DNA of 64,000 nucleotides from Muribaculaceae bacterium. GTDB taxonomy: Bacteria; Bacteroidota; Bacteroidia; Bacteroidales; Muribaculaceae. The translations under genes were made by a program, and so were the position numbers. Shown piece by piece: positions 1-64,000 of this stretch; the stretch's first letter is position 1, and each line of letters begins with the position of its first letter. Under the pieces are notes generated by a model that ran no database searches, was not told the DNA's origin, and saw only the letters and a program-made list of their open reading frames with translations. Location of the stretch: assembly GCA_017557425.1 (NCBI GenBank), contig JAFYYU010000006.1, forward strand, positions 1 through 64,000. The letters run 5' to 3'.

Positions 1-883
1 TGTTTTGGTCCATGAATGCGTCTGAAAAAGCCTCGTTCTCGATGAGGTCCACCGAGGCGGGGATGGTCACCTTCGTCAGATACGGGCAGCGGTAGAACGC
101 CCGCTCGTCGATGCAGGACACGATATACCACCAGCCGTCATAGGTCACCGTTTCGGGAATCACCACCTCGCCGCTGTAGGTGCCGTAGGTATCGTCCTTG
201 TAGGTCACGGACACCAGATTGCCGCCAAAGAACTTATAATAGATGCCGTCCGCCTCGAAGTCATAGTTGTAGTCACCTGGGGCTTCCTGGATGTGGGCGA
301 AGAGCCTCCAGCCTTCTGTAGCCTGATAGTTGGGGATGGCACCGCGAGGAACATACAAGGTTGCGTCGTCGAGCACCGATTGGTCAAACATTTTACCAGA
401 AACACTTTCTTCATACCACTTATCTGGATTAAACATCCAGCAAGTGATGGAAATAAGATTCGGACAACACTGGAAGGCCATGGTCGAATACGCATGACTC
501 TCTGGATTATAAAATGAGCAATTCGTGCCCATCACGATGGTTTGCAACGAAGCGCAATTATAAAAAGCTCGTGAACGTATCGTGGTGACCGTGTTAGGGA
601 TTGTCACGCTAATCAAACCCGTGCTCCCTTCGAACGCTCTGAAGCCGACTTGCGTAACAGTATAGTAATTGTGATTGCTGGTGTTGTAAACACTTTCAGG
701 GATGGTCACATTGCCGCTGTAGCTGTTAACATTAGTATCTCGATAGGTGATTGCGACAGTACTGTCTGTCAAGATGTCGTAGTAATAGCCAGCGTACATG
801 AAGTCGTAGGCGCTTGCTCCCAAGGCGCACATCATGGCCGCCACCAGGGCGACAAATCTAATGAGTGATGTTCGATTTTTCAT
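1..883 (-). CDS. BspA-type leucine-rich repeat surface protein, 3' end outside window
   Basis: An open frame of 294 codons starts at ATG 883-881 and runs off the left edge, so the C-terminus is unseen. It begins with a Sec signal peptide (MKNRTSLIRFVALVAAMMCALGASA). Degenerate LRR_5 units follow: strand patterns such as VTIPNTVTTIRSRAF and LTKVTIPASVDLIENEAF, interleaved with beta-strand stretches of the form GxVVIPETV. This family (BspA-like) is typical of secreted or surface proteins of Bacteroidales, often T9SS cargo or adhesins, but no C-terminal sorting domain can be checked here. A Bacteroidetes-type promoter lies at 974-1003, and a 10-bp hairpin lies in the presumed leader. The specific ligand is unknown. 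Confidence 0.85.
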   Translation of the reverse strand, partial: MKNRTSLIRFVALVAAMMCALGASAYDFMYAGYYYDILTDSTVAITYRDTNVNSYSGNVTIPESVYNTSNHNYYTVTQVGFRAFEGSTGLISVTIPNTVTTIRSRAFYNCASLQTIVMGTNCSFYNPESHAYSTMAFQCCPNLISITCWMFNPDKWYEESVSGKMFDQSVLDDATLYVPRGAIPNYQATEGWRLFAHIQEAPGDYNYDFEADGIYYKFFGGNLVSVTYKDDTYGTYSGEVVIPETVTYDGWWYIVSCIDERAFYRCPYLTKVTIPASVDLIENEAFSDAFMDQN

Positions 884-1242
884 AATAGATATGTTTATTG
901 GTTGATAGATAGTACAGTATATGAATAATGCCTCGACGGCTCGCCGTCGAGGCGAGGTATGATTTTGAATGTGCGAATTTAGTGATTTTTTGAGAAAACC
1001 CAAAAAATCACCGAAAAAAACAGTAAAACCGCTAGAATTTGGGTTGCTCGCTGACGCGAGCAGAGGAGGAAGGAGTATAGGGGGCCGCCCTCCGGGTGGG
1101 ACCGTTTCTTATTGATTCGTCCAATCCGAATAATTAGCGTAATTCGCATTAAAAAAACCTTCTCAGAAATGACGCTCCCTGCCGGCAGCGGCGTGCGGGC
1201 AGGGAGCGAGAAATTTCCTTTAGTTAATATGTGGGGCGTGTG
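884..1242. other. 359-bp intergenic region with three hairpins
   Basis: No gene is supported here. It holds a perfect 10-bp inverted repeat with a 2-base centre (931-952), a 7-bp stem with a 4-base loop (1045-1062), and an 11-bp stem with a 14-base loop (1173-1208). The last lies just downstream of hpf. On the minus strand it is followed, after about 15 bases, by a seven-T run (1157-1151), so it may terminate the xerC-hpf transcript. The LRR promoter is also inside. Confidence 0.6.
974..1003 (-). promoter_or_regulatory. Probable Bacteroidetes sigma promoter of the LRR gene
   Basis: Read on the minus strand: TTG (1003-1001), 19 bases, then TAAATTCG (981-974), one base off the TAnnTTTG consensus. 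The predicted start of transcription is near 967, giving a leader of about 85 bases. Confidence 0.55.
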
Positions 1243-1536
1243 TTACCTGTCGCGGCGTCCTTTTTCGAGCTGGCGCTTGAGGGCGTCAACGCAGTTGTCG
1301 ATGGCTTCCTCGAAGGTGTCGGCGACCTTGTTGGCAAACAGGTCCTCGTTGCGCGGCACATTAAGCCGCACCGACGCTTCCTTGTTCATGGCAGTCTCGG
1401 GTTTAACGACCTTGAGGATCACCTCGGCATTAGAGATCTCCTCGTTGTACTTACCCAGTTTCACGACTTTCTTGTTGATGAAGTCGTTGAGTTTCTCGGT
1501 TGCATCAAAGTGGATGGCATTGATTTTAATTTCCAT
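1243..1536 (-). CDS. hpf: Ribosome hibernation-promoting factor, short HPF/RaiA type
   Basis: A 97-residue protein beginning MEIKINAIHFDATEKLNDFI. It has the beta-alpha-beta-beta-beta-alpha pattern of HPF/YfiA proteins and a basic C-terminus (KRQLEKGRRDR). It binds the decoding centre of the 30S subunit and inactivates or dimerises ribosomes in stationary phase. I chose ATG 1536 over an upstream in-frame start at 1578 because a strong Shine-Dalgarno complement (acctcctt, 1541-1548) sits at the right distance and homology starts there. The first codons overlap the last 11 bases of xerC, so translation is probably coupled. It has no C-terminal long-HPF dimerisation domain. Confidence 0.93.
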   Translation of the reverse strand: MEIKINAIHFDATEKLNDFINKKVVKLGKYNEEISNAEVILKVVKPETAMNKEASVRLNVPRNEDLFANKVADTFEEAIDNCVDALKRQLEKGRRDR

Positions 1537-2437
1537 ATAAACCTCCTTTTTTAAGTGCCCGTGGATGGGCGAGTTCATAATTATGTTTTAGTTCACTCAG
1601 TGTCACATGGGTGTACACCTGAGTGGCCGCCAGGCTCTCATGGCCCAGCAATTCCTTGACGTTGTTGAGTTCGGCCCCGTTGTTGAGCATAACGGTGGCA
1701 AAGGTGTGGCGCAGCACGTGGGGACTGAGCTTGCCGGTGGCGCCAGCGTCGGCCAGCGAGTCGTGGACGACGTGATAGACGAGCGAGGGATACAGGGGTT
1801 TGCCCTTGGGGGTAATCAGCAGGTTGCCGCACTCGTTGGGCACATCGGCGCGCAGGCGGCGGTAATCGGTAACCCATCTCGCCAGCTCGTCGCCAAAGGG
1901 GACGATGCGGTCCTTGTCACGCTTGCCCCTGACCTTGAGCTCGCGCTTGTCCACATCGACGGCGGCATCCTGCAGGCCGATGAGCTCGCTCAGGCGGATG
2001 CCCGTCTCGTAGAACAGCATCACGACTAGCCTGTCGCGCACCTGGACAAAGTCATCCATGTCGATGTCGGCATCCAGCACGGCATCGACGGTCTTTTCAC
2101 GCACAAACTTGGGAAGGGGCTTGGGCAGCTTGGCCAATTCGACCTGTGCCGCAGGATTGACCGTCACCTCGCCACGCCGCAGCAGGTATCGGTAAAGTGC
2201 CCTGACGGACTGCAACCTGTGACGCAAGGTCCCGGGGCAATCTCCCTGGCTGGAGCGATGCATCAGCCACGTCCTGATGTCGCCCTCGGTGACAGACAAC
2301 AGATCCAGGGCCTGGCCGCCAGCATTCATGAACGCGTCCCACTGATCGAGGTTGCGGCGGTACAGGTCCACCGTTCTCCAAGACAGGTTGCGCTCGTGGC
2401 GCAGGTATTGCAGGAAGCGTTCAACTGTTGCGTTCAT
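1526..2437 (-). CDS. xerC: Tyrosine recombinase XerC-like
   Basis: About 303 residues from ATG 2437; an alternative ATG at 2443 is equally possible. The N-terminal SAM-like core-binding domain (VERFLQYLRHERNLSWRTVD) is followed by the catalytic domain with the expected R-K-H-R-H-Y set: Arg in ETGIRLSEL, Lys in RGKRDKDRIVPF, His/Arg in LSPHVLRHTF, His in LLGHESL and nucleophile Tyr in TQVYTHV. Xer enzymes resolve chromosome dimers at dif during division. The gene is not next to any visible integrated element, which favours the housekeeping role, although Bacteroidales carry many Xer-like paralogues. It is the promoter-proximal gene of a pair with hpf. Confidence 0.9.
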   Translation of the reverse strand: MNATVERFLQYLRHERNLSWRTVDLYRRNLDQWDAFMNAGGQALDLLSVTEGDIRTWLMHRSSQGDCPGTLRHRLQSVRALYRYLLRRGEVTVNPAAQVELAKLPKPLPKFVREKTVDAVLDADIDMDDFVQVRDRLVVMLFYETGIRLSELIGLQDAAVDVDKRELKVRGKRDKDRIVPFGDELARWVTDYRRLRADVPNECGNLLITPKGKPLYPSLVYHVVHDSLADAGATGKLSPHVLRHTFATVMLNNGAELNNVKELLGHESLAATQVYTHVTLSELKHNYELAHPRALKKGGLYGN

Positions 2438-2506
2438 AGGCATGCTCTGGTGTGTGGCATCCGGCAGTCCCTGATCGCTCAAGGCACATGTGCCGGAATG
2501 AGGTGC

Positions 2507-2538
2507 TAAAGTTAGCAACTATTTTTGTGAATTGCAAA
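2507..2538 (-). promoter_or_regulatory. Probable promoter of xerC-hpf
   Basis: On the minus strand: TTTG (2538-2535), 20 bases, TAACTTTA (2514-2507), one mismatch to TAnnTTTG. Transcription would start near 2500, about 60 bases before the xerC start. Confidence 0.6.
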
Positions 2539-2547
2539 TTTTGGGCC

Positions 2548-2584
2548 AAAAAAATGACGGAAACCGGATTTTTCCCGGTTTCCG
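2548..2584 (-). terminator. Intrinsic terminator of rpsU
   Basis: A 10-bp GC-containing stem (2558-2567 pairing with 2575-2584, 7-base loop) is followed on the minus strand by a T run (A run 2548-2554 on the plus strand). It lies directly downstream of rpsU. Confidence 0.85.
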
Positions 2585-2619
2585 CCGTTTATGATGCTGA
2601 AAAATGCAATGCAGCTTAA

Positions 2620-2811
2620 TTACTCCTCACGAGCGCGCAGCTGCTGAACATACTCGGCCTTCATCATCTTCTTGCGGTTGGTGATTGAGGGCTTCTCAAA
2701 AGCCTGACGCTTGCGCAATTCCTTGATGACACCGGTTTTTTCAGTTTTGCGTTTGAATTTCTTGAGGGCGCGTTCGATGTTGTCGCCTTCCTTAACGGGT
2801 ACAATAATCAT
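2620..2811 (-). CDS. rpsU: 30S ribosomal protein S21
   Basis: A 63-residue, highly basic protein with the S21 signature: MIIVPVKEGDNIERALKKFKRK at the start, then ELRKRQAFEKPS and a basic C-terminus. S21 sits on the 30S platform near the anti-Shine-Dalgarno. It is monocistronic, with its own promoter at 3003-3034 and its own terminator at 2548-2584. The long leader (about 185 bases) may hold regulation, but I see no known motif in it. Confidence 0.97.
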   Translation of the reverse strand: MIIVPVKEGDNIERALKKFKRKTEKTGVIKELRKRQAFEKPSITNRKKMMKAEYVQQLRAREE

Positions 2812-3002
2812 AATGAGTTTGTTTTGTTTTAAATGTTTTATTTGTTTGTTAATTGTTTGGAATTTCTTCTCCGTGTTGCGGCTCTATATGGATGACACAT
2901 CGCCAGCGAGCCACGTGCCGTGCGATGCCAAATCAGATGATATGTATTGATAATCAGTCTTTTAAAGCAGGATTTACAACCCCCTTTCGATTTTTAGCGC
3001 CG

Positions 3003-3034
3003 CAAAGTTACGCATTTCTTCCACAACCGACAAA
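3003..3034 (-). promoter_or_regulatory. Promoter of rpsU
   Basis: Textbook Bacteroidetes promoter on the minus strand: TTTG (3034-3031), 20 bases, TAACTTTG (3010-3003). The downstream leader is about 185 bases. Confidence 0.75.
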
Positions 3035-3105
3035 GAAAAATCGATTATTTTTTTGACTCTCGCCCAAAAAGTAACTATCCAGTGAATCAGTTGCTTCTAT
3101 ACCTC

Positions 3106-3198
3106 ACGCTAAGGCGCCAAGCCGCTAAGTTTTTGTTTTATAGTTGTTTGAATCCATTTATTGAATAATAGTATCTTAGCGTCTTAGCGCCTTGGCGT
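3106..3198. repeat. Inverted array of 8-base tandem units
   Basis: The left arm has three units ending in AAG (ACGCTAAG, GCGCCAAG, CCGCTAAG; 3106-3129). The right arm has three reverse-complement units (CTTAGCGT, CTTAGCGC, CTTGGCGT; 3175-3198). The arms match at most positions and could form a 24-bp hairpin with a 45-base loop. It belongs to the same structural class as the repeats near 28.6, 31.0, 39.1, 49.5 and 57 kb. Confidence 0.8.
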
Positions 3199-3230
3199 GG
3201 GTTTGTATGTCTGCAAAAGACAGCGGGTGC

Positions 3231-3266
3231 AAAAAATTATTGCATGAGCCGTAGCCCATGCAATAA
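3231..3266 (-). terminator. Terminator of the T9SS operon
   Basis: A perfect 10-bp stem (3237-3246 with 3257-3266, 10-base loop) is followed on the minus strand by six T (A run 3231-3236). It lies 50 bases past the gldN stop. Confidence 0.85.
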
Positions 3267-3317
3267 TCACCATAAAACCCTTTTCTTAATTATGAAAAGC
3301 ACTTATTCTGATTCTTT

Positions 3318-4499
3318 TTAATGCTTGCGGTTGCGCACCGACCTCACCCCGGTATTGACTGTCTGGGTGCTGGTCTTGGGCTTGCGCTCCTTGATCTTGG
3401 TTTTCTTCTCTTTTGCTTTGGTTTTGCTGGACTTGGACGACTTGCTGCTGGACTTGGCACCACGCTTGGTCGTGCGGGTCACCTTTTCGTCGCCACTCTT
3501 GTCGGCGGCATCGCCCTCGACCTGCTCGGCGCCTTCCTCGCCCTCCTCGAGTTCACCCTCGGCTTCGGCGAGAGCTTTCTCTTCGGCCTCGGCACGGGCC
3601 TGAAGCACCTCCAGTGGCGGTACCCACAGGTCCTGGTTGAAGCTGCGCAGGCGCTGCTCGATACTGTCCTGTGCGTGCTTGTAGGCCTCGGCGTCGGGGA
3701 ACAGTTCCTTAAGCGGCTTGTTGCGCAGGTTCTTGGTCTTGATGATCTCGCCGGTGTACATGTTCAACTTGAAGAAGTCGTCGATGCTGTAACGCGGCAG
3801 GTTGTTGTCATCGTCGGTGAAGACATACTGCTGGGCCATATAGGGGCGGATATCATTCAGTTTCACCCAGAACATGGGATAAGGCATGGACTCGCCGGTG
3901 AAGTCGTCGACCTGCACCATCACGGGGCACAGGGCCTCGACGCGGGGCCTCATCTGGTTGCTGCGGGTGTCAAACTCCCACTTCTCGATAATGTAATAGC
4001 ACAGCACCTCGTTGCCGCGGATGTCGGCATCCTCGAACTCATAGAGGGGGTTCTTCTCGGTGCTGCCCTTTGCCTCGGTATAGTAGAGCTGGAAACGGGT
4101 GAACATCTCACCCACATCCTTGATGCGGTACTCCTCGGTGAACATCTCGCGCCCGTCGGGCAGATATTCATAGGCGGCGAGCTGGTTTTTGGCCAGCAGG
4201 CGCATGATGATGAAGTACAGGTTAGCGCCGTCCTCGTTGGGGATCTCAGGGTAGTAGAGCGCAGCGTTCTTTCCCTTGGTCAAGTCGATGGAACGGTAGA
4301 TGACCTTCATCCACTGCAGGTCGGCATCATGGGGCTCCTTGACCTCATAGAAGGACTGCTGGCGGTCGGTGATGGCCACCCCACCCTCTTTCTTGTCCTT
4401 CTTGCGGGCTTCGTCGCCCGAGCGACGCGTCACCTGAGCATTAGTGCCCAGGGCAAGGCCCACGAGCAACAAGGCAATGATCAATCTAAGAGTTTTCAT
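3318..4499 (-). CDS. gldN: T9SS ring component GldN/PorN
   Basis: 393 residues with signal peptide (MKTLRLIIALLLVGLALGTNAQ). GldN is a periplasmic protein that forms the large ring with the lipoprotein GldK under the outer membrane in the type IX secretion system. The central region (about 45-290) has the family pattern, including YEVKEPHDADLQWMKVIYR and YYIIEKWEFD. The last 110 or so residues are low complexity: first Glu/Ala-rich (EARAEAEEKALAEAEGELEE), then Ser/Lys/Thr-rich and strongly basic, ending RNRKH. Such a tail is not part of the core fold. I chose ATG 4499 because the in-frame upstream TTG adds only five residues before a clean signal peptide. It is the last gene of the operon. 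Confidence 0.93.
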   Translation of the reverse strand: MKTLRLIIALLLVGLALGTNAQVTRRSGDEARKKDKKEGGVAITDRQQSFYEVKEPHDADLQWMKVIYRSIDLTKGKNAALYYPEIPNEDGANLYFIIMRLLAKNQLAAYEYLPDGREMFTEEYRIKDVGEMFTRFQLYYTEAKGSTEKNPLYEFEDADIRGNEVLCYYIIEKWEFDTRSNQMRPRVEALCPVMVQVDDFTGESMPYPMFWVKLNDIRPYMAQQYVFTDDDNNLPRYSIDDFFKLNMYTGEIIKTKNLRNKPLKELFPDAEAYKHAQDSIEQRLRSFNQDLWVPPLEVLQARAEAEEKALAEAEGELEEGEEGAEQVEGDAADKSGDEKVTRTTKRGAKSSSKSSKSSKTKAKEKKTKIKERKPKTSTQTVNTGVRSVRNRKH

Positions 4500-4530
4500 A
4501 TTCTTATTGTTCAAGTTTAATCACGATAAA

Positions 4531-6111
4531 TTAATTTACGGTCACATCCATCGACGAGATGGTTCGCGTGATGCCGTCGGGGCCGGTGGCCTTGACGTTG
4601 CGGATCAGGAAGATCTTGCCGCGCTGCAGACCGCGCATGCGGTTCTTCTGGCGCTCCGAGAACTGCGAGCCGTTGGACACCTCGGGAATACCATTGCCCA
4701 TGGCGTCGATGAACACGGTCTCGAACGAGACGACCTTGTAGTCGATGTTCAGCATGTCGTCGTCGATAGCGGCATCCAGGCCCTTGGCGTCCATGAGCAA
4801 GACCTTGGAGAACTTGCCGCCCTTGAAGCGGTTGGGCTGACCGTTAGCGTCCTTATAGGTAATGAAGGGGGACGGGTCGGGCAACTTGCGCACCCTGAAA
4901 GTGGTGCTGCCCACGTTGGTACGCTGGCCGTCCATCTCGGCAGTGACCGAGATGACGCACTCGGCACCCACCTTGGTAGGATGGGCAATCCATCCTTCAC
5001 CGCTCTTGGTGAGCGTTCCGTTGGTCATCGTGGCGCTGATGCTGTTCTGGGGCACACCGGGCACCGCGATGCTGATGGGGTTGTTGATACCGGCATACAG
5101 CACGTTCATCATCGTGGCACTGATGGTGGCCAGCGGGTCGATGACGGTGTAGCTCGACTTGAAGTCACGGCGCGTCACCGTTCCGTCACGTCCCAGCACC
5201 TCGATCCAGCCAGAGTAATCATACTTGCCGGCCTTGCTGGTACCCACCTCATACAGGCCGTTGTTGTTGCCCAAGCGGCTGCCATTGACATAAACAATGG
5301 GGCGTTGGGTGGTGTCGATAGCGGCGAGCACGATCTGAGCGCTATACTTGGTGCCGCGCATGACTATACGGGAGTCAGGCACCACAAAGGCGTTGACCAG
5401 GTTCACGCGCAGGTCGCCCAGGTCAACGTTGGTCAACAACTGGTTGAGCACCTCGCCCTCGGCATAACGCACATCGTTCTGCAGCTTGGTGAGCAGCGTG
5501 ATGGCGGCAATGGTGGGCATGTTGTCAAACATGGTCTCCTCCCAGGTCTTTTTCTGGTCCAGCTGAACGCCGGCAGTCTTGGGGGGAGTTGTCGATAAAG
5601 CGGTTTCCAGGTTCTTGCGCTTCTCGGGATCCTCGAGGAACGAGGTCACATACTGGCGGTACTGGTCGATGCGGGTCTTCAAGGCCTTACCCTTGCCACC
5701 CTGTGCCGAGAGCATGATCACGCTGGCGGCATCCAGGTTGTCACGGTTGCGTATGTTGTTCACATCAGCTTCCTCGCCATCGGCGAATTTGACGATCTCA
5801 AACTTTAGCGAGTCGATATAATTATAGAGCTTGTCGGTCTGTCCGACCACCTCTCCAGCCTTATCCAGCCAGATCTTGCCTTTCTCGGGGTTCTTCTCGT
5901 TGAAAGCCTGGAGTTGGGCATAGAGAGCCTGGTTACGTGCCGTGATGGTGCGGTTGGACCTCGTCAAACCGTCCTGCACCTGACTGAAACCGTTGAGCAC
6001 GTCGCTCGACACGTTCAGGGCAAGCATGGCCGTCAAGACGATGTACATGAGGTTAATCATCTTCTCTCGCGGCGACATGCGGTTGACGCTCTTATTTTTT
6101 GAGGTTGCCAT
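4531..6111 (-). CDS. gldM: T9SS/gliding motor subunit GldM/PorM
   Basis: 526 residues. A short cytoplasmic start, one membrane helix (about 18-38, INLMYIVLTAMLALNVSS) and a long periplasmic region match GldM, the stator/shaft partner of GldL that carries torque to the GldKN ring. The conserved Arg before the helix (SPREKMINLMY, Arg15, equivalent to Arg9 of the Flavobacterium protein) is present. The periplasmic region has beta-rich repeats consistent with the D1-D4 domains. The gap to gldN is 31 bases and to gldL about 65 bases. Confidence 0.95.
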   Translation of the reverse strand: MATSKNKSVNRMSPREKMINLMYIVLTAMLALNVSSDVLNGFSQVQDGLTRSNRTITARNQALYAQLQAFNEKNPEKGKIWLDKAGEVVGQTDKLYNYIDSLKFEIVKFADGEEADVNNIRNRDNLDAASVIMLSAQGGKGKALKTRIDQYRQYVTSFLEDPEKRKNLETALSTTPPKTAGVQLDQKKTWEETMFDNMPTIAAITLLTKLQNDVRYAEGEVLNQLLTNVDLGDLRVNLVNAFVVPDSRIVMRGTKYSAQIVLAAIDTTQRPIVYVNGSRLGNNNGLYEVGTSKAGKYDYSGWIEVLGRDGTVTRRDFKSSYTVIDPLATISATMMNVLYAGINNPISIAVPGVPQNSISATMTNGTLTKSGEGWIAHPTKVGAECVISVTAEMDGQRTNVGSTTFRVRKLPDPSPFITYKDANGQPNRFKGGKFSKVLLMDAKGLDAAIDDDMLNIDYKVVSFETVFIDAMGNGIPEVSNGSQFSERQKNRMRGLQRGKIFLIRNVKATGPDGITRTISSMDVTVN

Positions 6112-6176
6112 CTATTATTTTCTCTCTATCGGTTAGAATAGGATTGATGTCAATAATTTGTTATCTCATCGGGCGA

Positions 6177-7163
6177 TCAGGCGTTCTGGTCGTCATTGTC
6201 GGGCTCGATGCCGGGCATGCCGGGCATGGGACGGTACATGTTGACGGTCATCGCCTTGATCATCTTCTCATAGACGCTGTTCAACTGCTTCATGTAACGT
6301 GCCATTTTCTCTGTCTCATCACAGTAGTGGGCACTCTCGGCAGCGCTCTTCTCGTACATGTCGCGGATGTCCTTTAAGCCGCGGTTGACGCGGTCGATGT
6401 TCTCGAGCTGCGACGAGATGCTCTTGAGCTGGATCTCATAAATGGTGTTCAAGCCGCTGATGTTGTGGTTCAGAGCCTGCATCTGGTCCACATAGCCTGT
6501 GGAGCTCTCGGTAATGTTCTGGCTGTTGTCGGTGATGGCACGGTAGCTGCCCAGCAACGTCTCGCTCACCTCGTTCAAGGCAGTGGTCGTAACCTGGAGC
6601 TTCTGCATCTGCTCGCTGATGCCAGCCATCTGGCTCAAGTACTGCTGGGTGGCATCGGTGAGTTCGGCCATGCGTGAGAGCTGGTCACTGGCGGCAGCCA
6701 TCTTGGCGATGCTCTCACTCAGTGATAGTGTATCTTCCTCACTCAGGTTCACACCCTGTGGCAGACCAACGGCGCCCTTAGCCTCTGACGCGCTGATATT
6801 GATATCACCGCCCTCATAGTCCTCGTAGCCTTCACCACCACCTGAACCTCCGATGAAGATACCGCCACCGGTGTTGAAGTCGGGACGATCCTCAGGATCT
6901 TGACTGGCCAACACGGGAAAGACTTCTTCCCAGTGGTACTCCTTCTCGGGTTTATCAAATGCAGTGAGCACAAACATGAGTACCTCGGTACCCATGCCGA
7001 CACTAAGCAGCAAGTTACCCAGCGGCATGTGCAGGATTTTGAACAAGGCACCCAAAATAACGATGGCAGCACCGATACTGTAGGCAAAGTTGAAAAAACG
7101 CTGGCCGCTGTCACTCTTCAGGAACCGGCCTGCTTTCTTTTTATATCTCTTGATTTTACCCAT
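6177..7163 (-). CDS. gldL: T9SS/gliding motor proton channel subunit GldL/PorL
   Basis: 328 residues. The N-terminus has two membrane helices (about 26-45 and 51-70) with the family's functional residues: Tyr28, Lys42 and His45 in FKILHMP, and Glu60 in GMGTEVLMF. These align with Tyr13, Lys27, His30 and Glu49 of Flavobacterium GldL, which form the proton path. A long cytoplasmic C-terminal region follows, rich in Gln/Ser and heptad-like segments, longer than in Flavobacterium but similar to Porphyromonas PorL. GldL pentamers surround the GldM dimer in the inner membrane. Confidence 0.95.
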   Translation of the reverse strand: MGKIKRYKKKAGRFLKSDSGQRFFNFAYSIGAAIVILGALFKILHMPLGNLLLSVGMGTEVLMFVLTAFDKPEKEYHWEEVFPVLASQDPEDRPDFNTGGGIFIGGSGGGEGYEDYEGGDINISASEAKGAVGLPQGVNLSEEDTLSLSESIAKMAAASDQLSRMAELTDATQQYLSQMAGISEQMQKLQVTTTALNEVSETLLGSYRAITDNSQNITESSTGYVDQMQALNHNISGLNTIYEIQLKSISSQLENIDRVNRGLKDIRDMYEKSAAESAHYCDETEKMARYMKQLNSVYEKMIKAMTVNMYRPMPGMPGIEPDNDDQNA

Positions 7164-7227
7164 TGTTGCTTGAACTATAAATAATGAGTGTGATGATTTG
7201 TTTTTTCTCAGTTATGTTGTTTTCGTG

Positions 7228-7413
7228 TCAATGATTGTCCTCCATAGTTCGGTTAACAGCTTCGAACAAGAACATGAGCACTCCGGCTATCATAGCAATC
7301 CAAAGCAGGTAGTTACCTACTGGGATGTGTAAGATCTTGAAAACGACACCCAAGATCAGGAATGCTGCAATAATACAGAGGATTATTATTCTATATTTCT
7401 TGACGATGTTCAT
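7228..7413 (-). CDS. Small GldL-like membrane protein lacking the catalytic Glu
   Basis: 61 residues: two membrane helices and almost nothing else. It lines up with residues 28-72 of the neighbouring GldL: ILGVVFKILHIPVGNYLL against ILGALFKILHMPLGNLLL, then VLMF in both. Lys26 and His29 are kept. The position of GldL Glu60 is Gly44 and that of Tyr28 is Cys12. A different acidic residue, Glu51, lies two helical turns further on. It sits between gldK and gldL (gaps 53 and 64 bases), so it should be co-transcribed with the motor. It is likely a tandem duplicate of the GldL membrane domain; the function is unknown, possibly a modifier of the stator ring. Confidence 0.85.
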   Translation of the reverse strand: MNIVKKYRIIILCIIAAFLILGVVFKILHIPVGNYLLWIAMIAGVLMFLFEAVNRTMEDNH

Positions 7414-7466
7414 TGTTGTTTGAACTGAAAGAGTAAGATGACTTATTTTCTTAAACTAAGCGCCAA

Positions 7467-8909
7467 TCAGTCTTTGCAGCAGTTTTTGCGCTTACCCTTG
7501 ACGATACCCACCTTGGAGCGCACACAGCGGAAGCCGATGTAACTCCTCTGCTCGTTCTGGTACTCCCACATGCGCAGGTCGGCACGGATGTTGTGAACCA
7601 CGTCCTTCCAGGAACCGCCACGCACGATCTTGCGCGACATCTTGTAGGGATCCTCCTGTGCCACATAATAGCGGTACTCGGGATTGATATCGTCGGTCAT
7701 GCGGTCAATGCTCTCGGTATAGGCGGTAGATGTCCACTCGCTCACGTTACCGGCCATGTCATACAGGCCGTAGTCGTTGGGCTCATAGGTGCCCACAGGA
7801 GCCGAGATGATGTAACCGTCCTTGACGTAGTTACCCTCGTCGGGCTTGAAGTTTGCGTAGAAACAACCCTCGTCCACAGTCAGCGGCAGATCGCCGTCCC
7901 ACGGGTACTTGTTCTTGTTCTTGCCGGCACGGGCGGCAAACTCCCACTCAGCCTCGGTCGGCAATCTGAAAGGCTCCACATAGACACCCTGGTTGCCCAG
8001 CGATTTCTTCAGGAAGTCGGTGCGCCAGTTGCAGAAGGCGTTGGCCTGCTCCCAGCTCACCCCGACGACGGGATAGTTGTTGTAGTTACCGTTGGCGAAG
8101 TACATGCGTACATACGGCTCCTGATAAGCGTTCTCGAAATCATTCACCCAGCAAGTGGTGTCAGGGTAAATGTTGACGATGTAGGTGTTCAGGAAGTCAT
8201 AGTCACTCTGCAAGGCACGCGTGATGGTCTGGCGCACGATGCGACCCTCGTCATCGATATAGGCGGTATCCTTGCTGATGGTGGGCGGGGTCATGTCAAC
8301 ATCATGGTCGGTGTTATAGTCACGACGCGTGGGGTCGAAACGGTGCTTGCGCTTGGCAGCCTCGGTGAGGTTATAAACCTCGTAACGGTAATTCATTTGA
8401 GAGGCGTCAAGCTCTTTCACGCCCGTGATGGGGTTAATGCGGTAGACGCTGTTGATCGCACGTTCCTCGTCCTCACTGGGGTTCTTCCAGGGGATATTCT
8501 TACTCCAATCGAGGTGGGGGGTGACGGGGTTGCCCTCCTTATCCTCCTCGATCTTGAACTCCTCGTTACCGCCATAGGCGGGGTCGGCAAGGCGCTCGCG
8601 GATAATCGAGTCACGCACCCAATATACGAACTGCTTGTACTTGGAATTGCTCACCTCCATTTCATCCATCCAGAAGGCATCTACCGAGATGCCATGGGCC
8701 GTAGAATCGATTCCCCAGATGGAGTCTCTCTCGGCCGGTCCTTCACGCATCGAGCCAACGTCAACGAGCACCATGCCAAACGGCGTAGTCTCGTTAAACG
8801 AGGTACCACCAACACCGGTTACCTCACCGCCGCTGGTGCCTCCCTTGCGCATGGAACCGCACGACACGGTCGCCACAGCGACCAACAGTATCAATACTAG
8901 TTTCTTCAT
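7467..8909 (-). CDS. gldK: T9SS ring lipoprotein GldK/PorK
   Basis: 480 residues, lipoprotein signal with Cys17 (VATVSCGS). The mature part is a formylglycine-generating-enzyme/sulfatase-modifying fold, seen in RLPTEAEWEFAARAGKN, GLYDMAGNVSEWTST, and VRGGSWKDVVHNIRADLRM followed by IGFRCVRSK. In the T9SS this fold is structural, not enzymatic: GldK anchors the GldKN ring to the outer membrane. The gap to porP is 3 bases, indicating tight coupling. Confidence 0.94.
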   Translation of the reverse strand: MKKLVLILLVAVATVSCGSMRKGGTSGGEVTGVGGTSFNETTPFGMVLVDVGSMREGPAERDSIWGIDSTAHGISVDAFWMDEMEVSNSKYKQFVYWVRDSIIRERLADPAYGGNEEFKIEEDKEGNPVTPHLDWSKNIPWKNPSEDEERAINSVYRINPITGVKELDASQMNYRYEVYNLTEAAKRKHRFDPTRRDYNTDHDVDMTPPTISKDTAYIDDEGRIVRQTITRALQSDYDFLNTYIVNIYPDTTCWVNDFENAYQEPYVRMYFANGNYNNYPVVGVSWEQANAFCNWRTDFLKKSLGNQGVYVEPFRLPTEAEWEFAARAGKNKNKYPWDGDLPLTVDEGCFYANFKPDEGNYVKDGYIISAPVGTYEPNDYGLYDMAGNVSEWTSTAYTESIDRMTDDINPEYRYYVAQEDPYKMSRKIVRGGSWKDVVHNIRADLRMWEYQNEQRSYIGFRCVRSKVGIVKGKRKNCCKD

Positions 8910-8912
8910 ATT

Positions 8913-9899
8913 CTACATTAAGCGTACGCTTTTTTGTTTGTTCTTGTTCTTCTCCTTGGGGTCCAACTTCACATGATAGGTGACAAAGACCTCATGGCTG
9001 CCAAAGGTGGCCTTGCTGATCGCCGAGACGGGATAATCATAGGCATAGCCGATATAGGCGTCCTTAAGGTTCACTCCTATGAAAGCTGTCACAGCATCTT
9101 TCCACCGGTATCCTGCACCGATGTTGAGCATTCGGTTGTAGCGCAATTTTGCGGCCACTTGTGCAGTCCAGAAGTTCTGCGTATAGGCAAACATCCCCGA
9201 GGGTTGTATATCAAATAACGTATTATTGATTGGAATATTGCCACCAGCCATAAAATAATAGCTGCGGCTCACCTGAAATTCATAGTAATCGATTGACTCA
9301 CGGCTCACCTTCAATTCAATGTTGGGAGAGGTAAGATGCGTCACCGAAAAGCCTAACCAGAACCTGGGATGGGTGTAATAAACACCCGCATTGGCGTCAA
9401 AGACGGTTCCCGAAACATCCTGTTTGGGAATGGCCTCGTCGTTACCCTGATGGGCCTCGTCCTCAGGCATGATCACCTCTTTTCCGCGGAACGTCTGGGA
9501 GATAATGCCGGGTTGCACGCCCACGCTGAAGGTGCCCTTGCCGATCTTGCGCTTCCATGCCAACTGGGCACCGATTCTGGTGTTGGTGTAAAGGCCGATT
9601 CGCTCAAACTCGGCTTTGGCGCCCACGCCAAAGCGTTGCTCCAGCAACTTGTAAGGCATATCGGTACCAAAATAGAATGTCATGGGCGCATGCTTGAAGT
9701 CCACCCACTGCATGCGGCTTCCCACATTGAGCCTGATGGCACTCAACTCACCGGCGACAGCAGGGTTGTAATAGCTCTGTCCCATCCAGAAGTGGGAAAA
9801 TGCGGCATCTACCTGTGCTTGAACGCCAAGCGCCGTGACGGTGCTCAGCACTGCCGCGGCCAACAGGTGACGTATGTTGTGAAACAGTTTTTTCATCAT
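8913..9899 (-). CDS. porP: PorP/SprF family outer membrane protein
   Basis: 328 residues with signal peptide ending near residue 28 (ALGVQAQ). The PorP/SprF family mark is clear: FSHFWMGQSYYNPAVAGE near the start (consensus FxQYxxNxxxxNPAxAG), then a predicted beta-barrel of about 14 strands with periodic aromatic residues. PorP is linked to the GldKN ring and to attachment of secreted proteins at the cell surface. The start codon overlaps the porT stop by 4 bases (ATGA). Confidence 0.92.
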   Translation of the reverse strand: MMKKLFHNIRHLLAAAVLSTVTALGVQAQVDAAFSHFWMGQSYYNPAVAGELSAIRLNVGSRMQWVDFKHAPMTFYFGTDMPYKLLEQRFGVGAKAEFERIGLYTNTRIGAQLAWKRKIGKGTFSVGVQPGIISQTFRGKEVIMPEDEAHQGNDEAIPKQDVSGTVFDANAGVYYTHPRFWLGFSVTHLTSPNIELKVSRESIDYYEFQVSRSYYFMAGGNIPINNTLFDIQPSGMFAYTQNFWTAQVAAKLRYNRMLNIGAGYRWKDAVTAFIGVNLKDAYIGYAYDYPVSAISKATFGSHEVFVTYHVKLDPKEKNKNKQKSVRLM

Positions 9900-10642
9900 T
9901 CAAAGTAGAACGTAACAACGACCATATTGCTCGTCACCTTGTTCACACTCTCGGTAAAACGCATCAAATCGGGATTATCCTCCAAGTCGGGGCGGTTGCG
10001 GTCCAGCAGGTTCTTGAGACCAAAGCAGAACTTAATTTCAGGACAGAGCTTGAAAAAAGGCATGTAGAAGTCACAACCCATACCTACGGAGAGCATCAAG
10101 TCGGCATCCTTGAGCTTGAGCTGCTCACTGCGGTCCTTGGACAAGTCATGGGCATACATCACGCCGCCGGTAAAGTAGGGGCGCATGTTGTGATAACGTT
10201 TGGCGGACATCTTCACATCGACAGGCACCACGATATAGGTGGACTTGATGTTCTGGCTCTGCTTGTAATGGCTCTGCTCCACCCACTCGGGATTGCCGCG
10301 GTGATTGAGAAACCTGACCAGCTTGTTGCCGAAGTACAGGCCCGGCGAGACCCTCAGGTTGAAGTGCTCTGCAAGGCGCAGGTCGGCCAGCACGTTCACA
10401 CTGAAGCCTGGCGAGTGGGCCGGTATGTCGGCATACCACTCCTCGCCGTCGTCAGTGATAAGGCCGTTGTTGGTAATGGCAAGATTCTGAAAATTCATGC
10501 CCACCGAGAAGCCGAAATGCAACGGCTTCGCGTCGGCATAGGGGCGGTTCAGGATCATGTCATTGTCCTGGGCATGTGACAGCGCACACCCCATCAACAA
10601 CAGCAAAACACATGCGATATGTCTCAGCTTAGGCAGGTCCAT
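9896..10642 (-). CDS. porT: PorT family outer membrane beta-barrel, T9SS
   Basis: 248 residues, signal peptide (LLLLMGCALSHAQ), then an eight-strand-type barrel pattern: PLHFGFSVGMNFQNLAI at the first strand and VVTFYFE at the last. This matches PorT, needed for type IX secretion. It is the first gene of the porT-porP-gldK-L'-L-M-N operon. I could not find a convincing -33/-7 pair in front; the AT-rich stretch at 10643-10777 is where a promoter should lie. Confidence 0.85.
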   Translation of the reverse strand: MDLPKLRHIACVLLLLMGCALSHAQDNDMILNRPYADAKPLHFGFSVGMNFQNLAITNNGLITDDGEEWYADIPAHSPGFSVNVLADLRLAEHFNLRVSPGLYFGNKLVRFLNHRGNPEWVEQSHYKQSQNIKSTYIVVPVDVKMSAKRYHNMRPYFTGGVMYAHDLSKDRSEQLKLKDADLMLSVGMGCDFYMPFFKLCPEIKFCFGLKNLLDRNRPDLEDNPDLMRFTESVNKVTSNMVVVTFYFE

Positions 10643-10777
10643 TTAACCCTATTAACGCAATTTCACATCCATTATTGCGCAAATCGGGAAAAAACTGTCG
10701 CCTGACCTTGTTTATACATTAAATTAATGCGTCTTCAGGTCACCTGCAAAACCCTGTAACTGTATATAAGAAATATC
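10643..10777. other. Upstream region of the T9SS operon
   Basis: AT-rich, non-coding. It contains an 8-base palindrome TTGCGCAA near 10675 but no clear promoter match. The transposase unit starts at 10778. Confidence 0.4.
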
Positions 10778-10896
10778 TCACCCAAAGGGTGACCACTGAG
10801 TAACCGGCAGTACCGCCCGCGAACCTGAGCGTAGCGAAGGGGAGCGGCGGCACTGCCGGTAATGCATCGTGTAACCTCGTCGCTGGAGGCGACCCC
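10778..10896 (+). repeat. Left compound REP-like palindrome
   Basis: Three nested hairpins: TCACCC/GGGTGA (10778-10792), a long one with ACCGGCAGT...ACTGCCGGT arms (10802-10860), and GTCGC/GCGAC (10879-10893). The loop of the middle one carries GAGCGTAGCGAAGG. Confidence 0.8.
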
Positions 10897-10913
10897 ATTG
10901 CCTGGCCCGAGGG

Positions 10914-10944
10914 TTGTGTAATCGGAGTATTATGCTTACCTTTG
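10914..10944 (+). promoter_or_regulatory. Promoter of the transposase gene
   Basis: TTG (10914-10916), 20 bases, TACCTTTG (10937-10944). Transcription would begin around 10950, almost at the ATG (10952), so the mRNA may be leaderless. Confidence 0.7.
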
Positions 10945-10951
10945 TGCCGCT

Positions 10952-11401
10952 ATGAGCTATACCCATCTCGTATATCATATCGTGTTTCGCACCCATCACA
11001 GCATACCGGCTCTCGATGAGAAGCATGAACGTGAGCTATATGCCTATATTCATGGTTATACCATGCGCCATAAGGCTAAACTCTACCGCATAGGCGGTAT
11101 GCCCGATCACATCCACATGCTCGTGTCAATACCTCCTACAATCTCGGTATCAGAGTTTGTGCGTGGATTGAAATTTGCATCCAGCAGCTGGCTGAAACAA
11201 AACCCTTCATTTCCTCTGTTTTCTGGTTGGGGAGAAGGATATGCCGCCTTCACCTATTCCCGTGATCAGATTCCAGTTGTGAAGCAGTACATCATCAATC
11301 AGAAGGAACATCATCACAAGACAACCTTTGCCGAGGAATACCGGCAATTTATTATCGAGAATGGAGAAGAAATCGACGAGACCTATTTCTTGAAAGATTG
11401 A
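10952..11401 (+). CDS. REP-associated tyrosine transposase (Y1, IS200-like)
   Basis: 149 residues of the Y1 transposase family (HUH endonuclease). The HxH metal motif is His53/His55 in MPDHIHMLVS. The single nucleophile tyrosine is Tyr113 in VKQYIINQKEHH with Gln117 a turn later. The family start MSYTHLVYHIVF and the GWGEGYAAFTYS block are intact, so the gene looks functional. Such enzymes cut and rejoin single-stranded DNA at hairpins; RAYTs act on REP sequences and usually do not move as full insertion sequences. It lies between the T9SS operon and an acyltransferase gene, away from other mobile genes. Confidence 0.92.
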   Translation: MSYTHLVYHIVFRTHHSIPALDEKHERELYAYIHGYTMRHKAKLYRIGGMPDHIHMLVSIPPTISVSEFVRGLKFASSSWLKQNPSFPLFSGWGEGYAAFTYSRDQIPVVKQYIINQKEHHHKTTFAEEYRQFIIENGEEIDETYFLKD

Positions 11402-11409
11402 CACTTCAA

Positions 11410-11522
11410 GGGGTCGCCTTCAGCGACGGGCGTCGAGTGGCACTGCCGGCGGTAATTGACTCCTTCGCTACGCTCAGTCGCCAACATTACCGCCGGTTAC
11501 TCAAATGACACCCTACGGGTGA
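11410..11522 (-). repeat. Right compound REP-like palindrome
   Basis: Inverted counterpart of 10778-10896. Inner block 11410-11427, shared 16-mer 11462-11477, outer block 11492-11503, terminal hairpin CACCC/GGGTG 11509-11521. Spacing differs by only a few bases from the left copy. Confidence 0.8.
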
Positions 11523-11566
11523 AATCTTCTATTGACCTAACACACGTTTTTGCTGGTACCCCGTCT

Positions 11567-12616
11567 TCAGCTTTTCCTGAGCAAGTGGTTGACGGGCCGC
11601 GTGAACAGGCGGTTAACCACCCAGGCCAGCGCAATGCCCAGCGGGATGATCATCCACGGCAGCAGGTCATAGGGGTCAATTCCCAGGCGGTCAAGCCCCA
11701 GGTGGCCCAGGGCGGGAGCCAGGGTATAGTTGTAGATCAGCGCAGCTATACCTTGCAGCATGAACAACTCGAAGCACACGCTTCCGATCCATTGCAGCGG
11801 ACGCGCCGCCATCACCTTGCCGATGAAGCCCTCACGACGGTGATACAGGTAGCATACCATGATGAGCAAGGCCTGAGGAATCCACCAGATGACCGTGTCG
11901 CTCCAGGGCTTGAGTCCCGGATAAAGACCGTGAGCCATCACGGCCAACGAGAGGACAGCAACGGCCACCAGCTCGGCGTCGGTGCCGTTCTCCCCCTTGC
12001 CGATGACAGGCAATCGCTTCAAGGCCTCACAGATATGGGGTAATGACATGCCGATCAGGAAGTCGATAATGCGCATGGGCGGGAAAACGTACAAGGCCGT
12101 ACGGCTGTAATCGTCAGTGCCCGCCAGGATGATGATGGCAACAAGGGCCAGCACCGCCAGAATCACCAATTTGTGTCTCAAGCGCAACGGCAAGTACCAG
12201 TGGGCCAGCAAGGGGTAACACAGGTAGCAGAAAAGCAGTGCCCCGAGGAACCATGACACCTTGACGTAAGAGTAATAGACAGGATAGGTCAACGACCAAG
12301 GGTGAAGCAGCGTGGCATTGAGGGCCAGCGTCAATGGCTCGATGACCAACGTGCCCAACAGGGCCGCCGCTACCAGCCACAAGGCCAGCGTGAACCAGTG
12401 CAGGGGATAGATGCGTAAAGCACGTTTCCAAACAAATGAGCGGTAAGATTTCCCATCCAACTCCTTAAAAGGATACTTCAAGGCAAGCAAGAAACCGCTT
12501 GACATAAAAAAGAAACACACGCCCAGGCTCATCATGTCCAGCTGATCCAAGCCCACATGATGCAGGATAATCAGCAGGATAAAAAAGACGCGCCAACCTG
12601 TTATTGATTTAATCAT
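11567..12616 (-). CDS. Acyltransferase 3 family membrane protein
   Basis: 349 residues with about ten membrane helices. Family marks: a His early in helix 1 (LIILHHVGL), the FFFMSSGFLLALKYPF segment, and RIYPLHWFTLAL. Members (OafA/WecH/NodX-like) transfer acetyl or other acyl groups to cell-surface glycans. It is 9 bases after the neighbouring paralogue (12626-13669), so the pair is one operon, adjacent to and divergent from the polysaccharide operon. O-acylation of the exported polysaccharide is a reasonable inference; the substrate is unknown. Confidence 0.85.
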   Translation of the reverse strand: MIKSITGWRVFFILLIILHHVGLDQLDMMSLGVCFFFMSSGFLLALKYPFKELDGKSYRSFVWKRALRIYPLHWFTLALWLVAAALLGTLVIEPLTLALNATLLHPWSLTYPVYYSYVKVSWFLGALLFCYLCYPLLAHWYLPLRLRHKLVILAVLALVAIIILAGTDDYSRTALYVFPPMRIIDFLIGMSLPHICEALKRLPVIGKGENGTDAELVAVAVLSLAVMAHGLYPGLKPWSDTVIWWIPQALLIMVCYLYHRREGFIGKVMAARPLQWIGSVCFELFMLQGIAALIYNYTLAPALGHLGLDRLGIDPYDLLPWMIIPLGIALAWVVNRLFTRPVNHLLRKS

Positions 12617-12625
12617 ATCTTGTCT

Positions 12626-13669
12626 TTAATTGAACTTTTTCTTTACTATAGATGCCAGAGGCCTGGTAAACAGACGGTTGACCAACCATGAGAGCGGCAA
12701 CAGCAAAGCCATCACCAACCAGGCATAGTCATCGTAGATGTCCCAACCCAGGTGGCCTGCTACGGGAGCGACCACGAATCCGAACAGACGGAACGCCACA
12801 AACTGCAGCACAAACACCTCAAAGCTGATGCTGCCCAGCCACTGCAGCGGGCGCCACAGCAACACGCGTCCCACCGCTCCCTCCTGGCCATTGAGGTAGA
12901 CCAAAGCCGTAAGGATAGCGCCCTGAGGCACCAACCACAGCACATCGTCTTCCCAAGGCCGCACGAGTGTCGTATTCATGTTCAGCGCGATCACTGCTGC
13001 CAACAGCGCTAGCGCCCCGACCTCAATCCATGTTGCGGCAACAAAGTTTACACGGGGATAACGTGACCGCAGCACCAGGCACAAGTGCATGAGCATCAAC
13101 CCAACCACCAGATCCACGATATGGGACAGGGGGTTGACGAAGACCGCCTCGCGACCGGGAATGTCGAGCGGCAGCATGATGGCGCCAAGGATGACAGCGA
13201 GCGCCAACGCGAGCAACGCCTTGTAACGTAGCCGCCAGCGCCCCAGCCAACGCATCACAAGAGGGAAAACAGCATAGCAGAACAGCAGGGCGCTCATGTA
13301 CCAAGCCACGGGATTGAGGCCATAGTGGACATCATGAAGGGGAGACCATGCGTGCAGCAGCAACGCACTCAACGCAGTGGCACCCCAGTCGATGTGGCCG
13401 GAATAAAGCGTCAAGGCTATCACCACCAGCAGAGCCAAGCCCAGCCAGTGCAGCGGATAGAGCCGCAGGGCATGTTTCGCGACAAAACGGCCATAAGCGC
13501 TTGCATTCAACCGCTTGAACGGATGCCTCATGGCCAATAACAGGGCGCTGGAAAGGAAAAAGAACGTCACACCCGACACGGCGACGTTATAAATCCACGC
13601 CACATTACAGTGGAACAGCACCACAGCTATAGCCATGAGTCCACGCCATGAGTTGATTGTCTTGATCAT
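12626..13669 (-). CDS. Acyltransferase 3 family membrane protein, paralogue
   Basis: 347 residues from ATG 13669 (MIKTINSWRGLMAIAVVLFH), which matches the start of the sister gene and has the family's WRG...H motif. A longer frame to 13720 has no homologous sequence. About ten membrane helices; FFFLSSALLLAMRHPF and RLYPLHWLGLAL align with the downstream paralogue. Likely O-acylates a surface glycan. The two starts are of the same type, and the proteins are similar over their full length, pointing to tandem duplication followed by substrate divergence. Confidence 0.85.
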   Translation of the reverse strand: MIKTINSWRGLMAIAVVLFHCNVAWIYNVAVSGVTFFFLSSALLLAMRHPFKRLNASAYGRFVAKHALRLYPLHWLGLALLVVIALTLYSGHIDWGATALSALLLHAWSPLHDVHYGLNPVAWYMSALLFCYAVFPLVMRWLGRWRLRYKALLALALAVILGAIMLPLDIPGREAVFVNPLSHIVDLVVGLMLMHLCLVLRSRYPRVNFVAATWIEVGALALLAAVIALNMNTTLVRPWEDDVLWLVPQGAILTALVYLNGQEGAVGRVLLWRPLQWLGSISFEVFVLQFVAFRLFGFVVAPVAGHLGWDIYDDYAWLVMALLLPLSWLVNRLFTRPLASIVKKKFN

Positions 13670-13781
13670 CAGACTTTTAGGCAATCGGCTATTCAACTGC
13701 GGCCACACCTGCAATAGCACGATTGTGTGGCGAAATTACAAACAATTAGTGAAAGAGAGGCTATAAATCCAAATTATTTGA

Positions 13782-13789
13782 TAATTTTG
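13782..13789 (+). promoter_or_regulatory. Possible -7 element of the polysaccharide operon
   Basis: TAATTTTG matches TAnnTTTG, but no TTG is found 19-20 bases upstream. The predicted start is within about 6 bases of the flippase ATG (13802). Confidence 0.4.
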
Positions 13790-13801
13790 CACCCGCAAAA
13801 A

Positions 13802-15247
13802 ATGACAAAGACAGAAAACAATAACAGGTCTGGCAGTCGAGGCACCAAGTTCATCAAGGACGTGGGCGTCTATGCCATCGGCAATATCGGGTCCAAGCTC
13901 ATCACGTTCCTGATGGTGCCGCTGTACACCTATTTTGTGCACGACACGTCCGACTTTGGTTATTACGACCTCTGCCTGACTGTCTGCTTCCTGCTCTTGC
14001 CATTTGTGACCCTGCAACTGCGTGACGGCGCCTTCAGGTTCCTGCTGGACTGCGACGACACCACCAAGCGCCAACGCATCGTCACCTTTGTGTCCCGCAG
14101 CATGTTCACCACCCTGTCCCTGGCGATTCTGGTGGCCATTGTGCTGGCCTTTACGACCCAAATCCATTACCTTGGTTATGCGACAGGACTGCTCATTGCC
14201 ATGTCGCTGCAGGAGGTATATTCCCAAGTGTTCCGCGGACTGGGCAATAACCGTGCATTTGCTGTCACTGGCATCTTGTCGGCATTGGGTATCGGCGTGT
14301 TCAGTATCCTCTTTGTCGCACTCCTGGGATGGGGCATCAAGGGTATATTCCTGGCCAATATCGTTGCCCGAATACTTGCCCTGTTACTGGTCGAGTGCCG
14401 GGTGCGTCTCATTACCCGCAACACCAAGTGGAAGCTCAGTTCCCTCCATGTGGGCCATGACATCATCCGCTACACGCTGCCTTTGCTGCCAGGCTCCCTG
14501 TGTTGGTGGCTCACCGGAAGCAGCGACCGCCTGTTCATCAGTCATTTCCTGGGGTTGGACGTGAATGGCATCTATGCTGTAGCCATCCGTTTCACCAGCA
14601 TCATCAGCACGCTGGCCATCATCTTCTATCAGGCATGGCAAGAGACCGCAATCCTGCAATACCACAGTCCTGACCGCGACCGGTTCTTCTCCAAGATGTT
14701 CAACAGCTACATTTTTGTGTTGGCAGGGATCCTGATCGGTTATGCTTTCTTGCTCAAGGCCAATTACAACTGGCTGGTTGCCCCGGAATACCGCGACAGC
14801 CTCAATTACATTTATCCCATGGGGGTGTCGGCAGTGATTTTCGCCCTTGCGGCATTCTTCGACATGGGCTACCAGTGCGCCAAGGACACGCCGCGCACCC
14901 TACCGTCCATCGTGCTTGCCGCAGCGATCAATGTGGCTCTGAATTTCGCCTTGATTAAGCCCCTGGGCGTTTATGGCGTCATCACCACCCAGCTGGTGAC
15001 CTATCTGGTCCTGTTCTTATACCGCTGGCACGACATGCGCCGCTATTTTGTCTTGAGAATCGACCGACGTTGCATCGTTCCTGTGGCCCTGATGCTACTT
15101 TGGGCAATTCCCTTCTACACCAGTCCTAACTGGCTAGTCGACATAGCCTTTATGTTTATTGCCCTGGGCGTTATCATTTGGGCATCTGGCAAAGAGTTGC
15201 GCGACCAGCTATTGTCAAAATTCATCAAAACACACGATTCCATATAA
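13802..15247 (+). CDS. Polysaccharide flippase, Wzx/MATE-like (MOP superfamily)
   Basis: 481 residues with about 14 membrane helices. It starts with a short hydrophilic arm (MTKTENNNRSGSR), then KFIKDVGVYAIGNIGSKLITFLMVPLYTYF, the typical first helix of the polysaccharide biosynthesis family (PF01943/PF14667). It moves undecaprenyl-linked repeat units across the inner membrane. I chose ATG 13802, since the upstream in-frame extension has no similarity and lies in the promoter area. First gene of an operon with the Wza-, Wzc- and polymerase-like genes. Confidence 0.88.
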   Translation: MTKTENNNRSGSRGTKFIKDVGVYAIGNIGSKLITFLMVPLYTYFVHDTSDFGYYDLCLTVCFLLLPFVTLQLRDGAFRFLLDCDDTTKRQRIVTFVSRSMFTTLSLAILVAIVLAFTTQIHYLGYATGLLIAMSLQEVYSQVFRGLGNNRAFAVTGILSALGIGVFSILFVALLGWGIKGIFLANIVARILALLLVECRVRLITRNTKWKLSSLHVGHDIIRYTLPLLPGSLCWWLTGSSDRLFISHFLGLDVNGIYAVAIRFTSIISTLAIIFYQAWQETAILQYHSPDRDRFFSKMFNSYIFVLAGILIGYAFLLKANYNWLVAPEYRDSLNYIYPMGVSAVIFALAAFFDMGYQCAKDTPRTLPSIVLAAAINVALNFALIKPLGVYGVITTQLVTYLVLFLYRWHDMRRYFVLRIDRRCIVPVALMLLWAIPFYTSPNWLVDIAFMFIALGVIIWASGKELRDQLLSKFIKTHDSI

Positions 15248-15303
15248 TAATTGTTGCAGTTCTTCGTTTACTAAGTAAAATAACGAAACACTATTGTAAC
15301 CGT

Positions 15304-16110
15304 ATGAAATCAAGATTACTCATCATGATGATTGCAGCGGCAACACTTTTGTCATGCACATCGACGAAGGACAATACCCTCGCCTACTTCAAAGACCTGG
15401 CTGCAGCGCCCAGCGGCGCGCTGGCCAACGCTCAAGGCAACTATCCCATCCGCATCCAACCCGACGACGAACTGGTCATCTCGGTGACTTCATCGGTTCC
15501 TCAGGCCACCGCTGCCTACAACATGCCGATGGACAATCCCGCCACGCGCAATGCCCTGTTGTCGGTGACACAGCCGCGCACCCAGACCTACGTCGTTGAC
15601 GAGCACGGCTACATCATGATGCCCGTATTGGGGCGCTTGCAGGTGGGCGGCAAAACCCTCCCCGAGATTTCGAGCATGATCACCAATCTGGTCAGCCAGG
15701 ACGTCAAGGACCCGTTTGTACGCGTCGATATCGTGAACTTCAGCATTGATGTGCTGGGTGAAGTAACGAATCCTCACCGAGTCGTGACCGGTCAGCAGTA
15801 TTACACCGTGCTGGATGCCCTTGCCGCCTGTGGGGACCTCACCGAGTATGGCAAGCGTGACCGCGTCTTTGTCATCCGCACCGAGGACGGTAAGCGCAAT
15901 TACCAGCTGCTCAACCTCAATAGCAGCGAAGTATTCAACTCACCGTATTTTTACTTGCGTCAGAATGACGTCGTGTATGTTGAGCCCAACCAGATCCGCA
16001 TCGACAACTCGAAATATAACCAAAACAACGCCTACAAGCTCTCAGTCATCTCGACCGTCGTGAGCAGCGTGTCGGTCATTGCATCACTCATCATCGCGTT
16101 AACCAGATAA
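15304..16110 (+). CDS. Wza-like polysaccharide export lipoprotein
   Basis: 268 residues. Lipoprotein signal with Cys18 (AAATLLSCTST). The Poly_export domain spans about 40-130 (YPIRIQPDDELVISV; YVVDEHGYIMMPVLGRLQV) and an SLBB domain follows (VDVLGEVTNPH-type: IDVLGEVTNPHRVV). A hydrophobic segment near the C-terminus (245-267) is common in Bacteroidetes members. It forms the periplasmic/outer membrane export channel together with the Wzc-like kinase that follows 9 bases later. ATG 15304 is chosen over an upstream in-frame start because it begins the signal peptide. Confidence 0.9.
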   Translation: MKSRLLIMMIAAATLLSCTSTKDNTLAYFKDLAAAPSGALANAQGNYPIRIQPDDELVISVTSSVPQATAAYNMPMDNPATRNALLSVTQPRTQTYVVDEHGYIMMPVLGRLQVGGKTLPEISSMITNLVSQDVKDPFVRVDIVNFSIDVLGEVTNPHRVVTGQQYYTVLDALAACGDLTEYGKRDRVFVIRTEDGKRNYQLLNLNSSEVFNSPYFYLRQNDVVYVEPNQIRIDNSKYNQNNAYKLSVISTVVSSVSVIASLIIALTR

Positions 16111-16119
16111 TCAATTGTC

Positions 16120-18435
16120 ATGGCAGAAAACAACATAAACAATCAACAAGAAGAGCAAGTCCTGGACTTAGGGGCTCTTTTTGACAAATACAAACGCTAC
16201 TGGTGGCTTTTCCTTTTATCACTCATCGCCTGCCTGTGTCTGGCCTATTACTATGTGAGAGTCACTAACCGCGTCTATGACGTCAACGCGGTAGTGCTTG
16301 TAGCACAGGAAGACAACAGCTCCAGTGCCGGAGCCAACCTGCTCAAGAGCATGAAGCTCATGAGCGGCGGCGGCAAGGTGGAAGACGAGATGATCGTTTT
16401 CTCGTCCCAGGAGCTGTGCACCGAGGTAGCCAAACGCCTGAAGCTCAATCGCCGTTATATCGAGGACAAAGGGTGGTTCAAACCCACTGTTGACCACTAT
16501 AACAACTCTCCTATCGAGGTCATCGCCCCCGAGGAGATGTTTGACACGCTGTCCTCGATAAGTTTCAAGATCGATGTCAACAAACAGGGGCTTGCCAACA
16601 TCAAGGCCAATAGCGGAAAGACCAAGCTGATCAATGCCAAGGACTGCAGGCTTCCTGCAACCTTCAAGACGTCCTACGGCACCTTCTCCATCAAAGCCAC
16701 AGAGAACTACGACCCCAAGAAGCCATGCCACATCGCGGCGTCGTTCATCGGTTCGCAGTATTGCGGCCAAGGCCTGAACAAGCGCATCAAGGTCAAGCTC
16801 ATCACCAAGAAGGCCAACGGCATCAACCTGAGCATCAACGAGAACGTGAAAAGCCGCGGCCGGGATATCCTGAATACCCTCATCAATCTTTACAATGAGC
16901 GCGGTCAGGAAGAGAAAGACGAACAAGCCATCAACACCGCAAAATTCATCGACGAGCGCTTGGCACTCATCTACAAAGGGTTGACCAGCAGCGAGGCCGA
17001 CATCGAAGCCTTCAGGCGCAGGAACAACATGATCAATTATGAGCTGCAGATGAAGAGCGAGATGGCCAAGCAGGAACTTGCCGATCGATCCATCATCAAG
17101 CTGGAGACCAACAAGCGGTTGCTGGGCATGGTCAAAGACTTTGTCAACGACCCCGCCAACAAGCACAGCTACATCCCCTTTGACGTGGACTCCAGTGCGG
17201 CATCCGGCTCCATCAAGGCCTACAACAACCTGCTTATCAAGCGTCAGGAACTCGAGCAGTCGGCCAAGGGCGACAACATGGCCCTCAAGCGCATTGATGA
17301 GCAAATCGAGAGCATGCACGACAACATTCTGAAAGGTGTAAATTCCTCAATCAGAGCCATCGACATGCAACTCAGCCGCGCCCAGAACCAGACCAACGCT
17401 ACAAACAGCGCCATGGGCAAGGTACCCACCGTGGAGCGCGAAGCCCAAGACCTGTACCGCCAGCAGGGTATCCAGAACTCACTTTATACTTTCCTGCTGC
17501 AAAAGCGCGAGGAGAACTCCCTGGTGCTGGCCGCCACTACCCCGAAAGGAAAGATTGTGGACCACGCCTACGCCTCGATCAACCCCATCAAGCCGGCGAA
17601 ATACAAGATTTACTTCCTGGCACTGATTGCAGGCCTGCTCCTGCCGCTGGTACTGTTGTTCCTTAAGAACCTGTTCACCACGAAGTTCTCGTCTCAGGAA
17701 GACCTTCAGAACATCAGCAAAGCGCCCGTCATCGGCGAAATCTGCCACAACAGGCACCGCTCACAGCTTGTGGTCAAGGAAGGCAAGTCCTCGTCCATTG
17801 TCGAGCTGTTCCGCCTGCTGCGCAACAATATCCAGTTCATGCTGCCCACCGAAGAAGACAAGACCATTCTCGTCACCAGCTCGGTATCGGGTGAGGGCAA
17901 ATCATTTGTCAGCCTGAACCTCGCCTCATCGTTCTCACTGCTTGACAAGCGCGTGGTGCTCGTGGGCATGGATATCCGCAGCCCAAAACTGGCCGAGATG
18001 CTCAATATCAACGATGCGCCCGGTGTCACCGCCTTCCTCGCCAAGCCCAACGTGGTCATTGACGACGTGATACAGCATTGTCCCGAAGTGGAGAATCTCG
18101 ACATCATCGTCGGCGGCACCATACCCCCCAACCCGTCGGAGTTGTTGTTGACCACCCGTGTTCAGGACATGATCGAGCAGCTCAAGGAACGCTACGATTA
18201 CGTTATCATCGACTCGGCTCCCATCGCGATGGTGAGTGATACTTATTCCCTGGCCCGCTTTGCCAACGTGACCGTTTATGTCACCCGCTCCAACTACACC
18301 AAGCGGAGCCTGGTACGGTACATGAACAACGCCATTTCCCGCCGCCAGCTGCAAAACGTCGCCGTTGTGCTCAACGACAGCAACCCCAAGATGTCGCAGG
18401 GTTATGGCTACGGTTACGGCCAAGACAAGGACTAA
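16120..18435 (+). CDS. Wzc-like polysaccharide co-polymerase / BY-kinase
   Basis: 771 residues. The N-terminal Wzz domain has a membrane helix at about 27-47; a periplasmic coiled-coil region with a GNVR-like part follows, and a second helix near 497-517. The cytoplasmic kinase (about 550-771) has Walker A (SVSGEGKS, about 587-596), Walker A' (VVLVGMDIRSP, about 611-620) and Walker B (YVIIDSAP, about 693-700). The C-terminal tyrosine cluster GYGYGYG is the autophosphorylation site that controls chain length. Gaps are 9 bases upstream and 13 downstream, so it is in one operon. Confidence 0.93.
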   Translation: MAENNINNQQEEQVLDLGALFDKYKRYWWLFLLSLIACLCLAYYYVRVTNRVYDVNAVVLVAQEDNSSSAGANLLKSMKLMSGGGKVEDEMIVFSSQELCTEVAKRLKLNRRYIEDKGWFKPTVDHYNNSPIEVIAPEEMFDTLSSISFKIDVNKQGLANIKANSGKTKLINAKDCRLPATFKTSYGTFSIKATENYDPKKPCHIAASFIGSQYCGQGLNKRIKVKLITKKANGINLSINENVKSRGRDILNTLINLYNERGQEEKDEQAINTAKFIDERLALIYKGLTSSEADIEAFRRRNNMINYELQMKSEMAKQELADRSIIKLETNKRLLGMVKDFVNDPANKHSYIPFDVDSSAASGSIKAYNNLLIKRQELEQSAKGDNMALKRIDEQIESMHDNILKGVNSSIRAIDMQLSRAQNQTNATNSAMGKVPTVEREAQDLYRQQGIQNSLYTFLLQKREENSLVLAATTPKGKIVDHAYASINPIKPAKYKIYFLALIAGLLLPLVLLFLKNLFTTKFSSQEDLQNISKAPVIGEICHNRHRSQLVVKEGKSSSIVELFRLLRNNIQFMLPTEEDKTILVTSSVSGEGKSFVSLNLASSFSLLDKRVVLVGMDIRSPKLAEMLNINDAPGVTAFLAKPNVVIDDVIQHCPEVENLDIIVGGTIPPNPSELLLTTRVQDMIEQLKERYDYVIIDSAPIAMVSDTYSLARFANVTVYVTRSNYTKRSLVRYMNNAISRRQLQNVAVVLNDSNPKMSQGYGYGYGQDKD

Positions 18436-18448
18436 CTGATTCAGGGGG

Positions 18449-19786
18449 ATGAAAATCACCAAGTCCATACTCCTGGAACGCGCCTTAATGGGCGTGTTTT
18501 GGGTTTTGGCCACTGTTGGTTTCATCTGTGATGAATTCATTCCGGATCTGGAATCGGTGCGCACCTATATTTTGCTGGGCTGCGACGCCGTTCTGATACT
18601 GATCGGTTTGGCTTGCCTGAGGCACCGCGCCGACATCCTGTCTGTCGGGTCACTGCTTCTTATCGCACTCACAAGCAGTCTTGTGCTCAACAAGTTGTCC
18701 ATCACCATGACCGTCAACGGCATGCGCGTGTTCATCGGCTTGATGTTCTGCTACCCGATTTTCCGCTACTTCTGGGATGAGCCCAACCGACGCACCCGTT
18801 TCATCAGGACGTTTGACAAGAATATGGAAATCTTCCTCTGGCTGCAGGTGCCGTGTATCGGCTATCAATTCATAGTCTATGGCGCCGGTGACCATGGTGG
18901 CGGCTCATTGGGCAACTGGTATTCGGGCACCATCTCGATGATGATTTACCTCATCTCGTTCTACCTGATGCATAAACGCATCAACCCGAAGCACTTTCTG
19001 GCTTCCATCGCCACAAACTACAAATATGTCCTGTTGCTGACACCCACCTTCTTCAACGAGACCAAAATCAGTTTTGTGCTGCTGGTGCTCTATTTTGTGC
19101 TGCTGGTGCCCATCGACAAGCGCATGTTCACCCGCGCCCTGATAGTCATACCAGTCATGTCATTACTGTTTATGGTGGGTTACATGACCTACAAATTGAC
19201 CTATACAGGCGATGTGAGCAAGACAGCCGACAGGTTAGACATCTTCAGTGAAGAGTACCTGCTCGAATACATGTTCATGGACGTGGAGCGCGCCGAAGAA
19301 GACGCGAACTGGAATATGGAGAACAGCGAAACGGGGGTTGCCGATATCCCCCGTGCCACCAAGTTCCTGCTGCTGCCCATGTTTGAGGAGAACAATCCGG
19401 GCCACATCCCTCTAGGCTTCGGTGTGGGTCACTTCAAGGGCGGCACCAAGTTGGGACATTCCGAGTTGTATGACCAATATGAGTGGTACCTGATTGGCAC
19501 CATTCCCTACCTCATCCACATCTATCTGCAATTGGGCATCGCGGGAGTGCTGTGGCTATTCGTGTTCCTGATCTCGCTTTTCCGTCGTCACCCCGACGGC
19601 TATTCCAAGCGGGATCTGAATATGCAGCTTTTCCTTGCCATTCTCATCGGCATCAATTTCTTCTATATCGAATCTATGCGTGATCCCGTGTTCGGCATCG
19701 TCCTTTTTGGCCTGCTGGCCGGCGCATGGTTGCCCGACGAGAAAGTCGCAGACAATCAGAACAATACAACTCTTGCAACGACATAA
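18449..19786 (+). CDS. Polysaccharide polymerase-like membrane protein (Wzy/ligase type)
   Basis: 445 residues with ten or more membrane helices and a large extracytoplasmic loop between about residues 240 and 330 (contains EEYLLEYMFMDVERAEED). No catalytic signature is plain by eye. Position between the co-polymerase and a secreted beta-helix protein, topology and size match Wzy-type polymerases or O-antigen ligase family members. The family call rests on context plus topology. Confidence 0.65.
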   Translation: MKITKSILLERALMGVFWVLATVGFICDEFIPDLESVRTYILLGCDAVLILIGLACLRHRADILSVGSLLLIALTSSLVLNKLSITMTVNGMRVFIGLMFCYPIFRYFWDEPNRRTRFIRTFDKNMEIFLWLQVPCIGYQFIVYGAGDHGGGSLGNWYSGTISMMIYLISFYLMHKRINPKHFLASIATNYKYVLLLTPTFFNETKISFVLLVLYFVLLVPIDKRMFTRALIVIPVMSLLFMVGYMTYKLTYTGDVSKTADRLDIFSEEYLLEYMFMDVERAEEDANWNMENSETGVADIPRATKFLLLPMFEENNPGHIPLGFGVGHFKGGTKLGHSELYDQYEWYLIGTIPYLIHIYLQLGIAGVLWLFVFLISLFRRHPDGYSKRDLNMQLFLAILIGINFFYIESMRDPVFGIVLFGLLAGAWLPDEKVADNQNNTTLATT

Positions 19787-19804
19787 CCATAATCACCAAA
19801 AGAC

Positions 19805-21496
19805 ATGAAGCATATATCCATCATCAAAGCCTTGACGCTTGCAGTGACCTTACTGGCAGCCAACACAACGATTCAAGCGCGCACTGTCACTTTCAAGGCC
19901 AGTTCCCTGGGAAAGAACGATAACCTTGCAACAGCATTGAACAAAAGTATCAAGGGGCTGACACATGATGACACGGCCATCATCAACTTTGACGTCGAGG
20001 GCACCTTTGTCCTGGACGGGACAGTGGATTTGAGATGTAATACCGTCATGTCAGGTTTAGGGACCGGGAAGACCGTGCTCGTCTTCAACAAGGATGATAA
20101 AAAACCGCTGAAAGGCAGTGATGCTTTCATGGCATTCCGTGGCACACTGGAACACCCCATCACGGTATCCATCCACGACCTGAGCATCAAACTCAAGGAG
20201 CATGACGGCATCTGGTGGGAGCAATCACCTTTCCATGCCGTTAAAATCTACCATGCCAAAAAAGTTGATATCAACCATGTGAACAGCACCATGTCCAATG
20301 CCGTGATTACCAATTATGACCTGCGCGTATGCTCAAACGTAACTGTTGAGAACTGCATTATCAGCAATTACAATAATTGTACGGCTGGCGGCAATCTGTG
20401 GCTGCGTGGCGAGATGCACAACATCAACATCCACCACAACAAGATCTACAAGTATGGCAATGATGAAGCAATCGCATTCTTTTCCAAGATGGTCAATGCC
20501 AATAAAAACATCAAGAGCGACGTCAGCCGCACCAATATCAGATTCAACGATAACGAGGTTTACTACCAGCACAACGGCAAGCTCATCGACGGCCTCTTTA
20601 ACGATATGGTTTTCTCGGTGCTGACCTCTCTCGAAGACAATGAGCATCGCTGCGACATGCGTGGTTTTGAGGTGGCAAGAAACAAGTTTGTGATCAACGA
20701 CCTGTGCAAGCGGATACTTCATTTCCAGTTCCAGCCCGTTGACACCCACACCGACTTCACTATACACGACAACGAGTTCATCAGCAACCAAGTTAATTCG
20801 GCCGAGACCTTCTACCGCATGGATATTGACGTGTGGGATGGTTCTACCCAGCAGGACACCATCGTTGTGAGGAATAACACAATGACCAACAACTACACCA
20901 TCATGAACCCCTATAACGGGTCGGGATACACGTTCCTGCTGGTGCGCGGTGGCAATGTGCTGCTCGAGGGCAACAAAATCACGAACAGAATCTCAAAAGG
21001 CCCCAAAGGCAAGGATTATGGCATCAACCTGTTGTGGAGCGGTCAAGAAGGCGGTGCAGTGACGTTGCGCAACAACGTCTGCAAGGGTCTGGCACGTATC
21101 ATCACCCTCGAATCGGGGAGCGGCATCGGGCAACTTTCCTTGAAGGCATCGAACAACTATTTCCAGGGACGCACGTCTCTTTACTGTAAGGTCATTGACC
21201 GGTTAGATCTTGACTTCAGGAATAACACCTTTGACTGCAACCATAATTCATTCTTCCTGCAGGGCTTTGCCAGCAAGGGGACTGTTGTCTTCAACAACAA
21301 CAAGGTCACCGTCTCGACTGGCAACGGCAAATTTATGACCGATGATACCGGCATTCCCGCTTCAAAACTGAAAATTGATAAATTGGAAATCAAGGGTAAC
21401 GAGTTTCATGGTATCAAGAGTGAAAAGGACATGACGACGCGCATCTATAACGTGCGTAAAAAGTCCATCAAATCCAACTCATACAGCAAGTACTAA
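19805..21496 (+). CDS. Secreted right-handed beta-helix protein
   Basis: 563 residues with signal peptide (LAVTLLAANTTIQA). From about 150 on it has repeated short strand patterns with Asn ladders (VTVENCIISNYNN, INIHHNKIYKYGNDEAI, FEVARNKFVIND, VVRNNTMTNN), typical of parallel beta-helices such as pectate lyases, alginate epimerases and tailspikes. Last gene of the polysaccharide operon, 18 bases after the polymerase-like gene. In other systems such proteins are periplasmic lyases or epimerases acting on the nascent polymer; that is inference here. Confidence 0.75.
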   Translation: MKHISIIKALTLAVTLLAANTTIQARTVTFKASSLGKNDNLATALNKSIKGLTHDDTAIINFDVEGTFVLDGTVDLRCNTVMSGLGTGKTVLVFNKDDKKPLKGSDAFMAFRGTLEHPITVSIHDLSIKLKEHDGIWWEQSPFHAVKIYHAKKVDINHVNSTMSNAVITNYDLRVCSNVTVENCIISNYNNCTAGGNLWLRGEMHNINIHHNKIYKYGNDEAIAFFSKMVNANKNIKSDVSRTNIRFNDNEVYYQHNGKLIDGLFNDMVFSVLTSLEDNEHRCDMRGFEVARNKFVINDLCKRILHFQFQPVDTHTDFTIHDNEFISNQVNSAETFYRMDIDVWDGSTQQDTIVVRNNTMTNNYTIMNPYNGSGYTFLLVRGGNVLLEGNKITNRISKGPKGKDYGINLLWSGQEGGAVTLRNNVCKGLARIITLESGSGIGQLSLKASNNYFQGRTSLYCKVIDRLDLDFRNNTFDCNHNSFFLQGFASKGTVVFNNNKVTVSTGNGKFMTDDTGIPASKLKIDKLEIKGNEFHGIKSEKDMTTRIYNVRKKSIKSNSYSKY

Positions 21497-21511
21497 CTAC
21501 CTGCCCAGGAA

Positions 21512-22456
21512 TCATCTGAAGAGTTTTTTCAACCTGCGGTTATTGATGACACACCAGTGGCACAACTTGGGATAGCGCAATAACCGTTGCAGTATGGCAT
21601 GACTGCGAGGAAGACGGTAATTGTGGTCATCAAGTACCTCTTTGACCCAGGGTCGGCTTGTGTCTAAGGGATAAACATAAAAGGCGAGACGGTCAAGTTT
21701 CATGCACAGCAATTCGCGTCTCAATGCCTCCAACTTGCCTCGTTGCTGAAGGTTCTCCTCAACAAGCGAGAAAAACGTTTCCCAACTATCCAGACTGGAC
21801 AGGCGATTAGTGGCCGACAATGAGGTAGGCACATAGTAATATTTTACCACCGGCTTGTTGTAAAAGCCCACCCGGTTCACATGGGCACTCATGCAGATGT
21901 TCATGAGCACATCCTCGCTGGGCAGCACACGACCACGAGGCGGATAGATATCGTCATTCCACACCTCACGGCGGAACAGGTTGCCCCATGAAGCGCACAT
22001 GCAACGGCGGTCGAACAGGAAATGCAGATACTCGTCGCCCGTGAGCACTCCCTCCATGGGATGCGGCACCTCAAAGGTCTCTTCGCCATTCACTTTGATA
22101 AATGAGCCGTAAGCCACATCCAAGCGCTCCCCGACACATTTCTCCAGCAAGAAAGCTACAGCATTGGGCAACAGTTCGTCATCAGCGTCAAGGTGAACCA
22201 GAAAGTCTGCCGTGGCGGCCTTGATACCGCTGCGGCGCGCCTCGGCAAGTCCACGATTCTCCTGATGAACGACCCTGACGCGAGAGTCCTGGGCAGCAAG
22301 TGCATCGGCGATAGCGCCCGTGTCATCGGTCGAGCCGTCATCCACAATCACCACCTCGATGTTATCGTAGGTTTGTGACAGAGCGCTTGCCACACTTCGT
22401 GACAAGAAAGGCGCCGCGTTATAAGCAGGAATAAGTATAGATACCAGTGGCGACAT
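21512..22456 (-). CDS. Family 2 glycosyltransferase
   Basis: 314 residues, GT-A fold. The N-terminus is canonical: VSILIPAYNAAPFLSRSVAS, VVIVDDGSTDDT, then the metal-binding DxD as FLVHLDADDELLP. A cytoplasmic inverting sugar transferase of the type that builds repeat units. It is convergent with the beta-helix gene (15-base gap) and has a possible -7 element TATCTTTG at 22489-22482. Sugar specificity cannot be told. Confidence 0.9.
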   Translation of the reverse strand: MSPLVSILIPAYNAAPFLSRSVASALSQTYDNIEVVIVDDGSTDDTGAIADALAAQDSRVRVVHQENRGLAEARRSGIKAATADFLVHLDADDELLPNAVAFLLEKCVGERLDVAYGSFIKVNGEETFEVPHPMEGVLTGDEYLHFLFDRRCMCASWGNLFRREVWNDDIYPPRGRVLPSEDVLMNICMSAHVNRVGFYNKPVVKYYYVPTSLSATNRLSSLDSWETFFSLVEENLQQRGKLEALRRELLCMKLDRLAFYVYPLDTSRPWVKEVLDDHNYRLPRSHAILQRLLRYPKLCHWCVINNRRLKKLFR

Positions 22457-22481
22457 TAATACGTTTTATTGCTTTTCTCGG

Positions 22482-22489
22482 CAAAGATA
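22482..22489 (-). promoter_or_regulatory. Possible -7 element of the GT2 gene
   Basis: TATCTTTG on the minus strand, 26 bases before the start codon; no clear -33 TTG. Confidence 0.4.
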
Positions 22490-22543
22490 CGATGTTTTTC
22501 GAGAATAAACATATCTAAGAATTCTATTCCCTTAATCATCGTC

Positions 22544-23131
22544 TCACAAAGTGAGATCCCGTTGATGATCAAGCGTCTTGATTACTCTGGCTGGCACCCC
22601 TCCCACGACAGTATTAGCGGGCACGTCCTTGACGACCAGAGCACCGGCGCCGATGAGCACATTGTCACCCACGGTAACGCCGCCAATCACTTTGGCCCCG
22701 CAGCACACTTCCACGTTATTGCCAATCACTGGAGCCTCCAGGCTATGACTGTATCCCAGGGTGACATGGTGATAAATCTTACAGTTCTCGCCTATTTTCT
22801 CGGCTGAGATAATAGTGCTAAAGCCATGCTGGATAAGCAGTCCTCCGCCTATATCCTTGGTGTTGATATACAGGTCACGCAGGGGCCTCATCCACCAGCT
22901 GAACAGTAGGCGTTTCAATCCCATGCGCCTGTATAGTACCGACCTATACTCTGGATAATTGGCAAACAGGTAGGCAAAACCTTTCCAACCCTCCCGGATG
23001 TGTTGCCATCGGTACCACTGGTTACGGTCAGCCGAAATGAGCCTCTTTTGCACTCCGTTCAAGGTGAGCCAAAGGAGCATCACAACTGGCAGGGAAAGAT
23101 AGGCACGAAACAAAAAGAACTTTTCACGCAT
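22544..23131 (-). CDS. Serine acetyltransferase-like hexapeptide transferase
   Basis: 195 residues. The C-terminal half is a left-handed beta-helix of hexapeptide repeats (IGENCKIYHHVTLGYS, IGNNVEVCCGAKVIGGVTVGDN, IGAGALVVKDVPANTVVGGVPARVI), as in serine/sugar O-acetyltransferases. The N-terminal half is predicted helical. In polysaccharide clusters this subgroup O-acetylates sugars rather than making O-acetylserine. It has its own promoter. Confidence 0.85.
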   Translation of the reverse strand: MREKFFLFRAYLSLPVVMLLWLTLNGVQKRLISADRNQWYRWQHIREGWKGFAYLFANYPEYRSVLYRRMGLKRLLFSWWMRPLRDLYINTKDIGGGLLIQHGFSTIISAEKIGENCKIYHHVTLGYSHSLEAPVIGNNVEVCCGAKVIGGVTVGDNVLIGAGALVVKDVPANTVVGGVPARVIKTLDHQRDLTL

Positions 23132-23156
23132 GACAATTCTGCTTTTTTTACAGTGG

Positions 23157-23187
23157 CAAATGTACTTCTTTTTGTCAAAATGGCCAA
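23157..23187 (-). promoter_or_regulatory. Promoter of the acetyltransferase gene
   Basis: Minus strand: TTG (23187-23185), 20 bases, TACATTTG (23164-23157). About 20 bases from the likely transcription start to the ATG. Confidence 0.65.
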
Positions 23188-23257
23188 CACGATAGACTCT
23201 TATTTCCGAGCTTCATGATTTTTAGTGACGCAATCCTATTATATCGGTCTTTTTTTG

Positions 23258-23265
23258 TACTTTTG
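23258..23265 (+). promoter_or_regulatory. Possible -7 element of the GT4 gene
   Basis: TACTTTTG, 22 bases upstream of the ATG at 23288. No -33 TTG is visible. Confidence 0.4.
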
Positions 23266-23287
23266 CATTTGACAGACAACACCGAGC

Positions 23288-24391
23288 ATGAAGATACTGA
23301 TCATTAATTGCATACTATCGACGGCCGAAAAGGGTGTCATCACTCCCAAGAAATCCATCTGGGACTGCATGATCAGTACCTTCGCGCGTGGCTTTATCGA
23401 ATTGGGACACAGCGTCACCCTGCTGGCCTCACAGGAATTCAAGCCGACCGAGGACGAGGAACTCCCCTTTGATGTGGTGTATTTTCCCTCCCGCCTACCC
23501 CAGGTGTTCAAACCCGACCTGCTGCCGTGGCCCAAGGGGATGCGCTCATGGCTTAAACGCAATGCCCCCGACTATGATCTGGTCATCGCCAGCGAGTCGT
23601 TTCAGATTTCCACCCTCATCGCGTCAGGAGTTTGTGCCTCCAAATTGCTCATCTGGCAAGAGATGGTGCGGCATCAACGGCTGTTGTTCAAGTTGCCGTC
23701 AAAGTTCTGGTACAACGTCATTGTTCCCACGTTTATGCGCCAAGTGACCATTGTGCCCCGCAGTGAGCCGGCCAAACAGTTCATGCGCCAATACAGCCGT
23801 CACGTGAGCGACATTATCGTGGACCACGGCACTGACGCATCAGTGCTGTATCCCGGCGAAGAGCACGACAAGTCGTTTATTGTCATCGCCCGCCTTGTGC
23901 CAGGCAAGAATGTGGACAGCATCATCGGCAAGTTTGCCCGCCTGGTCAACCAAGGGCCCTACAGCGATTATCGCCTGGACATCATCGGCGACGGCGACCA
24001 GCGGCAAGAACTGGAACACTTGGCGGCAGAATTAGGTGTAAGGGACAAGGTCATCTTCCATGGTTTTCTCTCGCATGAGCAGCTGGCCGAGCCACTAAGG
24101 CGCTCTATCGCCCTGCTGGTCAACACCAGCAACGACCTGAACATGCTCACCACAGCCGAGGCCATCACCAGCGGCACGCCCGTGGTGACCAATACCGTGC
24201 CCTCGACAGCCTCATTCATTGCCTCACACGGTTTGGGCATCGTGCGCGACAACTGGGACGAAAATGACCTCATCCAGGTCATCAACAACTATGACAAGAT
24301 GCATGAAGCCTGCGTGAGTGAAGGCAAAGAACTGACCAACGTGGCCTGTGCCCGCAAGATGATAATAATCCATTCTGGGAAAAAGCAATAG
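23288..24391 (+). CDS. Family 4-type glycosyltransferase
   Basis: 367 residues, GT-B fold. N-terminal acceptor domain (MKILIINCILSTAEKG) and C-terminal donor-binding domain from about 195: FIVIARLVPGKNVDSII, then the E-x7-E-like region TTAEAITSGTPVVTNTVPS. The C-terminus (ARKMIIIHSGKKQ) is short for the family, so a small 3' change is possible. A retaining transferase for polysaccharide repeat-unit assembly. Confidence 0.85.
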   Translation: MKILIINCILSTAEKGVITPKKSIWDCMISTFARGFIELGHSVTLLASQEFKPTEDEELPFDVVYFPSRLPQVFKPDLLPWPKGMRSWLKRNAPDYDLVIASESFQISTLIASGVCASKLLIWQEMVRHQRLLFKLPSKFWYNVIVPTFMRQVTIVPRSEPAKQFMRQYSRHVSDIIVDHGTDASVLYPGEEHDKSFIVIARLVPGKNVDSIIGKFARLVNQGPYSDYRLDIIGDGDQRQELEHLAAELGVRDKVIFHGFLSHEQLAEPLRRSIALLVNTSNDLNMLTTAEAITSGTPVVTNTVPSTASFIASHGLGIVRDNWDENDLIQVINNYDKMHEACVSEGKELTNVACARKMIIIHSGKKQ

Positions 24392-24420
24392 CCCATCTTA
24401 TTCAGTAAAAAACCAAGCAA

Positions 24421-24446
24421 TAAATAACGATTTAAATCGTTATTTA
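24421..24446. repeat. Perfect 26-bp palindrome upstream of the first CotH gene
   Basis: Every base from 24421 to 24446 pairs with its mirror position around the TTTAAA centre. It lies 29 bases past the GT4 stop and 27 bases before the CotH start. No T run follows on the plus strand, so an operator is as likely as a terminator. Confidence 0.75.
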
Positions 24447-24472
24447 ATTGTTCACCTGAGAAACGCGTTTTC

Positions 24473-25930
24473 ATGAAAAAGAAGCTTCACATCAGCCTGC
24501 TATGCTTGTTGCTTTCTGCCCTGTATCTATCGGCACAGAGCGGATTGCGTCCGCGCGGTGATGTGAACTGTGACTGGGAAGTCAATATTGCAGACATCAA
24601 TGCAATGATTGACTCCATTTTTGGTGACGCTAAGTACCACGGGCTTTACAGCTACGCCACCGACGTGAACGGTGACCATGAAATCAACATTGCCGACGTC
24701 AACATGATCATCGCTGCCATCCATGGTGAAGCATTGCCGCCCATGCCCACCTATTCAGGCACGCTGCCCGTTTTTTACATCAATACCGAGGGACACCGCA
24801 ACATCGACAGCAAGGAGGAATACATTCACGCCGACTGGTGGCTTGACGCCATGGGAATCGACGGATATGAGTCCATCGGATCGTCACGATCACCTTTGGG
24901 AATGCAGATCAAGGGACGAGGCAATGCAACGTGGACCATGCACGAGAAGAAAGCATACAGACTCAAATTTAATGTAAAGCAATCAATACTAGGAATGCCG
25001 GCAAACCGTCATTGGGTGCTCATGTCGAATCCCGACTACTGGATAGGAAATTATAACGATGCATTGTCATTTGAAATCGGACGGCGCATGGGCATGGCAT
25101 GGAACCCTCGCCAAGTGCCTGTTGAGGTAGTGCTCAACGGACAATATATCGGATTGTATTTCTTAACCGAGAAGATTAGAGTAGATAAAGAACGCGTCAA
25201 CATCATTGAGCAAAAGGACCAAGAGACCGATCCCGAGATGATAACCGGCGGGTGGCTGCTGGAGATTGACAATTACTATGAGCCAGACCACATCGAGTTT
25301 ATCGAGGGTAATGGATGGGTTTTCTGGGCATCTCTTCATTCTCCAGAAGATCTTAGCAGCATACAGCGAACCTACATCACTGATTTACTGATGCAAGCCG
25401 ATTCTGCCATCTACACGAGCGATAAGACAAGCACCGAATGGGAAAAATACATCGATATTGACTCATTGGCTGTTTTCTATATCATTAGCGAGATTATGGA
25501 TAACGTAGAAGCCTTTCATGGTAGTTGCTATTTCCACAAACATCGTGGTGATGACACAAAACTCATTTTTGGGCCCTTGTGGGACGGTGGTAGTTCTTTC
25601 TCGCGGTACTCATCATCCTATCAGTTTGACAACTTCATCTATGAGAACCAACCCGATGGTCTCCATCTGCGCTGGATAGCCGAGATTGCCAAGTTCCCCA
25701 ATTTCCAGCAGTGTGTTCGTAAACACTGGCAGCATTTTTACAATGACATCTACCCCGACATTGACCAATTTCTTTATGATTTTGGTACCAAAATTGAGAC
25801 GGCAGGCAATTATGATTACATCCGTTGGCCTGAGTTAGAGAACGAGAATATCATGAACAGAATCAATTTTACTAAGAGGTATTGTCTTGACAAGAAGGTT
25901 GCCTGGCTTCAATCGCAATGGCAGGAGTGA
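24473..25930 (+). CDS. Secreted CotH-family protein with N-terminal dockerin-like module
   Basis: 485 residues. Signal peptide (LLCLLLSALYLSAQS). Residues about 29-80 hold two dockerin-like Ca-binding repeats (GDVNCDWEVNIADINAMID and DVNGDHEINIADVNMIIAAI). The CotH domain (PF08757) follows: MQIKGRGNATWTMHEKKAYRLKF, GLYFLTEKIRVDKERVNI, GGWLLEIDNY, and the late block DNVEAFHGSCYFHKH...LIFGPLWDGG. CotH of Bacillus is an atypical protein kinase for spore coat proteins; Bacteroidales members are secreted and uncharacterised. No C-terminal T9SS domain is seen. It is followed 40 bases later by a paralogue. Confidence 0.88.
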   Translation: MKKKLHISLLCLLLSALYLSAQSGLRPRGDVNCDWEVNIADINAMIDSIFGDAKYHGLYSYATDVNGDHEINIADVNMIIAAIHGEALPPMPTYSGTLPVFYINTEGHRNIDSKEEYIHADWWLDAMGIDGYESIGSSRSPLGMQIKGRGNATWTMHEKKAYRLKFNVKQSILGMPANRHWVLMSNPDYWIGNYNDALSFEIGRRMGMAWNPRQVPVEVVLNGQYIGLYFLTEKIRVDKERVNIIEQKDQETDPEMITGGWLLEIDNYYEPDHIEFIEGNGWVFWASLHSPEDLSSIQRTYITDLLMQADSAIYTSDKTSTEWEKYIDIDSLAVFYIISEIMDNVEAFHGSCYFHKHRGDDTKLIFGPLWDGGSSFSRYSSSYQFDNFIYENQPDGLHLRWIAEIAKFPNFQQCVRKHWQHFYNDIYPDIDQFLYDFGTKIETAGNYDYIRWPELENENIMNRINFTKRYCLDKKVAWLQSQWQE

Positions 25931-25970
25931 AGCGCTTCATCAGTTATCTTGACAACAAAACCAGCAGATT

Positions 25971-27479
25971 ATGAAAAAGATTGAGCGATACATTATCATT
26001 CTCATACTCTTGATTTCATATCTGCCTGTGCACTCCCAAGCAGGGCTCAGACCTCGCGGTGACGTGGACTGTGACTGGAAAATGACCATCAACGATTTCA
26101 GTGCAATTATTGATTCAATCCTGTGCCATACCAAGTATCATTCATTCTATAACTATGCCTGCGACATCAACGGTGACAAGAGTATAAACATTGCGGACGC
26201 AATCATGATAATTGATGCCCTTCTGGGGCAAGAATTGCCGCCCATGCCTTCCTACTCGGGCACCATGCCAGTTCTTTTCATCAATACTGAGGGCTATCGC
26301 AATATCGACAGCAAGGAGGAATACCTGCACGCCGACTGGTGGCTTGACAATATGGGCATCGAAGGCTATGAGTCTATTGGATCATCCGATAATCCCCAAA
26401 GCATGCAAATCAAGGGACGCGGGAACCACACATGGCTTAGTTATAAGAAAAAGTCTTTCCGTATCAAACTCGATTCCAAACAGCCTCTGTTGGGGATGCA
26501 CAATGATCGGCACTTTTGTCTGTTGGCACATCCCGATGATCATTATGCGAAACTAAAGAACACAGTAGGCTTTGAATTGAGCCGCCGCATCGGCATGGCT
26601 TATACGCCCGATCAAGAGCCTGTCGAGGTGGTGCTTAATGGCCAATATATTGGCCTATACTTCCTTACTGAGAAAATCCGCATTGAAAAGAATCGCGTTA
26701 ATATTGAAGAACAGGAAGATGAAGAAACTAATCCAGCGTTAATAACGGGAGGATGGTTGTTGGAAATTGACAATTATTCGCACGAAGGACTAATATATTT
26801 CAGAGAGCGTAATAATGGTCAAAACTGGTATGACTGGATCTGGTTCACATCACATTCTCCCGAAGATTTATCCACTGAGCAACGGCAATATATCAAACAA
26901 TTTCTTCAGACAGTCAATGCCGCTATTTATAATCCTTGCAAAATCAATAATGAGTGGGAACAATACATTAATATTGATTCTTTGGCATGTTTTTATATCA
27001 TTGCCGAAATTATGGATAATATAGAAGCCTTCTCAGGCAGCTGCTATTTATACAAACACCGAGGGGATTCGACTAAATTGATTTTTGGCCCGGTATGGGA
27101 CTTCGGACAAGCGTTTGGAAGACTTGAACGAACCGATGCGACCAATTTTGAGTATTTTGTTTATCAAGAGTGCTCTTTCCATACCCATTGGATCGAAGAA
27201 ATTGCCAAATACCCGCATTTTCAATTAGTAGTTCGCAAACACTGGCGTGAGTTTTATAAGTCAGATTTTAACGGCCTGGACATCGACCAGTTCATTGAAG
27301 ATTTCACAAACCACATCCGAGAAGCTATCAAATGTGATGCTGCACGATGGTCCCGCATCAAACTTGACCAAGAGGCTGCATTATTCAAGAATTATCTTCA
27401 TTCAAAGATCACATGGCTCGATTCTAAATGGGGGATTAACGCGAACATCGACATCGATGGGCAAGAGATTGACCCATAA
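25971..27479 (+). CDS. Secreted CotH-family protein with dockerin-like module, paralogue
   Basis: 502 residues with the same plan as the upstream gene: signal peptide, two dockerin-like repeats (GDVDCDWKMTINDFSAIID, whose first loop is degenerate, and DINGDKSINIADAIMIIDAL), then a CotH domain with MQIKGRGNHTWLSYKKKSFRIKL, GLYFLTEKIRIEKNRVNI, GGWLLEIDNY and KLIFGPVWDFGQAF. A tandem duplicate: long blocks are identical by eye, but codon choice is more AT-rich than in the first copy. The C-terminus is about 15 residues longer. Convergent with the next glycosyltransferase (22 bases). Confidence 0.88.
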   Translation: MKKIERYIIILILLISYLPVHSQAGLRPRGDVDCDWKMTINDFSAIIDSILCHTKYHSFYNYACDINGDKSINIADAIMIIDALLGQELPPMPSYSGTMPVLFINTEGYRNIDSKEEYLHADWWLDNMGIEGYESIGSSDNPQSMQIKGRGNHTWLSYKKKSFRIKLDSKQPLLGMHNDRHFCLLAHPDDHYAKLKNTVGFELSRRIGMAYTPDQEPVEVVLNGQYIGLYFLTEKIRIEKNRVNIEEQEDEETNPALITGGWLLEIDNYSHEGLIYFRERNNGQNWYDWIWFTSHSPEDLSTEQRQYIKQFLQTVNAAIYNPCKINNEWEQYINIDSLACFYIIAEIMDNIEAFSGSCYLYKHRGDSTKLIFGPVWDFGQAFGRLERTDATNFEYFVYQECSFHTHWIEEIAKYPHFQLVVRKHWREFYKSDFNGLDIDQFIEDFTNHIREAIKCDAARWSRIKLDQEAALFKNYLHSKITWLDSKWGINANIDIDGQEIDP

Positions 27480-27501
27480 AGCGAAAAGCCGCACTTCACG
27501 T

Positions 27502-28575
27502 TTACTTAATCACTGAATCGTATATCATATTGACCTGTCGGGCAATGGTCTCCCAATCATATTCCTGCAGGTCGTAGTGACACGGCTCATGCGGGGTGTC
27601 GAGCAATCGGGTGATGGCAGTGGACAGCGAATCCACATCCTTGACGGTAAAGTAGCTATGCTCGGGCAAATCGACCTGGCGAGTGCCAGGGATGCCGCTG
27701 CACAGGACGGGCAGGCCGTAGGCCATAGCCTCGAGCAGCACCATGGGGAAGCCCTCGTTGACCGACGGCAGCACCAGGGCTCGGGCACGGCTGTAAAGCT
27801 GCCGCAGGTCCTCGCCACTGGTAAATCCCGTAAAAATGACTTTTTTGTTGATATCGAGGCGCTGCAACTGCTGCCTGTAGGCGCTGTCATGGTCGCTGGC
27901 CCCGGCGATGACGACCTGGGACACCTGCGGCAGGCGGTTAGCGGCCTCAACCAGGTATTCCAAGCCTTTTTCGGGCGTGAGGCGCCCCACAGCGAGCAGA
28001 TAGCCGCCTGGAGTGATATCATGTTGCGCCAGGAATGAGGTCGATGTGCTGCGGGTCACAGGGTCGATGCCGTTGGGGATGAAAACGCTCTTGTCGAGGG
28101 CACCGCACTTCTCCATCTGAAACTTGTTGACGAAGATGACGCGGTTACTGAAGCGCAGAGAGATGCGCTCACACTGGCGCAACAACCAGCGGGCGGGAGC
28201 GCTCCACTTGGCATGCTCATAATTGGGGCTGTGATAGGTCAGCACTACGGGCAGACCCACAAGCCGCAGCAGGGGCGCGAACATGCCCGGCCCGATGTTG
28301 TGGATGTGTACCACGTCGGGGCGGTGCGCGATGATGTGCAAGACGCTGAGCAGCGTGTGCCAAACGGCCTCAAAGCCCTTGATGCGGGTCGAGGGCAGGT
28401 CGATGTACTCAATATTGGGGAAAGTCTGGGAAGATTGCTCAGTGAGATAGGCACGGCGGCGATAAAGACGCACATGGGCGTCCTGCATGCGTGTGTAAAG
28501 ATGATAGCTGTGGGCCTCGACACCGCCCTGAATGCCAGGGAAACCGCGCGTGCCGATGACTGCTATCGTCTTCAT
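27502..28575 (-). CDS. Glycosyltransferase with DUF1972-type N-terminus (GT4)
   Basis: 357 residues, GT-B fold. The start MKTIAVIGTRGFPGIQGGVEAHSY is the hallmark of the DUF1972/rhamnosyltransferase-like group. Donor domain: LLAVGRLTPEKGLEYLVEAA and the LPSVNEGFPMVLLEAMAYGLPVL block containing the EGFP...E motif. Acts in the cytoplasm on repeat-unit assembly. An inverted heptamer array lies just upstream (28586-28678). Confidence 0.9.
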   Translation of the reverse strand: MKTIAVIGTRGFPGIQGGVEAHSYHLYTRMQDAHVRLYRRRAYLTEQSSQTFPNIEYIDLPSTRIKGFEAVWHTLLSVLHIIAHRPDVVHIHNIGPGMFAPLLRLVGLPVVLTYHSPNYEHAKWSAPARWLLRQCERISLRFSNRVIFVNKFQMEKCGALDKSVFIPNGIDPVTRSTSTSFLAQHDITPGGYLLAVGRLTPEKGLEYLVEAANRLPQVSQVVIAGASDHDSAYRQQLQRLDINKKVIFTGFTSGEDLRQLYSRARALVLPSVNEGFPMVLLEAMAYGLPVLCSGIPGTRQVDLPEHSYFTVKDVDSLSTAITRLLDTPHEPCHYDLQEYDWETIARQVNMIYDSVIK

Positions 28576-28585
28576 TTTCTTCTTG

Positions 28586-28678
28586 AGTTTTAAGTTGCGA
28601 GTTTTAAGTTTTAAGTACGATTTGTAACGCCTGAAAAGAGTAACTTTACTAAAAACTTACAACTTAAAACTAAAAACT
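28586..28678. repeat. Inverted array of 7-base units (AGTTnnn), element C
   Basis: Left arm: five units AGTTTTA, AGTTGCG, AGTTTTA, AGTTTTA, AGTACGA (28586-28620). Right arm: AAAAACT, TACAACT, TAAAACT, AAAAACT (28651-28678), the reverse complement of the same type. The centre starts AGTACGATT and contains CGCCT. A related copy in the opposite orientation lies at 49449-49552. Confidence 0.85.
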
Positions 28679-28686
28679 TTAAATGA

Positions 28687-29694
28687 TTAGTCCCAGCAGA
28701 GGTCCTGGCCCTTGCGGATGCGCCACTTGTTTTTGAGCACCCACATGATGGGCACCCAGGGACGGCGCACCATGTCATGACGCTCGGTGACGATAAAGGT
28801 GCAGTTACGCTTGCAGTTGCGCACCTTCTCCATGGCCTCGCGGGCCTTGTCGCTGTTCATGATGCTCTCAAAGGAGTCCTCCTTGATATTGCCCAATTTC
28901 CACTCCTCGCTGCTGCCGTTGCAGGGCGTGACATTGCCCCACGGGTCGATGAAGAAGAAATCGCTCAAAGCGCCACAGGGCGGACGGTACTCGTCGGTGT
29001 CCCCGCGCAGGCGGCGGTGGATCGAGCGGTTGAAGTAGGCACGGCCATAGTCCTTGAGGCGGTCCTTAAAACGGCGGCGCTTGCTGGTGAGCAGAGCCTT
29101 GACAAAGAGCTCGTGCTGGCGCAGGGCATCCTCGCTCTCGATCTGGTTGTCCTCCTTGTGGAAATACCACGAGTTGTGCACCGCGCTGTTGCCCAACTCC
29201 ACGTCGAGCGCCACGCACAGGTCGTAAAGATAGAGCAGGTCCTTATAGTTGTCGGGCGAGATTACCACCGAGAAGCCGATGTTCTTGCACTTGGTCTTTT
29301 TCAGTTCCAGCATCGTGCGCAGGGCGTGGTCAAAGCCGTCCTTGATGCCGCGCTTGGCATCATTGATCTTGGGCAGGCCTTCAACGCTGACACGGATCAG
29401 GATATTGGGATATTTATTGGCCAGTTCAACGATTTTCTGCGTGTTGTAACCGTTGGTGCTGAGTTCGAGAAGTCGTGATTTGGGATAGAGGATTTCAAAA
29501 ATCTTGTCGATATCGGGACGCAACGTCGGCTCCCCGCCCGTGATGTTGATGCGCAACCCAGCAGGCAGTTTCTCATAGTAGGAGGCGTCGATTTCTTCGC
29601 TCGGGCTGGTCTGGAACTTCCAGATATTGCACATGTTGCACTGCGCATTGCACCTGAAAGTGGTGATCAGACTGCCCTGAATCACATTCTTCAT
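28687..29694 (-). CDS. Radical SAM/SPASM-domain protein
   Basis: 335 residues from ATG 29694 (MKNVIQGSLITTFRCNAQCN). The radical SAM cluster motif CxxxCxxC is Cys15-Cys19-Cys22, followed by NITGGEPTLRPD for SAM binding. The C-terminal third has a SPASM-like cysteine set (PPCGAL...VTPCNG, then RNCKRNC), meaning extra iron-sulfur clusters. Such enzymes modify peptides, sugars or cofactors. It sits among glycosyltransferases, which suggests glycan modification, but the substrate is unknown. A promoter -7 element and a 35-base palindrome precede it. Confidence 0.88.
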   Translation of the reverse strand: MKNVIQGSLITTFRCNAQCNMCNIWKFQTSPSEEIDASYYEKLPAGLRINITGGEPTLRPDIDKIFEILYPKSRLLELSTNGYNTQKIVELANKYPNILIRVSVEGLPKINDAKRGIKDGFDHALRTMLELKKTKCKNIGFSVVISPDNYKDLLYLYDLCVALDVELGNSAVHNSWYFHKEDNQIESEDALRQHELFVKALLTSKRRRFKDRLKDYGRAYFNRSIHRRLRGDTDEYRPPCGALSDFFFIDPWGNVTPCNGSSEEWKLGNIKEDSFESIMNSDKAREAMEKVRNCKRNCTFIVTERHDMVRRPWVPIMWVLKNKWRIRKGQDLCWD

Positions 29695-29715
29695 TGCTAT
29701 CGTCAATAAGATCTT

Positions 29716-29750
29716 ACAATATTTTAACTCCTAGAGTTGTAAAATATTGT
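29716..29750. repeat. 35-base near-perfect palindrome in the radical SAM leader
   Basis: Arms ACAATATTTTA and TAAAATATTGT enclose AACTC-CTA-GAGTT, with a two-base bulge. It falls right after the -7 element, at the predicted 5' end of the mRNA. It could be an operator, an RNA hairpin at the 5' end, or a terminator of the upstream glycosyltransferase, although no T run follows. Confidence 0.7.
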
Positions 29751-29751
29751 G

Positions 29752-29759
29752 CAAAGATA
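29752..29759 (-). promoter_or_regulatory. Possible -7 element of the radical SAM gene
   Basis: TATCTTTG on the minus strand; no TTG at the -33 distance. Confidence 0.45.
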
Positions 29760-29781
29760 GTAAAAAAACGTAAGGGGCAGA

Positions 29782-30984
29782 TTAAAAAAGATAAATATCG
29801 TTCAGGAGCTTATTCAAATGCCTATCGGGACCGAAACGGTCCAGGAATTGACGGGCAATTTCGGCATGGTTCCACTCACGAGCCATCGACATGGTGATGG
29901 CCGTTTCCATGTTCTCTCGATTAAAGGCCTGGAACGTTACACCGCTCTCACTGTCAATGAGTTCAGGGATGCCACCCATATGTGCTCCGGCCACCGGTGT
30001 GCCGGCACATAGCGACTCAATCACACTCAAGGGATTATTCTCGTAACACTGCGAGGGAACCACACTTAGCCGTGCATGCGTCAACAGGCTTGCCACACCC
30101 TCAGCGTCAAGCATCCCGAGGAATTCAATATTAGGGCAATCAGCATACTTTTTCTTCAACTCATCGGCCAGCGGCCCGCCGCCAGCGACCTTAAGACGAT
30201 AAGGCAAGCGGGAAGCCACCTCGAGCAAGTCGGCAACACCCTTTTCTTTGGACAGGCGACCCACAAAACAATAGAAATCCTCCCGCGTTGTGACATTGTC
30301 CACCGTCTGGTAATGTACACGTTTGACGGGATCAAGGAAATTATTGAGCACCTTGAGTTTAGCGGGCGCAAAACCGCCAACCCGCATCTTGTCCGCCATG
30401 AATTCACTGGGGCAAACAAACAGGTCGGTGTTCTTTTCGAGCCTTTGCCGGTTCCACTTTTTTGCCTCCAACCATGCCACGGTACTGGCGGGCAACGAAC
30501 CCTTCATACACCTGTGGGTCAACACGTTGCGTTTCGCGCCCGTGAAGCACTGCTCGCAGGGTTTGCCGTCAAGCAGGCAGTCGTAGCGGGGGCATAGCAA
30601 CTTGTGATCATGAAGGGTCCACACCACGCGGATGCCGCGCTTGTGTGCCAGTTCGCCCACCACGGGCGAGAGATAGCTGTGGATATTGTGCAGGTGCACC
30701 ACGTCGGGCTTGAAGTCGTCAAGCACAGCCTCGAAACGGCTGCGCACGTCGCCCATGCCCAGCGTGCGCTTCATGGCGCGCCACTGGTTGCCCAAGCCGC
30801 CAGCAAAGCTCACCTCGCTGGCAAACTGCTGCTGGTAACGGGTCGGCAGATTATCGGGGTACTCCATGGCAAACACCTGGACGTCCACCCCGTTGTCACG
30901 GAGCAGCGCCTCGGTGTTGAGGACGACGACGCAATCGCCGCCCCTAGGGTAATAGAACTTATTGACCAGGAGTACTCGTTTCAT
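29782..30984 (-). CDS. Family 4 glycosyltransferase
   Basis: 400 residues, GT-B fold. The N-terminus MKRVLLVNKFYYPRGGDCVVVLN is typical of GT4 enzymes of Bacteroidales capsule loci. The donor domain has FVGRLSKEKGVADLLEVA and PSQCYENNPLSVIESLCAGTPV, with the E-x7-E pair. A cysteine-containing insert (CPRYDCLLDGKPCEQCFTGAKRN) is a known variant. The start codon is at the edge of an inverted heptamer array. Confidence 0.9.
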   Translation of the reverse strand: MKRVLLVNKFYYPRGGDCVVVLNTEALLRDNGVDVQVFAMEYPDNLPTRYQQQFASEVSFAGGLGNQWRAMKRTLGMGDVRSRFEAVLDDFKPDVVHLHNIHSYLSPVVGELAHKRGIRVVWTLHDHKLLCPRYDCLLDGKPCEQCFTGAKRNVLTHRCMKGSLPASTVAWLEAKKWNRQRLEKNTDLFVCPSEFMADKMRVGGFAPAKLKVLNNFLDPVKRVHYQTVDNVTTREDFYCFVGRLSKEKGVADLLEVASRLPYRLKVAGGGPLADELKKKYADCPNIEFLGMLDAEGVASLLTHARLSVVPSQCYENNPLSVIESLCAGTPVAGAHMGGIPELIDSESGVTFQAFNRENMETAITMSMAREWNHAEIARQFLDRFGPDRHLNKLLNDIYLF

Positions 30985-31057
30985 TAGGTGTTAGGTGTTA
31001 GGCGTTAGGCGTTAGGCGTTAGTCATTGACCTAAAGCCTAAAACCTAAAGCCTTAAT
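30984..31057. repeat. Inverted array of 7-base units (TTAGGYG), element D
   Basis: Left arm: six units from 30984 (TTAGGTG twice, TTAGGCG three times, TTAGTCA). Right arm: CCTAAAG, CCTAAAA, CCTAAAG, CCTTAAT (31030-31057). It fills the whole gap between the ychF stop and the glycosyltransferase start. Confidence 0.85.
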
Positions 31058-32160
31058 TATACATTGAAACGGAAAACGACGATGTCACCGTCCTGCATGA
31101 CGTAGTCCTTTCCCTCGATGTGGAGCTTGCCGGCCTCCTTGACAGCAGCCTCGCTGCCATAGTGGATGTAGTCGTCATACTTGATGATTTCGGCACGGAT
31201 GAAACCGCGTTCAAAGTCGGTATGGATGACGCCGGCACACTGCGGGGCCTTGCTGCCGCGGCGATAGGTCCATGCACGCACCTCCTTGGGGCCTGCCGTG
31301 AGGAAGGTCTCCAGGTTCAGCAGGGCATAGGCGGCCTTGATGATGCGGTTCACACCGCTCTCCTCCAGACCGATCTCCTGAAGGAACATCTGGCGCTCCT
31401 CATAATCGTCCAGTTCGGCAATCTCGCTCTCGGTCTGTGCGGCCACAACCAGAATCTGGGCATTTTCGTCCTTGACAGCCTCGCGCACGGCGTCAACATA
31501 GGCATTGCCGGTCACGGCGCTCTTGTCGTCCACATTGCAGACGTACAGCACCGGCTTGTTGGTCAACAGGAACAGCTCGTGGGCGATTTTTTCCTCGTCC
31601 TTGTTGATCAGTTCCACGGTGCGGGCGCTGCGGCCCTGCTCCAGGGCTTCCTTGTAGCGTTTCAGGACCTCGTATTGTGCCTTGGCCTCGCGGTCGCCAC
31701 CGGTCTGGGCCTGCTTTTGGATGCGGTTGATGCGGCTCTCGATGGTCTCCAGGTCACGCAGCTGCAGTTCCAGGTCAATGACTTCCTTGTCGCGCACGGG
31801 GTCCACGGTACCGTCAACATGGGTCACGTTCTCGTCGTCAAAGCAACGCAGCACATGGATGATGGCGTCGGTCTCACGGATGTTGCCCAGGAACTTGTTT
31901 CCCAAGCCCTCGCCACGGCTGGCACCCTTGACCAAACCCGCGATATCGACGATTTCGACGGTGGTGGGCACGATGCGGGCCGGATTCACCAGCTTGGCCA
32001 GTTCATTGAGGCGCTCGTCAGGCACAGTGATGACACCCACATTGGGTTCAATTGTGCAGAAGGGGAAATTGGCCGATTGCGCCTTGGCATTCGACAGGCA
32101 GTTAAACAAGGTTGATTTACCCACATTGGGCAAGCCTACTATTCCACATTGTAATGACAT
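31057..32160 (-). CDS. ychF: Redox-regulated P-loop NTPase YchF (Obg family)
   Basis: 367 residues, usual YchF length. G1 GLPNVGKST, G3 DIAGLVKGAS, a helical insert (about 130-200) and a C-terminal TGS domain (GVIHTDFERGFIRAEIIKYDDYI). The G4 region reads CNVDDKS rather than NKxD, as expected for a protein that prefers ATP. YchF/Ola1 binds ribosomes and responds to oxidative stress. It is monocistronic with its own promoter. Confidence 0.96.
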   Translation of the reverse strand: MSLQCGIVGLPNVGKSTLFNCLSNAKAQSANFPFCTIEPNVGVITVPDERLNELAKLVNPARIVPTTVEIVDIAGLVKGASRGEGLGNKFLGNIRETDAIIHVLRCFDDENVTHVDGTVDPVRDKEVIDLELQLRDLETIESRINRIQKQAQTGGDREAKAQYEVLKRYKEALEQGRSARTVELINKDEEKIAHELFLLTNKPVLYVCNVDDKSAVTGNAYVDAVREAVKDENAQILVVAAQTESEIAELDDYEERQMFLQEIGLEESGVNRIIKAAYALLNLETFLTAGPKEVRAWTYRRGSKAPQCAGVIHTDFERGFIRAEIIKYDDYIHYGSEAAVKEAGKLHIEGKDYVMQDGDIVVFRFNV

Positions 32161-32195
32161 AGTTCTTTATCGTTGTTTTGTTTTATTCTAGCCTG

Positions 32196-32227
32196 CAAAA
32201 TTACACTTTTCTTGGCACACTGCCAAA
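32196..32227 (-). promoter_or_regulatory. Promoter of ychF
   Basis: Minus strand: TTTG (32227-32224), 20 bases, TAATTTTG (32203-32196). A full consensus pair. Confidence 0.75.
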
Positions 32228-32240
32228 CATACCCTATCAG

Positions 32241-32254
32241 TGCAATCGGTTGCA
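32241..32254. promoter_or_regulatory. Possible LacI-family operator upstream of the MFS-malQ-pullulanase operon
   Basis: TGCAATCGGTTGCA: arms TGCAA/TTGCA around a TCGG centre, the shape of LacI/GalR operators. A near copy (TGCAATCGTTTGCG) lies at 55841-55854 next to the LacI gene. It lies in the ychF/MFS intergenic region, about 56 bases upstream of the MFS -7 element. Confidence 0.5.
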
Positions 32255-32271
32255 TTGTTTTTTTTGGCCTG

Positions 32272-32311
32272 TAACACATTATTTATAATAAATTTGGGCG
32301 ACAATGTGTTA
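32272..32311. promoter_or_regulatory. Inverted repeat overlapping the MFS promoter
   Basis: TAACACATT (32272-32280) and AATGTGTTA (32303-32311) are perfect inverted arms with a 22-base spacer. The right arm overlaps the -7 element. It may be a second operator. Confidence 0.4.
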
Positions 32312-32317
32312 TTTTTG
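32310..32317 (+). promoter_or_regulatory. Possible -7 element of the MFS-malQ-pullulanase operon
   Basis: TATTTTTG fits TAnnTTTG; the -33 TTG is not obvious. The leader would be about 50 bases. Confidence 0.45.
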
Positions 32318-32373
32318 TAGGAGTTTAACTAATCCTCATTGAAATTATCACTTAACACAAATAATAAACAACT

Positions 32374-33705
32374 ATGATGAAAACAAAACCGGATTTGAAA
32401 TTCAACCAGCTGTGGAACATCAGCTTTGGATTCTTTGGAGTGCAGATTGCTTACGCTCTGCAGAGTGCCAACATCAGCCGCATCTTTGCGACCTTGGGCG
32501 CTGACCCGCACAACCTGAGTTATTTCTGGATCTTGCCCCCGTTGATGGGTATGGTTGTTCAACCGCTGGTGGGCTACTTCAGCGACAAGACGTGGATGGG
32601 CCGTTGGGGCCGCCGCATCCCCTATCTGCTGATCGGTGCACTGGCCGCCATCATCGTGATGTGCCTCTTGCCCAACGCCGGCTCATTTGGCCTGACCATC
32701 GCCGGCGCGATGACCTTCGGTCTGATTGCCTTGATGTTCCTTGACACGAGCATCAATATGGCGATGCAGCCCTTCAAGATGATGGTGGGCGACATGGTCA
32801 ACGAGAAGCAGAAGGCCAAGGCCTACAGCATCCAGTCGTTCCTGTGCAATGCAGGTTCACTGGTGGGCTACATCTTCCCGTTCCTGTTCACCGCTATCGG
32901 CATTGCCAATGTGGCTCCCGAGGGCGTTGTGCCCGACAGCGTGAAGTGGTCGTTCTATGTGGGTGCCGCCATCCTGATCCTGTGCGTCATCTACACCATC
33001 AGCCATGTGAAAGAATACACGCCGCAGGAGATGGCCGAGTTCAATGCTGCCGCCAATGCCGAAGGCCAGAACGGAACCGCCTCCACCGAGATGAGTGCCG
33101 AGCAAAAGAAGCATGCCTACAAGGTCTTCTTCGAGGTCGGCCTGGTACAGTTCTTCTGCTGGGCAGCATTCATGTACATGTGGACCTATACCAACGGCAC
33201 TATTGCCGACACCGTATGGAACACGACCGACGCTTCCAGCGAGGGTTATCAGTTGGCCGGTAACTGGGTGGGCATCCTCTTTGCCGTACAGGCTATCGGC
33301 AGCGTGCTGTGGGCTGTTGTACTGCCGCGTTTCAAGAACATCAAGGTGGCCTATGCCTTGAGTCTTGTCATCGGCGGCATCGGCTTTGCCATGGTACCCT
33401 TCATCCACAACCAGTACATGCTCTTCGTGCCCTACTTCCTCATCGGCTTTGCCTGGGCAGCTATGCTGGCCATGCCGTTCACGATGGTGACCAACGCCTT
33501 TGAGGGCAGCAGCCGCATGGGCACCGCACTGGGCCTGTTCAACTGCACCATCTGCATCCCGCAGATTGTCGCTGCCGCACTGGGTGGCGTGCTGCTGGCT
33601 GCCATGAACAGCGTTCAAGGCAACATGCTCCTGCTGGCAGGTATTTTCCTGTTCGTGGGTGCCATCTGCGTGTTTATCATCGAGGACAAGAAGCGCAAGA
33701 ACTAA
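32374..33705 (+). CDS. MFS sugar transporter, SLC45/maltose type
   Basis: 443 residues with 12 membrane helices. The N-terminus LWNISFGFFGVQIAYALQSANISRIF and the loop motif GRWGRRIPY are typical of the glycoside-pentoside-hexuronide/SLC45-like sugar transporters in Bacteroidales. In Sus-type systems an inner membrane maltose/maltooligosaccharide importer is needed to feed MalQ, and malQ follows 35 bases later, so maltooligosaccharide uptake is a sound inference. Confidence 0.88.
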   Translation: MMKTKPDLKFNQLWNISFGFFGVQIAYALQSANISRIFATLGADPHNLSYFWILPPLMGMVVQPLVGYFSDKTWMGRWGRRIPYLLIGALAAIIVMCLLPNAGSFGLTIAGAMTFGLIALMFLDTSINMAMQPFKMMVGDMVNEKQKAKAYSIQSFLCNAGSLVGYIFPFLFTAIGIANVAPEGVVPDSVKWSFYVGAAILILCVIYTISHVKEYTPQEMAEFNAAANAEGQNGTASTEMSAEQKKHAYKVFFEVGLVQFFCWAAFMYMWTYTNGTIADTVWNTTDASSEGYQLAGNWVGILFAVQAIGSVLWAVVLPRFKNIKVAYALSLVIGGIGFAMVPFIHNQYMLFVPYFLIGFAWAAMLAMPFTMVTNAFEGSSRMGTALGLFNCTICIPQIVAAALGGVLLAAMNSVQGNMLLLAGIFLFVGAICVFIIEDKKRKN

Positions 33706-33740
33706 TAAAGTAAAGACCTGAACTAAAAATCTTTATAATC

Positions 33741-36422
33741 ATGAAAGTAAGATTCAACATCGAGTACAGCACAGTTTATGGTGAGAACCTCGTACTCAAT
33801 ATCGTGAATGATGCCGAGGAAGGGAAAGTGTCACGCAACGTGATGAAACCCGCGACCAATAAATCATGGAAATGCGACATGGATTTCCCCGCCAAGGTCG
33901 GACACATCAACTACTATTACAGCGTGGAGCGCGACGGCAAGGAACACCGCCACGAGTGGATGGTTATTCCCCACCGCCTGGACCTGAATGCCGCCAAGGC
34001 CACACGCTATATCACCTACGACCACTGGAACGACATGCCTGATGACAGCTACCTGTACAGTTCGGCTTTCACCGACTGTGTGGCCCTGCGCAAACTGCAG
34101 GATCCCGCCAAGTGCAAGTATTCCACCATCGTGCAGCTCAAGGTACGAGCTCCGCAGCTTCGCACGGGTGAGGTGCTCGGCGTGGTGGGCAATGAACCCA
34201 CCCTTGGCGACTGGGACGAGGCCAAGGCGCTCAAGATGACCGAGCACAACCACAACGAGTGGGTCATCTCGCTGGATGGCTCCGCCTTCAAGAAGGCTTT
34301 TGTCGAATTCAAGTTCGTCATCATGGGCGGCAAGGGCAAGTCCACTATATGGGAAACCGGCGACAACCGCACCGTGCTGCTGCCCGTCCTCAAGGAGGGT
34401 GAACATATCGTATATGAATTGCAGCAGGCTTATTTCCCCTTGTATCCCGTCAAGTTGGCGGGCACCGTGGTACCCATCTTCTCGCTGCGCAGCGAGGGCA
34501 GTTTTGGCGTGGGCGACTTCGGAGACCTCAAACTCATGGTGGACTGGGTGGAAAAGACAGGCCAGCGTGCCCTGCAGGTGCTTCCTATCAACGACACCAC
34601 CATTACCCACACCTGGAGCGACAGCTATCCTTACAACAGCATCAGCATCTATGCCCTGCATCCGCAATACATGGACATGAGGCAGTTGCCCGCACTCGAG
34701 GACAAGAAACGCGCCACCGAGTTTGAGAAATTGCGCAAGGAGCTGAACGCCCTGCCCCAGATTGACTATGAGCGCGTCAACAATGCCAAGCGCGAATACA
34801 TGAAGCTGTTATTCGAGCAGGAAGGCAGCGATGTGCTCAAGAGTGATGATTTCAAGGCATTCTTCACCGCCAATCAGGACTGGCTGGTGCCCTATGCCGC
34901 CTTCTGCCACTACCGTGACTTGTATGGCACCGCATCATTCTCCAGCTGGCCCAGCCATCACATCTTCCCCGATGAGGAGCGCGCGGCACTGACCAATCCC
35001 CGCACCAAGGCATTCAAGGAGGTTGCCCTCTGGTATTATATCCAATACTACCTGGACAAGCAGATGCGTGGCGCGCACAAGTATGCCCAGAGCAAGCATG
35101 TCATCCTCAAGGGCGACATCCCCATCGGCATCAGCCGCGACAGCGTGGAGGCTTGGGTAGAGCCTAAATACTTCAACCTTAACGGTCAAGCCGGCGCACC
35201 GCCTGATGCATTCTCGACCAACGGTCAGAATTGGGGCTTCCCGACCTATAACTGGGATGTGATGCTTGCCGACGGCTGCAAGTGGTGGGTAAAACGTTTC
35301 CGCAAGATGTCACAATACTTCGATGCCTACCGCATCGACCACGTGCTGGGATTCTTCCGCATCTGGGAAATTCCCATCAATGCCGTTCACGGCCTGTTAG
35401 GCCAATTCTCGCCCTCTTTGGGCATGAGTGCCGACGAGATCCGCAGTTATGGCCTCAACTTCCAGGAGAAGCTGATGACCGAGCCGTTTATCGCCGACTG
35501 GGTACTGGACCGCATCTTCGGCAAGCTGGCCAATACCGTGCGCGAGAAATATGTTGAGCGTGTCCACGACGACATCTACCGCATGAAGCCTGAATATGAC
35601 ACGCAGCGCAAAATCGAAGCCGCTTTCCAGGGCAAGAACAGCGACGAGGACATCTGGCTGCGTGACGGCCTGTATGCCCTCATCAGCGATGTGCTCTTCG
35701 TGCGTGACCGCAAGAATCCGGCCCTGTATCATCCGCGCATCTCGGTACAGTTCGACTTTGTTTACGAGGCGCTCTACGACAACGACAAGGCTGCCTTCAA
35801 CAAGCTCTATAACGAGTATTACTATCGTCGCAACAACGACTTCTGGTACCACGAGGCAATGAAGAAGATGCCCAAGCTGGTACAGGCTACCCGCATGCTC
35901 GTGTGCGCCGAGGACCTTGGCATGGTGCCCGATTGCGTGGCATGGGTGATGAACGAATTGCGCATCCTGAGCCTCGAAATCCAGTCGATGCCCAAGGACA
36001 ACCATATCAAGTTCGGCAATCTGAACAATAATCCCTACCGCAGCGTGGCCACCATCTCTACCCACGACATGCCCACGATGCGTCAATGGTGGGACGAGGA
36101 TTGGGACCGCACCCAGGACTACTTCAACACTTCGCTGTGGCACAGTGAGGCCGCTCCCCACCCGCTGCCCGGCTGGCTGGCCGATGACATCGTGCGCAAT
36201 CATTTGGCATGCCCGTCGATGCTGTGCCTGCTCTCGTTACAGGACTGGCTCGCTATCGATGAGAAGATGCGGCTCCCGGATGCCGATGCCGAGCGCATCA
36301 ACATCCCGGCCAATCCCCGCCATTACTGGCGTTACCGCATGCACATGACTATCGAGCAGCTGATGAAGGCTGACAGTTTCAATGCCCATGTGAAAGATAT
36401 TATTTCTCAAAACGGACGATAA
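33741..36422 (+). CDS. malQ: 4-alpha-glucanotransferase, GH77 with N-terminal CBM20
   Basis: 893 residues. The N-terminus holds two starch-binding modules: a divergent one (about 1-115) and a clear CBM20 (about 130-225, GVVGNEPTLGDWDEAKAL). GH77 domain from about 240: PIFSLRSEGSFGVGDFGDL, nucleophile Asp near 533 in DAYRIDHVLGFFRIW, acid/base Glu near 724 in CAEDLGMVPDCV, and Asp in STHDMPTMRQWWDED. It disproportionates maltooligosaccharides. The long CBM20-containing form is the plant DPE2/Bacteroidetes type. The stop overlaps the next start by one base (TAATG). Confidence 0.95.
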   Translation: MKVRFNIEYSTVYGENLVLNIVNDAEEGKVSRNVMKPATNKSWKCDMDFPAKVGHINYYYSVERDGKEHRHEWMVIPHRLDLNAAKATRYITYDHWNDMPDDSYLYSSAFTDCVALRKLQDPAKCKYSTIVQLKVRAPQLRTGEVLGVVGNEPTLGDWDEAKALKMTEHNHNEWVISLDGSAFKKAFVEFKFVIMGGKGKSTIWETGDNRTVLLPVLKEGEHIVYELQQAYFPLYPVKLAGTVVPIFSLRSEGSFGVGDFGDLKLMVDWVEKTGQRALQVLPINDTTITHTWSDSYPYNSISIYALHPQYMDMRQLPALEDKKRATEFEKLRKELNALPQIDYERVNNAKREYMKLLFEQEGSDVLKSDDFKAFFTANQDWLVPYAAFCHYRDLYGTASFSSWPSHHIFPDEERAALTNPRTKAFKEVALWYYIQYYLDKQMRGAHKYAQSKHVILKGDIPIGISRDSVEAWVEPKYFNLNGQAGAPPDAFSTNGQNWGFPTYNWDVMLADGCKWWVKRFRKMSQYFDAYRIDHVLGFFRIWEIPINAVHGLLGQFSPSLGMSADEIRSYGLNFQEKLMTEPFIADWVLDRIFGKLANTVREKYVERVHDDIYRMKPEYDTQRKIEAAFQGKNSDEDIWLRDGLYALISDVLFVRDRKNPALYHPRISVQFDFVYEALYDNDKAAFNKLYNEYYYRRNNDFWYHEAMKKMPKLVQATRMLVCAEDLGMVPDCVAWVMNELRILSLEIQSMPKDNHIKFGNLNNNPYRSVATISTHDMPTMRQWWDEDWDRTQDYFNTSLWHSEAAPHPLPGWLADDIVRNHLACPSMLCLLSLQDWLAIDEKMRLPDADAERINIPANPRHYWRYRMHMTIEQLMKADSFNAHVKDIISQNGR

Positions 36423-38347
36423 TGAAACTATTCACGTCATTATTGGTAGCGATAATCATGGCATTAATCGTACCGCAATCCATTAACGCTCGCACCGGGG
36501 TCAACTACACCCCCGGCGCGAGCCGTTTTTCTGTAGAGACCAACGAGGATGCCCAGCAGGTCAAGTTGCGCATCTACAAGGACGGCCTGGGCGGCAAACC
36601 TGTCAAGACCGTCAACATGAAGCGCGACAAGGCGGGCAGCACACTGTGGCAAGCCACCGTCAAGGGCGACCTGAAGGGCAAGTTCTACACGTTTGATGTA
36701 AAATATGGTGGCAAGTTCTACGGTGAGTGTCCAGGCATTTGGGCCACAGCCGTGGGCGTGAACGGCAAGCGCGGTGCCATCGTTGACATGGCCGACACCG
36801 ACCCGCAGGGCTGGAGCGCCGACAAGCGCCCGGCTATTGCCGCCAAGGACCTCATCCTGTATGAGATGCATCACCGCGACTTCTCCATTGATGAATCAGG
36901 CGACTTTAACCACAAGGGCAAGTTCCTCGCCCTGACCGAGCCGCGCGCCATCAGTCACCTGAAGGAGCTGGGCGTGAACGCAGTACACATCCTGCCGTCG
37001 TTTGACTATGCCTCAGTCGATGAGACCCGCCTTGGTGAGCCGCAGTACAACTGGGGTTATGATCCCGTGAATTACAACGTGCCCGAAGGCGGTTACTCGA
37101 CTGATCCTTACAAGCCCGAGGTGCGCATCAACGAGTTCAAGCAGATGGTACAGGCACTCCACAAGGCAGGTATCAAGATCATCCTCGACGTGGTGTATAA
37201 CCACACATGGAACATCGACGGCAGCAACTTCCAACGCACCCGCCCCGACTACTTCTACCGCAAGAACGCCGACGGCACCTACAGCAACGGTAGCGGTTGC
37301 GGCAACGAGACCGCCAGCGAGCGCGAGGGAATGCGCCAGTTCATGATTGAGAGTGTGAAATACTGGGTGGAGGAATACCACATCGACGGCTTCCGCTTCG
37401 ACCTGATGGGAGTGCATGACACCAAGACAATGAATGCGATCCGCGCAGCCTTGCCTCAGGACATCTTCATCTATGGCGAGGGCTGGAGCGCCGGCAGTTG
37501 CGCCTACTCGGGAGAACTGGCCATGAAAGCCAACATCAGCCACATGCCGGGCATCGCCGCCTTCAGCGACGAAATGCGCGACGCGCTGCGCGGCCCTTGG
37601 GACAGCAACAGCAAGGCTGCCTTCCTGGGCGGCGTGAAAGGCAACGAGGAGAGCATCAAGTTCGGCATCGTGGGCGCCATCCAGCATCCCGGTGTGGATT
37701 ACAGCAAGGTAAATTACAGCAAGGAGCCTTACGCGTTGGAGCCCACCCAGATGATTGCCTATGTGAGCTGCCACGACGACATGTGTCTGGTGGACCGCCT
37801 CAAAGCGAGTGTCAAGGGCATCACACAAGACGAACTCATCCGCCTGGACCTGATGGCCCAAACCGTTGTGATGACTTCACAGGGCGTACCGTTCATGCTT
37901 AGCGGTGAGGAGATGCTGCGAGACAAGAAGGGAGTTCACAACAGCTTCGAGAGCCCCGACAGCATCAACCATCTGGATTGGGACAACCTGGAGCGCTACC
38001 CGCAAGTGATGGACTACTACAAGAACCTCATCGCCCTGCGCAAGGCACATCCCGCCTTCCACATGGGCAGTGCCGACATGGTGCGTCGCAATCTGGATTT
38101 CCTGCCTGGCGGAAACTGCCTCGTGGCATACCACATCAACGGCCGTAACGTGCCTGGCGAACAGTGGGGCGACATTTACGTGGCTTTCAATGCCCACAAA
38201 CGTGCCCGCACCATCGAGGTCCCCGAGGGCACCTACACCGTCGTCTGCCGCAACATCAAGTGCGACCAAGCCGGCATAGGAACCGTCAAGACTAAAGACG
38301 GCAAAGTCACTATCCCCGCCCAGAGCGCATTAATCATCCACAACTGA
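36422..38347 (+). CDS. pulA: Type I pullulanase, GH13
   Basis: 641 residues with signal peptide (LLVAIIMALIVPQSINA). CBM48-like domain at about 25-130, then the GH13 barrel with the pullulanase signature YNWGYDPVNYNVPEG. Catalytic residues: Asp near 327 (GFRFDLMGVHD), Glu near 353 (IFIYGEGWSAG) and Asp in SCHDDMCLVD. It cleaves alpha-1,6 branches, complementing MalQ and SusA/SusG-type enzymes. Translation is coupled to malQ. Confidence 0.94.
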   Translation: MKLFTSLLVAIIMALIVPQSINARTGVNYTPGASRFSVETNEDAQQVKLRIYKDGLGGKPVKTVNMKRDKAGSTLWQATVKGDLKGKFYTFDVKYGGKFYGECPGIWATAVGVNGKRGAIVDMADTDPQGWSADKRPAIAAKDLILYEMHHRDFSIDESGDFNHKGKFLALTEPRAISHLKELGVNAVHILPSFDYASVDETRLGEPQYNWGYDPVNYNVPEGGYSTDPYKPEVRINEFKQMVQALHKAGIKIILDVVYNHTWNIDGSNFQRTRPDYFYRKNADGTYSNGSGCGNETASEREGMRQFMIESVKYWVEEYHIDGFRFDLMGVHDTKTMNAIRAALPQDIFIYGEGWSAGSCAYSGELAMKANISHMPGIAAFSDEMRDALRGPWDSNSKAAFLGGVKGNEESIKFGIVGAIQHPGVDYSKVNYSKEPYALEPTQMIAYVSCHDDMCLVDRLKASVKGITQDELIRLDLMAQTVVMTSQGVPFMLSGEEMLRDKKGVHNSFESPDSINHLDWDNLERYPQVMDYYKNLIALRKAHPAFHMGSADMVRRNLDFLPGGNCLVAYHINGRNVPGEQWGDIYVAFNAHKRARTIEVPEGTYTVVCRNIKCDQAGIGTVKTKDGKVTIPAQSALIIHN

Positions 38348-38353
38348 CTCCCC

Positions 38354-38380
38354 GCGGATAAAACGGATTAGACAGATTTT
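38354..38380 (+). repeat. Three 9-base units in front of the four-helix-bundle gene
   Basis: Units GCGGATAAA, ACGGATTAG, ACAGATTTT directly before the ATG at 38382. A 22-base stretch (38355-38376) is repeated at 39062-39083 with one change, so the gene is bracketed by direct repeats. Confidence 0.8.
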
Positions 38381-38381
38381 T

Positions 38382-39068
38382 ATGGAGGGCAAGAAGAGAC
38401 AGCAGATCAGCCATTATGAAGATGGGACGGCAAGCGTGTTGAGGAAGAAAACCAATTATACGGCTCTGCGTTTCTATCAACGTAGTGATGTGCTGTATCA
38501 GTTGACCCAAATCTTTGTCCAACGTTTTTTGAAGCCCTATGGCGACCGCACTGTTGACCAAATGGTACAAGCGGCTCGCAGCACTAAGCAGAACATCGTT
38601 GAGGGAAGTAGCGATGGGGAGACCTCGCTGGAGAGTGAATTGAAGTTGCTGGGCATTGCCCGTGGCAGCAACAAGGAATTACTGGAAGATTATCAGGATT
38701 ACATCAAACGCAAAGGTTACACTGAATGGTATAATCAGCACCCCCGATTCAAGGCCATGCATGACTTTTGCAGCAAGCATTGGAAATTTGAAGATTACAA
38801 AGACTTGTTCCCGAAGATGAATGATGAGGAAATGGCGAACATGGCCATCTGCTTGTGCCACCAAGTGGATGCCGCTATGAACAAGTATATTGAGAGGAAA
38901 GACCGCGAATTCACCACCGAGGGAGGCATCCGCGAACGCATGACGGCAGCCAGACTGGAGCAACGCGGAACGCAAAAAGAAATCATTGAGCGGCAAGCCC
39001 AGGAAATCGCCACCCTGAAGCGGGAAATCGCCAGGTTGACAGCACTGCTCGACGAGAGAAACGGATAA
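38382..39068 (+). CDS. Four-helix-bundle protein (S23/IVP-like) with coiled-coil suffix
   Basis: 228 residues. The first 120 or so match the four-helix-bundle family known from 23S rRNA intervening sequences and as stand-alone genes: LTQIFVQRFLKPYGDRTVDQMVQAARSTKQNIVEGS...SELKLLGIARGSNKELLEDYQDYI. The remainder is the associated suffix region, ending in a charged coiled coil (EIIERQAQEIATLKREIARL). Function is unknown. It lies between 9-base repeat arrays, and the stop codon TAA is part of the first right-hand repeat unit. It is unrelated to the starch genes upstream, so likely an inserted accessory module. Confidence 0.8.
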   Translation: MEGKKRQQISHYEDGTASVLRKKTNYTALRFYQRSDVLYQLTQIFVQRFLKPYGDRTVDQMVQAARSTKQNIVEGSSDGETSLESELKLLGIARGSNKELLEDYQDYIKRKGYTEWYNQHPRFKAMHDFCSKHWKFEDYKDLFPKMNDEEMANMAICLCHQVDAAMNKYIERKDREFTTEGGIRERMTAARLEQRGTQKEIIERQAQEIATLKREIARLTALLDERNG

Positions 39069-39158
39069 AACGGATTAGACGGAAAGAACGGACATGACGG
39101 ATGCAACGGAGTGGGCTAAGGCCCGTGATATCCGTCGCATCCGTTTTATCCGTTATCT
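39061..39158. repeat. Nine-base tandem array followed by its inverted copy, element A
   Basis: Six direct units of ACGGAnnnn start at 39061, 39070, 39079, 39088, 39097 and 39106. Four inverted units beginning TCCG (full unit TCCGTnnnn) start at 39131, 39140, 39149 and 39158. The core is constant and the four linker bases vary. Stem 39097-39110 pairs with 39131-39144 with one mismatch. Could also terminate ddl. Confidence 0.88.
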
Positions 39159-39166
39159 CCGATTTT

Positions 39167-40174
39167 TCAGCCAGGGAACTGATTTTCGATGATGTCGGTG
39201 AGGACGTCTTTTAGGTCAAGGCCTGCGGCACGCACTTGCTGGGGGATGAAGCTGGTGACTGTCATGCCTGGTGTGGTATTGATTTCCAGCAGGTTGATGT
39301 GGTCTGAGCCGTCAGGTTTCTTGGTGATGATGTAGTCGATGCGGATGATGCCGTTGCAGTGCAGGATGTCGTAGATGCGCGACGTCTCGGCCTGCAGGGC
39401 GGCGGTCAGCTCGTCACTGATGCGGGCAGGCGTGATTTCCTCGACCTGGCCGTTGTATTTTGCGTCGTAATCAAAGAACTCGTTGTCGGTAACTACCTCG
39501 GTCACGGGGAAAACGACCGATTTCTCCTTGGTCTTATAGCAGCCCACAGTGACCTCGGTGCCGTCGAGGAAGCGCTCAATCATCACATTGTCGCACTGCT
39601 TGAAGGCAAACTCCATGGCGTCATCCAACTGGTCACAACTCTTCACCTTGGTTACGCCGAAGCTGGAACCGTCGGCAGCAGGCTTAACGAAGCAGGGCAT
39701 ACCCAGATAGGCCTTTACCTTCTCGGCATTCCAGTCATGCGGCACACCGCGGCGAACCTGGATGCTGTCAGGCACCGAGCAGCCAAAGGCACGCAGGTAG
39801 TTGTTCAGGGCGAACTTCTGGAACGTCAGTGCCTCGACCAGCACGTTACAGGTCGAATAAGGCATGTCAATCATGTCGAAGTAACCTTGCAGGACGCCGT
39901 CCTCGCCCGGTGTGCCGTGGATGGTGATATAGGCGTAGTCAAAACGGATTTTCTCGCCGTCCTTCATGAACGAGAAGTCATTCTTATCGATTTGGGCCGT
40001 TTCACCGCCAGGCAGATTTACATGCCAGTCATTCTTCCTCAGCACAACGATATAGACGTTGTAACGCTCGTGGTCCATAGCGCTGTCGATACCCTGTGCC
40101 GAACGCAGGGAGACCTCATATTCCGAGGAGTCGCCACCACACACGATGGCTATGGTTCTCTTGATTGTTTCCAT
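39167..40174 (-). CDS. ddl: D-alanine--D-alanine ligase
   Basis: 335 residues, ATP-grasp fold. Marks: VCGGDSSEYEVSLRSA near the start, HGTPGEDGVLQGYFD, the Lys/Gly-rich loop VKPAADGSSFGVTKV, and the metal/substrate block RIDYI...LLEINTTPGMT. Makes D-Ala-D-Ala for the peptidoglycan stem peptide. Divergent from murF, the enzyme that uses its product, with two -7 elements in the shared 102-base gap. Confidence 0.96.
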   Translation of the reverse strand: METIKRTIAIVCGGDSSEYEVSLRSAQGIDSAMDHERYNVYIVVLRKNDWHVNLPGGETAQIDKNDFSFMKDGEKIRFDYAYITIHGTPGEDGVLQGYFDMIDMPYSTCNVLVEALTFQKFALNNYLRAFGCSVPDSIQVRRGVPHDWNAEKVKAYLGMPCFVKPAADGSSFGVTKVKSCDQLDDAMEFAFKQCDNVMIERFLDGTEVTVGCYKTKEKSVVFPVTEVVTDNEFFDYDAKYNGQVEEITPARISDELTAALQAETSRIYDILHCNGIIRIDYIITKKPDGSDHINLLEINTTPGMTVTSFIPQQVRAAGLDLKDVLTDIIENQFPG

Positions 40175-40216
40175 CAGTTATTCTTGAATTGTATTGCGCA
40201 CATTAAAAATCAGGGA

Positions 40217-40224
40217 CAAAATTA
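40217..40224 (-). promoter_or_regulatory. Possible -7 element of ddl
   Basis: TAATTTTG on the minus strand, 43 bases before the ddl start; no clear -33. Confidence 0.45.
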
Positions 40225-40246
40225 CACAAAAAAGCCAAATTATGAG

Positions 40247-40254
40247 TATATTTG
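40247..40254 (+). promoter_or_regulatory. Possible -7 element of murF
   Basis: TATATTTG, 22 bases before the murF ATG at 40277; no clear -33. Confidence 0.45.
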
Positions 40255-40276
40255 TGGCAAAATAACTGACTGTATC

Positions 40277-41590
40277 ATGGACATTAAAGAACTGTACGCA
40301 TTTTATCAGCAACATCCTGTCATCACCACCGACAGCCGCGACTGCCCCGAGGGCAGCATCTTTATCGCCTTGAAGGGCGAATCATTTGACGGCAACCAGT
40401 TTGCTGCCCAGGCTTTGGACAAGGGTTGCATCCTTGCTGTAGTGGACGATGAAGAAGTTTATAACAACTACTCTGGCGACAAACAGATGGTCCTCGTGTC
40501 CGACACGCTACAAGCCTACAAGGACCTTGCACGTGAGCACCGCCGCCGCTTTGACATCCCCGTTATCGCCATCACCGGCACCAATGGCAAGACGACGACC
40601 AAGGAACTCGTGCGCGCCGTCCTCGCCGAACGCTATGACGAGATGGCGACCGAGGGCAACTTCAATAATGACGTGGGTGTGCCCAAGACGCTGTTCCGCC
40701 TCAATGTCATGCACGAAATCGCCGTGGTAGAGATGGGCGCCAGTCACCCTGGCGACATCAAAACACTGGCTGAGACGGCAGAGCCCACTTGTGGCCTCAT
40801 CACCAACGTGGGTAAGGCCCACCTGCAGGGCTTCGGATCACTTGAGGGCGTTATCCGCACCAAGGGAGAGCTTTATGACAACCTGGCGACACGAGAAGAC
40901 AGCGTCATCTTTGTCAACGCCGACAACGAGTATCTGATGGGCATATTGCCCCATGGTGTCAAAGCCGAGCGCTATACTTGTGACGAAAACAAGAATGACG
41001 CCAACGTGTTCGGCCAAATCATCGCCTGCGACCCGTTCCTGCGTTTGAAATGGCGAAAGAAAGACGGCGAATGGCATGAGGTAACGACTCACCTCATCGG
41101 CAGCTATAACATCGACAACGTGCTGGCAGCGGTGACCGTGGGATTGCACTTTGACATCACACCCGAACAGATTTGCCACGCGATAGAGAACTACACGCCG
41201 TCCAACAACCGCTCACAACTCACCGAGACGGAACATAACCACCTCGTGGTAGATGCTTACAACGCCAATCCCACCTCGATGGCGGCGGCACTCGACAACT
41301 TCAGCCTCATGGAAGTGAGTCCCAAGATGGCTATCCTGGGCGAGATGCGCGAGCTGGGCGAGAGCAGTCACGAAGAGCACGTCCGTGTAGTCGAAAAGTT
41401 GAAGGACTGCCCCTTTGACGAGGTGTGGCTCGTGGGTAAGGAGTTCAAGGAAATCGACTGCCCTTACCGCAAGTTTGACGACGTGGAGCAGGTCAAGGCC
41501 GCCATTGCCGAAAAGCGTCCCGAGGGCCGCTACATCCTCATCAAGGGTTCCAACGGCACCCGCCTGTTCCAACTGCCAGAACTGCTGTAA
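40277..41590 (+). CDS. murF: UDP-MurNAc-tripeptide--D-Ala-D-Ala ligase
   Basis: 437 residues from ATG 40277 (MDIKELYAFYQQHPVITTDS). Mur ligase three-domain plan: N-terminal UDP-binding domain with TDSRDCPEGSIFIAL, the central ATPase with IAITGTNGKTTTKELV, and the C-terminal domain with VVDAYNANPTSMAAALD and ILGEMRELGE. Adds D-Ala-D-Ala to UDP-MurNAc-tripeptide. The same frame stays open far upstream across the antisense of ddl, but homology, a -7 element and the family start all point to 40277. Confidence 0.96.
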   Translation: MDIKELYAFYQQHPVITTDSRDCPEGSIFIALKGESFDGNQFAAQALDKGCILAVVDDEEVYNNYSGDKQMVLVSDTLQAYKDLAREHRRRFDIPVIAITGTNGKTTTKELVRAVLAERYDEMATEGNFNNDVGVPKTLFRLNVMHEIAVVEMGASHPGDIKTLAETAEPTCGLITNVGKAHLQGFGSLEGVIRTKGELYDNLATREDSVIFVNADNEYLMGILPHGVKAERYTCDENKNDANVFGQIIACDPFLRLKWRKKDGEWHEVTTHLIGSYNIDNVLAAVTVGLHFDITPEQICHAIENYTPSNNRSQLTETEHNHLVVDAYNANPTSMAAALDNFSLMEVSPKMAILGEMRELGESSHEEHVRVVEKLKDCPFDEVWLVGKEFKEIDCPYRKFDDVEQVKAAIAEKRPEGRYILIKGSNGTRLFQLPELL

Positions 41591-41625
41591 TTTTTTAAAG
41601 AAAACAACAAGAAAATAAAGCCAAA

Positions 41626-43488
41626 ATGAGAAAGTACTTATTCCTCGTTGCGATGATGACAGTCATCATCGCACAAGCTGCGGTTAAGGTGGACCGCATC
41701 GAGCCCACCAATTGGTACTTGGGTCTCAAGGATCCCAGTGTGCAACTCATGGTCTATGGTCAGGGCATCCGCGATGCGGAAGTGGAGATTGACTATGCCG
41801 GCGTGACGATTGACAGCCTGGTGCGCCTGGACTCGCCCAACTACCTGCTCATCTACCTGAACACGCGCGGTGCGCAGCCCGGCACAATGGACATCACCTT
41901 TAAGCAGGGGCGCAGCAAGAAAAAAGTGAAATACCGGTTGCTCGCCCGTGAAAAGAGCGGCGACCAGCGCATGGGATTCACAAATGCCGATGTGCTTTAC
42001 ATGCTGATGCCTGACCGCTTTGCCGACGGCAACCCTGCCAACAACCAGATTGCGGGCATGGAGGCCTACAAGAACGACAGGACAAAGCCTAGCCTGCGCC
42101 ACGGCGGCGACATCGAGGGCATACGCCAGCACTTGGATTACTTCACCCAACTGGGCGTGACAGCCCTGTGGTTCACCCCCGTGCTGGAGAACAACTCGCC
42201 CGACAGCCACAACGGCAACGTCTCGACCTATCACGGCTATGCAACGACCAACTACTACAAGGTGGACCCGCGCTTCGGCACTAACGAGGAATACCGTCGC
42301 CTGTGTGACGAGGCCCACAGCCGCGGGCTGAAGATCGTAATGGACATGATTTTCAACCACTGCGGCGACTACCACCCCTGGCTCAAAGACATGCCCAGCC
42401 ATGACTGGTTCAACCAGCCCGACTATAAGAACAACTACCTGCAGACCAGCTACAAGCTGACGCCCGTGATGGACCCCTATGCCAGCGAAATAGACCTCAA
42501 GGAAACCGTCGAGGGCTGGTTTGTGCCTTCAATGCCCGACCTGAACCACCACAACGTGCACGTGATGAATTACCTGATCCAGAACAGCATCTGGTGGATC
42601 GAGACCGTGGGCATTGACGGCATCCGCATGGATACCTACCCCTATGCCTACGCCGATGCGATGGCCCGCTGGATGAAACGTATCGACACAGAGTATCCCA
42701 ACTTCAACGTCGTGGGTGAGACCTGGGTCGAGAATCCCGCCTATACCGCCGCCTGGCAGAAAGGCAATAAGATGGGCAAGCCCGAGAGTTACCTCAAGAC
42801 GGTGATGGACTTCTCCTTCTATGAGAAAATCGACAGCGCCAAGCATGAGGAGACCGACAGCTGGTGGCGCGGCTACAACCGCGTGTACAACAGCCTGTGC
42901 CATGACTACCTCTACCCCAACCCGTCGAGCGTGATGGCCTTTATCGAGAACCACGACACCGACCGTTTCCTGCGCAACGGACAGGATGCGCCCGCCCTGA
43001 AACAGGCGCTAGCCCTGTTGTTGACCATCAAACGCATTCCGCAACTGTACTACGGCACCGAGGTACTGATGAACGGCACCAAGGAGGTGACCGACGGCAA
43101 TGTGCGCAAGGACTTCCCCGGCGGCTTCCCCGGTGACATGCAGAACGCTTTCACTGCCGAGGGCCGAACACCAGTCCAGAATGACATGTTCAACTGGCTG
43201 AGCGCCCTGCTGCACTGGCGTCAGGGCAATGAGGTAATTTCCAAGGGCAAGATGACACAGTTCATCCCCTACAACGGCATCTATGTCATTGCCCGTGAAT
43301 ACAAGGGCCGCCATGCCGTGACCATCATCAACGGCACGACCGACCATCGCTGGATGAAACTTGACCGCTACAGCGAGGTATTCGGCAGCGTTACAGTTGC
43401 CCGCGACGTGCCCACTGGCAAGAATGTCAACCTTGCCGACGGCGTGCTGTCGCTGCCTGCTCGCGGCACTCTTGTACTGGAATTCTAA
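41626..43488 (+). CDS. susA: SusA-like periplasmic neopullulanase, GH13
   Basis: 620 residues with signal peptide (MRKYLFLVAMMTVIIAQA). The N-terminal immunoglobulin-like domain (about 20-110) is as in cyclomaltodextrinases. The barrel has catalytic Asp336 (GIRMDTYPYAYAD), Glu365 (VVGETWVE) and Asp444 (FIENHDTDRF). In the Sus system SusA cuts imported maltooligosaccharides in the periplasm. It is separated by 35 bases from murF on the same strand and is 4 kb away from the main susC-F cluster, an unusual place. Confidence 0.9.
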   Translation: MRKYLFLVAMMTVIIAQAAVKVDRIEPTNWYLGLKDPSVQLMVYGQGIRDAEVEIDYAGVTIDSLVRLDSPNYLLIYLNTRGAQPGTMDITFKQGRSKKKVKYRLLAREKSGDQRMGFTNADVLYMLMPDRFADGNPANNQIAGMEAYKNDRTKPSLRHGGDIEGIRQHLDYFTQLGVTALWFTPVLENNSPDSHNGNVSTYHGYATTNYYKVDPRFGTNEEYRRLCDEAHSRGLKIVMDMIFNHCGDYHPWLKDMPSHDWFNQPDYKNNYLQTSYKLTPVMDPYASEIDLKETVEGWFVPSMPDLNHHNVHVMNYLIQNSIWWIETVGIDGIRMDTYPYAYADAMARWMKRIDTEYPNFNVVGETWVENPAYTAAWQKGNKMGKPESYLKTVMDFSFYEKIDSAKHEETDSWWRGYNRVYNSLCHDYLYPNPSSVMAFIENHDTDRFLRNGQDAPALKQALALLLTIKRIPQLYYGTEVLMNGTKEVTDGNVRKDFPGGFPGDMQNAFTAEGRTPVQNDMFNWLSALLHWRQGNEVISKGKMTQFIPYNGIYVIAREYKGRHAVTIINGTTDHRWMKLDRYSEVFGSVTVARDVPTGKNVNLADGVLSLPARGTLVLEF

Positions 43489-43497
43489 AACGTTCTA

Positions 43498-43528
43498 TTG
43501 CAAAATCAATAATAAAGAAGTAACTTTG
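43498..43528 (+). promoter_or_regulatory. Promoter of the methyltransferase gene
   Basis: TTG (43498-43500), 20 bases, TAACTTTG (43521-43528). A full match to the Bacteroidetes consensus. Confidence 0.7.
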
Positions 43529-43550
43529 CAGGCGACAAATCACTCAAGTT

Positions 43551-44186
43551 ATGGGAAAACTTTACAGATATTATTCACGAGGCCGCCATCCTAAAGGATT
43601 TTGGGGTAATCAGGCATTAAAAGCCATGAACGGCAAAAGGCATTCTGCCATGCCTGAATGGGTTTTCGAGGAAGTGAAAATCAATGAAGATGCCCACATA
43701 CTTGACGTCGGTTGCGGTGGAGGCGCTAACATCAAACGGATGCTTGCCATGTGCCCCAAAGGCATAGTAACAGGTCTCGATTTGTCAAATCTAGCCCTTG
43801 AAGTATCTACTGATTTCAACTTCAAGGAGGTTACCGATAAACAATGCTATATCTTAGGGGGGAACGTCGCCCAAATGCCGCTTTCCAGAGAGATTTTTGA
43901 TGTGGTAACAGCATTTGAAACGATATATTACTGGGCAGACCTTGACAATGGCGCTGCCGAGATTTTGCGAGTGCTCAAACCTGGAGGCATGGTAGTCATT
44001 GCCAACGAGATGGACGGTCTGAGCGAGGACGACCGTACCACCGAGCAGGCTGTGGGAGGAATTCGCATTTATACCTCTGACGAAATTAGACAGAGCCTTG
44101 AAGATGCAGGTTTCAAGAACATCAAAGCCCGTCATGACGAGAGTCGCCGATTTATCTGCGTAACCGCCAATAAGCCAAAGGCGTGA
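43551..44186 (+). CDS. Class I SAM-dependent methyltransferase
   Basis: 211 residues. Motif I HILDVGCGGGANIKRML, motif II region GLDLSNLALEVS, and the FETIYYWADL and VLKPGGMVVIANEMDG blocks of the Methyltransf_11/UbiE-like group. Small-molecule or lipid methylation is likely; the substrate is unknown. It is monocistronic, with its own promoter and a bidirectional terminator at its end. Its codon use looks more AT-rich than the flanking glycosidase genes. Confidence 0.88.
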   Translation: MGKLYRYYSRGRHPKGFWGNQALKAMNGKRHSAMPEWVFEEVKINEDAHILDVGCGGGANIKRMLAMCPKGIVTGLDLSNLALEVSTDFNFKEVTDKQCYILGGNVAQMPLSREIFDVVTAFETIYYWADLDNGAAEILRVLKPGGMVVIANEMDGLSEDDRTTEQAVGGIRIYTSDEIRQSLEDAGFKNIKARHDESRRFICVTANKPKA

Positions 44187-44207
44187 TGCCCACGCCCACT
44201 ATACCAT

Positions 44208-44246
44208 AAAAAATAAGTTGAGCACCAAAATGCTCAACTTATTTTT
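44208..44246. terminator. Bidirectional terminator between methyltransferase and GH53 genes
   Basis: AAAAATAAGTTGAGCA (44208-44223, extending into 44224) pairs with TGCTCAACTTATTTTT (44231-44246) across a 6-base loop, giving T runs on both strands. It serves the two convergent genes. Confidence 0.88.
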
Positions 44247-45603
44247 ATTCAACAAATGACTTGAGCTCGTACAAGGCTGGTGTCGCACGGCCTGTCTCGT
44301 GGTTCCACAATCCCGCGTTGTACCAGTTGTCGGTGACGTGGAGTGTGTTCCAATAGCTGCCGCCCAACCCATATTCATTAGCCTCGGGGAACCACCAGAA
44401 GAGGCCCTTGACCTTGCTATAGGGTTTGAGTTTAGCAATCAGGTCAGCAGTGAACTTGCGCTGCCCTTCGGTTGTCAACGGCCACGTTGACGAGAAATCC
44501 TGATCGCCAACCTTGTAGTGATAGCTATAACCCGTCTCGACAATCATGATTTCCTTATCCTGGAAGGAATTGTTCACGGTATTGAGCGCAGCTGCCAATG
44601 TTGATAAGTTGCCGTGATAATAGGGATAGTAGCTCAAACCGATAATGTCATAATCCACACCGCGGTTCTTCATCTGGTTGTAGAAGTTGAGCAGGACATT
44701 GGTGCGGGGAACACGCTCGGTATGGAGGACAATCTTCGCCTTGGGGCACTCCTCACGGCATGCCCTGACGGCGGACTTGAGCAGGTTGGCGAAGCGCACC
44801 CAGTTTTCCTCAGGGCTGGTAGTGAAACACTGCTTGAGTTGGCTCTGTGGGGTTCCTACGGGTCCCCACAGCATGCCGTAGCTGATTTCGTTGCCTGTCT
44901 GGATATAATCAGGGGTTGCGCCCGCCGCCTTGAGGGACCGCAAGCAGTCACGGGTGTAAACATAGACCTGCTGCGTCAGCGCCTCGTCGTCAAGGTCTGC
45001 CCACGCTGCCGGTGTGTATTGCATCGCGGGGTCGGCCCACGTGTCGCTGTAGTGGAAGTCGAGCATGAACTGCATGCCGGCCTGCTTGATGCGTGCGCCC
45101 AGCACCTTGACGGTGTCGAGGTTTTGGATAACGCCCTGTCCCCTGTGCTCGGCAGATGCATTCTCAGGATTCACGAACAGGCGCACGCGTGCCGCATTCC
45201 AGCCCTGCTGCTTCGTCCAGGTGATGACATCGTCAATGACTTTGCCATTCACGTCATAGTAGTGCGCATTAGTGATGCCGTAGCGCAACGCCATGCGCTG
45301 GTGAGCCTCATATTTGGTCAGCATCGAGATGTCGCCGCCGACCACGGGGCCGTCATAAGGCTGCTCCTCATGACCTCCCAAGATGATGTCAATGACAGCG
45401 TTCACATCGGCGATATTGATCTCGCCGTCATTATTGATGTCCCCTATCAGGTCAGGTTCAGCGGTAAGAATCATGTTGATGACGGCATTCACGTCGGCGA
45501 TGTTCACCTCACCGTCATTATTCACGTCGCCATACACAGCAGCATTGGCACTGAAAGCTATCAGTGCCAATGCCAAACAAAATATCCTATAAAACCTGTT
45601 CAT
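44245..45603 (-). CDS. Arabinogalactan endo-beta-1,4-galactanase, GH53, with N-terminal dockerin-like pair
   Basis: 452 residues. Signal peptide (LALALIAFSANA), then two dockerin-like repeats (25-46 and 54-75: GDVNNDGEVNIADVNAVINM, GDINNDGEINIADVNAVIDI). GH53 domain from about 90, with acid/base Glu239 (IQTGNEISYGMLWG) and nucleophile Glu356 (IMIVETGYSYHY). It hydrolyses beta-1,4-galactan of type I arabinogalactan, a pectin side chain. It is 16 bases downstream of the GH13 amylase, so it is expressed with starch genes although it attacks another glycan. Confidence 0.93.
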   Translation of the reverse strand: MNRFYRIFCLALALIAFSANAAVYGDVNNDGEVNIADVNAVINMILTAEPDLIGDINNDGEINIADVNAVIDIILGGHEEQPYDGPVVGGDISMLTKYEAHQRMALRYGITNAHYYDVNGKVIDDVITWTKQQGWNAARVRLFVNPENASAEHRGQGVIQNLDTVKVLGARIKQAGMQFMLDFHYSDTWADPAMQYTPAAWADLDDEALTQQVYVYTRDCLRSLKAAGATPDYIQTGNEISYGMLWGPVGTPQSQLKQCFTTSPEENWVRFANLLKSAVRACREECPKAKIVLHTERVPRTNVLLNFYNQMKNRGVDYDIIGLSYYPYYHGNLSTLAAALNTVNNSFQDKEIMIVETGYSYHYKVGDQDFSSTWPLTTEGQRKFTADLIAKLKPYSKVKGLFWWFPEANEYGLGGSYWNTLHVTDNWYNAGLWNHETGRATPALYELKSFVE

Positions 45604-45781
45604 TTCAGTCTAATCTTGTTCAAGAGCGCAAAATGATGTCGATGACAGCATTCACATCGGCGATATTCACCTCGCTGTCATCGTTCACATCGCCCTTGGG
45701 ATCCATGTTGCCCGAGAGGATAAGGTCAATGATCGCGTTCACGTCGGCGATATTCACCTCGCCGTCACCGTTCACGTCACC
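45370..45781 (-). repeat. Four dockerin-coding repeats across the GH13/GH53 junction
   Basis: Two repeats end the GH13 protein (45623-45781) and two begin the GH53 protein (45370-45531), only about 90 bases apart. The DNA of the four is very similar (shared words such as TTCACATCGGCGATATT on the plus strand), so they form a near-tandem array at the gene boundary. Confidence 0.85.
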
Positions 45782-47671
45782 CTTGATGCCTTCAAGATAG
45801 GGCAGGAATTCATTGGTGATATCCCTTACCTGATACTTGTTGGTTTGTGTTGCAATCTCGAAGAATGAGGTCTTGTTGATATAGGTCACGTCCTCGGTCT
45901 GTCCGCTGCTGGAACCCTGATTGAATACGAAGTTAATGACGTAATCCTTGCTCTTGATGGTGTACTCGTCATAGTAGAACTTGACGCCGTTGACCATCTT
46001 GGTAGTGGTAATCTTTTCACCAGGCCAACCGCCATTAGGCGAAGAGGTGTCGTCCCAGGAGAAGAAGTTAACCTGACTCCAGTTATTGGGTGCCACGGTA
46101 GGATCCCTGAGGAAAACGGTGATCTGATAAGGCTCGAACACGCTGGTGTCGATCGTGTAATGACGGGTAATCACGCCACTCACCGTATTGCCTATCAGCA
46201 GGCCCACCTTGAGGGTGGTATTGCCGACTAAGTCGATGGTGGTGCCATCATTAACCTTGGTGCCGTTGCTGGCGGTCGGCTCACTGCCGTCAAGGGTATA
46301 GACGAGCTTGGCGCCCTCGGTTTGGCTAACAGCAGTGAGGGTTACAGCGATGGCTGCATCATACTCGCCACTGGGCTTGTTCACCCATGCGGTCTCGGTG
46401 GTCTTGCTCAATGCCATGCGGTAGTTGGTGCCGCTTGCAACAACTACAAAGGATGCCGGAATCGTATAAGTTTCGTTTCCCATGGCCACCAATACGGCTC
46501 CGCGGCTACCCACCGTGCGCTGAGCATAATAGTTCTGGGCTGCACTGTTGGCCATGTTATAGGATGCGCTGGTGTTGGTCAATCCGGCCAGCTGGCGCAC
46601 ATAGATCATCTGCTTGATGCTCTCCTTGTAATCCATCCAATGCTTGAGGAAGATACAGGGCGTTCCCGGCATCGAGAGCAGGAACGCGTTGGCGGCCTCG
46701 ACGTTGTCGCGGATGGGGTCCTGCTGGTTGTTGGCATCGCGGTACTGCGTGTCGTGGTTCTCAATAAAAGTCACAGAATAACGCTTGTAGTTGTTGTCCA
46801 TGTTCAAGCCCTTGGTGCTCGAGGCCAGGTTGGTCCATCTGTTGTTGTTGGCGGCAGCCTGGATGACATACCGGAAGGGGAAGTCGAACGCCGCGCTCTG
46901 TACCACGCCATCGACCTTGGTACCATCCACCCACTTCTTGACGGCAGCCTGGTTGCCGTCCCAGTACTCACCCACCGAAAACTCGGTGCCGCTGTAGGCA
47001 TTATACATGCCGGTGTATTCGGCCGAGTAGCCCTTTACCATATCATAGCGGAAACCGGCATAGCCCAGGTCGTCAATCAGCATCTTCACATAGGCCTTGA
47101 CGATCTTCTGCACGTTGGCGCTCTTGTGGTCCAGGTCGCGCATGCCGCCCCAGTCCTCGCCGGTGTCGTTGTTATTACTCAACGACTTGCCGTTCTGGTT
47201 GGCCCAAGAAAGGGTAGCTCCGCCGTCATCATTGCGACAGATGTCGGTGGATAGCATATTATAGGCTACGCCCTTATAAGTCTCGGCGGGGAAAGTCACC
47301 CAGTCGTTGATGGTCTTGCGGTGGTTGACGACGACGTCGGCGATAGTGCCGATGCCCTTGCTCTTGAAGGTGTTGATCATCGAGCGCAGCTGCGACTCGC
47401 TGCCGAAGGTACTGTTGTAGTTGGTGAACCAGTACAGGTCGTCATAGCCCATCGAGGTGCCGCCGCAGTTAGCGCTTTGGGGAATCCACACAAGTTTGAA
47501 GAACTCAGCCAACTCATCACTTTGGGATTCGAGTTTGGGCCATTTGGTCTCATTGAAGGAGTCCCAGTAGAAGCCCTGCAACATAACGCCGTTAAAGTTG
47601 GCAGGCCAACCTTGGGCCAGCATCAACAACGGCAACATCACGACAAGTGCTGTAGTAAAGAACTTTTTCAT
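45620..47671 (-). CDS. Secreted alpha-amylase, GH13, with starch-binding and dockerin-like C-terminus
   Basis: 683 residues from ATG 47671, signal peptide (LVVMLPLLMLAQG). GH13 barrel: TIADVVVNHR, catalytic Asp in GFRYDMVKGYSAEYTG, Glu in FSVGEYWDGNQ, Asp in FIENHDTQYRD. Then a chitobiase-type Ig-like domain (KLVYTLDGSEPTASNG), a starch-binding CBM26-like domain (VNFFSWDD...GGWPGEKIT) and two dockerin-like repeats at the very end. It plays the SusG role, but it is not a lipoprotein. Its own promoter lies at 47704-47734; an extended frame up to 47743 runs through that promoter and is rejected. Confidence 0.93.
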   Translation of the reverse strand: MKKFFTTALVVMLPLLMLAQGWPANFNGVMLQGFYWDSFNETKWPKLESQSDELAEFFKLVWIPQSANCGGTSMGYDDLYWFTNYNSTFGSESQLRSMINTFKSKGIGTIADVVVNHRKTINDWVTFPAETYKGVAYNMLSTDICRNDDGGATLSWANQNGKSLSNNNDTGEDWGGMRDLDHKSANVQKIVKAYVKMLIDDLGYAGFRYDMVKGYSAEYTGMYNAYSGTEFSVGEYWDGNQAAVKKWVDGTKVDGVVQSAAFDFPFRYVIQAAANNNRWTNLASSTKGLNMDNNYKRYSVTFIENHDTQYRDANNQQDPIRDNVEAANAFLLSMPGTPCIFLKHWMDYKESIKQMIYVRQLAGLTNTSASYNMANSAAQNYYAQRTVGSRGAVLVAMGNETYTIPASFVVVASGTNYRMALSKTTETAWVNKPSGEYDAAIAVTLTAVSQTEGAKLVYTLDGSEPTASNGTKVNDGTTIDLVGNTTLKVGLLIGNTVSGVITRHYTIDTSVFEPYQITVFLRDPTVAPNNWSQVNFFSWDDTSSPNGGWPGEKITTTKMVNGVKFYYDEYTIKSKDYVINFVFNQGSSSGQTEDVTYINKTSFFEIATQTNKYQVRDITNEFLPYLEGIKGDVNGDGEVNIADVNAIIDLILSGNMDPKGDVNDDSEVNIADVNAVIDIILRS

Positions 47672-47703
47672 AGTCAATATCGTTTTAGCGGTTATATTCA
47701 CCA

Positions 47704-47734
47704 CAAAGATAGTGCAAACCGAAAACAAAACAAA
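47704..47734 (-). promoter_or_regulatory. Promoter of the GH13-GH53 operon
   Basis: Minus strand: TTTG (47734-47731), 19 bases, TATCTTTG (47711-47704). Predicted leader about 25-30 bases. Confidence 0.75.
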
Positions 47735-47869
47735 AGATTTCATTCTTTTTTTATATTGAGGCGAGGCCTATCCTGGCCTGAATGGCAAAATTCAGCCAAT
47801 TATCCTCAATTCCGAGCCTCAAGTAAAAACAATGACAGCAATAGGGCCATCTATGGGCACTGCCTAGAC

Positions 47870-47906
47870 AAAAACAGCGGGGACATGCCTCCAGGCACAT
47901 CCCCGC
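47870..47906 (-). terminator. Terminator of the susC-F operon
   Basis: A strong hairpin with GCGGGGA/TCCCCGC arms (47877-47906) and an inner GCCT/AGGC stem is followed on the minus strand by a T run (47874-47870). A second small stem (AGAGAC/GTCTCT) lies at about 47923-47943, between susF and this terminator. Confidence 0.85.
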
Positions 47907-47956
47907 CATTGAATATCGGGTGAGAGACTTGCTTTGCGTCTCTACATCACAGCTGT

Positions 47957-49438
47957 TTACTTGGCAATGAAGTAATAGGCGCCCATGATGTCGTTGAAGA
48001 CGATGTCATAGGTTCCTGCGGGCACCGGAATGTTGGGGCCGCCACCCTCGCCAACACCTACGGGGAAGAGCGAGCTACCCCAGTTCACTGCCCAACTGCC
48101 GTCGGCAGCGAACTTGAGTTCGGTGTCATTGTCGAAGGTCATATTCTTCCTGTACCAGTCATGGTTCTCATAGGCGGTGCCCATGCCGGTCATCAGCGTA
48201 CCTGAAGGATTCCAGTCCTGATAGCCGCCAGGCATACCCATAGCGGAGTAAACGCCTACAGCACCCGTGTACTTGGTAATGGTCACAGCGTCCATCTCCA
48301 TGTCATAGGTAATCTGGTAGTAACCGTCCTCGGCCACCTCGATATTACCGCTGCCGCCATCGTTCTTCACGAGGACGCCATTGGACATACCCCACTGCTG
48401 GTCCCAGTTGCCGGGAGTGTGGATGAGCTTGAAGCCCTGGCCGGCGGGGAAGTAGCCCACATAGCTGAGGATCGAGTAGTTATCCTTAGCGGGATACAGG
48501 GGAACCAGAGCGGTGCCAAGGGCATCGGGAGCATTGCCCCACGAGCCGTTACCAACGCAGCTACCAACGAGGTACCACAAGTCGGGCGTACCGAGCTCGA
48601 TAATCGGCTCGAACTCGAAGGTGCGGTTCAGCATGTCGAAGGTCAGACGATACTTGTCAGCACGGATGTCGCCGGGAATCTTGAAGGCGAAGGCCACTAC
48701 ATCATTAGCACCCTCGACAAAGTTACCGCTCATCTCATTAGCGCCGTTCTCGGCAAAGCCGATAAGATCTGAACCCCAGAAGTCTTCAGAATCCATGGTC
48801 TCCTGAGAATAAATCTTGAACCAGTTGTCCTCACGGGCACCGGTCTCGGCATTAAAGGCCGCAGGAACTACCACGGTGAATACGGGATTGGCATATACGT
48901 CACCACCGCCATTGCTGAGCATATAGGTGGCATCGTAGGGAGTCCAGCCATTGCTAGAACCGATGTAATAGTATGCACTCGAAACCTTGGGGGTGTTAGG
49001 AATAGCCCTCACGGTAAACTCATCGCTCATGATGCTCGTGGCAGTGGTACCGTTGGTCATCACACATTTCACCTTGGCGGTGAGCTCACGCACCTCGGGA
49101 GCCTGGCCAAAGAGCGACACTACATAGGCCTCGAGATCCTTGGCACTCATCGTGCCATCAGCATTTAAGGGGAACTCCTGACCATTCAGAATAATGGTGT
49201 ACTTGGGAGCATAAGCGGTGTCATTGGATGCGGGTGCATTGATGTCACACACCTTTACCCATTCAACATCTTCAGCGAGTTCGGCAAAGTCAATCACGCC
49301 AGTTGCAGCGACTGAACCAGTGCCGAAAGTCACAACTTCGCCCTGGGGATTGCTCTGGGGGTTAGCCCAATCTTTGTAATCCTCGGTACAGCTTGCCAGC
49401 AACAAGGTCATTGCGGCAATATATAAAAACTTCTTCAT
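47957..49438 (-). CDS. susF: SusF-like starch-binding outer membrane lipoprotein
   Basis: 493 residues from ATG 49438 (MKKFLYIAAMTLLLASCTED), lipid Cys17, followed by acidic residues as expected for surface-exposed Bacteroidetes lipoproteins. N-terminal SusE/F Ig-like domain, then tandem starch-binding modules: PDLWYLVGSCVGNGSWGN and YSAMGMPGGYQDWNPS. The last module matches the end of SusE. Translation of the upstream frame only reads the heptamer repeat (NLKLKTYNLKLK) and is not coding. Confidence 0.92.
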   Translation of the reverse strand: MKKFLYIAAMTLLLASCTEDYKDWANPQSNPQGEVVTFGTGSVAATGVIDFAELAEDVEWVKVCDINAPASNDTAYAPKYTIILNGQEFPLNADGTMSAKDLEAYVVSLFGQAPEVRELTAKVKCVMTNGTTATSIMSDEFTVRAIPNTPKVSSAYYYIGSSNGWTPYDATYMLSNGGGDVYANPVFTVVVPAAFNAETGAREDNWFKIYSQETMDSEDFWGSDLIGFAENGANEMSGNFVEGANDVVAFAFKIPGDIRADKYRLTFDMLNRTFEFEPIIELGTPDLWYLVGSCVGNGSWGNAPDALGTALVPLYPAKDNYSILSYVGYFPAGQGFKLIHTPGNWDQQWGMSNGVLVKNDGGSGNIEVAEDGYYQITYDMEMDAVTITKYTGAVGVYSAMGMPGGYQDWNPSGTLMTGMGTAYENHDWYRKNMTFDNDTELKFAADGSWAVNWGSSLFPVGVGEGGGPNIPVPAGTYDIVFNDIMGAYYFIAK

Positions 49439-49448
49439 AATTCTTTTT

Positions 49449-49552
49449 AGTTTTAAGTTGTAAGTCTTAAGTTTTAAGTTATAAATCCACATTTTCATGC
49501 CTTCAAGGCGATTGTAATCGTACTTAAAACTAAAAACTCAAAACTTACAACT
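49449..49552. repeat. Inverted array of 7-base units (AGTTnnn), element E
   Basis: Left arm AGTTTTA, AGTTGTA, AGTCTTA, AGTTTTA, AGTTATA (49449-49483). Right arm TAAAACT, AAAAACT, CAAAACT, TACAACT (49525-49552). Read on the minus strand its centre starts AGTACGATT and contains CGCCT and GAA, like element C at 28586-28678. It lies between susE and susF. Confidence 0.88.
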
Positions 49553-49563
49553 GCATTGATTAA

Positions 49564-50760
49564 TTACTCTACCAGGACAAAGTTGTAAGTGCCCAAGATA
49601 TCGTTGAAGAACACATTGTAGGTGCCAGCCTTAACAGGAATGTTAGCGCCACCCTGAGTACCAATGCCATAGGGGAAGTTACCAGCACCCCAGTTCACAT
49701 CCCAAGAACCATCGGCAGCGAACTTGAGCTCAGTGTCCTCATAGGTCACATTCTTCAAGTACCAGTCGTGGTTCTCGACAGCGGTGCTCATGCCGTTCAT
49801 CAGATTCTCGGCAGGATTCCACTCCTGATAAGCGCCAGGCATGCCGATCTGGGTGTAAACGCCAGGAACGCCCTCGTACTGCTCAATAACGAGCTCGCTG
49901 GTGGCGGTGTTCAGGCGGATGATGTAGTAACCGGCCTCGACAATACCGATATTGTGGTTGTCGCCGTCCTCATCCGAGAGGAAGCCTGCAGGATTCTTCA
50001 CATTGGTGAAGTTCAACTGAGCGCCCCAATCACCGGGAACCAGAATCAGCTTGAACTGCTGACCTGCATTGAAGTAACCGGCGTACTGGATCTCGCCCTG
50101 ACCAGTGCGTGAATCATACTCGTTGCCCATGATGGGATACATCGGGATCAGACCGCCAGAACCGACAGCATCGGCTGCATTGTTCCAGTCAGATGAACCG
50201 ATACCGCTACCAACAAGGTACCAGATCTCGATGGGAGCGTCGGCAAGCTCGATGTAGTAAGGATTAACCTCCAGGCTCACCACATTAGAGTAGATGGTCT
50301 TGGTGCCTGCAGTTGTAGCCTTACAACGTACATAAACAGTCTGTTTCTCGGGAACATCGCTCTCGGTCCACTGGCAAATGCTTACCAGTGCCTTGGCCAG
50401 TTCAGTGGCAGACATCTCACCCGTGCACGATGCGAACACCGAGGGCAGGATGGCAAAGTCGGCGATGGTGGCACCACTCTCGTCGGCAGCGGCCTCATCG
50501 GTCGAAATGTTCCAACTGTTGGTGGGAGAAACCTCAAGCTGATACTCCACGGCAGCGGGCCAGCCACCGTAATCGGGCTGTGACCAGGCGAAAGGAATAG
50601 CCGTCGATTGAGCCAGGTCAACCAGCGTGTTCACCGGGTTGTTCAGCACAAAGCTTGTGGGCTGAATCAGCGTGGGGTTGGAATCGCGGTCATCCTCGCA
50701 TGCCGTGAACACGAGTGCCATGCTCAACAGCATCAGTGATGAAAATAATATCTTTTTCAT
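49564..50760 (-). CDS. susE: SusE-like starch-binding outer membrane lipoprotein
   Basis: 398 residues, lipoprotein signal with Cys21 (LVFTACEDDRD) and acidic surface-export residues. SusE domain (about 35-170, FVLNNPVNTLVDL), then two starch-binding modules: IEIWYLVGSGIGSSDWNNA and YTQIGMPGAYQEWNPAENL. It is the shorter partner of SusF, sharing the final module with it. Binds starch at the cell surface for the SusCD complex. Confidence 0.93.
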   Translation of the reverse strand: MKKILFSSLMLLSMALVFTACEDDRDSNPTLIQPTSFVLNNPVNTLVDLAQSTAIPFAWSQPDYGGWPAAVEYQLEVSPTNSWNISTDEAAADESGATIADFAILPSVFASCTGEMSATELAKALVSICQWTESDVPEKQTVYVRCKATTAGTKTIYSNVVSLEVNPYYIELADAPIEIWYLVGSGIGSSDWNNAADAVGSGGLIPMYPIMGNEYDSRTGQGEIQYAGYFNAGQQFKLILVPGDWGAQLNFTNVKNPAGFLSDEDGDNHNIGIVEAGYYIIRLNTATSELVIEQYEGVPGVYTQIGMPGAYQEWNPAENLMNGMSTAVENHDWYLKNVTYEDTELKFAADGSWDVNWGAGNFPYGIGTQGGANIPVKAGTYNVFFNDILGTYNFVLVE

Positions 50761-50802
50761 GTTCTTATTGTCATTTATTATATGTTAGACATTGCGGCCC
50801 GA

Positions 50803-52473
50803 TCAATAACCGGGATTCTGTTGCAGCTTGGAGTTCGCAATCAGGTCATCGGTGGGGATGGCGAATACATTGCGGTATGCCTCAAAGTCACGGCCAGCGT
50901 AAGCGCCGCCCTTCCATTGCCACTTGTAGTCGGTGGTGCCACCAAACTTGCCAAAGCGGATCAGATCCACACGGCGACGACCCTCGAAGTAGAATTCACG
51001 GGCCCACTCATCCAAAATCTGGTTGAGGGTATAGGTCGAACGCTGGGTAGCGTGAGCACGGCCACGGATGGCGTTGATAGCAGCCACTGCTTCGGCAGGT
51101 GCTGTACCACCGCTCATGCGCGTCAGTGCCTCGGCATAGGTAAGGTAAGCCTCGGCGACTCGCATGTAGAACAAGTGAGAGTCAGCAAAGGTATTGTCAC
51201 TGCCCTTGGTGCCATCACACTTGAAGTTGTTGAACTTGGCGATAGCATAGCCATACTTGAAGTTGGACTCATCTTCCACGTCAAGGTAGCGGCCCTCGGT
51301 CTCGAACAGAGCGCGGTCGTCACCAGCGGCCCAAGCCACTGCATAGGCGTGGCCTGCAGGTGCGTCATCGTTGGGGAAGAACAAGCGGATCAGCTCGGGA
51401 CGGGCACGGTTACCACCCCAAGTGTTGTTGTTGTACAGACCATTAACCTCACTCTCATCATAGGGGTTGGGGTGAACGTCGGCATCAACGGTAGAGCAGA
51501 TCAGGAAGTTGGTACCGCCCCACGAGGTGGTGCGCAAACCGTCCTGAATAACGGGGAATACGGCCTCATAGGCAGCATCAGTCTTGCTGTTGTCACCCAT
51601 GAAGAGCATCTGATAAGCGGTCCACTCACGGTAAACGCCGTCAGCACCAGGTGCATTGTAGCCCACGGTGTGCAGCTTGTAGCCTGAATCCATCACCTTC
51701 TTGGCATAGTTGGCAGCTTCTTGCCAACGGGGAGTGCCGGTGTAAACCTCAGAGTTCAGGTAGAGGCGTGCCAGCAGCATCCAGGCAGCAGCCTTGTCGA
51801 TGCGGCCATAACCGCTCTCACCATACTTCTTGGGCTTCGGGTCATTGAGGATGGTGGCATTGTCGGTATCGTCCTCGCCGAGGATAGCCTTAAGTTCATT
51901 CTCGATAAACTCACACACCTGAGCACGGCTGTACTGCTCGGGGTTTTCACCCGAGATGGTGGTGGCAAAAGGAATATTGCCAAAGGCGTCGGTCAACAGA
52001 TAGAACTGCATGGCACGCAGGAAACGAATCTCGGCAGTCATCGTAGCATCATAGTCGCTAAACACAGTAAGGTACTGATTGCAGAAGGTAATACCGATAC
52101 ACAGACCGTAATAGTAACCGCGCAGCATCGGGTGGCTGGCATCGTAGGTGTTGTGGCAATAGGAAGGAATACCCTCATCACCCCAACCGCAGATAGCCTC
52201 GTCGGTCGTCAACTCGTTGGAGTTCCACATCTGGCGGAACTTGTGCTGGAAACCGCCGTCAAGACCGTCAACGTCAACATTGTCGTCACCACCATTATTA
52301 CCCGAGGTGGCGAACACAGAATAGCACTTGTTGAACAACTGCTCGGGAGTCACGTCACTCTTCAGAGAGGGATCGATGGGCTCCACATCCAGGTCGTTGA
52401 TACATGATGTCAATCCACCACCCATCAGCAGAACTGCAGCAGCAAACAATATATATTTGAAAATCTTATTCAT
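50803..52473 (-). CDS. susD: SusD-like starch-binding lipoprotein
   Basis: 556 residues from ATG 52473; lipid Cys near 24 (GGGLTSCINDLDVEP). RagB/SusD fold: N-terminal TPR-like region (AEIRFLRAMQFYLLTDAFGNIPF) and C-terminal block (SHLFYMRVAEAYLTYAEALTRMSGG...AINAIRGRAH...ILDEWAREFYFEGRRRVDLIRFG). It is the lid on the SusC transporter. The gap to susC is 39 bases. Confidence 0.95.
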   Translation of the reverse strand: MNKIFKYILFAAAVLLMGGGLTSCINDLDVEPIDPSLKSDVTPEQLFNKCYSVFATSGNNGGDDNVDVDGLDGGFQHKFRQMWNSNELTTDEAICGWGDEGIPSYCHNTYDASHPMLRGYYYGLCIGITFCNQYLTVFSDYDATMTAEIRFLRAMQFYLLTDAFGNIPFATTISGENPEQYSRAQVCEFIENELKAILGEDDTDNATILNDPKPKKYGESGYGRIDKAAAWMLLARLYLNSEVYTGTPRWQEAANYAKKVMDSGYKLHTVGYNAPGADGVYREWTAYQMLFMGDNSKTDAAYEAVFPVIQDGLRTTSWGGTNFLICSTVDADVHPNPYDESEVNGLYNNNTWGGNRARPELIRLFFPNDDAPAGHAYAVAWAAGDDRALFETEGRYLDVEDESNFKYGYAIAKFNNFKCDGTKGSDNTFADSHLFYMRVAEAYLTYAEALTRMSGGTAPAEAVAAINAIRGRAHATQRSTYTLNQILDEWAREFYFEGRRRVDLIRFGKFGGTTDYKWQWKGGAYAGRDFEAYRNVFAIPTDDLIANSKLQQNPGY

Positions 52474-52512
52474 AGTGATCATTCTAATTAAAATGTTAAT
52501 GTGTCAACTCAA

Positions 52513-55500
52513 TTAGAAGTTCAGGCTCAAACCAAGGATAAACGAGATGGGACGGGGGAAGATGTCACCGCCGATACCACCGAAGACCTCAGGATCGATA
52601 CCATCATACTTGGTAATGCAGAACACATTGCTGACGGTACCATAGATACGGCCACCGACACCATTGTAGCTGCCATGCTTGAGCAGGTTGTTGAAGCTGT
52701 AACCCAACGTGATGTTGTCACACTTGAGGAACGAAGCGTTCTGTACCCAGTAGTCGCTGAAGATAGACTTGTTGTCATAGGTCTGCCAACCAAGCTCTAC
52801 CAAAGCCTTGGGACGGTTGTTCAGATAGAAACCGGAAACCTCCTCGAATACGGCTGCGGGGCTCACATTGTGATAGCCCTGCATCACATTGTTGAACATG
52901 TAGTTGCCGATGCTGGCACGCAGGCTGAAGCCGAAGTCCCAGTTCTTCCAGTCGAGGCGTGAGGCCAGACCCATGGTCACGGGAGCCCACGGCGACTTGT
53001 ACAGGTACTTGTCGGCATCACTGATCACACCATCACCGTTGCGGTCAACGACCTGATTCTCGATGGGCTTGCCATTCTGGTCATAGACCTGCTGGTAAAC
53101 ATAGAAACTGTTGGAGGGATAACCTGCTACGTGAGCCTGTGCGGAACCGTTGATACCGATACCGCCAGTAGTTACGAAGTAATCAGGATCGTCGCTGATG
53201 AGCTCGATAATCTTGTTGCTGTTGTAAGTCAAGTTATAGTCAATGGTCCACAACAGATCGGTTGTGGAGATGGCCTTCCAGTTGAAAGACATCTCAATAC
53301 CGGTGTTGCGCAACGAACCGATGTTCTTGTAGAACGCGTTGCGGAAGTTGGTCATGGCCGAGAAAGTAGCCCAGTTCAACAGGTCGGTGGTCTTGCGATA
53401 GTACCAGTCGATGCTACCGCTCAGGCGCTGGTTCATGACACCCCAGTCAAGACCGACGTTGGTCGTGGTAGTGGTCTCCCAAGTGAGTTCGGGGTTGTAA
53501 ACGTTGGGCCTAGCCTTGGAGCCATCGCCGGAAACGTCGTAGAACGCACCCATGCTACCGTTACTCATCACGTAGGTGGCAAAGTAGTTGTAGTCACCAA
53601 TGCCTTCCTGCTGACCAGTCTTACCCCAACCGAGGCGCAGCTTCAGGTCGCTGAAGGGGCCGTCCTTCAATGCAGCTTCCTCGTTGAGCTTCCAAGCGAA
53701 AGCTGCCGAGGGGAACAGTGCCCAGTGCTTCTTGAAGCGTGACGAACCGTCATAACGCATGGTGAAGGTCAACAGGTAACGACTGTCGTAACTGTAGTTC
53801 ATACGACCAAAGAACGATACCAGATAGTTCTCGGTGCGGTAACCCAGACCGTTGTTCTGGCGATAAACGCCCTCGGCGCGGATGGCACCAGCCTTAGATT
53901 GATCGATATTATAGCGGGCCGACGGAATCCACTGGCCAGGAGTTACGATGAGCGCACCGTTCTCGGCATCTGTTGCCGTGAAGACGAGTGCCGAGTTGGT
54001 GGGATAAGTGCCCCACGACTCGTTGTACTCTTTGCGCCAGTTGTGCTGCCACTCGTAACCTGCCATGATGTCGAAGTGATGCTTGTCGTTGAAGTCCTTG
54101 TAGTACTGTGCATAGGTACTCAACTGCAGGTTCTCCTTGCTCTGGGTGTACCAGCTGGTGTTGCCCCAGTAGTTGGAGGTGTTGGAAACGTTGGTGCTGA
54201 TGTTGTGGCCATTACCACCGGTGAAGTCACCACCCAGGGTCAGGTGGAGTCTCAAGTCCTCAAAGCCGTGGATCTTGTAGTCGATGTCGGCACTACCGAT
54301 GAACGAGTGGGTCTTACCACTGTTGTCATGGTTGTCGAGCATAGCCACGGGGTTATAAGGGGCGTTGGTGTTCTTGGTATAGGGCCATGCGGGATCGGCG
54401 TTGTTCACCTGCAGCCACTCGAAGTAGCCGCCCACACCCTTGTACATGTCACCACTGGCATAGATGGGCTGGGTCGGGTCCATGCGCACGGCATTGCCCA
54501 CAGCGCCGGTATCGGCCCAACGTGACTTGGTCCAAGCCATCTTACCGTTGAGGTTGAAGGTCAAGTGATCTTCAAACAGCGACGGGTTCAGGTTCAAAGC
54601 CACAGTGTAACGCTTGAAGTCTGAGGTATTGAGGATACCTTCCTGGTCGGTGTAACCGGCTGACACGCGGTAAGGCAGGTAGCTGCCCAGCGAACCGGCC
54701 ACGGTCAGGTTGTGGTCATGGCTCAAAGCCGTGCGATAGATCTCCTCCTGCCAGTCAGTGTTGGCATTACCCAGCAGCGAGAGGGCGTTCTCCTCACGGG
54801 TGTTGCCCTTGAAGATTTCCTTTACAAACGCACGATACTCGTCACCGTCCATCACATCGATGGTTTTTTTCTTCTTGCTCCAGGTAACACTACCGTTGTA
54901 AGAAACGCTGGGGCTCTGGCCGCGGCGTCCCTTCTTGGTGGTGATGATGATGACACCGTTAGAACCACGGCTACCGTAGATGGCGGTGGCCGAAGCGTCC
55001 TTCAACACGTTGAAGCTCTCGATGTCCTGGGGGTTAACCAGTGACAGGGGGTTGGACAGACCGCTCACACCGTTGTTATCCATGGCGATACCATCGATAA
55101 CGATCAGGGGGTTGTTGCTGGCGTTCAGTGACGAACCACCACGGATGCGGATGGTTGCACCGCCACCAGGCTCACCACTGTTGCTGGTAACGCTCACACC
55201 GGCGATTTTACCGCCGAGCATGTCTTGAGCACTGACGACAACACCCTTGTTCTTGGCATCGGGCTTGAGTGCCGCTACCGAACCGGTCAAGTCGTTTTTC
55301 TTCACTACGCCATAACCGATGACCACCAGATTTTGGAGCATCTGGGTGCTCTCGGCAAGGGTGATTACCAAATCACTGGCTGCGGTGACCTCATGGTCCT
55401 CGTAGCCAATCGATGTAATCAGGAGCTTGGCGCCCTGGGGCACACCGTCGAGGGTAAAGAGACCGTCAAAGTCGGTCACCGTACCCTGCTGTGAGCCAAC

Positions 55501-55650
55501 GACACGTACACTCGCGCCGATGACAGGCTCGCCGGTAGCATCCTTCACAATACCATTCACAGTAATCTGTGCATAGGCTCCCAGTGACAGGAACAGTCCC
55601 ATCACGAGGGTAAGAATCCTAAATGGAATTCTGATGTTTACCTGCTTCAT
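52513..55650 (-). CDS. susC: SusC-like TonB-dependent receptor
   Basis: 1045 residues. Signal peptide, carboxypeptidase-D-like domain (ITVNGIVKDATGEPVIGASV, about 28-105), plug domain (VVIGYGVVKKNDLTGSVAAL...IRGGSSLNASNNPLIVIDGIAM) and 22-strand barrel ending in aromatic Phe (LGLSLNF). It imports maltooligosaccharides across the outer membrane with SusD. First gene of the susCDEF operon; a -7 element is at 55778-55785. Confidence 0.96.
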   Translation of the reverse strand: MKQVNIRIPFRILTLVMGLFLSLGAYAQITVNGIVKDATGEPVIGASVRVVGSQQGTVTDFDGLFTLDGVPQGAKLLITSIGYEDHEVTAASDLVITLAESTQMLQNLVVIGYGVVKKNDLTGSVAALKPDAKNKGVVVSAQDMLGGKIAGVSVTSNSGEPGGGATIRIRGGSSLNASNNPLIVIDGIAMDNNGVSGLSNPLSLVNPQDIESFNVLKDASATAIYGSRGSNGVIIITTKKGRRGQSPSVSYNGSVTWSKKKKTIDVMDGDEYRAFVKEIFKGNTREENALSLLGNANTDWQEEIYRTALSHDHNLTVAGSLGSYLPYRVSAGYTDQEGILNTSDFKRYTVALNLNPSLFEDHLTFNLNGKMAWTKSRWADTGAVGNAVRMDPTQPIYASGDMYKGVGGYFEWLQVNNADPAWPYTKNTNAPYNPVAMLDNHDNSGKTHSFIGSADIDYKIHGFEDLRLHLTLGGDFTGGNGHNISTNVSNTSNYWGNTSWYTQSKENLQLSTYAQYYKDFNDKHHFDIMAGYEWQHNWRKEYNESWGTYPTNSALVFTATDAENGALIVTPGQWIPSARYNIDQSKAGAIRAEGVYRQNNGLGYRTENYLVSFFGRMNYSYDSRYLLTFTMRYDGSSRFKKHWALFPSAAFAWKLNEEAALKDGPFSDLKLRLGWGKTGQQEGIGDYNYFATYVMSNGSMGAFYDVSGDGSKARPNVYNPELTWETTTTTNVGLDWGVMNQRLSGSIDWYYRKTTDLLNWATFSAMTNFRNAFYKNIGSLRNTGIEMSFNWKAISTTDLLWTIDYNLTYNSNKIIELISDDPDYFVTTGGIGINGSAQAHVAGYPSNSFYVYQQVYDQNGKPIENQVVDRNGDGVISDADKYLYKSPWAPVTMGLASRLDWKNWDFGFSLRASIGNYMFNNVMQGYHNVSPAAVFEEVSGFYLNNRPKALVELGWQTYDNKSIFSDYWVQNASFLKCDNITLGYSFNNLLKHGSYNGVGGRIYGTVSNVFCITKYDGIDPEVFGGIGGDIFPRPISFILGLSLNF

Positions 55651-55777
55651 TTTAAAAAATTTAAAGTTAATATTATATTGTTAATCAATTAATTAGGTTT
55701 CAACAAATAACGAATACCGGTTTTTCGACAGTCGTCAGTTGGTCTTAAATGGCCGCATTAAGGCAATTAAAACAATG

Positions 55778-55785
55778 CAAAAATA
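55778..55785 (-). promoter_or_regulatory. Possible -7 element of susC
   Basis: TATTTTTG on the minus strand, about 128 bases before the susC start. No good -33 TTG, as often seen where an activator is needed. The region 55651-55777 is the AT-rich leader. Confidence 0.45.
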
Positions 55786-55840
55786 TAGGTTTTGCCTAAA
55801 CATTTCTTTTTTTATAATGTTAAAAATTCCATTAAATACA

Positions 55841-55854
55841 TGCAATCGTTTGCG
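55841..55854. promoter_or_regulatory. Possible LacI-family operator at the susC/lacI divergent region
   Basis: TGCAATCGTTTGCG resembles the site at 32241-32254 and the general LacI/GalR form. It overlaps the -33 box of the regulator gene (TTTG 55849-55852), which suggests autoregulation, and lies about 56 bases upstream of the susC -7 element. Confidence 0.5.
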
Positions 55855-55880
55855 CAATCCGGTTAATTGTTGTATCTTCG
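55849..55880 (+). promoter_or_regulatory. Promoter of the LacI-family regulator
   Basis: TTTG (55849-55852), 20 bases, TATCTTCG (55873-55880), one mismatch. Start of transcription is predicted near 55887, next to an in-frame ATG at 55888. Confidence 0.6.
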
Positions 55881-55944
55881 CCGCAGTATGCACGAGTTGC
55901 ATCGTTTTTACCATCAATTTGATTCAAGCAAACTCAGACCACCA

Positions 55945-56976
55945 ATGGATGATTCCAGACACATGACAATGAAGGATATTGCCCGTGAATTGGGCGTATC
56001 GGTTGCCACTGTATCCAGGGCTTTAAGTGACAGTCCCAGCATTTCGCGTGAGCGCCGCCAGGCTATCCAGCAATATGCGCGTGAGCACAACTATTTCCCC
56101 AACGTCATCGCCGAGCAGTTGCGTCACAGCCGCCGTAATCCGTCCCGTGCCATTGGCGTGATTGTGCCTGAGCTGGTGCACTATTATTTCTCGTCAATTC
56201 TCGACGGCATCGAGAGCGAAACATCGGCTCGCGGCTACCAGATCCTGGTCGCCAAGAGTAACGAGAGCTATGAGCGGGAAGTGCAGATCTGCGAAGCCAT
56301 GCTGCGCAACAAGGTGTGCGGCATCATCGTTTCCCAAGCCAAAGACACCGAGCGATATGACCACTTTGAGCATCTGGAAGCGGCGGGCGTGCCGTTGGTC
56401 TTCTATGACCGCATTTGTCCTGCCCTGAACGCCAGTCGCGTGGTGGTGGACGACTATATGGGCACCATGAACGCCGTGTCACACCTTATCGAGACGGGCT
56501 GCAGGCGCATCGCCTTCTTTGGCGCCCCCATGAACATGATAATCGCCAAAAACAGATTCAACGGCTACCGCGACGCCCTGTATAAGCATGGGCTGGAGTT
56601 GGACGAAACATTGGTACGCATCTGCGACAACCGCGCTGATGCTGAGCGCATTACGCCCGCAATGATGAACATGAAGGATCGTCCCGACGCCTTCTTTGCC
56701 GTCAACGACGAGACAGCTATCGGCATCCTCACGGTAGTCAAGAGAATGGGATTTGACGTCCCCGAAGAGGTAAGCATCTGCGGCTTCACCAACGGCTTCC
56801 GCGCCACCGTGTGCGACCCGATGCTCACAACGGTTGAACAACGCGGCTCCCAAGTGGGCAAAGAGGCCGCCGACATCCTCATCGGCCTCGTCGAGGGCAC
56901 CCTGAACCGCAACCACGCCGAGAAACGCATCGTCAAGACCCGCCTCGTCGTCCGCGGCACCACCCGCCACCCCTAA
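55945..56976 (+). CDS. LacI-family transcriptional regulator
   Basis: 343 residues if started at ATG 55945; in-frame ATGs at 55888 and 55963 are alternatives, and 55888 would give a leaderless mRNA. The N-terminal helix-turn-helix is canonical (MTMKDIARELGVSVATVSRAL), followed by hinge helix and a periplasmic-binding-protein-like sensor (RAIGVIVPELVHYYFSSILDGIE...VDDYMGTMNAVSHLIETGCRRIAFFG...FFAVNDETAIGIL). Divergent from susC with a plausible operator between them. Likely controls starch genes in place of the SusR seen in B. thetaiotaomicron; the effector is unknown. Confidence 0.92.
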   Translation: MDDSRHMTMKDIARELGVSVATVSRALSDSPSISRERRQAIQQYAREHNYFPNVIAEQLRHSRRNPSRAIGVIVPELVHYYFSSILDGIESETSARGYQILVAKSNESYEREVQICEAMLRNKVCGIIVSQAKDTERYDHFEHLEAAGVPLVFYDRICPALNASRVVVDDYMGTMNAVSHLIETGCRRIAFFGAPMNMIIAKNRFNGYRDALYKHGLELDETLVRICDNRADAERITPAMMNMKDRPDAFFAVNDETAIGILTVVKRMGFDVPEEVSICGFTNGFRATVCDPMLTTVEQRGSQVGKEAADILIGLVEGTLNRNHAEKRIVKTRLVVRGTTRHP

Positions 56977-56991
56977 CCCCCTCTTTTTATA

Positions 56992-57018
56992 AAACAACTC
57001 AAACAACTTAAACAACTG
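56992..57018 (+). repeat. Three 9-base units before the GxxExxY gene, element B left arm
   Basis: AAACAACTC, AAACAACTT, AAACAACTG in perfect tandem, ending 5 bases before the ATG at 57024. Inverted counterpart at 57479-57505. Confidence 0.88.
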
Positions 57019-57023
57019 TCTAC

Positions 57024-57476
57024 ATGATAAATATCGCACAATTAAAAGCAAGCATGTACGATGTCATTGGCGCAATTCATGAGGTTCATTGCGAATTAGG
57101 AGCGGGGTTGAATGAAGTATGCTATCAAGAAGGATTGCAAATACAACTTGAGGAGCAAGGTATACCGTTTACACGAGAGCAGTCATTTCATCCTTTCTAC
57201 CATGAAAAGGAGATGGAATCAGTATTCCGCATTGATTTTCTGTGCAAAGAACAAATCATTGTAGAATGTAAGTCTGTGAGCGAATTAATACCCGCGCATC
57301 GTGCACAACTGTTCAATTATATGCGACTATTGAATAAACCTTGTGGAATTCTTGTTAATTTTGCCCCAAGAAACTACGACATCGAACGCTATTTTTATGA
57401 CAACGAAACTAAAAATATCATCACAATTGATGGAGACATTTTTTATAATTTCAAACGATCAATCCCTAGTCGTTAA
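57024..57476 (+). CDS. GxxExxY family protein (PDDEXK nuclease-like)
   Basis: 150 residues. The name motif is GLNEVCY in the segment ELGAGLNEVCYQEGLQIQLE. Then FRIDFLCKEQIIVECKSV, which resembles the D-ExK core of PDDEXK nucleases, and AQLFNYMRLLNKPCGILVNF. The family is found sporadically across bacteria; its role is unknown. The base composition is clearly more AT-rich than both neighbours, and the gene is bracketed by inverted 9-base arrays, so it looks like an inserted module. Confidence 0.9.
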   Translation: MINIAQLKASMYDVIGAIHEVHCELGAGLNEVCYQEGLQIQLEEQGIPFTREQSFHPFYHEKEMESVFRIDFLCKEQIIVECKSVSELIPAHRAQLFNYMRLLNKPCGILVNFAPRNYDIERYFYDNETKNIITIDGDIFYNFKRSIPSR

Positions 57477-57478
57477 AT

Positions 57479-57505
57479 AGTTGTTTGAGTTGTTTAAGTT
57501 GTCTT
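57479..57505 (-). repeat. Inverted 9-base units after the GxxExxY gene, element B right arm
   Basis: AGTTGTTTG, AGTTGTTTA, AGTTGTCTT, the reverse complement of the left-arm units. It begins 2 bases past the stop codon. Confidence 0.88.
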
Positions 57506-57549
57506 TAAATAACACAATCTGCGAATGAAATACAAGTTGTTTTAACAAA

Positions 57550-59016
57550 ATGAAGAATATGAAGAGATTTTTAGTTGTAGTGTTGGCTGCGATTGCGTTG
57601 TGTGCTGCTGGCCAGGTGGAGAGGCCCAAATTGGTTGTGGGTATTGTTGTTGATCAGATGAGGTGGGACTATCTCTATACCTATGATTGGGAAGATGGAG
57701 GTGGCTTCCAGACGTTGCTTAACGACGGCTACCGGTGCAACAACACCATCATTGACTATGTGCCCACGGTGACCGCTGCGGGTCATGCCAGCATTTTTTC
57801 AGGCACAACGCCTGCATTCCACGGCATCGCCGGCAACAGTTATTCCATTAACGGCAAGACCGTGTCAAGTGTCCAGGATGACACCGAGAAAGCCGTCGGC
57901 GGCAACGAACAATCTCGCGGCAAGTCACCGCGCAACTTGATTGCCACCAATATTGCCGACCAGCTTTACCTGGCGACCGACTACAAGAGCCGCACTGTGG
58001 GCATCGCCCTCAAGGACCGCGCCGCCATCCTCCCGTCGGGCCATACCCCGACGGGCGCCTATTGGTTTGACAGCAACAGCAAGTCCTTCATTACCAGCAC
58101 CTACTATTGCGACAAACTGCCCAAGTGGGTAGCTGACTTCAACAAACGGAACCGCAAAGATCTCGAAAGCGACATCTATAACCTGCCAGTGGGGACAACA
58201 CTGACATTTGCCCTCGCCGAGCAAGCGCTCATCAACGAACGCCTGGGACAGGGTGAAGCGACCGACATGCTCACCATCAGTGTTTCCAACACCGACATGT
58301 GTGCCCACAACACTGGCAGCCACTCACCCAAGCTGGACTCCATCTACTGGCAGCTGGATAAGGAGTTGGCCCATTTCATCAATGTTCTGGACCAACGCAT
58401 CGGCCTAGGCAACTATCTGCTATTCCTTACTGCCGACCACGGCGGCACACATGGCTGCCCCCGCATGGAAGAACATCACCTGCCTAACGGAGCTTGGGAA
58501 AACGGCAAGGCACGTGAGGCTGCCAACGAAGTGCTGAAGGCACGTTTCGGCGTGGACCGACTTATCATGAAGGATCACGGCTTCACCTTCTACCTGAACC
58601 ATCACGCCATTGACAGCGCAGGCCTTGACACGCATGAAGTTGCCCAGGCAGCCTGCCGCGAATTAGCCAAAGCCGATGAAGTGGAATGGGCCGTCGAAGT
58701 GGCCGACCTCGACAACAGCCCCATGCCCTCTATTGTCAAGGAACGCATCAAGCTGGGTTACTACCCCGGCCGCAGCGGTGACATCTACGTCATCCACCGC
58801 ACCGGCGTGCAACTGGGCAAAACCGAATATGCCGGTTCCAACCACGGCACATGGAGCCAGAGCGACTCCCACATCCCCCTCATCTTTATGGGATGGCACA
58901 TCACCCCCGGTGAGACGTCGCGCCTGACCCACATGACCGACATCGCCGCCACCGTGTGCGCCATGCTCCACATCCAGGCGCCCAACGGCTGCATTGGCAC
59001 TCCAATATTCGAATAA
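57550..59016 (+). CDS. PafA-like alkaline phosphatase family protein
   Basis: 488 residues with signal peptide (LVVVLAAIALCAAGQ); an ATG at 57559 is an alternative start. Alkaline phosphatase superfamily metal sites: Asp35 in GIVVDQMRWDY, nucleophile Thr in VPTVTAAGHASIFSGT (about 73-75), and TADHGG and NHGTWSQSD later. Lys155-Asp-Arg157 (IALKDRAAIL) corresponds to the Lys/Arg pair that marks Bacteroidetes PafA phosphomonoesterases. It likely releases phosphate from organic phosphates in the periplasm. Confidence 0.9.
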   Translation: MKNMKRFLVVVLAAIALCAAGQVERPKLVVGIVVDQMRWDYLYTYDWEDGGGFQTLLNDGYRCNNTIIDYVPTVTAAGHASIFSGTTPAFHGIAGNSYSINGKTVSSVQDDTEKAVGGNEQSRGKSPRNLIATNIADQLYLATDYKSRTVGIALKDRAAILPSGHTPTGAYWFDSNSKSFITSTYYCDKLPKWVADFNKRNRKDLESDIYNLPVGTTLTFALAEQALINERLGQGEATDMLTISVSNTDMCAHNTGSHSPKLDSIYWQLDKELAHFINVLDQRIGLGNYLLFLTADHGGTHGCPRMEEHHLPNGAWENGKAREAANEVLKARFGVDRLIMKDHGFTFYLNHHAIDSAGLDTHEVAQAACRELAKADEVEWAVEVADLDNSPMPSIVKERIKLGYYPGRSGDIYVIHRTGVQLGKTEYAGSNHGTWSQSDSHIPLIFMGWHITPGETSRLTHMTDIAATVCAMLHIQAPNGCIGTPIFE

Positions 59017-59083
59017 GCTCGTTCGAAAAGCAGAATCTCACAATTTTATGACAGAAAATTATACTTTTTTAAACTTTTTATTG

Positions 59084-59091
59084 TAATTTTG
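59084..59091 (+). promoter_or_regulatory. Possible -7 element of the second susC-like gene
   Basis: TAATTTTG, in a very AT-rich stretch, about 124 bases before the ATG at 59215; no clear -33 TTG. Confidence 0.4.
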
Positions 59092-59214
59092 CATCTTATA
59101 TCATTTTATCATGTATTTCGAGCATAAAAAGCCCGAATAGAACACAACACATCTAGTATCAGAATGATTGAAACAACTTTTATTTGTAATATTAACTATA
59201 AACTTAGACAACGT

Positions 59215-62200
59215 ATGAAAAGATTCTATTCACTGCTAGCGAGCCTGCTGCTTGTAAGCATGGCAGCGCTTGCACAGGTCACTGTCCACGGCACTGTAGT
59301 GCAGGCTAGTGACAATGAACCTGTCATCGGTGCGACAGTCACCGTTGTTGGCACCAAGACGGTAACCGCCACCGACCTAGATGGCCGCTTTACCGTGACC
59401 GTGCCCAATGCTAACAGCCAATTGCAGATTACCTACATCGGCATGGCACCCACAACCGTCAAGGCCGAGAACGGCATGGTCGTGGAGCTGTACAGCAACT
59501 CCCAAGACCTTGACGAAGTGGTGGTTGTTGCTTATGGTACCGCCAAGAAGAGCGAGCTCACCGGTGCTGTGTCACAGGTTACCTCACAGCAGATCGAGGC
59601 ACGCCCCGTGACCAGTGTCACCTCGGCACTGGAGGGCACCACGACCGGTCTGGTGGTCAACTCGACCTACGGCCAGCCCGGTACCGACGCTTCGATCCGC
59701 ATTCGCGGTTTCGCCTCGATCAACGGCAGCAACGAGCCGCTGTACGTCATTGACGGTGTGCCCTTCGGCGGCAACATCAGTGACTTGAACAGCGCCGACA
59801 TCGAGAGCATCACCGTGCTGAAGGATGCTACCTCGGCAGCCCTGTACGGTAACCGCGCCGGTAACGGTGTGATCCTGATCAACACCAAGAAAGGCCGTAA
59901 CGACAAGGCCCGTATCAACGCATCAGTCATGATGGGTACCTACAACCGCGGTATTCCCGAGTATGACCGCATGGATGCCCGTCAGTGGATGAACGCCATG
60001 ATGCAGAGCTATACCCGCGAGCACTATGCTGCAGGTAACAGCGGTACCAATGCCGACGGCTCGCCCAAGACCATGTCATGGAGCGAAGCCATGGCCAAAG
60101 CCAATAGTGAAATCATCGGTTCCTATCTGCATTACAACATCTTTAACCAGCCTGATGACAACCTGTTCAGTGGTTTCTCGCTGAGGGATGACGCCCAAAT
60201 CAAGAGCGGCATCGCCGATGACCTCGACTGGTTCAAAGCCGCTATCCGCAGCGGTTTCCGTCAGGAATACAACCTGAGCGGTGACGGTGGCAGCAAGACC
60301 TCGAACTATTACCTCGGCGTCGGCTACATCAAGGAGAACGGTTATACCAAGGAGTCGGGCTTTGAGCGCCTCAACGGCCGTGCCCGCATCAACCTGGAGC
60401 CCGTGAAGTGGTTCAAGACCGGCTTGACCATTGCAGGATCTCACCAGCTGATCAACTACCACAGCGACAGTGAGGGCAGCTACAAGAACGCCTTCGGTTA
60501 CTGCCGCAACATCGCGCCCATCTATCCCGTTTACCTCCACGACATGGAGAGTCCTAACGGCGAATTCTTGCTGGACGAGCAGGGCAACAAGATCTATGAC
60601 AGCGGCGAAACCTACGGCCGCACCCAGTACTCGGGCCGCCACTACCTGTGGGAGACCGAGCTGGATATGGACAGGACCTACCGCAATACCTTGGACGGAC
60701 AGGGTTACGTCACCTTTGTGCTTCCCTACGGATTCGACCTCACGCTTAATGGCGACTTGAACGTGCGCAACACCGAGAACCGCACCTACAACAATGCCAT
60801 CATCGGTGACGGTATGGGTAACAATGCCCGCACCAAGCGCAGCATCTATCGCTACAAGAACTTCACCTTGCAGCAACTGTTGAACTGGAACCAGACCTAT
60901 GCCGACCGCCACGCCTTTGAGGTGCTGCTCGGTCATGAGTGCTACTACTACAAGTACAACTACCTGTATGGTTACAAGGCCAACGAGACGCTGGCAGGCC
61001 ACGTTGACATGATCAACTTCGCCGACATCCAGAACCTCTACGACTACGAGAACAACGACCGCAGGGAGAGCTACCTGGGCCGCGTTCGCTACGTCCTGGA
61101 CAACAAGTATTCATTCGAGGGAACCTTCCGTCGTGACGGTAGCTCACGCTTCCATCCCGACCACCGCTGGGGTAACTTCTACAGCGTGGGTGCCAGCTGG
61201 ATCCTGAGCCGTGAGGACTTCATCCGTCAGTATGAATGGATCAACAACCTGAAGTTCCGCGCTGCTTACGGTGAGGCCGCTAACGACCGCGCTGCCGACT
61301 ACTACAGCTACATGGCACTGTATGACATCACCGTCAACGGTGGCATGGGTGCTCTGGTAAAGAGCCAGCTGACCAACGAGCTGCTGAGCTGGGAGTCCGT
61401 CAGGAACGCCAGCATCGGTCTCGAAGGCCGTCTGTTCAACCGCTTGAACTTCAGCATCGAGTACTTTGCCAAAGGTTCCCATGACCTGATCTTCAGCCTC
61501 AACCAGCCGCTGTCAGCAGGTGCCACAAGCACCAGCAGCGCTGTATCTGAGGTACAGGTTAACATCGGCAACATGATGAACCAGGGTATTGAGTTCTCGG
61601 CCGACGCCGACCTCATCAAGACCACCGACTTCCGCTTCAACCTGGGTCTGAACCTGACCTACTTGAAGAACAAGATCACCAAGATGCCGGAAATCTACAA
61701 TGTAGGCGGCGAGAAGGATGAGTACAACGCAGGTTTGCAGAGCGGTCAGTACAACTACCGCAAGGGCCATTCGATGTACTCGTTCTACACCTATACTTAT
61801 AAGGGCATCGATGACATGACCGGTAAAGCACTTTATACCTTCAACGACCACGATTACTACGTTCCCGGCATGTTGTTCCAGGGTAAGGACGTAGACAACA
61901 TGAGCGTTGAAGCTTATAAAGAGTTGGTAGGTGACCGCGAAGCCATCCCCGAGGGCGAGTATGTCATCATCGACGGTGTACCCTATGTTTACAAGGCCAC
62001 GACCTATGGTAAGCGCGAGTGGCACGGCAGTGCAGTTCCCAAACTCTATGGTAGCTTCAATCCCACCATCGATTACAAGAACTTCACCTTGGCCGCCATC
62101 TTCAACTTCCAGCTCGGTGGCAAGTGTATCGACTGGACCTACCAGAGCTTGACCTCGATGGGCGGTACTCCCAGCGCCATCCATGCCGACATGACCAACG

Positions 62201-62619
62201 CTTGGGTTAAGGACCTTGACGGATCTGTTGTCACCTACACCGAAGACCAGATCAAGAGCATGACCGTCAAGGATGCCTTCGAGAACGCTTACGTGAGCTA
62301 TCCCGCAAGCCGTCTTAACCCGAACGGCACCCCCGCTGTTTACTCGGCTGACAACAGTTTCAACACAGCATCCAGCAGCCGTTACATCACGTCATCGAAC
62401 TACTTCATCGTCAAGAACATCGGTCTGACCTATCGTCTGCCGCGCGTCGTCCTGAACAAGATCGGCCTTACCAACATCTCGCTCAGTGCAACGGTAGAGA
62501 ACCTGTACACCAAGACTGCCCGCAAGGGTATGAACCCCCAGCAGAACTACAGCGGTTATGTGGGTGACTACTTGGTTACTCCTCGTGTGTATTCATTTGG
62601 TATCAAGTTCGGTTTCTAA
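59215..62619 (+). CDS. SusC/RagA-family TonB-dependent receptor
   Basis: 1134 residues from ATG 59215 (MKRFYSLLASLLLVSMAALAQ). Carboxypeptidase-D-like domain (VTVHGTVVQASDNEPVIGATV), plug (VVVVAYGTAKKSELTGAVSQV...IRGFASINGSNEPLYVIDGVPFGG) and long barrel ending GIKFGF. The upstream frame from 59164 has no signal peptide and is rejected. It pairs with the susD-like gene 54 bases downstream. The substrate cannot be told; no glycosidase is in view. Confidence 0.94.
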   Translation: MKRFYSLLASLLLVSMAALAQVTVHGTVVQASDNEPVIGATVTVVGTKTVTATDLDGRFTVTVPNANSQLQITYIGMAPTTVKAENGMVVELYSNSQDLDEVVVVAYGTAKKSELTGAVSQVTSQQIEARPVTSVTSALEGTTTGLVVNSTYGQPGTDASIRIRGFASINGSNEPLYVIDGVPFGGNISDLNSADIESITVLKDATSAALYGNRAGNGVILINTKKGRNDKARINASVMMGTYNRGIPEYDRMDARQWMNAMMQSYTREHYAAGNSGTNADGSPKTMSWSEAMAKANSEIIGSYLHYNIFNQPDDNLFSGFSLRDDAQIKSGIADDLDWFKAAIRSGFRQEYNLSGDGGSKTSNYYLGVGYIKENGYTKESGFERLNGRARINLEPVKWFKTGLTIAGSHQLINYHSDSEGSYKNAFGYCRNIAPIYPVYLHDMESPNGEFLLDEQGNKIYDSGETYGRTQYSGRHYLWETELDMDRTYRNTLDGQGYVTFVLPYGFDLTLNGDLNVRNTENRTYNNAIIGDGMGNNARTKRSIYRYKNFTLQQLLNWNQTYADRHAFEVLLGHECYYYKYNYLYGYKANETLAGHVDMINFADIQNLYDYENNDRRESYLGRVRYVLDNKYSFEGTFRRDGSSRFHPDHRWGNFYSVGASWILSREDFIRQYEWINNLKFRAAYGEAANDRAADYYSYMALYDITVNGGMGALVKSQLTNELLSWESVRNASIGLEGRLFNRLNFSIEYFAKGSHDLIFSLNQPLSAGATSTSSAVSEVQVNIGNMMNQGIEFSADADLIKTTDFRFNLGLNLTYLKNKITKMPEIYNVGGEKDEYNAGLQSGQYNYRKGHSMYSFYTYTYKGIDDMTGKALYTFNDHDYYVPGMLFQGKDVDNMSVEAYKELVGDREAIPEGEYVIIDGVPYVYKATTYGKREWHGSAVPKLYGSFNPTIDYKNFTLAAIFNFQLGGKCIDWTYQSLTSMGGTPSAIHADMTNAWVKDLDGSVVTYTEDQIKSMTVKDAFENAYVSYPASRLNPNGTPAVYSADNSFNTASSSRYITSSNYFIVKNIGLTYRLPRVVLNKIGLTNISLSATVENLYTKTARKGMNPQQNYSGYVGDYLVTPRVYSFGIKFGF

Positions 62620-62673
62620 TTGCTGAGCAATACCCGACTAAACAATCATAACATTTTAATATAGAATAAGATT

Positions 62674-64000
62674 ATGAAGAATTTAAAATATTTTCTGATT
62701 GCAGGTATTGCCGCTCTGGGACTGTCATCCTGTTCTAGCGATTTCCTGGACACCGCGCCGACTGCCGAGACCGGTACCGCAACTGCATTCGAGACTACCG
62801 ATAATGTCAAGCTGGCCATCAACGGCTGCGCCCGCGTGATGATGAACCAGTACCTGAGCACACAGGGTATGTGCGGTGAGGGCTGCATCAAGATGTGGTT
62901 CGGCAACTACCCCGGCCAGGACTTCTATGTGAACCTTCCCGGTTGGGCTTTGCTGATCAACCAGGAGAACCACGACACGCCCACCAGCCAGTACACCTAC
63001 TATCCCTGGTTCTACTACTACAAGCTCATCAGCAACGCCAATAGTGTCATCGTGCATGTTGACGAGGCCGAAGGCATCGAGGCCGACAAGCAGTTCCTGA
63101 AAGCCCAGGGTCTGACCTTCCGCGCCTATGCCTACATGATGCTTGCCCAGATTTACTGCAAGCGTTGGGTGGATAGCGACAACGGCAACTGCCCGGGTCT
63201 GGTGCTCCGTCTTGACGAGAGCGTGGGTGACCTGCCTCTGACCTCGCTGGCCGATGCTTACACTCAGATCTATGCCGACCTGGACGAGGCTATCAGCCTC
63301 TATCAGGCTTCCGGCCGCAAGCGTGGCGCTGACGAGTTCTTCCTGCCCGACATCGAGGTAGCCTATGCAACCTATGCCCGCGCGGCCCTCAACCGCCAGG
63401 ATTGGACCAACGCTTCGAAGTATGCAAAGCTGGCTCGCGCCAACTATCCGCTGATGAGCAACGCCCAGTTGCTGTATGACGGATTCTGCACCCACAACAG
63501 CGAGTGGATCTGGGGTGGTTACAGCGCAACCGACCAGACGCTGTACTACTACAGCTACCATGCTTACATTGCCTATAACAGCAATGCCGGTAACGTGCGC
63601 AACTATCCCAAGTGCATCAACAAGGAGTTGTTTGAGCAGATTCCCGCCAGCGACGTGCGCCGTCAGTGGTGGCTCGATCCTACGGGTTACACCTACACCA
63701 AATCGACCGGTGAGGCAACCTCTAAGACCGACCTCTACAAGGACACCAAGGCCAACTATCCCGACCTGCTGAGCAATGCCAAGGTATTTGCCTACATGCA
63801 GTTCAAGGTACGTTGCAACGACACTCCCGGTGTGGGTGAACTGAACAACTTCCGCTCCAGTGAGATGCTCCTCATCGAGGCTGAGGCCGAGTACATGATG
63901 GGCAACACCAGCGCCGCTCAGGCAGCCCTGGTTGCGCTGAACAAGACTTCGGGCCGCGATCCCGAGTACAGCTGCAACAAGACGGGTGCCGACCTGTTCA
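62674..64000 (+). CDS. SusD/RagB-family lipoprotein, 3' end outside window
   Basis: 442 codons visible from ATG 62674; runs off the right edge. Lipoprotein signal MKNLKYFLIAGIAALGLSSCSSDF with Cys20. SusD marks: FLDTAPTAETGTATAFET, FLKAQGLTFRAYAYMMLAQIYCKRW, and FRSSEMLLIEAEAEYMMGNTSAA. Partner of the receptor just upstream. Confidence 0.93.
   Translation, partial: MKNLKYFLIAGIAALGLSSCSSDFLDTAPTAETGTATAFETTDNVKLAINGCARVMMNQYLSTQGMCGEGCIKMWFGNYPGQDFYVNLPGWALLINQENHDTPTSQYTYYPWFYYYKLISNANSVIVHVDEAEGIEADKQFLKAQGLTFRAYAYMMLAQIYCKRWVDSDNGNCPGLVLRLDESVGDLPLTSLADAYTQIYADLDEAISLYQASGRKRGADEFFLPDIEVAYATYARAALNRQDWTNASKYAKLARANYPLMSNAQLLYDGFCTHNSEWIWGGYSATDQTLYYYSYHAYIAYNSNAGNVRNYPKCINKELFEQIPASDVRRQWWLDPTGYTYTKSTGEATSKTDLYKDTKANYPDLLSNAKVFAYMQFKVRCNDTPGVGELNNFRSSEMLLIEAEAEYMMGNTSAAQAALVALNKTSGRDPEYSCNKTGADLF

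Follow-up and report, generated by a model that had tools for sequence, protein, structure and literature searches.

A shortened gldL duplicate without the motor glutamate in the T9SS gene cluster of a Muribaculaceae genome

The T9SS gene cluster of a Muribaculaceae metagenome-assembled genome contains what appears to be a rare, lineage-specific duplicate of gldL, here called mini-GldL, inserted between gldK and gldL. It was found in the window, the 64,000-nucleotide stretch of contig JAFYYU010000006.1 (assembly GCA_017557425.1) that we analysed, and is predicted to encode a 61-residue, two-helix membrane hairpin of the GldL_N type in which Gly44 takes the place of the motor Glu. We tentatively prefer to read mini-GldL as a retained small membrane protein that would pack like GldL but take no part in the proton step. 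Our confidence in this reading, in which we infer the action on the motor, is somewhat below even.

Genomic context, family assignment and predicted fold

Genes on the minus strand of the window followed the order porT, porP, gldK, mini-GldL, gldL, gldM, gldN. The mini-GldL ORF (7228-7413, minus strand) had 61 codons from ATG to TGA, started 53 bases past the gldK stop and ended 64 bases ahead of the gldL ATG. The flanking genes, encoding the ring lipoprotein GldK (7467-8909, minus; TIGR03525, 509.9 bits, cut-off 350) and the full-length motor protein GldL (6177-7163, minus; TIGR03513, 207.3 bits, cut-off 68.3), were both above their family cut-offs, and the 61-codon ORF that a sequence-only reading had placed between them is real. 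They were followed by the genes for the motor axle GldM (4531-6111, minus; TIGR03517, 559.7 bits, cut-off 180) and the ring subunit GldN (3318-4514, minus; TIGR03523, 187.2 bits, cut-off 85.9). Directly upstream of the T9SS genes, an ORF at 10952-11401 resembled an IS200/REP-type transposase by eye.

Profile search matched mini-GldL to Pfam GldL_N (PF22827) at 40.3 bits (cut-off 24, E 3.7e-10), so that its likeness to GldL survived the profile alignment that had been set beforehand as a check. The match to NCBIfam TIGR03513 reached 36 bits, under the cut-off of 68.3 for this whole-protein equivalog model. The best sequence match among solved structures was PorL (7sat, E 5.1e-6), and mini-GldL and gldL were the only GldL_N matches in the source genome. 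The predicted structure consisted of helices at residues 2-27 and 31-60, with a mean pLDDT of 78.6. Foldseek searches with this predicted fold returned no match at E <= 0.001, and the nearest solved folds were GldL/PorL chains (E 0.56-3.5, probability 0.41-0.96). We regard mini-GldL as a true GldL homologue whose likeness, judged from the sequence, is beyond chance.

Comparison with full-length GldL

We aligned mini-GldL with 107 distinct GldLs drawn from genomes of its genus and family. Residues 13-61 matched residues 29-77 of the neighbouring GldL without gaps, at 47% amino-acid and 62% DNA identity. The N-terminal ends of the two proteins also corresponded (MNIVKKYR in mini-GldL, MGKIKRYK in GldL), with 16 N-terminal GldL residues deleted in frame in mini-GldL. 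The mini-GldL stop codon (TGA) fell on a conserved GldL Trp codon (TGG), and with the ORF ending at this position the cytoplasmic domain that follows TM2 in GldL was absent.

The FKILH.P.GN core was complete in mini-GldL (8/8), and the Lys and His of FKILH, correctly called as kept in the sequence-only reading, are Lys26 and His29. The alignment likewise agreed that the essential Glu of GldL is Gly44; this TM2 Glu was present in 107/107 distinct GldLs. The second acidic position, the counterpart of Flavobacterium johnsoniae E59, was Asp in 105/107 and Glu in 2/107 GldLs and is Asn54 in mini-GldL. Glu51, to which attention had been drawn as well, is present. The statement that the conserved Tyr had become Cys12 was a misreading: the Tyr, invariant in 107/107 distinct GldLs, stands opposite Leu12 in the alignment, and the Cys is residue 13, in place of a Ser that was also invariant in 107/107. 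The overall description of a stand-alone GldL hairpin lacking the Glu and sited between gldK and gldL was borne out by the ORF, the GldL_N match and Gly44.

For F. johnsoniae GldL, the TM2 Glu, E49, is reported as strictly conserved and essential for secretion, and E59 as essential for SprB movement (PMC8986121). Secretion is reported to be lowered by the GldL substitutions Y13A and K27A (PMC9127263). We equated Glu60 of the window GldL with E49 through alignment to the family profile and PorL and not by motif counting, because the Flavobacterium spacing differs in the published numbering. Mini-GldL is like GldL/PorL in its two-helix hairpin, FKILH.P.GN core, gldKLMN location and nearest solved folds, but it differs in lacking the TM2 Glu, the second acidic residue and the cytoplasmic domain, in the loss of the Tyr and several Gly residues, in its 16-residue deletion and in scoring under the equivalog cut-off.

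Distribution

Mini-GldL occurred in 1/101 genomes of the genus, the window's own, and in 1/397 genomes of the family at E up to 2e-10, a limit at which a weaker relative would be missed. Among the matches listed, the 100 other genus genomes held no second copy of mini-GldL, and the search recovered gldL itself, with E no higher than 1e-5, in 99/100 of them; we treated the weak hits (E >= 0.012), some of them in short frames, as chance similarity. In the order search (393 genomes) the 392 other genomes gave no mini-GldL at E up to 1e-5, and all other matches sat in gldL-sized frames of 220-401 residues. The genus, family and order draws of genomes overlap. Scans of genome and viral contigs, using patterns that reach close relatives only, yielded no tblastn-confirmed relative. 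An 89-residue frame in one further genome (G177) was taken as a cut gldL, as it lay at the edge of a contig and adjoined DNA of the kind found upstream of gldL.

The source genome is estimated as 85% complete and 4.5% contaminated. A chimera is disfavoured because the neighbouring genes are intact and syntenic, and mini-GldL is no assembly repeat because the copy is only 62% identical in DNA. The sequence-only reading had named absence from close relatives as a refuting condition, and by this measure mini-GldL is not a conserved part of the operon; we rejected that view on the genus and family counts and on the short gaps between gldK and gldL in relatives.

Origin by partial tandem duplication

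The gap between gldK and gldL was 303 bases in the window. It was 1-149 bases at 79 loci in relatives (80 gldL loci minus L113, which begins inside gldL), counting up to the gldL residue where the match began, and -11 to 94 bases at another 71 loci, some of which lay in genomes already represented. The middle part of the 303-base gap matched gldL coding DNA, and bases 246-303, the 58 bases adjoining gldL, matched relatives (91% in G217). The intergenic stretch from gldK to mini-GldL (7414-7466, minus) resembled a gldK-gldL intergenic region. Together with the first 36 bases of mini-GldL, it aligned to the upstream region and start of the window's own gldL with a local alignment score of 24, compared with a mean of 9 and a maximum of 14 in 200 base shuffles. 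The long gap, its gldL-like middle and this upstream score argue for a partial tandem duplication. Descent of mini-GldL from a duplicate of the 5' end of gldL and the DNA upstream of it is well supported by these comparisons, and the term paralogue used in the sequence-only reading was apt.

Upstream alignments scoring at least 18 were found at 24/79 loci, all within L063-L096, the main clade around the source species, and some members of L063-L096 scored only 12-16. An origin outside the genus clade is not favoured, given that these 24 best upstream alignments all fell within it. A recent copy of the resident gldL is not favoured either. In a placement tree of the 107 distinct GldLs (fast search), placing mini-GldL as sister of the window gldL was 8.5 lnL below the best branch (rank 101/211), and with GC 0.40 on the mini-GldL branch this placement was 7.1 lnL worse (rank 53). 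Even with omega at 1, the mini-GldL branch was 1.3-1.8 neutral substitutions per codon long, and the terminal branch of the window gldL was shorter (0.8-0.96). This branch length and the disfavoured sister placement suggest that the copy is older than the split of the species from its sampled relatives, or has evolved faster, or has moved within the genus.

The gldL-proximal part of the stretch between mini-GldL and gldL (7164-7227, minus) was common to relatives. Its bases 7164-7221 were conserved in the close relatives L063-L096, roughly as ATCATCACACTCA..TTTT..ATAGTTCAAGCAACA, and had no Rfam match. With the intergenic region and start context now present twice, and 64 bases separating mini-GldL from gldL, the extra start and short ORF might serve as a leader or spacing element that tunes gldL translation through coupling or stoichiometry, the peptide being incidental. 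We consider this improbable: the mini-GldL/gldL region contained neither a terminator-like site nor an Rfam match, and the helix hydrophobicity and hairpin motif of the product were non-random, which is unexpected for an incidental peptide.

Selection versus drift

Codon models. Omega (dN/dS) of the mini-GldL branch was below 1 in all models tried (0.17-0.57). It was 0.20-0.26 with 38 GldLs, an analysis that did not in effect optimise where on each branch mini-GldL attaches, and 0.23-0.28 with 107, with 2dlnL against an omega of 1 of 6.5-9.5. With GC 0.40 on the mini-GldL branch, the best-fitting composition tried, omega was 0.36-0.48 and 2dlnL against 1 was 3.0-6.3; with GC 0.30, 2dlnL was 1.6-2.4. 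The codon evidence for purifying selection is moderate because allowing mini-GldL its own base composition raises omega and lowers 2dlnL. Constraint on the mini-GldL branch was far weaker than on the gldL background (omega 0.035-0.037). Forcing the background omega on mini-GldL cost 5.8 to 6.8 lnL at GC 0.40; it was rejected under uniform-GC models and was not rejected under stationary composition or mini-GldL's own F3x4 frequencies. Differences from gldL numbered 21 at codon position 1, 9 at position 2 and 26 at position 3, where some arose in gldL, and the comparison of positions 1 and 2 alone gave p 0.043.

Neutral simulations. Simulated to equal divergence without selection, the helices gained about 5-6 polar residues on average; the observed number was 0 (P <= 0.0017). 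Helices were set at residues 13-25 and 35-50 in this main simulation, limits that were the analyst's choice, and other limits gave P values from 0.0027 to 0.039, with some at 0.017-0.039. An FKILH.P.GN core intact at 8/8 positions was similarly rare (P <= 0.0003). Total amino-acid identity exceeded drift only at P 0.013-0.092. The identity was concentrated in residues 20-37 (13/18, versus 10/31 elsewhere; p 0.009), and outside these residues it was at the drift level. The open frame is not telling, because 27-45% of the neutral simulations were also free of stops across the 49 codons. The Glu was lost in 70% of neutral simulations run to the divergence of mini-GldL. By itself this loss says little for a special role, because drift produces it this often and 19/20 non-GldL hairpins (see below) lack it too.

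Helix hydrophobicity and the core stood out against neutral simulations, and the codon tests were only moderately favourable to purifying selection. The evidence moderately supports that mini-GldL was maintained as a membrane hairpin, and the non-neutral retention of the hairpin supports a function at some time. The main rival explanation is that mini-GldL is a relic, a duplicated 5' end of gldL that drifts without function and is open because it is short. We judge a relic rather unlikely, if not lightly dismissed. Its absence from the 100 other genus genomes searched, the relaxation of the mini-GldL branch relative to gldL, the drift-level divergence at both ends of the peptide and the ease with which 49 codons stay free of stops under drift are all in keeping with a relic, but polar-free helices and an intact FKILH.P.GN core were rare in the simulations, the 49 codons carry no indel at 62% DNA identity, and differences were fewest at codon position 2. 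A relic would make mini-GldL a caution against inferring function from an ORF in a single genome.

A possible non-conducting partner of the motor

Our preferred reading of mini-GldL as a retained membrane protein starts from the duplication that the sequence shows: within the genus clade, the first ~77 codons of gldL and the region upstream of them were copied in tandem, which placed a second, shortened gldL start between gldK and gldL. The duplicate lost 16 residues in frame, ends at the Trp codon and diverged to its present identity. The peptide may be translated from the gldL-like start in the same operon, insert as a helical hairpin and pack against GldL or GldM helices. With no TM2 Glu, second acidic position or cytoplasmic domain, it would be expected to contribute neither a proton step nor cytoplasmic joining. 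Such a non-conducting partner could occupy assembly sites and slow or limit ring formation, or it could stabilise part of the complex. The sequence-only reading had proposed a brake, an assembly factor or a spacer in a mixed ring as candidate roles. We count against the retained partner its occurrence in a single MAG, the moderate codon tests and the drift-level identity outside the core. It is doubtful, and we would put little weight on it, that a native non-conducting subunit becomes part of the GldL ring, or caps it, and governs the number of motors, their torque or the rate of secretion in the manner of a clutch. Binding to either GldL or GldM would make mini-GldL a naturally occurring dominant modulator of the 5:2 rotary motor and a tool for separating assembly from proton flow.

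Duplicated T9SS core genes kept in the gld system are reported for F. johnsoniae, where GldO and GldJ are paralogues of GldN and GldK and a partial redundancy of GldO with GldN is described (PMC9127263, PMC10202324). These are similar to mini-GldL as retained duplicates but derive from other subunits than its parent. Among the matches listed from the open-licence literature, no title concerned a short GldL paralogue.

Other GldL_N-type hairpins in Bacteroidia

We searched 129 genomes of the class with the GldL_N profile and read 19 fetched loci among the matches listed. GldL-type proteins with the Glu accounted for 7/19. At the 12 other loci we picked 20 hairpins by eye, 19 of which lacked the Glu. 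The sole exception was the 64-residue L158 protein (L158:3937-4065, minus), a stand-alone hairpin that adjoins an ORF resembling a SulP permease by eye. One or two FKI.HWPGA hairpins of the GldL_N type, without the Glu, were present at L163, L165-L173 and L180. The L170 and L171 proteins had an extra N-terminal domain and a long tail, and GldL_N was the sole match above a curated cut-off in the three proteins scanned (L163, L165 and L173). To our knowledge no function is known for FKI.HWPGA hairpin proteins.

FKI.HWPGA proteins (for example L163, L166, L167, L170 and L173) share the hairpin core and the missing Glu with mini-GldL but have an HWPGA turn, and often two hairpins, in place of its GldL-like HIPVGN turn. 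The stand-alone, Glu-less 58-residue L163 protein had no gldK, gldM, gldN, porP or porT match within ~10 kb. The same hairpin core is thus found in non-gld proteins, as judged from this one checked neighbourhood, so the core does not imply docking to GldLM. A Glu-less hairpin is, from these comparisons, not new, and what appears unusual in mini-GldL is descent from gldL and a place in the motor operon.

Mini-GldL could instead be a generic small hairpin that works like these non-motor proteins, outside the T9SS motor. Glu-less FK..H hairpins are common elsewhere, one of them (L163) stands alone away from gld genes, and the part of mini-GldL that was retained is the core common to such proteins. 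We nevertheless find this explanation unlikely, as mini-GldL sits in the motor operon behind a gldL-like start region and its FKILHIPVGN turn is GldL-like, unlike FKI.HWPGA. Even a generic hairpin would illustrate one route to Glu-less GldL_N proteins, in which a motor gene is partially duplicated and the motor residues are then lost.

The searches also turned up second GldL-type proteins in another genus of the family, in frames of 178-179 residues beside a longer GldL (G023, locus L178; G125; G138); the Glu was present in the L178 protein, the one of the three that was read. One locus (L139), from a record titled Pseudoflavonifractor sp., contained a gldL 75% identical to the window gldL and probably carries a wrong title or comes from a mixed bin.
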